From NCBI GenBank assembly GCA_013043915.1, contig JABEVH010000071.1:1-33788 (forward strand): a stretch of DNA of 33,788 bases, in the 5' to 3' direction. The notes below the pieces were generated by a model, which was not told the DNA's origin, did not search any database, and saw only the letters and a program-made list of their open reading frames with translations. The DNA comes from Pseudomonadales bacterium. GTDB lineage: Bacteria; Pseudomonadota; Gammaproteobacteria; Pseudomonadales; Moraxellaceae. Shown piece after piece: positions 1 to 33,788 of the stretch (position 1 is the first letter of the stretch; each line of letters opens with the position of its first letter). A program made the translations under genes and the position numbers.

Positions 1-1
1 G

Positions 2-394
2 GATCTGGTCGATGAAGTGCGCCGCGTGATTCGTGGGAGCCTGGGCAACCGCGCCAAAGAGAGCTTGCTGGTGGACTTCATCAATCAGACCGATCTGGAT
101 CAGATAGGTGACAAGGCCAGTGTTATAGATGCTTTCTTCACCTTTGCCCAGGCGGAACAGCAGCGTGAGGCGCAAGAATTGATCAGCGCTGAGAGCCTGA
201 ATGCAGAGGCGGCTAGACGCTATATCACTACCTCGCTAAAACGTGAGTTCGCCAGTGACAATGGTACTGAGCTCAATGCCGTTCTGCCCAAGATGAGCCC
301 GCTGAATCCGCAATACCTGACTAAAAAGCAAAGTGTGTTTCAGAAAATAGCTGCTTTTGTTGAGAAGTTCAAAGGTGTGGGTGGGCAAGTTTGA
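2..394 (+). CDS. hsdR: Type I restriction endonuclease subunit R (HsdR), C-terminal part, cut by the window start
   Basis: Frame is open to the window edge ([34 protein letters not shown]...). [18 protein letters not shown]...[16 protein letters not shown]...[32 protein letters not shown] resembles the HsdR C-terminal region. Confidence 0.75.
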
Positions 395-418
395 TGGGGG
401 TATATCCGCAACTAGTGC

Positions 419-968
419 CTGGTGCAACAAGTCTGGACAAGAGTATGCCCGGTGCTTGCGGAGGCGACGCGGATGCGGGGGTGATACGTGGCATTTGGAC
501 GAAGTGTATCTGTGGATCAATGGTCGACTTCAGTACCTGTGGATAGCTGTTGACCAGGAAGGTGATGTCCTGGATATTCTGGTACAGCCGCGCCGGAATA
601 AGGCTGCTGCCATCCAGTTTTTCCGCAAGCTATTGAAGGGCCAGGGATGTGCTCTCCGGCAGATCGTGACGGATAAGCTGGCAAGCTATTCGGCAGCGAA
701 AGCTGCGGTGATGCCAAGTGTCATGCATGTACGTGACAAGGGAGCCAATAATCGTGCCGAGAACTCGTATCAGCCAACGCGGGAGAGGGAAAGACGACGG
801 CGACGATTCAAGTCGTCGGGTGAGGCGCAACGATTTCTAGCCACATTTTCCACGATCAGCAACCACTTTCGCCCCGGCCGTCACCTGCTAAAAGCAGCAC
901 ATTATCGAGAGATCATGGAGCGGCGCTTTGCCGATTGGCACGAAATTTGTCGGAGCAGTGCGGCATGA
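419..968 (+). pseudogene. IS6-family DDE transposase, N-terminally truncated
   Basis: GDTWHLDEVYLWINGRLQYLWIAVDQEGDVLDILVQPRRNKAAAIQFFRKLL...VTDKLASY...NNRAENSYQPTRERERRRRRFKSSGEAQRFL: DDE residues present. The usual N-terminal HTH region is absent, and the ORF-track start at 357 lies inside hsdR. Confidence 0.85.
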
Positions 969-1020
969 AAAGGGCAACTGCGGCACTTTTGCGGCCAGAA
1001 AAAGTTAACATGACAGTACC
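419..1020 (+). mobile_element. IS6-family insertion sequence remnant (left end and transposase N-terminus missing; probable right end at ~1020)
   Basis: Transposase homology begins abruptly at about WCNKSGQEYARCLRRRR. The reverse complement of the right flank begins GGTACTGTCATGTTAAC, similar in form to IS6-family ends (GGTTCTGTTGCAAA type). Confidence 0.7.
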
Positions 1021-1030
1021 CAACGCCCAG

Positions 1031-1327
1031 TCAGTGGGCGTTGGGATGCTCGGCGATGAACTGTCGTAGCGCGGTGTCAATGCGGGTCTGCCAGCCTTCG
1101 CCAGCTGACTTGAAATGTTCGACAACCTCATGCGACAGCCGGATGTTGATACGTTCCTTCGGAAACTCAACATGCGGGCGGCCACGAGGTTTGAGCATTT
1201 TCTTGGCGACCTTCTCGCCGAAAATCTGAGGCAGCATTTCGCTGGCCGGACGTGCCTTGGCGAAATCATCCGCTGTCCATTCTGGGTTTTCGTCGTCCAG
1301 TAGTTCAGGGTTGGGCTTTTTGCTCAT
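1031..1327 (-). CDS. brnA: BrnA family antitoxin
   Basis: ENPEWTADDFAKARPASEMLPQIFG...KPRGRPHVEFPKERINIRLSHEVVEHFKSAGEGWQTRIDTALRQFI: typical BrnA; directly downstream of and overlapping brnT. Confidence 0.9.
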   Translation of the reverse strand: MSKKPNPELLDDENPEWTADDFAKARPASEMLPQIFGEKVAKKMLKPRGRPHVEFPKERINIRLSHEVVEHFKSAGEGWQTRIDTALRQFIAEHPNAH

Positions 1328-1580
1328 ACTGTTTCACCTCTCGTTTGTTCGCTTTACGCAGGCTGATGACGTGCACCTTGCCAACGCGGGGTGTGAACAC
1401 CACAGCATAGAGTCGGTCACCGATGTATCCGAATGCCCGATACCGGCGCTCGCCGTAGTCCTTCCGGTCATCTTCTTCGATCACTGCGTCAGACCAATCA
1501 AGCTGCGCGACCAGTGAGAACGGCAGGCCGCGCTCACGTTCGTTTCGCTCATTTTTAGCGGGGTCAAAGCTGATGTCCAT
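1305..1580 (-). CDS. brnT: BrnT family toxin (start reassigned to ATG at 1580; ORF track extends to a GTG at 1598)
   Basis: MDISFDPAKNERNERERGLPFSLVAQLDWSDAVIEEDDRKDYGERRYRAFGYIGDRLYAVVFTPRVGKVHVISLRKANKREVKQYEQ: BrnT signature; overlaps brnA by 23 nt. Confidence 0.9.
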   Translation of the reverse strand: MDISFDPAKNERNERERGLPFSLVAQLDWSDAVIEEDDRKDYGERRYRAFGYIGDRLYAVVFTPRVGKVHVISLRKANKREVKQYEQKAQP

Positions 1581-1587
1581 ACCATTT

Positions 1588-1615
1588 ATTGTACTCACAG
1601 AAAATTGCCTGTCAA
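1588..1615 (-). promoter_or_regulatory. Putative sigma70 promoter of brnTA (-35 TTGACA, -10 TACAAT, 16-bp spacer)
   Basis: Minus strand reads TTGACA-ggcaattttctgtgag-TACAAT. Confidence 0.6.
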
Positions 1616-1799
1616 GCGTTGTCCCCGTCCGCTTGTCCTAGTTCTGTGATCACACATCCTCACCGTGCAGTAAGAAGTGAAGTAAATGCTTGTTGTTTGG
1701 ACAATCACTCCAATCTTTCCTCATTAGCCCGAATCATTGCTCAGGTGTTGAGATAACAAGTTGGATTCCGGGGGGTGACTGCACCACCATTCCTTCAAT

Positions 1800-1829
1800 G
1801 CCGACTTCTCTTAGTCGGCTTTGTTGTTT
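1800..1829 (+). terminator. Rho-independent terminator-like hairpin
   Basis: GCCGACT-tctctt-AGTCGGC followed by ttttgttgttt. Confidence 0.5.
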
Positions 1830-2209
1830 ATGGAGTATCCCCGCACCACGCCGGCTCCCGGCCTGTTCTGCGTGTGTTTTTCCTTCTCCCCTTCCTGATT
1901 TTTGGCCTGTTTTCTCAGGTGTTCGATTCTTTTCTGCTCTCTGTTCTCGATTGTGTCCCAGGGAGTGGTGTATCAACTTCTTTGGGTAAGCAGTAGAGCC
2001 GCTACCGGCAGGCCCGGACGGTAATGGCATTCTTGTTGTTGGGTTGGCGGTGCAGGGTGCGGTCCAGCACTAGCACAAAAAGGAAAAGCCCCCAAAAAGG
2101 CCAAAGTACGGAAGTCAAATGAGGGCAATGGATCCAGCGCAGGGCATGGCATATGGAAGCTCGGGGCTGTGACGAACATGAGTGCGCAATTTTACTTATT
2201 CAAAGCCTT

Positions 2210-4441
2210 TCAGAGGGATGCCCTGCGCGTGATATGAAACTCTGGAAATCGTTCTTGCAGTTTATGTTCCAGTATCGCCAAAGTGGCCGTATCACTTGAG
2301 TCTGTTATCTCCAGGCTACCTGCCAGCATGGCAACAGCTTGAGCATACACAGCCATGGCGGTGTCGTTAGAACTCCAACCTAGGTCAAGCAGTTCATCTA
2401 CCCAGGGTTGGCAGATGATGGTACTAAATTTTTTAATAATGTCTTGCAAGGTTATCGGAGATTTGGGTTGTGATTGTCGGCGAGCTATAAAGGCAATGCA
2501 GGTGTTTACCGCGAGTGACCCCATGGCTCGAGGTCTTGCTTTTCTTTCAATACATAAAGGCTGTGCGCTACAAATGATTAAAGGTGCCAGTCTGAAGGCA
2601 TGTATCAGGGCTAGCCATCCCCCTAAGGAGGCATGCGTATATACAAAGCTCATGACCCCGTAGGGTTTTAGGACACGAGCGGCTTCACGTAACGAATCGG
2701 TTAACATGCTGCAATAATTGGCGTGGGCTAGTTGCTGTGAACCAGAGCGTTGGCGCGAAGCAACCAATTCTTCAGTGCCAGTACGAGCCGTGGTGGAGGC
2801 AGCAAATAGAGCTGGGTTGATAGGGGTAAATAGCATTCTTTTCCAGGCATAGAAAAAGTCAGCCAAAATGCTGTAATACATATTGTCGTAATAGGGTGGA
2901 TCCGTCACGATGGCATCGAAATAGGCATCTGTATAGGGAAGTTGTCGGGCTGAAGCGAGCTGAACCTTCGCTGTTCCCCTGCGTAAGGCCAAGGCATCGA
3001 GACCATCCAGCATACGTTGCAACTTGCTCCATAAATTTCCAGGGCCGCTGAGCAAAGGATCCGCTTCAGCATAATCCCAGAGCATCGCTATGCCTGGGCC
3101 ACAAAAGGCCCTGCCGACCTGTTCATTCTGCGCTATCCACATGGACAATCGACAGTTCCAGTCGATCATCTGGTCGATCAGTCCAGACAGGATGCCTAAG
3201 ATAAATCGGGCTTCATTGACAGGTAATTTATCTGATAGGGATAAGTATTCCATGCGTATTTCATGTATCAGTGCCAGTAAAACAACGCGTTGGCGTGGAT
3301 TCATAACATCTGCATGTGTTTTCATGCCGTACAGTGCTGGATTAACAATACCTGACCAGCGAGGGAGTGGTGAAGCGGGCAATGGCTGATCGAGCTTTTG
3401 CAAGTAATCCTGTTCCCGCTGGTTAAGAAACTCACGATCTGGGCAGGCCGGTAGTTTAGGCAGCGCAAAGGATTTTCCTGCGCCCTTGTTTTTCAAGACC
3501 AGAGCCATTAACTCATCACGGCATTCAGCAATATTCGGCTGTATAGGTTGCCCACAGCGTGGGCAACTAAAACGGGCACCTGGTGATGGCTTTGCTATGT
3601 CCTGATCATGGGTCATGGATAGAGTCTGAGTCTCAGCCTGGCTGTTTAAAGTCAGTCGTAATGAGCGCTTTCTTGTTCGTGATAACCAAGGCCTTCTCGA
3701 CAGGCTAAAGCGGTAATTGCATGTGGAGCAAGCTGTTGAATAGCTCCATAAGTAGGTTATAGGTCCGAGGAGGGTTTCTTCTGTACACAAAACCTGTCTC
3801 AAGGGGTACAGATCCAGGGTGACTTGACGCAAACGTTCTAGAATACGAAGTCCGGAATCCTCAATTAGGGGCTTGAGACGATTTATGTCACGAGAGGGAA
3901 CCAGCTCAAGATGACACTGCTGAATGAATACAGATAGTTCATTGATATCTGAAGCATGCACCGCTGCTCCTAAATTGCTCCCTTCCAGAGGAATGGTTCC
4001 TCCACCACCAAACATGTCAAGCAGCTTAGGGCGATAACCGTATTGCTGTAGCAATGTTTTTTCGCATGCTGAAAGTACGTCTTCATCACCTATAAGCGAA
4101 CATGCCGTGGTTGCCAACAATGATTGCATCTCTGCATTCTGTGTCTTGCAGAGAGAGGCAAATACCAGAGAACGCATGGCGCTATGCGGGCGTCGTGCCC
4201 ACCACACTTGCAGGGTGTGAGATGTCTCACCTCGGGCATGCCGTTCCTTGCTGCCAGCCAGTGAGGCGTCGACATGCATCAGTCCTGCATCAATCAGGCG
4301 CTGTTGTGTCTCAGGCACTTCATAAAAAGTAGGTATTGAGCCTGAAACCGGTGGTTGGTTGAGACTAAACGGCATCACGGGGTTCCATGGTTTTGATACC
4401 GATATGGATGAACTGAACTCATCATTTTGGCCGTATGGCAC
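2210..4441 (-). CDS. DUF1156 domain-containing adenine-specific DNA methyltransferase (COG1743-like, with zinc ribbon)
   Basis: N-terminal HTLQVWWARRPHSAMRSLVFASL (DUF1156-like); SAM motif LLDMFGGGGTIPLEG; catalytic VTDPPYYDNMYY; zinc ribbon CSTC...CPRC. Confidence 0.88.
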   Translation of the reverse strand: MPYGQNDEFSSSISVSKPWNPVMPFSLNQPPVSGSIPTFYEVPETQQRLIDAGLMHVDASLAGSKERHARGETSHTLQVWWARRPHSAMRSLVFASLCKTQNAEMQSLLATTACSLIGDEDVLSACEKTLLQQYGYRPKLLDMFGGGGTIPLEGSNLGAAVHASDINELSVFIQQCHLELVPSRDINRLKPLIEDSGLRILERLRQVTLDLYPLRQVLCTEETLLGPITYLWSYSTACSTCNYRFSLSRRPWLSRTRKRSLRLTLNSQAETQTLSMTHDQDIAKPSPGARFSCPRCGQPIQPNIAECRDELMALVLKNKGAGKSFALPKLPACPDREFLNQREQDYLQKLDQPLPASPLPRWSGIVNPALYGMKTHADVMNPRQRVVLLALIHEIRMEYLSLSDKLPVNEARFILGILSGLIDQMIDWNCRLSMWIAQNEQVGRAFCGPGIAMLWDYAEADPLLSGPGNLWSKLQRMLDGLDALALRRGTAKVQLASARQLPYTDAYFDAIVTDPPYYDNMYYSILADFFYAWKRMLFTPINPALFAASTTARTGTEELVASRQRSGSQQLAHANYCSMLTDSLREAARVLKPYGVMSFVYTHASLGGWLALIHAFRLAPLIICSAQPLCIERKARPRAMGSLAVNTCIAFIARRQSQPKSPITLQDIIKKFSTIICQPWVDELLDLGWSSNDTAMAVYAQAVAMLAGSLEITDSSDTATLAILEHKLQERFPEFHITRRASL

Positions 4442-4531
4442 CGAATGTCAAAAACACGGGTAGTTCAGGTCAAGCCGGCTTAGGGTGCAACCGCTAGACT
4501 GCTATGTATCATAGTTGGTGAGGCCATAATC

Positions 4532-5134
4532 ATGCTAGGTTTCCCTTTGGGTGTTTTATTCGCTAATGGATTTGAATGGGTAGCCCATAAGTATGTACTT
4601 CATGGTGTTCCCAAGCACGGACAGCCACGATACAGTCCCTTTCCAAAAAATATGCGCAGCCACTGGGCTCATCATAAGGAAGTCAGGCTGGCGAGTTTCC
4701 ATGACCATGCCTACGAAGAAGGTATAAAAAACTGGCGAACACGAAATGAAGTGGCCTCTTTATTGGTGCTGACGGGAGCTACTACGCTGGTGGCACCGGT
4801 GGCGCCTTTTTTTACACTCGGAACTTACTACGGTGCTGCTCGATATTTCTATGTGCATCGCAAAGCACATCTGGATCCAGAATGGGGGCGTCAGCATGTG
4901 CCCTGGCATTACGATCATCACATGAATAAAAGCCAGGATGCCAACTGGTGTGTGACGCGTCCTTGGTTTGATTACCTCATGGGCACCCGCGTTATGGCAA
5001 GTTCAGCCTGGGCTGAGAGCAACCCATTGGGCTGGTCATTACCCGGCTTTTTAGAGAAGCCGCTGAACCGTTGGTCGCGTCGTTTGTTTCCTTCCGTTTA
5101 TGCAATGAGCCAAGAGGAGGGTATTCATGGTTGA
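4532..5134 (+). CDS. Fatty acid hydroxylase/sterol desaturase superfamily-like membrane di-iron protein
   Basis: Histidine clusters HKYVLHG, HWAHH, HVPWHYDHHMNKSQDANWCVTRPWFDYLMGTR. Confidence 0.65.
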   Translation: MLGFPLGVLFANGFEWVAHKYVLHGVPKHGQPRYSPFPKNMRSHWAHHKEVRLASFHDHAYEEGIKNWRTRNEVASLLVLTGATTLVAPVAPFFTLGTYYGAARYFYVHRKAHLDPEWGRQHVPWHYDHHMNKSQDANWCVTRPWFDYLMGTRVMASSAWAESNPLGWSLPGFLEKPLNRWSRRLFPSVYAMSQEEGIHG

Positions 5135-6149
5135 TTGGAGAATAACTCAAGTTACACCAGATTCACTGATTAATCCGGACGGAACCGTCAATTTGGGATG
5201 GTGGCAAACACCGTTCAATGCACTGGGCTTGGATGATCTGCAAGTGCCTGATCCTATGGGGGGGGTGCGTGCGCGCTATACCCGATTCTGGCGTTTCAAG
5301 CGCTGGGAATTTTGGTGTTTGGATAGCGCACAGAGCATGGTGGGTCTGGCGCTTGTAGATTTAGGTTATGCTTGGTCAGTATTTGCCTATGTCTATGACA
5401 AAGCCACCAGCCAAACTCGTTCATGGACGGAGCGCCATTCACCCTGGTCGCGATTGAGGGGGGCGCAGATGGTGATGAGTGAAGGCGCCCAGCATGGCCG
5501 TAGTTATTACCAAGGTCGAGGTGGCAGAATAGAGATTATTCATGCTCCACAGGGTAGACAGTTGCGCATAGATCTTCCTGCTCTGGAATTGCAAGGAGAT
5601 ATGTGGATCCCCGCAGTAACTGCATTATCCCTGTGTTTGCCAGCAGGAGCTGATGGATGGACCTATACCTGCAAGATGGTAGGTATGCCTGTTATGGGTA
5701 ACCTCAGCGTGCAGGGTGTGTCTATCGAACCTGCTCATGCCTTGGCTAGTCTGGATATCAGTATGGGGCTGATGCGCCGCGAGACATATTGGCAATGGAC
5801 TTCGCTGATGGGCAATATTGATGGCCACATCATGGGTTTAAATATGGCCATGGGTGTCAATGAAAGTGGTCAAACTGAAAATGCACTTTGGCTAGATGGA
5901 CAGTTACACAAGATTGGACCGGCCTCATTCCATGCTTTTGAGGGTGGTTGTCGCATGCAGGCCGAGGGTGTGAATCTTGAGTTTCAGGGACGAGCATCCC
6001 ATGGCGAACATGTGCAGCTTGGCTGGGTGGCTAGCCGATTCAAGCAGTGGCAGGGAAGTTACAGCGGGGTTATCAACATAGCGAAGGGAAAAAACTTACG
6101 ATTTAAGGGTGTCTATGGGCTGTGGGAAGATCACTATGTGAAATGGTGA
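5127..6149 (+). CDS. DUF2804 domain-containing protein
   Basis: LGWWQTPFNALGLDD...RFKRWEFWCLDS...VDLGYAWSVFAYVYD... and C-terminal LRFKGVYGLWEDHYVKW resemble DUF2804; ATG overlaps the upstream stop region. Confidence 0.7.
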   Translation: MVDWRITQVTPDSLINPDGTVNLGWWQTPFNALGLDDLQVPDPMGGVRARYTRFWRFKRWEFWCLDSAQSMVGLALVDLGYAWSVFAYVYDKATSQTRSWTERHSPWSRLRGAQMVMSEGAQHGRSYYQGRGGRIEIIHAPQGRQLRIDLPALELQGDMWIPAVTALSLCLPAGADGWTYTCKMVGMPVMGNLSVQGVSIEPAHALASLDISMGLMRRETYWQWTSLMGNIDGHIMGLNMAMGVNESGQTENALWLDGQLHKIGPASFHAFEGGCRMQAEGVNLEFQGRASHGEHVQLGWVASRFKQWQGSYSGVINIAKGKNLRFKGVYGLWEDHYVKW

Positions 6150-6248
6150 TGCATCGTAGAGATTTGCTAGCGCAGGGTTAAGGGACTATACCTATCAATA
6201 CATTCGTACAATATTGATTCTGGATGCTAATTCTGCGGGTAACATACA

Positions 6249-6701
6249 ATGAGTGTGACCAGGGTAACAAAACAGCAAGGTTTACGGCGGTGGATAGGGG
6301 TTGGATGTATGTTGGGCGCTTTAGTACTGGCGCAGTCAGCTTATGCCGAGATTGCTGTTGTTGTTGGAGTAAATAGTGATATAAAACATATGGATAAAAA
6401 TGTTCTTGTCGATATCTATATGAGTAAAATAAGTGCCACCCCTGAGGGTGTTGCTGTTATTCCATTGGATAATACCGGAAAAGCACGCAGTCATTTTTAT
6501 CGTGTGACGGTGAATAAATCGCTGCATCAATTGCGAAAATTTTGGTCACATCAGGTTGCTCAGGCCACGGGGGAGCCTCCCAAGGAGTTAGATTCTGATC
6601 AAGAGATTCTTGATGTGGTCAGTAAAAACCCCAATACCTTAGGTTATATAGATAAAGCACATATTAATGATCAGGTGCGTGTCTTGCTGACGTTACCCTA
6701 G
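6249..6701 (+). CDS. PstS-like phosphate ABC transporter substrate-binding family protein (small, stand-alone)
   Basis: Signal peptide, then IAVVVGVNSDIKHMDKNVLVDIYMSKI...VIPLDNTGKARSHFYRVTVNKSLHQLRKFWSHQVAQATGEPPKELDSDQEILDVVSKNPNTLGYIDK. Confidence 0.75.
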   Translation: MSVTRVTKQQGLRRWIGVGCMLGALVLAQSAYAEIAVVVGVNSDIKHMDKNVLVDIYMSKISATPEGVAVIPLDNTGKARSHFYRVTVNKSLHQLRKFWSHQVAQATGEPPKELDSDQEILDVVSKNPNTLGYIDKAHINDQVRVLLTLP

Positions 6702-6730
6702 AGGTTCCGGATTACCTGTATCCGGAACCT
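6702..6730. terminator. Hairpin terminator between convergent genes
   Basis: Perfect 11-bp inverted repeat AGGTTCCGGAT-tacctgt-ATCCGGAACCT directly after the stop at 6701. Confidence 0.65.
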
Positions 6731-6745
6731 GCCAGGTTCCTTAAT

Positions 6746-8188
6746 TTAGGGTGTCAGTCCCGGTAAGGGTAGAACAGCTTCCTTGTGTAAAGCCTCCAGA
6801 TGATCGGGATTGAGCCCCAGTGCCACGAGCAGGGTTGGAGCCACTTGTTGTGTAGAGACTCGAGTATGAACAAGGTGCTGCGGGTGTTGGCTTGCATCCA
6901 CCACCAGTAAAAGCACATGCCGATCATCACGCCCATACCCGCCATGCTCAGCCAGTTTGGTATCTCCGGCATGGCCGTAGATGACGCCGTGCTGGCTGAT
7001 AATTACGATGTCGGGGCTACGTTCATCCCGTGGATAATTTAGCGGGGCGGCTTGGGCATCCAGAACATGCAGGATACCCAGTGCATGGCGCTGTTGCAGT
7101 AAAGCGTGTATCACCACGGACTTGTACTGGGCACCTTTTAGCCAGATCAAACCACCATCATCAGCCGTCAAATGCGCCAGCGCACCGGGGGCTGCATTTT
7201 CGATGACTTGCTTGAGCGCTTGGGTTTCAAGATGCCTGACCAAGATTGAGTTTATCGGGCTATTACCATGCTTGGCCGATATAATAATGAACGTGTTATC
7301 CAGCAGATGCTGTTGTTGCAATGTGTTTTTCAACTCGCTAAGACGCTGATCAACATCCTCGAAAGCCCGCTGTAAAGCCGGCTGAGGCCGCGAGCCATGA
7401 TAGCCGGCCAGTTTTTGCGCAACGCTGACCACCTGCATATTCATGCCCATAAGTTCCGGCACGGTACCCGGGTGCTGCCCGTCATGTCCTAATCCTTTGA
7501 GTTCATAGAGCAAGGCTTGCATCTTCAGGTGGTCATACTCGGCGGTTCGATCGATGGATGCCGTGATTTTATCCTTGGGATTGTCATGCTTGCCCTCGAA
7601 ATTGGCACCAATCTCGGGTGTGTACAAGTCATCCACGGCATGGCCATGCGGACCAAGGACTATTTCATAAGCAGGGTGCTTATCTATCCAGGCCGTTTTT
7701 CCTCCTGCCGCCTGCACAACATCAAAAATCGTATTGACCTTGAGGTAGGCATGCGGATAAACCGGTGAGCAACCATGGTCAGGATCGCGCGGCAGCTTAT
7801 TAGGATCTAGGGCTGAGTTGGTTGTATTGTCGATAGTCTCATCATACGCAACTTCAGTGCCACGAACACTACAATCTGAACTCGGGGCAGCGAGCAGGTG
7901 GTTGTACGTAACGTCATACCAGATGCCCGTCGTCGTCGGTTGGCCGCCCGTAATCAGAGCTATCAACCCTGGAAAAGAGTCAGCAGGCGCAGGTGTATAG
8001 GCTTGATCAAAACGCACACCGCTTTTAGCCCAGCTAGCCAGAGTGGAGTGCGGTGCATGTTTTATAAATGCATGCAGATCCTCTGCATGCATCCCGTCAA
8101 TACTGATCAGAATGGCATGCTGATAGGTCTGCGCCTGAGCACCGAGAGCAAGGCCAAATAATCCAGCGAGTAGTCCTGTCGCTTTCAT
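6746..8188 (-). CDS. Alkaline phosphatase superfamily / type I phosphodiesterase-nucleotide pyrophosphatase-like protein, exported
   Basis: Signal peptide; ILISIDGMHAEDL; PADSFPGLIALITGG; WIDKHPAYE; IIISAKHGNSPI; AEHGGYGRDDRHV. Confidence 0.85.
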   Translation of the reverse strand: MKATGLLAGLFGLALGAQAQTYQHAILISIDGMHAEDLHAFIKHAPHSTLASWAKSGVRFDQAYTPAPADSFPGLIALITGGQPTTTGIWYDVTYNHLLAAPSSDCSVRGTEVAYDETIDNTTNSALDPNKLPRDPDHGCSPVYPHAYLKVNTIFDVVQAAGGKTAWIDKHPAYEIVLGPHGHAVDDLYTPEIGANFEGKHDNPKDKITASIDRTAEYDHLKMQALLYELKGLGHDGQHPGTVPELMGMNMQVVSVAQKLAGYHGSRPQPALQRAFEDVDQRLSELKNTLQQQHLLDNTFIIISAKHGNSPINSILVRHLETQALKQVIENAAPGALAHLTADDGGLIWLKGAQYKSVVIHALLQQRHALGILHVLDAQAAPLNYPRDERSPDIVIISQHGVIYGHAGDTKLAEHGGYGRDDRHVLLLVVDASQHPQHLVHTRVSTQQVAPTLLVALGLNPDHLEALHKEAVLPLPGLTP

Positions 8189-8189
8189 G

Positions 8190-8846
8190 TCAGTTCTCAC
8201 TAAGTCGATGATAGACCCACAAGCTAAAGGGCAGGTGCTGTCCCTTCAGATTGCCAGGAGGCGCAGGATAATGGGCGGTCATGACCGCCTGTACAGCGGC
8301 ATCATCCAGTAAACGGTAGCCGCTGCTTTCCAGAACCGTAACATTGCTGACATTCCCATCCAGGAAGGTAAAGCCAACCCGGGTACGGCCATGCATATGC
8401 GAAATGCGGGCAGCATACGGGTAGACCACGGCTGATTGCACAGCACCTAAAACCTGATCATTGAAGGTGGCTAGAATGTGCGGATCCGGTTGTGGTGGAG
8501 CAGGGGGTGTTATCGGTGCTTTAGGTGCAGGTTGCTGGGTTTTCTGGGTAACAACCTTAGGAGGAGTGACCACCGGCACCGGCGTTGGCGTGTCAACGGT
8601 CTTGGGTAAAGGCACAGGGGGCTGCACCGTTGGCACAGGCCGCGGCGCCACCGGGTGAGCGACATGTACCGGGGGTTTGACCGGTGGTTTTACCTCAGGC
8701 TTGGGCTGTTGTGGCAAAACCGGAAAGCTCAAGGTAACCGGTATTGCAGGTGGCTCAACATGTTGGTGCGCCTGAGCCATGGCCCAGATCAAAGCCAATA
8801 TCATGCCGCCCTCTAGCAGCGAGGCTAGCAGGGCAGCTTTGGACAT
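8190..8846 (-). CDS. tonB: TonB family energy transducer (probable start at 8846; ORF track starts at 8885)
   Basis: N-terminal TM helix, long Pro-rich PKPEVKPPVKPPV...PPAPPQPDP region, TonB C-terminal domain HGRTRVGFTFLDGNVSNVTVLESSGYRLLDDAAVQAV; RBS-like aaaggtgat before ATG 8846. Confidence 0.88.
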   Translation of the reverse strand: MSKAALLASLLEGGMILALIWAMAQAHQHVEPPAIPVTLSFPVLPQQPKPEVKPPVKPPVHVAHPVAPRPVPTVQPPVPLPKTVDTPTPVPVVTPPKVVTQKTQQPAPKAPITPPAPPQPDPHILATFNDQVLGAVQSAVVYPYAARISHMHGRTRVGFTFLDGNVSNVTVLESSGYRLLDDAAVQAVMTAHYPAPPGNLKGQHLPFSLWVYHRLSEN

Positions 8847-8853
8847 ATCACCT

Positions 8854-9252
8854 TTAAGGATGGATTTCACGTGCTGCCAGACCAATTTGTGTTACTCCCG
8901 CGTGACGGCAAGCATCCATCACCGTCATCAGATGTTGTAAAGAGGTATCCCGGGCTCCTGCGATGGTGACCACGGTATCGCGCGCATGCCCGCCCTGCTG
9001 CAGATAGGCCGTCAGTTGGTCAGGGCTTAAGGTATGGGCATCCACCTCAATGAGTCCCTGTGCGTTCAAGTTGATAATGACCTGCGGATGAGGCAATGTC
9101 GTGGTGCTACTGCTGCTGGCCAGGCTTGAAGACAAGCCTTTCGAAGGGATCATATGCAGGGTGAACATGATGAAAAATATCAACAAAAAGAACATGATAT
9201 CAATCATCGGTATGATTTCTATACGCGCTTTGCGCGGTTCAAAGTAACGCAT
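8854..9252 (-). CDS. exbD: ExbD/TolR family biopolymer transport protein
   Basis: RIEIIPMIDIMFFLLIFFIMFTLHM; EVDAHTLSPDQL; adjacent to exbB and tonB. Confidence 0.92.
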   Translation of the reverse strand: MRYFEPRKARIEIIPMIDIMFFLLIFFIMFTLHMIPSKGLSSSLASSSSTTTLPHPQVIINLNAQGLIEVDAHTLSPDQLTAYLQQGGHARDTVVTIAGARDTSLQHLMTVMDACRHAGVTQIGLAAREIHP

Positions 9253-9918
9253 TTAAGCGATCTCCGGCTCAAGTGTGCGCTGACGCGTTCCCTGTGCGTG
9301 CCGTGGAGCCTTGACGCGATTGAGCAGCATGACCTTGATGGTTTCAAGTTGATGCATAACGACGCGAACACGGTTGTTCAAGCCATTAAAGGCGATCAGA
9401 CCAAGAATGGCGATGAACAAGCCGCAAGCGGTCGCTAACAGGGCTTCAGCAACACCGCCCGTCACTTGGGTAGGTGCATTATTGGCGTCCGACAACACGG
9501 AGAATGCGTTAAACATCCCGATGATGGTGCCGAGCAGGCCGAGCAAGGGGGCTAAGGTGACAATGGTGTCGAGTATCCAGAGGAAACGATCCACATGAGG
9601 AATTTCACGCATGATGGACTCTTCCATGCGTGCTTCTGCATGATCATGGTCAGGTTCGCGTCGCAGCTGTATGGCCGTATTGATCAATCTCTCCTGCACG
9701 CAGCCGGTATAACGGTCAGACAGCTCTTTGAGCACCGGCAGAGCAGGTTCATGATGTTCGTCAAGTTGAGCCATCAGTGATACACCCGCGCGCAGGGTCT
9801 GGTAGAGAAACCAGCTGCGTTCGATAACGATGGTGAGTGCTACCAGTAAAAGCAGAGCCATGAAATAGATGATGCCGCCAGATGCCTGAGCGATATGTTG
9901 CAGTGACTGTAATGACAT
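9253..9918 (-). CDS. exbB: ExbB/TolQ/MotA family proton channel protein
   Basis: LWILDTIVTLAPLLGLLGTIIGMFNAFSVL...VTGGVAEALLATACGLFIAILGLIAFN. Confidence 0.93.
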   Translation of the reverse strand: MSLQSLQHIAQASGGIIYFMALLLLVALTIVIERSWFLYQTLRAGVSLMAQLDEHHEPALPVLKELSDRYTGCVQERLINTAIQLRREPDHDHAEARMEESIMREIPHVDRFLWILDTIVTLAPLLGLLGTIIGMFNAFSVLSDANNAPTQVTGGVAEALLATACGLFIAILGLIAFNGLNNRVRVVMHQLETIKVMLLNRVKAPRHAQGTRQRTLEPEIA

Positions 9919-9999
9919 AGTGTGGACACGCCGAGCATGAGGTCATGCCGGTCGGAGCTGTACCTGGCGTGTACTCCTCAACGCTCCTGGTTTATAAAG

Positions 10000-10028
10000 G
10001 CACATGCCCACACGAGGTGGGCATGTGC
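10000..10028. terminator. Strong intercistronic hairpin between the TonB-dependent receptor gene and exbB
   Basis: Perfect 12-bp inverted repeat GCACATGCCCAC-acgag-GTGGGCATGTGC. Confidence 0.5.
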
Positions 10029-10042
10029 TGCCTAAGTAAAAC

Positions 10043-12313
10043 TTAGATTTTGGTACTGATCGATGCCGTTATTGAACGTCCTGGCTGAGTCCAGAACAGG
10101 ATGTCACCCTGCGGAGCATTGCCAGCGGTGTAGTAAAGACCTCCGTGGTTGAACAAATTGTCGACTTGCAGCCCAACCTTGGTTGCCCTGTCTTTACCGA
10201 AACTGTAACTGGTTGACAAACTGGCGATGGAGTACCCAGGCATGGAGTAATTGGTAATACTTGGCCCATTGGGGTACAAGGATCCATTCTGCCCGGTGTA
10301 ATACTGGCCTACATATTTATCAAGCAAGGAGGCATAAATCCCACTCTTGTCATAGATGATGCCGCCAGCCAAAGTCCGTACCGGGGTGTTGGGTAACCAG
10401 TTGCCCTGACTATCATGGGCGCTGTTGACGGAACCGTTGGTGTAGAGGCTCAAGCCTGAACCCACATAGTACGTGGCCTGGCCCTCAATGCCCTTGTATT
10501 GAGTTGTGCCGCTGGCATTGTAATAGGCGGTCGTAGTGCCTAATTGTTCAGACAAAATTTCATTGCTGAAGCGAATTAGGTACAGGTCCATGTCGGCAGC
10601 AAAGCGGCCATTTTTGAAGGCAGTGCCCCACTGATAGTTCGTGGTTGACTGCGGATTTATGTTGGTTTGTGCTGGCTGATTGACATAGAAGAAATTCAGC
10701 TTAGGAGCCATAAAGCCTTCGGCAGCCTGGACATACGTTGTCCATGACGAGGTGATGCTGTAATGAGCATCCAGAGAAGGCAAAGCCTTGCTCCAGGTTT
10801 TGCTGTAGTTAAGCGGTGCTGATGTATTGGCATTAATGGCCGCATCAATACTTCTGGAGTAGGACACATATTTTAGCCCTGGCCGCACCGTCAGGTCATC
10901 GGTGGGTTTCCATGCAAACTCAGCATAGGGCTGAAAGGTGTTCCAGCTGTCCGCCATGTTCCAGTTATAGGAGTTTGGTGTGGTCACTGACGTGCCACCA
11001 ACCGTATAGTTAGGAGCTCCGCCCTGGGTCCAGTCTACATTCTGGTTGGAACGCGTGTTGTACTGGTGATCGAACCATATCCCTACGTTCAGATCTCCTG
11101 AATTCAGGTGATCTGAGGCGCGCAGAGCGTCACCGACGGAACGGTATTGCATCGTCATGCTGACGCCGGGTACATCATTAGCACCCAATGATGTGCCTAA
11201 CCCGCCACCCGCACCGCCAGGAGTCAGGTTAGAAAATTGCGGATTGGATTCTTGATTGAACGGCAACCCAAATGTTTGGCCATTATACCCTATATGGCGA
11301 TATCCAAAGGTATAGAGCTTATTATCGATAGACCAGCTGCCTTGCTGGCTATTGATGCCGATATAGGACATGTCGCCGTTGATTTGGTCACGGTTATAGC
11401 CGACGAAGGTTTGGCTGTTGGGGTTATTGCTTAGACCAAAGTTATTCCCGTACATCTGCATTTGTGTCAGGGTTGCGCCCGAAGGAGGATTCTGGTCGAG
11501 CTGGTTGACCATAGACATGACCGTCACGACGGTATTGTCCGTGATAGGTTTGATCATCTTGAAGATGGCATTGGTGCGCCGTTGGTGCGCATAGGTTAAG
11601 AATCCGTCGGATGACACTTGTTTGACATCCAGGTAAGCCGAGCCGTCTCCCCAGTTATGCATGGTGCCGGTGTCAAACTCAGCACCCACCAACTTGGTAT
11701 TGAAGCTGCCTGAGCTGACATAGGGGGATACACCGGCTTCCGCCGAGGGGTCTTTGGTGGTATTGGCAATATTGCCGCCGAAGGTAGAGTAGCCGATGGT
11801 GGCAGCACTACCCGGTCCACGATCTACCGTGATTGAGCCCAGATCCTGGGCCATGAAATAAGAAGTGGAGTGGTGAGTAAAGTCATTGGAATCACCGATA
11901 GGAATACCATCAAACGTCACGTTGTACTGTCCGTCCTGGAATCCGCGGATACTTAAGCCTTGCGTTTCCATCAAGCCATTTCCATTGGGGTCAACATTCC
12001 ACACACTGGGAGCAATGGCAACGATATCCGTATAGTTAGAGGCTGGACCGGCATTTTCTTCGATGTAGTGCTGAGAAATAATTGAAGCGGGTTCAGTTTC
12101 TGACAAGGATGCCTGTGTAGGTGCCTGAGCAGGTGCTGACTGAGGGTTGTCAGAGGAGCTGCTATTGTTGACATCGTTGGCATCATTTTGCACCGTGCCT
12201 AAGTCCACTTGGGCGGTGCCAGCGGCCATGGCCTGAGTACTTATGACCAGCATGCTGGTGATAACCAGCTGAGCTAGCGTGTTCCTGCGAAATGTTTGAA
12301 AGTTCATGCTCAA
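10043..12313 (-). CDS. TonB-dependent outer membrane receptor
   Basis: Signal peptide; plug-like LSIRGFQDGQYNVTFDGIPIGDSNDF...SITVDRGPGSAATIGYSTFGGNIANTTKDPS; barrel with terminal GLQVDNLFNHGGLYYT...PGRSITASISTKI. Confidence 0.92.
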   Translation of the reverse strand: MSMNFQTFRRNTLAQLVITSMLVISTQAMAAGTAQVDLGTVQNDANDVNNSSSSDNPQSAPAQAPTQASLSETEPASIISQHYIEENAGPASNYTDIVAIAPSVWNVDPNGNGLMETQGLSIRGFQDGQYNVTFDGIPIGDSNDFTHHSTSYFMAQDLGSITVDRGPGSAATIGYSTFGGNIANTTKDPSAEAGVSPYVSSGSFNTKLVGAEFDTGTMHNWGDGSAYLDVKQVSSDGFLTYAHQRRTNAIFKMIKPITDNTVVTVMSMVNQLDQNPPSGATLTQMQMYGNNFGLSNNPNSQTFVGYNRDQINGDMSYIGINSQQGSWSIDNKLYTFGYRHIGYNGQTFGLPFNQESNPQFSNLTPGGAGGGLGTSLGANDVPGVSMTMQYRSVGDALRASDHLNSGDLNVGIWFDHQYNTRSNQNVDWTQGGAPNYTVGGTSVTTPNSYNWNMADSWNTFQPYAEFAWKPTDDLTVRPGLKYVSYSRSIDAAINANTSAPLNYSKTWSKALPSLDAHYSITSSWTTYVQAAEGFMAPKLNFFYVNQPAQTNINPQSTTNYQWGTAFKNGRFAADMDLYLIRFSNEILSEQLGTTTAYYNASGTTQYKGIEGQATYYVGSGLSLYTNGSVNSAHDSQGNWLPNTPVRTLAGGIIYDKSGIYASLLDKYVGQYYTGQNGSLYPNGPSITNYSMPGYSIASLSTSYSFGKDRATKVGLQVDNLFNHGGLYYTAGNAPQGDILFWTQPGRSITASISTKI

Positions 12314-12358
12314 AGCTCCATCCCCAAAATTATTGACCCGTCTTTAGATCAGCCGTTA

Positions 12359-12377
12359 AGGAGACAAGCTGTCTCCT
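12359..12377. promoter_or_regulatory. Perfect dyad upstream of the TonB-dependent receptor gene (candidate operator)
   Basis: AGGAGACA-agc-TGTCTCCT, 46 nt upstream of the start codon at 12313. Confidence 0.45.
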
Positions 12378-12462
12378 ATCAAACGAGGCGGGAGCATAGG
12401 GGGGAAAGATTACAAAATGGCTACAGTTTTGTTTCAGTTTAGGGAGTGAGTAACGGCCAAGC

Positions 12463-13494
12463 TCAGATTAGGTTGGGATACCAACGCTGCATGGCTGCCT
12501 TTTTGTACAGTTCGCGCGGCTCTGCTTGCGGTAACCAGGCTGGGCCAGCAGCAGCTGCTTGTAGCAAAAAAGTCAGCAAGGTCAGATGACGGCGCAGAAC
12601 GCGCTCAAGTCGATGGGGTAGGACGGGATTAAAATGGCCGAATAAGCTGAACAACTGTCGTGGGTTTTTCTGTATCCAGGTCCAGGAACCCATTTCCAGA
12701 GTAAAGGGCAGGAAAACACCGGAGTGCTGCGTTTGGTGTTCTTCGTAGAGATAGTCCCATAAGTCGCCATGCGTACAGTAAATGACGGATTGAGGTTCCA
12801 TCTGGTAAAAACTATGTTGCGGGTAGGTATCATTGAACAGCTTGCGTAGGGCAAATGCCTCAGGCAGGTGAGGAGCGGGGCTATGTTGACGGGCATAGGG
12901 AAACCATATCCTGTCTAAGAGCCCAAAACCTGAGTGACAATCGATAGCGATCGATAAGGGGCGTCCGAATAGATGGTCACGCATGGTCTGGCATAAAACT
13001 GAGGACTCGACCTCCATCGGTGCTCCCGCGAGTCCTCGGTACCAAGGTAAATGAGGGGAGTAACGATGACCGCCTAACAGAAAGGGGACTTTGCCCTGGG
13101 CATCGATAGGTGCATTGCGCATCAGGTCTACACCATGACCATTGCTGCGTGTCCGTCGCATCAAACCGACAGGGTTAACTGCTGGCATAAACACGACATG
13201 CACTCGCTCCAACAAGGTTTGCAAGCTGGTGTCCCAGCGCATACGCGCAATCAGGGAACGTAAAAATGCAAGCACTACATCGGTACCTATTCGCTCCAGT
13301 CCATGGACCCCGCCGATAAAAGCGACGGCGGGAGAACTGGGATCTGAACTGCCTAACGTGATCAGGGGTAGAGGGAAACTTAAGCCATCGGCTTCCACCA
13401 AGCCTGCCGTATCAAGCTGAATTAAATCATGAACCGGCTCAATCATATCAGCTAGCTGATCCTGAAGATGAAAGCCGGTAGCCTGGGTGGTCAT
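12463..13494 (-). CDS. M14-family zinc carboxypeptidase / succinylglutamate desuccinylase-like protein
   Basis: AFIGGVHGLERIGTDVVLAFLRSL (HxxE), VVFMPAVNPVGLMRRTRSNGHGVDLMRN, IAIDCHSGFG, LPFTLEMGSW. Confidence 0.8.
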   Translation of the reverse strand: MTTQATGFHLQDQLADMIEPVHDLIQLDTAGLVEADGLSFPLPLITLGSSDPSSPAVAFIGGVHGLERIGTDVVLAFLRSLIARMRWDTSLQTLLERVHVVFMPAVNPVGLMRRTRSNGHGVDLMRNAPIDAQGKVPFLLGGHRYSPHLPWYRGLAGAPMEVESSVLCQTMRDHLFGRPLSIAIDCHSGFGLLDRIWFPYARQHSPAPHLPEAFALRKLFNDTYPQHSFYQMEPQSVIYCTHGDLWDYLYEEHQTQHSGVFLPFTLEMGSWTWIQKNPRQLFSLFGHFNPVLPHRLERVLRRHLTLLTFLLQAAAAGPAWLPQAEPRELYKKAAMQRWYPNLI

Positions 13495-13503
13495 GCAGGG
13501 GTC

Positions 13504-13992
13504 TCAGTAAAGCAGGCCAAAACCTATGGAAGCATTGTCCATTTCGGGGTGAGCATTGTAACGCTCGATAGCAAAAGTAAAGCTGATACGGTTCTCCAGG
13601 GTCAGGCTATAAGGAGAGCGATGATTACCTGTGAAGAAATCATAAAGCTCAGTCATGTTAAAATCATGACGTAGTCGCTGAACGGCGCCCTTGCTACCGT
13701 AACCTGCTTGTAACTGCAAAATATTGGCAAAACCTATGCCTGCATAGGCATTGGCCGTTTTTTCATGGGTGAAATCCTTGTAAGCCACGCCGACGTTGAC
13801 AAAGGTCCTCGCATAGTTGGTGTCGAGAAAAAATCCTGACCCCAGGCCGCCATCTCGTGTGGTATCAGATCGACCAGCAGAGAAGAGGACTCCGGGTATC
13901 AGCGATGGATCAAGCCCAAGTCCATTATCAGCCCATGTATAATCGCAACATGATCCTATAATAAGTAGCAGGTAGATGAAGGTATTCTTCAT
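13504..13992 (-). CDS. Hypothetical exported protein, possibly a small outer-membrane beta-barrel
   Basis: Signal peptide and glycine/aromatic alternating segments, terminal NASIGFGLLY; family not identified. Confidence 0.5.
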   Translation of the reverse strand: MKNTFIYLLLIIGSCCDYTWADNGLGLDPSLIPGVLFSAGRSDTTRDGGLGSGFFLDTNYARTFVNVGVAYKDFTHEKTANAYAGIGFANILQLQAGYGSKGAVQRLRHDFNMTELYDFFTGNHRSPYSLTLENRISFTFAIERYNAHPEMDNASIGFGLLY

Positions 13993-14188
13993 GGAAATTC
14001 TCCTTTGAGATAAGGTAGTGTCAACGTCCTTGGCTGACTTACGTACAGTGGCCTATGGTTGCGTAGCATAGGAGAGAGTGGTTCATCAACACAAATAGAA
14101 AACTTGAGATTTTTCTGATTTAGGATATTTTTCCGTTGATTGATACGCATAGGGGCGTGTACCGCCGGGTGGGATTGAGGACTCTATC

Positions 14189-14656
14189 GTGCAAAACAAG
14201 ACGCTGGGCCAGCAGTTGGCTTCAACCACCAAAGTATGGCGACATGTATTGGATGCTCGTCTACAGCCGCTGGGCCTATCCCAGGCGAAATGGTTATGCT
14301 TGCTCGAACTTATACGTGCTGACGAGGAACTGACGCAAAGTGAACTTGCGCAGCGCCTAGGGATTGAGCCAGCTACGCTCGTGCGTTTGCTGGATCGCCT
14401 AGAGGCGCACGGGTGGGTAGTAAGGCAGGCTGATATCCATGATCGACGTAGTAAACGCATTCGGTTAACCGAACGATCGAGAGCCATAGCCATCAAGGTG
14501 CAGCAAACGGCAGATGATCTGCGTGTTGAACTCGTGCGGGGGATTCCTGCGGAGGATATGGCCATTTGCTCACAAGTGCTGAGCATGATTGATCAGCGTG
14601 CACGGATTTTGCTCTCACCGGGTACTGACCTGCTAGCTGATGAAGGTGAACAGTAG
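14189..14656 (+). CDS. MarR family transcriptional regulator (GTG start)
   Basis: ELTQSELAQRLGIEPATLVRLLDRLEAHGWVVRQADIHDRRSKRIRLTERSRA: canonical winged helix-turn-helix. Confidence 0.93.
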   Translation: MQNKTLGQQLASTTKVWRHVLDARLQPLGLSQAKWLCLLELIRADEELTQSELAQRLGIEPATLVRLLDRLEAHGWVVRQADIHDRRSKRIRLTERSRAIAIKVQQTADDLRVELVRGIPAEDMAICSQVLSMIDQRARILLSPGTDLLADEGEQ

Positions 14657-14685
14657 TTTTCTGGTTTGTCCTGTTCTGTTCAGAA

Positions 14686-14701
14686 TGTCGTTAATACGAC
14701 A
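14686..14701. promoter_or_regulatory. Dyad in the MarR-FAD dehydrogenase intergenic region (candidate MarR operator)
   Basis: TGTCGT-taat-ACGACA. Confidence 0.45.
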
Positions 14702-14762
14702 GTATTTGGCTTCGTCTCATGATTGACTTGCTGATAGTTGATACAGCCATAAGGAGTCAACC

Positions 14763-16346
14763 ATGATCAAAGCTCAGGGGCCAGTCATCATTGGCGGTGG
14801 TATTGCCGGGATGCGAACGGCATTACAATTGCTGCGTCAGGGCTGGAATGTCAAGCTGCTGGATCGCCACCCCATCAATCGTATGGGGGGGCTGGGGCGT
14901 ACAGCCTTTGGAGGTATGGCGCTCAACAGTACCCGTGAACAAAAACTCTGGCGCATCCCCGATACCCCGGAGCGCATGCTGGAAGATTGGCTTAGTTTTG
15001 CAGATTTTAACGCAGATGATATTTGGCCGCGCCGCTGGGCTGAACATTATGTAGAACACTGTCGGCGAGACGTCTATGACGATGTGCGGTCGTTGGGTTT
15101 GAGCTTTATGCCAGCGGTCAACTGGGTGGAACGGGGGCTGTACCGCCCTGGGAACTCGCTACCGCGCTACCATGTACTGTGGGGGACGGGATGGGGACTG
15201 GTTGAGGCTTTGAAGCGTGCCTTGCAGCCTTATCTGGCGTCGCAACGTTTACAATGGCTAGCAGAGGCTGAAGTGCTTGATTTTCAGGAGGTAGTCTCGG
15301 GCTGGGATTTGCGTTACCGCATTCAGGGACAGGAAGAGGAACTGACCACGCCTTTGCTGATATTGGCGGCGGGGGGGTGGACGGGGCAGCTGCAAAAAGT
15401 TAGAGAGTATTGGCCGCGAGCACCCTCGGATATGCTCAATGGTTCGCATCCCTTTTGTAATGGTGCTTTGCATGTTCGCGCCGAGCAGCGTGGTGCTGCG
15501 TTTACTCACCAAGAGGCCATGTGGAATTATGCCGCCGGTATCGCGCATCCCCAGCCTGAGTTTGAAGGCCATGGCCTGAGTTTAATTCCTCCTAAATCAG
15601 CCCTGTGGCTGGACCATAAAGGCCGTCGATTAGGGCCTGAACCCTGGGTAGCTGGTTTTGATACGCATGCCTTATGTCATCGTATGAGTGATTTAGAGCA
15701 GCCTTGGACATGGCAGTTGCTTAACCGCCGTATTGCTTTGCGCGAACTTTCCATCTCAGGTGCCGAGCATAATCCTGATATACGCGAGATCAACCGTTTG
15801 CGTTTTGCTCGTCAGATGGTGATGGGTAATACCTGGCTATACGAGCAGCTACAGCAGTCTCCTGATGTGGTTGTAGCTGAGACCTTGCCGGAACTTGCCG
15901 AAGCAATGAACCGGCGCTTTCCAACAGCTCCGATTGATCTGGCTTGTCTGAGTTCCAGCGTGCAGGGCTATGACCAACAGGTTAGCATGGGGCGGGCGTA
16001 TTGGAATGACGATCAGTTGCGGCGTTTGGATCAGTTAAGGCAGTGGCGCAGTGAGCGCTTGCGAACCTGTTCTGCGGCACCGATACTGCAGTCCGGTTCG
16101 GGACCTTTGGTAGCCATGCGTTTGCGCCTGATTACCCGAAAAAGTTTAGGTGGCATTGTGACCAACATCAATTCACAGGTGATAGGGCGTGATGGTCAGG
16201 CCATGGCGGGTCTGTATGCGGTGGGAGAAATGAGTGGATTTGGTGGCGGAGGGTCATCGGGCCAACGTAGCCTGGAAGGAACCTTTATCGCCGGTTGTCA
16301 TCTGACTGCCTGGCAGGCAGCTCGTCACATAGGGAGCGGCGCGTGA
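14763..16346 (+). CDS. FAD-binding dehydrogenase (COG3573 / ketosteroid dehydrogenase-like flavoprotein)
   Basis: VIIGGGIAGMRTALQLLRQGWNVKLLDR dinucleotide-binding motif; C-terminal GIVTNINSQVIGRDGQAMAGLYAVGEMSGFGGGGSSGQRSLEGTFIAGCHLTAWQAA. Confidence 0.87.
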   Translation: MIKAQGPVIIGGGIAGMRTALQLLRQGWNVKLLDRHPINRMGGLGRTAFGGMALNSTREQKLWRIPDTPERMLEDWLSFADFNADDIWPRRWAEHYVEHCRRDVYDDVRSLGLSFMPAVNWVERGLYRPGNSLPRYHVLWGTGWGLVEALKRALQPYLASQRLQWLAEAEVLDFQEVVSGWDLRYRIQGQEEELTTPLLILAAGGWTGQLQKVREYWPRAPSDMLNGSHPFCNGALHVRAEQRGAAFTHQEAMWNYAAGIAHPQPEFEGHGLSLIPPKSALWLDHKGRRLGPEPWVAGFDTHALCHRMSDLEQPWTWQLLNRRIALRELSISGAEHNPDIREINRLRFARQMVMGNTWLYEQLQQSPDVVVAETLPELAEAMNRRFPTAPIDLACLSSSVQGYDQQVSMGRAYWNDDQLRRLDQLRQWRSERLRTCSAAPILQSGSGPLVAMRLRLITRKSLGGIVTNINSQVIGRDGQAMAGLYAVGEMSGFGGGGSSGQRSLEGTFIAGCHLTAWQAARHIGSGA

Positions 16347-18082
16347 AAAAGACAGGAGCATGGTTGGTACGATTTGCCTTGGAACAGTTGGGAGTACGTC
16401 ATACTTTTGGCATACCGGGTGTACATAACACAGAACTTTATGATGAATTGGCGGCTTCTGAATCGTTGCACCCCATCTTGGTGACCCATGAAGGCTGTGG
16501 AGCTTTTATGGCAGATGCCATCTCGCGAACCAGTCAGCAGGTAGGTACCCTGGTTCTGGTACCAGCGGCTGGATTGACCCATGCCGCCAGCGGCATCGGC
16601 GAGGCCTTCCTTGACGGTGTGCCCATGTTGGTTATTTCGGGTGGGATACGCAGCGATTCAGCCTATCAGTTCCAATTACATGATATCGATAATCACGCTT
16701 TTATCGGACCGTTGTGTAAAGCAACCTTCAAGATCAGCCGGCATGCTGAAATTGTGGAAACGTTCTACCGCGCTTTTGACCTGGCATGTAGCGGGGAACC
16801 TGGGCCGGTTTATATCGAAGTGCCCGTTAACCTGCAACTCGATAAGGGAGAGATCCTGGACTTGCCTGCCTATGCCAAACAGGCAGCGGTGAATCCTGTA
16901 GACCGGCAGCATATCCATAAGGCCGCCGAGTTGCTCAAAGCGGCTAAACGCCCAGGACTTTTTCTGGGGTGGGGGGCCGTAGATGCTCAGGACAGTGCTA
17001 TTGCCATCGCAGAGCGATTAGGCGCTCCGGTAGCGACGACGCTGCAAGGTTTGTCAGCTTTTCCGGGGGACCATCCGTTGTCGGTGGGGATGAGTTTTGG
17101 TCCGCATGCGGTACCTGCAGCTAAAATCATGGAATCCTGTGATGTTTTGCTGGCGGTAGGAACGCGTTTCAGTGAAATTGCCACGGGAAGTTTTGGCATG
17201 CCCGTACCTTCGACCCTGATTCATATCGATATTAATCCACGCGTTTTCCATGTGAATTATCCTGCAACCGTCACCGTCCAAGGGGATAGTCGTGAGATTT
17301 TGCCTCTGCTGCTGGAACAGCTGGTTCATATGGGTGGGACACCATCAGCCCATGTTGTTTCAGTACGGGATACGATTGAGCAGGGCCGTCAGCAGTTTCG
17401 TAAATCTTGGGAAGAGCATGCAACTCCTGCAGGAAAAGTTAGCCCAGCAGCCTTCTTTTCAGGCTTGAAGGAGCAAATGACTTCGGATACCTATGTCGTT
17501 GCCGATGACGGCAACCACACCTTCTTGACGGCAGAGCACCTGCCGATCAGAAAGCCGCGGCATTTCATTTCACCGACAGATTTTAATTGCATGGGCTATG
17601 CAGTGCCTGCCGCCCTAGGTGTTAAGCTGATGCATCCTGAGTCGCCGGTGGTGGCTATCGTAGGTGATGGCGCATTTAACATGACGTGTATGGAGTTGTT
17701 GACGGCTGTGCGCGAACGGCTGGGTGTGGTGATCGCGGTATTTGCCGATGGTGAGCTGGCGCAAATCGCGCAGGCTCAGCAGATTCCTTACCGGCGCATG
17801 ACATGTACCGAGCTGCCACGCCTGGATCGTCGTGCTTTGGCCCAGGCTTTGGGCTTGCACTACATCGCACTTTCCCATGATACCGCCGTTGGGGCTGCCT
17901 TGCAGGAGGCATGGGAACGGTCACAAACAGGCCAGCCCGTGCTGCTGGATGTTGCTATAGATTACAGCCGGCCGACTTATTTTACCCAAGGGATACTCAA
18001 GACCAATTTGAAGCGCCTTAACCGAGGGACCCAGGTGCGTATGGTCGGGCGCGCCCTATGGCGGCGCGTGACCATGCGTTAG
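16343..18082 (+). CDS. Thiamine diphosphate-binding protein, acetolactate synthase large subunit-like (GTG start overlapping the upstream stop)
   Basis: GVRHTFGIPGVHNTELYDEL, VTHEGCGAFMADA (catalytic Glu region), central domain, GDGAFNMTCMELLTA; the in-frame GTG at 16343 is preferred over the ATG at 16295. Confidence 0.88.
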   Translation: MKKTGAWLVRFALEQLGVRHTFGIPGVHNTELYDELAASESLHPILVTHEGCGAFMADAISRTSQQVGTLVLVPAAGLTHAASGIGEAFLDGVPMLVISGGIRSDSAYQFQLHDIDNHAFIGPLCKATFKISRHAEIVETFYRAFDLACSGEPGPVYIEVPVNLQLDKGEILDLPAYAKQAAVNPVDRQHIHKAAELLKAAKRPGLFLGWGAVDAQDSAIAIAERLGAPVATTLQGLSAFPGDHPLSVGMSFGPHAVPAAKIMESCDVLLAVGTRFSEIATGSFGMPVPSTLIHIDINPRVFHVNYPATVTVQGDSREILPLLLEQLVHMGGTPSAHVVSVRDTIEQGRQQFRKSWEEHATPAGKVSPAAFFSGLKEQMTSDTYVVADDGNHTFLTAEHLPIRKPRHFISPTDFNCMGYAVPAALGVKLMHPESPVVAIVGDGAFNMTCMELLTAVRERLGVVIAVFADGELAQIAQAQQIPYRRMTCTELPRLDRRALAQALGLHYIALSHDTAVGAALQEAWERSQTGQPVLLDVAIDYSRPTYFTQGILKTNLKRLNRGTQVRMVGRALWRRVTMR

Positions 18083-18084
18083 CG

Positions 18085-18615
18085 TCAGCGGGAGCGTTCG
18101 CGCACCTGAAGTACCCCGATAAAATTGCAGGGGCGGGTGCGTGCATCCAGCTGTTCAGACAAAATGCCTTGCCAGGCCGTGCGACAGGCACCGGTGGACC
18201 CCGGGACACAAAAGATAAGCGTATCGTTGGCCATGCCGGCGAGCGCTCGTGATTGCAGGGTAGAGGTGCCAATTTCCTGCAAGGAGATTTGTCTGAATAA
18301 TTCTCCGAAGCCATCGATGGTTTTGTCAAAAAGCGGTGACAATGCCTCCGGTGTGGAGTCTCGTCCAGAAAAGCCTGTACCGCCGGTACTGATGACGACA
18401 TCGATCTCCGGGTCAGCGATCCAGACAGAAACTTGGGCACGAAGGCGGTAGATGTCATCCTTAATGATTTTTCGGTCAGCCAGTTGATGACCTGCGTCGG
18501 TCAGAGCATTGACCAGGTACGCACCTGAGGTGTCATTTTCAAGTTGGCGTGTGTCGGAAACTGTCAGGACGGCGACATTCAGGGCTACAAATTCAGCAGT
18601 GCTTTGATGACTCAT
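18085..18615 (-). CDS. moaB: Molybdenum cofactor biosynthesis protein B
   Basis: VALNVAVLTVSDTRQLENDTSGAYLVNALTDAGH...DVVISTGGTGFSGRDSTPEALSPLFDKTIDGFGELFR...PGSTGACRTAW. Confidence 0.92.
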   Translation of the reverse strand: MSHQSTAEFVALNVAVLTVSDTRQLENDTSGAYLVNALTDAGHQLADRKIIKDDIYRLRAQVSVWIADPEIDVVISTGGTGFSGRDSTPEALSPLFDKTIDGFGELFRQISLQEIGTSTLQSRALAGMANDTLIFCVPGSTGACRTAWQGILSEQLDARTRPCNFIGVLQVRERSR

Positions 18616-18722
18616 GAGGTGCATGCTCCGGAGCAGAAGTGCATCATCATAACATCGGTGCAGGTGATAGCCGAAGTACGACCTGCTACAGTGTAAGCAT
18701 CGTCGATAGTAAGGGGGCAGTT

Positions 18723-20348
18723 ATGAGCGATGAATCGCAGATTAGCGGGAATGAACAGGTTTTTTGGCATCTCATTGAAATCGGCATTGCCCTCTCCTCT
18801 GAACATGATACCACCAAACTGATGGAATCCATTCTCAAGGAGGCTCAGGACATTACACGAGCGGATGGCGGAACTTTGTATTTGTTACGAGATCGTGACC
18901 ATACTCAGGCAAGGCTAGAATTTAATATCGTAAGAAATGACAGCCTGCATGTACATTGGGTTCGTTCCCTTGATGCTACGGAAGCCGATATTTATCCATC
19001 ACTGCCTCTGCGGGATTCGTTGGGTCAGGCTGAGCATCATAATGTCGCTACGCATGTGGCTTGGACCCGACAACTGAGCAATATTCCTGATGTATACGAG
19101 GTCACCGATTTTGATTTCTCAGGAGCGCGGCGCTTTGATGAGAAAAACGGCTATCGCACGCGATCTCTACTGACGATACCGTTGTGTAATCACGATCAGG
19201 AAACCATAGGCGTGTTGCAGCTGATCAATGCTCGTGATGAGACGGGGCAGGTCATGGCTTTTCCTGAGTCCCAGGAAACCATCGTACGCGCCTTAGCCTC
19301 GCTGGCTGCCGTGGCCTTGGATAACCGGATTTTGTTTGAACAGCACAAGGCTTTGCTTAAATCATTTACCGACACCATCGCCGATGCCATCGATGCCAAG
19401 TCGCCTTATACCTCGGCGCATTGTCGACGTGTTCCGATTATCACTGATATGTTGGCGCAAGCCGCCTGTGAAGAACAGGAAGGGCCCTTAGCTGATTTTA
19501 CTTTAGATACCGATGACTGGTATGAATTGCGGGTAGCTAGCGGTATGCATGATTGCGGGAAGCTAGTGACGCCTGATTATCTTCTCGATAAATCCACCAA
19601 ACTGCATAGGATGCGTGATGGCATGGACGTTATCGATGTTCGGGTTGTCGTGATGATGCGTGAGGCTGAGATTGATTACTTGCGTGCATTACAGGCGCAA
19701 CCTCAACATGCTGATGTGCTGCTGGCTGATCTCGAAGCAAAAATCACACAACTACGCGAGGCGCAGGATTTTTTGCATGAATCAAACCGAGGTGGGGAAT
19801 TTTTTTCCGATCAGGCTAGACAGCGTTTGCTCGAACTGGCTGCATGGCGCTGGAAGGATGCGCAAGGCCATGAGCAGACCTTGCTGACTGAAGAGGATGT
19901 CGCTTATCTGGGCATTCAACGAGGGACCTTAAGTGCCGAGGAGCGGGAGCGTATCAATGAGCATATGGTCGTGACGATAAAAATGCTCAATTCATTGCCC
20001 TTCCCTAAGTCGTTGCACCGTGTACCCGAGTATGCGGGAGGTCATCATGAGCGCATGGATGGCAGTGGTTTTCCCCAAGGACTGACACGGGAACAGATGT
20101 CCTGGCCGGCCAGGATGATGGCTATTGCAGATATTTTTGAGGCACTAACGGCATCGGATCGTCCCTACAAACCGCCGATGAAGTTATCCGAATCCTTGCG
20201 CATCATGCAGCGTATGCGAGATCAGCATCATATTGATCCTGATCTCTACCAGCTATTTTTGCGGAGACGCGTGTGGGAAAATTACGCCCATACGGTAAAT
20301 TTAAGCAGGGAACAACTCGATGTTGAGGATATCAGCCCCTTCCTATAG
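18723..20348 (+). CDS. GAF domain-containing HD-GYP phosphohydrolase (probable c-di-GMP phosphodiesterase)
   Basis: N-terminal GAF-like region; HDCGKL and GGHHERMDGSGFPQGL; RBS-like aagggggcag before ATG 18723. Confidence 0.87.
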   Translation: MSDESQISGNEQVFWHLIEIGIALSSEHDTTKLMESILKEAQDITRADGGTLYLLRDRDHTQARLEFNIVRNDSLHVHWVRSLDATEADIYPSLPLRDSLGQAEHHNVATHVAWTRQLSNIPDVYEVTDFDFSGARRFDEKNGYRTRSLLTIPLCNHDQETIGVLQLINARDETGQVMAFPESQETIVRALASLAAVALDNRILFEQHKALLKSFTDTIADAIDAKSPYTSAHCRRVPIITDMLAQAACEEQEGPLADFTLDTDDWYELRVASGMHDCGKLVTPDYLLDKSTKLHRMRDGMDVIDVRVVVMMREAEIDYLRALQAQPQHADVLLADLEAKITQLREAQDFLHESNRGGEFFSDQARQRLLELAAWRWKDAQGHEQTLLTEEDVAYLGIQRGTLSAEERERINEHMVVTIKMLNSLPFPKSLHRVPEYAGGHHERMDGSGFPQGLTREQMSWPARMMAIADIFEALTASDRPYKPPMKLSESLRIMQRMRDQHHIDPDLYQLFLRRRVWENYAHTVNLSREQLDVEDISPFL

Positions 20349-20403
20349 GGTAGCGAGGAAAAACAAGGCACGAACTTGAATGGATGGGAAAGATTCCTGC
20401 GGT

Positions 20404-20832
20404 TTACAGTGGAGGAATCTGAACTTGAGAGACCGTTCCCGTGCCGTTGAAGATGACAGAGCCATTGCCTCGTCTGGTCTGATAGTACCAAATATTCTGC
20501 CAATTGATTTTGATAATTTGACTGGGTGAACCGAGTAAGGCTTTTACCTGATCAGGCTTCATGCCAGATTTGATTGCCTGCCAGTTCTCAAGGCGTAGAT
20601 CAGGGGAGTCCATAACCCAATGACCTGGAGTTGTGTTGCCCGAATTTGAACCTGGCGACGGCGCCGATACAGGAGGGGTGGGGGTGTTTATAGCCTTTTC
20701 TAGTAACTCAACTCTCTTTTCCAAGGCCTCAAATTCAGATTTGGAGACATACTCATCTGCGTGGGTAACGTGTAGCGCTACACTGCCAATCAGACAATAT
20801 CCAAGTAAGTAAGTGATTCTGGGGACGGTCAT
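20404..20832 (-). CDS. Exported protein with a short coiled coil and a BamE/SmpA-like C-terminal segment
   Basis: Signal peptide from ATG 20832; KSEFEALEKRVELLEKAI; NWQAIKSGMKPDQVKALLGSPSQI...WYYQ. Confidence 0.55.
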   Translation of the reverse strand: MTVPRITYLLGYCLIGSVALHVTHADEYVSKSEFEALEKRVELLEKAINTPTPPVSAPSPGSNSGNTTPGHWVMDSPDLRLENWQAIKSGMKPDQVKALLGSPSQIIKINWQNIWYYQTRRGNGSVIFNGTGTVSQVQIPPL

Positions 20833-20959
20833 CGCTAACACCTCATTATGGACAAGAAAAACGGGAGGAACCCAGGATAGATAGACGAGTTTGGCATACC
20901 TCACAGCGTTTTCCTATCACCCCATGGCGGGGCTTACGATAGGGCTGGATTTTCGCAGA

Positions 20960-21008
20960 TTTGAATAAATAAAAAGCGAGGGAAGATACAGTTATCTCCC
21001 CTCGCTTT
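20960..21008 (-). terminator. Rho-independent terminator of the cytochrome/porin gene
   Basis: Minus strand AAAGCGAGGGGAGATAA-ctg-TATCTTCCCTCGCTTT followed by TTATTTATT. Confidence 0.75.
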
Positions 21009-21022
21009 GAGACTCAACCTAA

Positions 21023-22414
21023 CTAGAACAAGAACCAGCCATAAAGCATGGCAGTGTCATTGGCATGCGCATCGCCATTATTGTAGTTATAGCCACTGTT
21101 GCCATTGTACTTGGTAAACATCCAGTACTGGGCACCGAGCTGAACATTTTCCCAGGGCAGGAAATAGTACTGAGCAACCCAGGCTGTGCTCTGCGGGCTG
21201 ATAAAAGCGGCGCCAGGCGGGAGGTTGGTCTGGTTCACGGGCATATCATAATTAGTTATATTGAATGATGCATCATTGTTGGTTCCCGTGGAACGCGTCA
21301 ACATCAGTCCAACGGACTGCTTGTTATTGAAATGCATTTCTCCCTGTAGTTTGAACGAGTTCAGATAAGCCATTCCTGAGTTTGTGGAACGCATATCATC
21401 AGACTCATGCACATACGAGCTGTGTACGACCAGTTCGTCGTTGCCCATGGGTAATTCATATTGCAAGTCAATGGCGCGGTCGACGGTGCGATCGGATGGA
21501 GAACCTAAACCGGTATTGTTAAGGCCTCCAGTATTGGTTAGATTAGCCGCCATAAACCAGCCGCCAATCTCAATGTCACCGTTACCAATATCAGTCTGAT
21601 AAGCCAAACGGCCATAAGGTGCCAGTCCGTTAAACTGACCCGGAGCTGCGTTGGTCAGATTCCAGCTCTGTGTTGAGGTAGAGCGATACAGCGTGAAATC
21701 TGCATAGTAGTGATTGTCAATCATGGTGTAGGCACCCAGTCCAGCAACGGCCCCACCTAAGCCATGAGCCATGAAAGCGTTAGCTGCATTGGCGCCACCA
21801 GCAGGCGATCCACTTGGGTGGATGAACGGGTAACCCCAGGTCGGGGTATTCTGCCAAAGGTCTTCCATGCCTGGACTATTGTTGAGCGTGACACCGTAGG
21901 TGACAGGAACGCCCAGCATCAATTTCTGATTGGCGTAACGAACTTCAGAGTTATCCTGGCTGATGCTGCCGCCATTTTCACCAGTAACCTGGAGCATCGC
22001 CCCCATATGATCAGAAACCTCGCCAGCATAGAACAGGCTGAATTGGCGAGGGAATGAAATATTATCCTGCGAGATGGCTGCCGTGCCATTAGCATTTTTG
22101 ATGTGCTCATCGCGTACATTCGTGATCTGAGTCTGAATCATCGCCGATAGCGGTGGAATCTGATTCAGCCTGACACCGGCTCCGTTGTCGCTGGCTTGAG
22201 ATTCGACCTGCTTGATACCGGTCATGGTGTAGCCATTTAATTTGAACTGACGTCCAAAGGGTGTAAGTTCAGGAAACATGGAATGGCAAGCTTCACAGGC
22301 CATACCGGTCTGACGGGCAAAGCTAGGCACAGCGTGGGCGGTCTGCGCCAGTAATCCACCCACGACGGGCAGTAGTAGTAAACGCCATGAAGGCGTAGTA
22401 GTGAGTTTGTTCAT
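21023..22414 (-). CDS. Mono-haem c-type cytochrome fused to a predicted outer-membrane beta-barrel
   Basis: Signal peptide, then FARQTGMACEACHSMFPELTPFGRQFKLNGYTMTG (single CxxCH), then a long barrel-like sequence ending in AMLYGWFLF. Confidence 0.75.
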   Translation of the reverse strand: MNKLTTTPSWRLLLLPVVGGLLAQTAHAVPSFARQTGMACEACHSMFPELTPFGRQFKLNGYTMTGIKQVESQASDNGAGVRLNQIPPLSAMIQTQITNVRDEHIKNANGTAAISQDNISFPRQFSLFYAGEVSDHMGAMLQVTGENGGSISQDNSEVRYANQKLMLGVPVTYGVTLNNSPGMEDLWQNTPTWGYPFIHPSGSPAGGANAANAFMAHGLGGAVAGLGAYTMIDNHYYADFTLYRSTSTQSWNLTNAAPGQFNGLAPYGRLAYQTDIGNGDIEIGGWFMAANLTNTGGLNNTGLGSPSDRTVDRAIDLQYELPMGNDELVVHSSYVHESDDMRSTNSGMAYLNSFKLQGEMHFNNKQSVGLMLTRSTGTNNDASFNITNYDMPVNQTNLPPGAAFISPQSTAWVAQYYFLPWENVQLGAQYWMFTKYNGNSGYNYNNGDAHANDTAMLYGWFLF

Positions 22415-22603
22415 AGCAAGCACCTGTGAACAGTTAAAGGTGGTTCTATTATCTGTGGAACGCGGCCGAATAAATTGATCTGTAGCAATTTGTATGTGTT
22501 ATTTGTGACAATGCAACAAAATATGTCCGCGATAGCTACTTTGATGGCAAGTTAAAGAGATTAACTTGATATTTTCTGAAGAACTTTTTGATTAGGAGGG
22601 GGC

Positions 22604-23161
22604 ATGGAACTGCTGGAAGGTTTGTTGTCGCGGGTGTCACAACCTGTATTGGTGGAGCCTGCTCCTGATGATCAGAGTCTGTACCGATCTTTCCAGGCGG
22701 CGTTAAGAGCTCCGGATCACCGAGGCTTGCATCCCTGGCGCTATCTGATAGTGCGTCAGGATGCCCGATTAAGATTGGGTGCTATTTTGGCGGCATCGCA
22801 GGCTGGCTTGAAGCCTGATTTATCGGACGTTGAGCAGCAGCGCTTATGCCATCAGCCTTTGCGTGCTCCCTTGTTGGTGGTGGCTATCAATGTGCTGCAG
22901 TCTGATACTTCAGTGCCTGAGGTGGAGCAGGTGCTAAGTATGGGAGCATCGATACAGAATTTTATGCTGGCCCTGCATGCTCAGGGTTTTGCCGCCATCT
23001 GGCGGACAGGGGTGATGGCTGAGGATGCGGGCGTACGTGCGGCGTTATGTTTAAAAGCAGGGGAACGCATAGCAGGTATCCTTTATGTCGGTACGGCCGA
23101 TCAAGGTGAGCGTCGTGCTGTTATGCTGGATCCAACCGTGTACATGACGGAGTGGTCATGA
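22604..23161 (+). CDS. Nitroreductase family protein (YdjA-like)
   Basis: RAPDHRGLHPWRYLIVRQDARLRLGAILAA...SMGASIQNFMLALHAQGFAAIWRTG; strong RBS aggaggggg. Confidence 0.85.
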   Translation: MELLEGLLSRVSQPVLVEPAPDDQSLYRSFQAALRAPDHRGLHPWRYLIVRQDARLRLGAILAASQAGLKPDLSDVEQQRLCHQPLRAPLLVVAINVLQSDTSVPEVEQVLSMGASIQNFMLALHAQGFAAIWRTGVMAEDAGVRAALCLKAGERIAGILYVGTADQGERRAVMLDPTVYMTEWS

Positions 23162-23610
23162 GAAACCGAGAACAACGTTTGCATGAACAAATTCCGCTGA
23201 CAGCAGCTATGGAGGTGCGGGTGGTATGGGCTGATGATCAGCGCCTTGAACTGGCGGCTCCTCTGCAGGGCAATCATAATGACAAGAGAACTGCGTTTGC
23301 CGGGAGTTTGTCAGCCTTGTTGCAGGTGGCGGGATGGGAGTTATGGCAACATTGGTCCAATCGGACATGGGGCGATGGGAAGATGGCCGTCGTAGCTGTC
23401 GAGACACAGTTGAGCTATCTCAAACCGGTGCAAAGTGATTTTAGCGTCCATGCAGAGCTTCCTGTCGTCGCTGAACTGCAGAAAGCGGCAAACGCTGTGG
23501 AACGGCATGGACGAGTTAGAACTACCAGCCATCTTGCGGTACGGGATGAAACCGGCATCGTGAAGGTGACGGCCATCATCCAATACGCCATCTATCAGGT
23601 GGAACGGTAA
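23158..23610 (+). CDS. Hotdog-fold thioesterase-like protein (YiiD C-terminal domain family)
   Basis: IPLTAAMEVRVVWADDQRLELAAPLQGNHNDKRTAFAGSLSALLQVAGWELW; start overlaps the nitroreductase stop. Confidence 0.75.
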   Translation: MRNREQRLHEQIPLTAAMEVRVVWADDQRLELAAPLQGNHNDKRTAFAGSLSALLQVAGWELWQHWSNRTWGDGKMAVVAVETQLSYLKPVQSDFSVHAELPVVAELQKAANAVERHGRVRTTSHLAVRDETGIVKVTAIIQYAIYQVER

Positions 23611-23934
23611 TCAGCGTTCCAGCATGGAGCGCTTGTTGGGCTTGCCATCCCATGCGGTGGCATCTTTAGGTTGCTCACCTTTTTCTGTGATGTTAGGCCA
23701 GATCTGGGCGAGGTCTGCATTGATCTTGATAAAATCTTTCTGGTCGGCAGGAATCTCATCTTCGGAGAAGATGGCGTTTGCGGGGCATTCTGGTTCACAT
23801 AAGGCGCAATCTATGCATTCATCGGGATGTATCACCAGAAAATTGGGTCCCTCATAAAAGCAATCTACGGGGCAGACTTCAACACAGTCCTGGTATTTGC
23901 ATTTAATGCAGTTTTCAGTGACAACAAAGGTCAT
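23611..23934 (-). CDS. fdxA: Ferredoxin FdxA (7Fe-type)
   Basis: [62 protein letters not shown]. Confidence 0.95.
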
Positions 23935-24030
23935 GGAACAACTCCCGAAACGGACAGGAACAACAGTGCGAGCCATAGTGTAACGGCAAGTGTGAACGAG
24001 GCCAAGGGTGCAGGGTTAAAAACCATGCCA

Positions 24031-26631
24031 TCAGGTATCGAGCAAATTCTTCAAAGCATAGAGCTGATCCAGGGCTTGTCGCGGGGAAAGGCTGTCGATA
24101 TCAAGCAGGGACAGGAGTTTTTCGACCGCGCTCTCCGGTGAGTTAAACAGATCGCCTTGCAGGGGCTGATGGGAAGGTGTGTAGCTTTGTTGGCGCTTGA
24201 TTTCGCTACGCTCCAATTCCTGCAATTTAAGTTGTGCAGCTTGTACCACGCTACGTGGTATACCGGCGAGTTGGGCAACGGCCAGTCCGTAGCTCTGGCT
24301 AGCGGGCCCTGGTTGAATGGCATGCAGAAAAACAATTTTGTCACCATGTTGCAAGGCGGTGACATGTATATTGCTAACGCCATCCATGGACTCAGCCAGC
24401 ACGGTCATCTCAAAATAGTGAGTGGCAAATAATGTCAGTGCGCGCAACTCCGTGGCCAGATAGCTGGCGGAAGCCCAGGCCAGGCTTAGACCATCAAAGG
24501 TACTGGTGCCGCGCCCGATTTCATCCATGAGTACCAGGCTGCGATCGCTGGCATTATTCAAAATGGTAGCGGTTTCTGTCATCTCGACCATAAAGGTAGA
24601 GCGACCTCCGGCCAAGTCATCAGCCGAGCCTATGCGGGTAAATATCCTGTCCACCAGTCCGATTTCTGCACGTTGCGCAGGTACAGCACTTCCTATTTGA
24701 GCCAAGAGTACGATCAGTGCGGTTTGCCGCATAAAGGTAGACTTTCCGCCCATGTTAGGGCCGGTGATAATGAGCAGACGTTGTTCAGGATGAAGATGAA
24801 CGTCATTGGCGATAAAGGCTTCGTTGAGTACAGCTTCCACCACGGGATGCCGTCCTCCTTCGATCTTGATGCCGCGTTCTTCGTGCAAGTAAGGCATGGA
24901 CCAGCCAAGAAGATCAGCGCGCTCTGCAAGGTTGCTGAGTACATCCAGCTCGGCCAGAGCGTCTGCCGTTGCTTGCAAGGAGGAAATATCCTGAGCCAGT
25001 GTTTGCAGCAGGGCTTCATAAAGCTGTTTCTCTCGGCTCAAGGCGCGGGAACTTGCTGACAAGGCTTTATCTTCAAAGGCTTTAAGTTCAGGCGTAATAA
25101 AACGCTCGGCATTTTTAAGGGTCTGTCGTCGGATAAAATGAGCAGGGGCATGTTCGGCCTGGGCTTTTGACAGCTCGATATAATAGCCGCTGACCCGGTT
25201 GTAACCAATCTTCAGTCCGGCCACACCGCTAGCTGCTCGTTCCTTGGCTTCAATCTGTAAAAGATAATCGCCGGCATTTTGCTGGAGGCTGCGCAGTTCA
25301 TCGAGTTCTTGATCATAGCCAGGAGCGATAACTCCACCATCACGCAAGGTCATGGGGGGGTGTTCCACTAAGGCGCGTTTTAGGAGGGAGACCTGTTCGG
25401 GGTAAGGTCCCAGCAGAGCGCGCAGGTATTGCAAGCGCTCTGCACTAAACGAGTTAAGCTGATCTTGCAAGGAAGGTAACAGGCTTAAGGATAAACCTAA
25501 GCGATCCAGGTCTCGCGGGGTGGCACTGCCTAAGGCGATGCGCGATAAAATACGTTCCAGATCGCTGATGTCCTTAAGCTGCTGGCGAAGCGCCCTGTGT
25601 TGCTGTTGAAACTCAAGAACGGCGGTTTGACGCTCTTGCAGGGCGCGAGGCTGGCGCAGTGGTAAATGCAGCCAGCGACGTAACAGTCGTGATCCCATGG
25701 CTGTACAGGTGTGATCCAGGACCCAGGCCAAAGAGTGCTGCGTATCGCCTGTTAGCGTTTGCGTGATTTCCAGGTTTCTACGCGTGGCTGGGTCCAGCAC
25801 TACCGTGTCATCCTGGTGATAAATTTGTGGGGCACGCAGATGAGGAAGCACAGCGCGCTGTGTTTCCCTGACATAACTGAGCAGTGCCCCAAGGGCAGAC
25901 TGAGCTAGCAATAGCCCGGAGGAAGCGAAGCTGTCCAAGCGTTGTACTGAGAACGAGTCGCGTAATGAACGCGCTGCACTTTCGGCATCGAAGTCCCAGG
26001 CAGCTCGACGACGTAGTCCGGGTTGCAGCTGCAGTGCATCCAAGAGCGATGCTGATTCGTCAATCAGAAGCTCTGCCGGAGCCAGGCGAGCCAGCTCGGC
26101 CAACAGGCTGGTGGGGTCATCAAATTCAGCAACCCAGAGGCGACCACTGCTGATATCCAGCCAAGCCAGTCCCCAAGCGTTGTCGCGTAGGGCCAGAGCA
26201 GCCAGCAAGGTGTCGCGCTTTTCATCCAGAAAGGCTTCATCGCTCACTGTGCCCGGCGTAATAATACGAACCACTTTGCGCTCTAGGGGGCCTTTGCTGG
26301 TAGCGGGGTCGCCAACCTGCTCACAAATGACTACCGATTCTCCGGCGCGAATCAAACGCCCCAGATATGACTCTGCTGCATGAAAGGGAACGCCTGCCAT
26401 GGCAATGGGCTCGCCAGCGCTGCGCCCGCGAGAAGTTAAGGTAATGTCGAGTAGGCGAGAAGCTTTTTGGGCATCAGCAAAAAAGAGTTCGTAAAAGTCG
26501 CCCATGCGGTAAAACACCAGGGCATCAGGGAAGTCCCTCTTGATGCGCAAGTACTGTTGCATCATCGGTGTATGGGTACTTAAATCGTTATCCAGGTCCT
26601 GTGTAGGCATGGAGTTGGATGAGGAACTCAT
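24031..26631 (-). CDS. mutS: DNA mismatch repair protein MutS
   Basis: [80 protein letters not shown]. Confidence 0.98.
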
Positions 26632-26769
26632 GGTGGGCTGGGACTCTCAGCAGTAAGGACTTGACGGAGAATTATGGATGATCGCTAGTGACTAAAACAA
26701 ATCTGAATTAAACGCATACGTCGGTAAAACTAGGGGCCGTCGAAATACTGTACACCATGCAAGCTAGGA

Positions 26770-27237
26770 TTAGTGGCCGCAAAAGGCCTGTATTTGTTTT
26801 TTCATATCAGCCATTTGTTTTTGTTTTTCTTCTTCCGAGAGATAGTGAGAGTCACCTGTTTTGGGGTCGGATTCACGCACTTGCCCGTGTTCATTCATCA
26901 CCTGCAAGTTGGCTTGAAGCAGATCACAGCGAGCCTTATTGTCCTTGGCCGCTTGATCTGACTTGGCCTGCAGGGCTTGCTTATCTGCACTGGCTTTTTC
27001 GTCAGCCTGAGCATTCTTATCTTGCGCGTCTCGCTCGGCATTCAGTTGTTTAATTTCAGCGCCGGCATCAGAGGAAGGGGCATCTTGCACCCGGACCGTC
27101 TGTACTCCAGAGGTATGGTTGGGGGGGGTGTCTGCGTAGTGAGCAACACCTTGATCATCCACCCATGTATAAATACCACCGGCACCTGCTGTCAGGGCCA
27201 GAGTCATGAACATTGTTAGTACGATGCTGGTGCGCAT
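26770..27237 (-). CDS. DUF4124 domain-containing exported protein
   Basis: GGIYTWVDDQGVAHYADTPPNHTSGVQTVRV after a signal peptide; charged coiled-coil C-terminus. Confidence 0.8.
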   Translation of the reverse strand: MRTSIVLTMFMTLALTAGAGGIYTWVDDQGVAHYADTPPNHTSGVQTVRVQDAPSSDAGAEIKQLNAERDAQDKNAQADEKASADKQALQAKSDQAAKDNKARCDLLQANLQVMNEHGQVRESDPKTGDSHYLSEEEKQKQMADMKKQIQAFCGH

Positions 27238-27409
27238 GCATCCACCTCAATATGTTTTTTTCAAGATTAGCATAACATGGGATGGTTCGCTGTGGTTGCC
27301 TCTATAGAATGCATAGGGATAGTTTTAGTAAAATGCCGACCGTCCGGTCACACAGGGGACTCACAAAAATGCATTAAGAGCCTATACTAGGCCACCTGTG
27401 CTACAAGAG

Positions 27410-27426
27410 GCCAGTGGTCCACTGGC
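27410..27426. promoter_or_regulatory. Perfect palindrome in the fadB upstream region
   Basis: GCCAGTGG-t-CCACTGGC, about 70 nt upstream of the fadB start. Confidence 0.45.
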
Positions 27427-27493
27427 GGGGACACAGCTTACGGTCAGGCCACCAAGCCTGTCTTATTCCTTCCTGAAAGCAGGAGAATCTTGA

Positions 27494-30831
<3,338 letters not shown>

Positions 30832-30889
30832 CCCACTTGTAATAGCCGGACAAAGGCGTAAGGCGCCCTGCCCGGAGCAAGAAGATAAG

Positions 30890-30915
30890 CCGCGGCCATA
30901 AGCTGCGGTTTTTTT
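30890..30915 (+). terminator. Rho-independent terminator of fadBA
   Basis: CCGCGGC-cataa-GCTGCGG followed by T7. Confidence 0.85.
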
Positions 30916-30997
30916 ATCTTTTTAGCTTGTAGTGAATCTTGGGCTAAATCTTAAGTATTCTAGGGGGGTAATGTTTTTCCAACCTTGGGATTTCATG

Positions 30998-32851
30998 ATG
31001 ACAGTCCTTGCTCACAGAACGGAACACGTAAAGTTACCTCAGGGACTTGATCAGGTTAGAACCCTGGCAGAACTTTTTGCCTGGCGTGTGTCCCAGACGC
31101 CCCATGCGCCTGCGTATTTATATTTTGATGCATTGACGCATGGCTGGTTGCCGTTGTCCTGGCTAGAAATGGCAGGTCGAATTGATAAGATTCGATGCGC
31201 TTTTGAAGCACTGCAATTACCTCGTGCTGCACGCGTAGCCATTTTAATGCCTAATGGATTAGATGCGGTAAGTTTAGATCAAGCTGCTCTTTCATTAGCG
31301 CTAACTCCCGTACCCATGCACGCTCTCGACAATCCATCAAGCATTGCTTATATCCTTGGGGATAGCGAGTCTTCTGTGCTCGTGGTCGCTACCCAAGCGC
31401 AGTGGCGAGCGATCGTTGATGCCGGTGTGAAATTACCCGCGTTACGTCATATCATCATTGCGGAAGGTGTGTCCGAGGTTGAGTTGCCGCAGGGTGATCA
31501 GGCTGTCGTGGGGTGGACTTCATGGCTGGATACTATGCAGAATGCTGCGCCTGCTCAGGTGCATACTGCCATGCCTCGGCCAGATGATCTGGCTGCTCTG
31601 GTCTATACCTCAGGAACGACGGGCAAACCTAAGGGGGTCATGCTCAGTCATGATAATGTGCTGGAAAATGTCAAGGCCATCTACGCGCGGGTGACACCGG
31701 TTCCCGAAGATATATTTCTTTCCTTTCTACCGCTGTCACATACCTTTGAGCGTACAGCTGGTTATTACTTGCCTGTAGCGGCCGGTAGCTGTGTTGCTCA
31801 TACGCGTTCGGTAGCGTTGATAGCTGAAGACCTTAAATCAGTACAGCCAACCATCCTGATTTCGGTGCCCCGTATTTATGAGCGTATCTACGCTGTACTG
31901 CAGGCTGCTTTGAACACGTCTACCTGGAAACGTTGGCTATTTAATCAGGCCGTAGCTGTGGGCTGGCGTAAATTCTTACGTCAGCAACATTTGCCGCAGG
32001 AGGATTCGGTTCCTGTTTGGTTGGATACATGTACCTGGCCTATGTTAAACAGGGTGATAGCCAAACGGCTACAGGCCCAATTAGGGGGACGCCTGCGTGC
32101 GGCAGTTAGCGGTGGAGCGGCTTTGTCTCATCCCATTGCTCGCTGTTTTATTGGGTTGGGTATTCCTGTTCTGCAGGGCTATGGGATGACTGAGGCATCT
32201 CCTGTCGTGGCGGCGAATGCCTTAGAGGATAATGACCCTGCCAGCATTGGCCGTCCCTTGCCTGGGGTAGAGGTTAGGATAGGAGAAAATCAGGAATTAC
32301 AGGTCAGGGGGCGGAATGTTATGCGGGGATACTGGAAGCGTGATACGGATACTCAGGCAGCTTTTACCGCCGATGACTGGTTGCGTACCGGGGATCAGGC
32401 TGTCATGGATGCAGGTCGTATCCGGATCCTTGGACGTATCAAGGAAATCATTGTTACCTCAACAGGGGAGAAGATTGCTCCTGCGGATTTGGAGCAGGCT
32501 ATTACAGCAGATCCAACGTTTGAACAAGCCTATGCCTTTGGGGACAACCAACCCTTCATCGGCTGTATTGTAGTGCTTAACCGTGGCGTTTGGCAGCAGC
32601 TAGCCAATTCGCTGCATCTTGACCCTGATGCTGAATCAAGCCTGCAAGCCCTGGCAGCTCGAACGGCGATGTTAGGTCGTATTAAAACGTTAACTCAATC
32701 TTTCCCCTATTATGCTCAGCCACGTGTGGTGGTATTGACATTGGAGCCGTGGACCACGGAGAATGCGCTGTTAACGCCTACACTTAAACTGAAGCGAAAA
32801 AATATGGAAGTATATTTTGCCGCAGTCATCGGGCATGCCTATCAGAAATAG
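30998..32851 (+). CDS. Long-chain acyl-CoA synthetase / AMP-binding protein (start uncertain among 30932-30998)
   Basis: LVYTSGTTGKPKGVMLSHDNVLENV; PLSHTFERTAGYY; QGYGMTEASPVVAAN; DWLRTGDQAVMDAGRIRILGRIKEIIVTSTGEKIAP. Confidence 0.93.
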   Translation: MTVLAHRTEHVKLPQGLDQVRTLAELFAWRVSQTPHAPAYLYFDALTHGWLPLSWLEMAGRIDKIRCAFEALQLPRAARVAILMPNGLDAVSLDQAALSLALTPVPMHALDNPSSIAYILGDSESSVLVVATQAQWRAIVDAGVKLPALRHIIIAEGVSEVELPQGDQAVVGWTSWLDTMQNAAPAQVHTAMPRPDDLAALVYTSGTTGKPKGVMLSHDNVLENVKAIYARVTPVPEDIFLSFLPLSHTFERTAGYYLPVAAGSCVAHTRSVALIAEDLKSVQPTILISVPRIYERIYAVLQAALNTSTWKRWLFNQAVAVGWRKFLRQQHLPQEDSVPVWLDTCTWPMLNRVIAKRLQAQLGGRLRAAVSGGAALSHPIARCFIGLGIPVLQGYGMTEASPVVAANALEDNDPASIGRPLPGVEVRIGENQELQVRGRNVMRGYWKRDTDTQAAFTADDWLRTGDQAVMDAGRIRILGRIKEIIVTSTGEKIAPADLEQAITADPTFEQAYAFGDNQPFIGCIVVLNRGVWQQLANSLHLDPDAESSLQALAARTAMLGRIKTLTQSFPYYAQPRVVVLTLEPWTTENALLTPTLKLKRKNMEVYFAAVIGHAYQK

Positions 32852-32882
32852 TTAGTTGTTGCCCGAGCTAAAAGTCAGAGAT

Positions 32883-33788
32883 TTAGATAATGGTTTTATC
32901 ACGTAGTTTTTTAGTGGCTGTATCCAGGCTTTGCAGAATGCGGTCCTTATCGTAATTCTTGATTTTATTGACGTCGATATGCATGGCAAATCCATCAAGC
33001 TCAATTTCCACAAAACTAGCATTGGCACCGAGGTCGCGACGAAAATCCACTACGGACCATACCTGCACAGGTTTTTGTATGCCTTTAACCGTCACCATGC
33101 CTTTCTCGCGACAGAGGATGGTCTCTCGCACTAATAGATAGGTGTCATGGCTGATAAGAATCTCGTCAGGTTGGGCGGCGGCCTGAAGGCGAGCTGCCAG
33201 ATTGGCGTCGCGGCCGATGATGGTGTAGTCCATGCGTGATTCACTGCCAAAATTACCAACATGGCAGTATCCTGTCGTTATACCCATGCGCACATGCAGA
33301 GGTTTTTGTATGCCCTGAGTCTGCCATTTATGACGCAGTATCTTCATCATGTTGCGCATTTCAATGGCCATGGAGACACAGGCCTGTGCATCTTCCTTGG
33401 CGCCTAAGGTTTTGGGGTCGCCAAAAAAAATCAGGATGGCATCGCCGATAAATTTATCAATCGTTCCCCCGTACTGTAGGGCAATGCGTGACATCTGGTC
33501 GAAGTAAAAATTCAGCATATCGGTAAGCGCATCAGGGGACATTTCATCGGTGGTTTCTGTGAAATCCTTGATGTCAGAGAAAAAGATAGTGAGCTTTTTG
33601 CGGTGGGTCTGCAGTTTGACATCCCTGCGTCCGGAAAAAATGGATTCCCACACTTGTGGCGGTAAGTATTTCACCAGTTTTCGTGACAGGGTGATGGCTT
33701 GGTCCTGTTGCTCCAACAGTAGGTTTTTGGTAGCTAAAAATTGTTCATGATGATGACGCGTATAATAGGCAGAGAGGCTGATATAACA
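32883..33788 (-). CDS. Class III adenylate/guanylate cyclase, C-terminal catalytic part; open to the window end (partial)
   Basis: KKLTIFFSDIKDFTETTDEMSPDALTDMLNFYFDQMSRIALQYGGTIDKFIGDAILIFFGDP; VRMGITTGYCHVGNFGSESRMDYTIIGRDANLAARLQ. The frame continues upstream of 33716 as CYISLSAYYTRHHHEQFLATKNLLLEQQ. Confidence 0.9.
   Translation of the reverse strand, partial: CYISLSAYYTRHHHEQFLATKNLLLEQQDQAITLSRKLVKYLPPQVWESIFSGRRDVKLQTHRKKLTIFFSDIKDFTETTDEMSPDALTDMLNFYFDQMSRIALQYGGTIDKFIGDAILIFFGDPKTLGAKEDAQACVSMAIEMRNMMKILRHKWQTQGIQKPLHVRMGITTGYCHVGNFGSESRMDYTIIGRDANLAARLQAAAQPDEILISHDTYLLVRETILCREKGMVTVKGIQKPVQVWSVVDFRRDLGANASFVEIELDGFAMHIDVNKIKNYDKDRILQSLDTATKKLRDKTII

Follow-up and report, generated by a model that had tools for sequence, protein, structure and literature searches.

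Among described FAD-dependent enzymes, the family closest to the flavoprotein considered here is the FAD-binding dehydrogenase NF009472/PRK12834, which matches it over its full length. The 3-ketosteroid Δ1-dehydrogenase KSTD (4c3x) and urocanate reductase/flavocytochrome c3 share its fold (TM scores by query length of ~0.66-0.73) and its FAD-binding motifs, but differ from it at the positions of KSTD Tyr487/Gly491 and fumarate-reductase Arg544. We take Tyr487 to be a catalytic residue of the C-terminal flavin loop of KSTD, and likewise assume the role and number of Arg544 in flavocytochrome c3. As for the ThDP-dependent partner, AHAS I (6lpi) and catabolic acetolactate synthase have a common fold with it (TM 0.82-0.91), together with the catalytic Glu and the GDG motif, whereas the identity is ~26% and the enzyme considered here adds a C-terminal helical tail. 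A separate ThDP subfamily, the benzoylformate-decarboxylase-like PRK07586 (NF005760), labelled 'acetolactate synthase large subunit', likewise provides a ThDP enzyme beside the same FAD clade; to our knowledge, its members are uncharacterised. A full-text literature search, with most subscription journals beyond its reach, found no published account of such an FAD-ThDP pair.

The window, i.e. the whole stretch of 33,788 nucleotides that was analysed, contains, according to its open reading frames, three co-directional genes in the order MarR/SlyA-type regulator, FAD_binding_2 oxidoreductase and ThDP enzyme, with the following features:

14189..14656, + strand: MarR/SlyA-type regulator gene, GTG start, 155 aa, with Pfam MarR_2 and NCBIfam SlyA scores
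14686..14701, no strand assigned: inverted repeat TGTCGTTAATACGACA, candidate operator between the MarR and FAD genes
14763..16346, + strand: FAD_binding_2 oxidoreductase gene, ATG start, 527 aa, of the ThDP-paired clade
16343..18082, + strand: ThDP-dependent enzyme gene with acetolactate-synthase-like fold, GTG start, 579 aa, TPP_enzyme_N/M/C
17978..18079, + strand: conserved basic C-terminal tail of the ThDP enzyme, residues 546-579, two predicted helices

The TGA stop of the FAD gene and the GTG start of the ThDP gene overlap in the shared letters GTGA; both this overlap and the gene order had been reported in the initial annotation and were recovered here. An AAGGAG motif lies upstream of the ATG of the FAD gene, and the unit is bounded downstream by a MoCF-domain gene on the opposite strand (18085-18624). 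Terminator and promoter scans gave signal at shuffle level only, and a tRNA search of the window found none.

The FAD protein matches Pfam FAD_binding_2 (PF00890; E 7e-32, 112 bits) and scores 377 bits against NF009472, under the cut-off of 476. The NF009472 model straddles the FAD clade, since one member (L050) scores 444 bits and a distant one (L012) reaches 543 bits, above 476; in the phylogenetic tree, the paired clade is split from NF009472-type sequences with support of 100. The two groups have in common the invariant residues W121, E123, R124, N131, R135, H137, W254, Y256, R459 and K460. In contrast, NF009472-type proteins carry Tyr at position 498 and Asn at 502 (window numbering), whereas the paired clade has lost the former and has Arg/Lys at 502, followed mostly by Ser at 503; among 44 paired-clade members position 498 is occupied by A/I/S/M/C/L/V, mostly Ala, Ile, Ser, Met or Cys. 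Alignment of an NF009472-type sequence places its Tyr498 at the loop Tyr487 of KSTD and position 503 at Arg544 of flavocytochrome c3. The identification as 3-ketosteroid Δ1-dehydrogenase was rejected because the Tyr487-type residue is absent at aligned position 498, and steroid catabolism was set aside, the KSTD tyrosine being lost and no steroid genes being recognised nearby. The 'KstD-like' label of the initial annotation stands for the fold and falls for the active-site signature; steroid-type chemistry is not supported. Since the new basic residue at 502 sits by the flavin, it suggests a carboxylate-bearing substrate.

The ThDP protein matches all three TPP_enzyme Pfam domains (N/M/C). In 33 sequences the catalytic Glu50, His28, His113 and the GDG motif at 441-443 (D442) are invariant; with its three TPP domains, this Glu and the GDG motif, the protein belongs to the ThDP-dependent enzymes of the decarboxylase superfamily, and, given the invariance of Glu50 and GDG, it should be active. 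At position 468, where the metal-ligand Asn usually stands, the window and its close relatives have Ala and other sequences Asn, Ser or His, the adjoining Asp469 being invariant. The protein scored under every listed NCBIfam cut-off, the best match among the AHAS/ALS models being TIGR00118 (333 bits vs 538), with AlsS at 230 vs 510 bits. The Arg of the AHAS FDDR motif, which we take to bind the second 2-oxo acid in AHAS (presumably At R377), aligns with Ile279, a position held by Ile in 30 and by Leu in 3 of the 33 sequences, and the active-site Gln of AHAS aligns with the invariant His113. Acetolactate synthase was rejected on these grounds, i.e. the missed AHAS/ALS cut-offs and the replacement of the substrate Arg by Ile/Leu. 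The earlier description as 'ALS-like' is thus correct for the fold and incorrect for the active-site signature, and the sequence is unlike the standard catabolic acetolactate synthase that the initial annotation had weighed as an alternative.

The solved structures nearest to the ThDP enzyme (AF2 model pLDDT 89) are the carboligases AHAS I and BbmA (HKA synthase), not decarboxylases. This likeness, together with a ketosynthase-III-like gene after the pair in two loci (L011 and L013), would fit a biosynthetic pair in which the ThDP enzyme couples a 2-oxo acid, once decarboxylated, with another carbonyl or an acyl thioester, and the resulting acyloin or α-hydroxy-β-keto acid is further modified by the FAD enzyme. 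We consider such a carboligase possible, though rather unlikely: the substrate arginine of AHAS is lost, the partner can be exchanged for a member of the benzoylformate decarboxylase branch, and most copies of the pair have no surrounding biosynthetic cluster. For the AF2 model of the FAD enzyme (pLDDT 91.5), the matching structures are those of urocanate reductase, flavocytochrome c3, KSTD and cyclohexanone dehydrogenase, with identities of 14-19%. The likeness of the FAD model to cyclohexanone dehydrogenase 8am3 (TM 0.74) and KSTD (TM 0.71), and that of the ThDP model to cyclohexane-1,2-dione hydrolase 4d5g (TM 0.84, 23% identity, a likeness of fold only), would accommodate alicyclic ring degradation, with dehydrogenation of a cyclic ketone by the FAD enzyme and hydrolytic opening of a cyclic 1,2-dione by the ThDP enzyme, in the manner of cyclohexane-1,2-dione hydrolase. 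However, the paired clade is devoid of the KSTD-type Tyr487, other ring-degradation genes were not recognised near the pair, and the benzoylformate-decarboxylase-like substitute is no obvious dione hydrolase; we hold ring degradation to be improbable.

When genome contigs were scanned with the ThDP protein, 23 relatives (49-90% identity) were found in records of Gamma-, Beta- and Alphaproteobacteria, Acidobacteriota, Chloroflexota and Bacteroidota, most of them with the FAD gene directly upstream. The pair recurs in Acidobacteriota and in Alpha-, Beta- and Gammaproteobacteria, and probably also occurs in Chloroflexota, where the ThDP gene of L021 is truncated and has an FAD gene ~1.2 kb upstream of it; the genes flanking the pair vary by lineage. 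In 31 same-strand FAD-ThDP pairs the gaps range from -116 to +267 nt (with mechanically assigned starts), and L002, L011, L053 and the window, the last when read from its GTG start, show the 4-nt overlap. Genomes with a member of the ThDP family are rare (5 of 399 sampled from the phylum). FAD matches in the same 399 genomes comprise 8 at 498 bits or more, the window's included, separated by a wide gap from all others at 298 bits or less; this low-scoring group consists of ordinary NF009472-type dehydrogenases, and no ThDP gene was found near them at the four examples examined. No annotated pair was found in plasmid records, in which the closest proteins are 32% identical to the ThDP enzyme and ~35% to the paired FAD clade.

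The neighbourhood survey proposed in the initial annotation was carried out from the FAD side: the FAD protein served as query against 295 genomes from the same order as the window, and the neighbourhoods of the matches were read. It recovered 29 loci of the FAD clade in 28 genomes. All but one adjoin a ThDP gene (28 of 29), which belongs to the window's ThDP family in 15 cases and to the PRK07586 type in 13; the remaining locus (L073) adjoins neither, and its genome has both ThDP genes elsewhere. The pairing is conserved across genomes as well as phyla. Two Aliikangiella genomes (G661 and G665) have the ThDP gene, and a search for FAD genes of the clade at E<=1e-60 found none in them. Adjacency is not obligatory: in six of the nine loci of the window's ThDP family without an adjoining FAD gene, the latter is located elsewhere in the genome. 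Such dispersal is what adjacency by chance, or through shared regulation only, of two functionally unrelated genes might produce. We nonetheless find this hardly credible in view of the near-constant adjacency in the survey, the exchange of the partner within one cofactor class (see below) and the co-variation of FAD and ThDP distances (Mantel r 0.87, reached in 0 of 2000 permutations, a correlation that shared descent explains in part).

The regulator carries a MarR winged-helix domain (Pfam MarR_2, PF12802, E 6e-17, 62 bits; PF01047, 51 bits) and scores 106 bits against NCBIfam SlyA, under the cut-off of 120. Its gene is syntenic in L001 and L002; L003 has the MarR and ThDP genes in this order but lacks the FAD gene there. 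The initial annotation had counted the MarR gene as part of the unit; its place is taken elsewhere by LuxR-type (L054 and others) or AraC-type regulators (L050 and others), MarR being found in the window and L001-L003, and it is a local regulator of the window's lineage only, outside the conserved module. Between the MarR and FAD genes, the repeat arms TGTCG/CGACA are kept in L001 (TGTCGCAAACACGACA) with a different loop, and the palindrome was looked for and not found in L002, so that this sequence is a weak candidate for the MarR operator. Inducer-dependent regulation of the pair is likely.

The second ThDP partner was assigned to PRK07586/NF005760 with 762 bits against a cut-off of 363, and its best solved relatives are benzoylformate decarboxylases. 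With NF009472-type proteins as the root of the FAD tree, the FAD enzymes paired with PRK07586 group as a single clade (support 100), which is nested within those paired with the window's ThDP family. Given this nesting, the simplest reading of the tree is that the ThDP partner was replaced once by the other ThDP family and the FAD enzyme was retained. Four genomes (G422, G601, G666 and G667) possess both ThDP types, the locus of the window's ThDP family being without an FAD gene, and in each of them one FAD gene of the clade, from the PRK07586-associated lineage, was found; in G666 (L003/L110), which comes from a relative of the window, the ThDP gene comes after MarR with no FAD gene between them. 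A further genome, G506, has kept both pairs, with two FAD enzymes. Since the four genomes with both ThDP types yield a single FAD gene each, one FAD enzyme appears able to serve either ThDP partner, which suggests that the functional unit consists of an FAD enzyme of this clade and some ThDP enzyme. The recurrence of the pair in several phyla, together with the exchange of the ThDP partner in one branch, makes it almost certain that the two enzymes act in concert in a pathway not yet described, the role of which is probably acid degradation.

The C-terminal tail of the window's ThDP enzyme, modelled as helices 546-558 and 561-577, is conserved across 38 sequences, and the alignment to E. coli AHAS I stops short of it; the amphipathicity of this tail is modest (moment 0.40) and is higher in relatives. 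FAD-paired PRK07586 proteins are mostly ~550 aa or longer with an added basic tail, whereas among unpaired members four plasmid-borne ones have 513-516 aa and a 533-aa protein in G399 has no tail. The likeness between the tails of the two ThDP families is suggestive: their comparison covered 10 columns at an hhalign probability of 9% (P 0.004; not significant), and an HMM of one family's tail matched the tail of the other at E 0.75 only. In a bolder reading, the two proteins would form one machine, in which the ThDP partner docks via its basic tail to the FAD enzyme or to the membrane and flavin redox is directly coupled to 2-oxo-acid decarboxylation; the PRK07586 lineage would have acquired a tail like it on taking over the partnership. 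We regard this machine as unlikely; if real, it would represent flavin-coupled decarboxylation by a system not described so far.

Most copies, the window's among them, consist of the pair alone, and oxidase or aldehyde dehydrogenase neighbours occur in minority lineages. An LldD-type 2-hydroxy-acid dehydrogenase is present in four PRK07586-type operons (L051, L080, L091 and L092), a GMC oxidoreductase follows the pair in three loci (L069, L071 and L082), and an aldehyde dehydrogenase lies opposite four pairs of the window's ThDP family (L070, L072, L079 and L081); one member of each type was run against a library, and the others were assigned by similarity or by eye. These neighbours and the benzoylformate-decarboxylase-like substitute resemble the logic of mandelate degradation, in which a hydroxy acid is converted to a 2-oxo acid, an aldehyde and again an acid, and they suggest that a carboxylic acid is oxidised to a 2-oxo acid and then decarboxylated. 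Because both fit this logic, the reading we favour, and to which we give an even chance, is that the pair performs consecutive steps of a catabolic carboxylic-acid route. Against it count the many copies that consist of the pair alone, the carboligases as nearest solved structures of the ThDP enzyme, the uncharacterised state of PRK07586 members and the two Aliikangiella genomes with a ThDP gene only. The two steps would be successive and possibly physically coupled, the ThDP enzyme acting as a 2-oxo-acid decarboxylase or lyase rather than as an acetolactate synthase, and the FAD enzyme forming or removing a C=C bond on, or otherwise oxidising, the same acid; the sequences themselves show the conservation, the partner swap, the family placement and the loss of AHAS and KSTD signature residues, whereas we infer the substrate class, the decarboxylase activity, the order of the steps and which way the FAD enzyme works. 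In certain lineages, the 2-oxo acid would come from a 2-hydroxy acid or an alcohol through the products of other genes, which would also oxidise the aldehyde formed. The neighbour genes are also consistent with the catabolic path of oxidation and C-C cleavage put forward in the initial annotation, whose order, with desaturation before cleavage, finds no evidence for or against it.

The same hydroxy-acid oxidase and aldehyde dehydrogenase neighbours could serve an α-oxidation-like route by which branched fatty acids or isoprenoid acids (e.g. phytanic acid) are shortened: the FAD enzyme would reduce or desaturate an enoic acid, a hydroxy-acid oxidase would yield the 2-oxo acid, and the ThDP enzyme would split this into CO2 and an aldehyde. 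Many hosts belong to the marine genera Colwellia, Oleiphilus and Aliikangiella, and the FAD fold is that of α,β-unsaturated acid reductases, e.g. urocanate reductase. The scheme is nevertheless speculative and, in our opinion, doubtful, as no hydroxylase is linked to the pair, which is also carried by Acidobacteriota and groundwater hosts.

The FAD-ThDP pair is real and widely conserved and, within the reach of the searches, undescribed: a small, clearly delimited two-enzyme module for which the database labels are uninformative in the case of the FAD enzyme ('FAD-binding dehydrogenase') and misleading in that of the swapped partner ('acetolactate synthase large subunit'). The natural exchange of the partner shows which half of the module sets its function, and the substrate can be sought through simple assays and through knock-outs in cultured relatives.

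Upstream of the gene for the FAD_binding_2 enzyme lies an inverted repeat whose arms are conserved at locus L001 of another genome. The FAD-ThDP gene pair is syntenic, at loci L001 and L002, with an M14 zinc-carboxypeptidase-like gene and an outer-membrane-like protein. In the window, a minus-strand cluster with a type I phosphodiesterase (87 bits, Pfam) may constitute a dedicated uptake system. At the start of the window, a transposase-like ORF is followed by a BrnT/BrnA-like toxin-antitoxin pair, both assigned by eye.

357-968, transposase-like ORF
1031-1598, minus strand, BrnT/BrnA-like toxin-antitoxin pair
6746-12313, minus strand, type I phosphodiesterase, TonB/ExbD/ExbB-like genes and TonB-dependent receptor
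12463-13992, M14 zinc-carboxypeptidase-like gene and outer-membrane-like protein
14686-14701, inverted repeat TGTCGTTAATACGACA

In three families of the order, a Tle1-like/DUF2235 hydrolase gene lies close to the FAD-ThDP pair.

L066:9467-10876, Pfam T6SS_Tle1-like with PilZ
L051:11008-12033, assigned by eye
L077:11982-13391, assigned by eye

At L106:5796-9134, a GMC oxidoreductase adjoins an unpaired protein of the benzoylformate-decarboxylase-like ThDP family PRK07586 that lacks the basic C-terminal tail, which suggests that there is a GMC-PRK07586 pair independent of the FAD enzyme. Downstream of the FAD-ThDP pair (bases 7800-12400), L011, L013, and L022 each carry a gene resembling those for flavin amine oxidases and one for a further ThDP enzyme, and L011 and L013 have a ketosynthase-III-like gene there as well; these downstream genes possibly represent an extended form of the pair's pathway.
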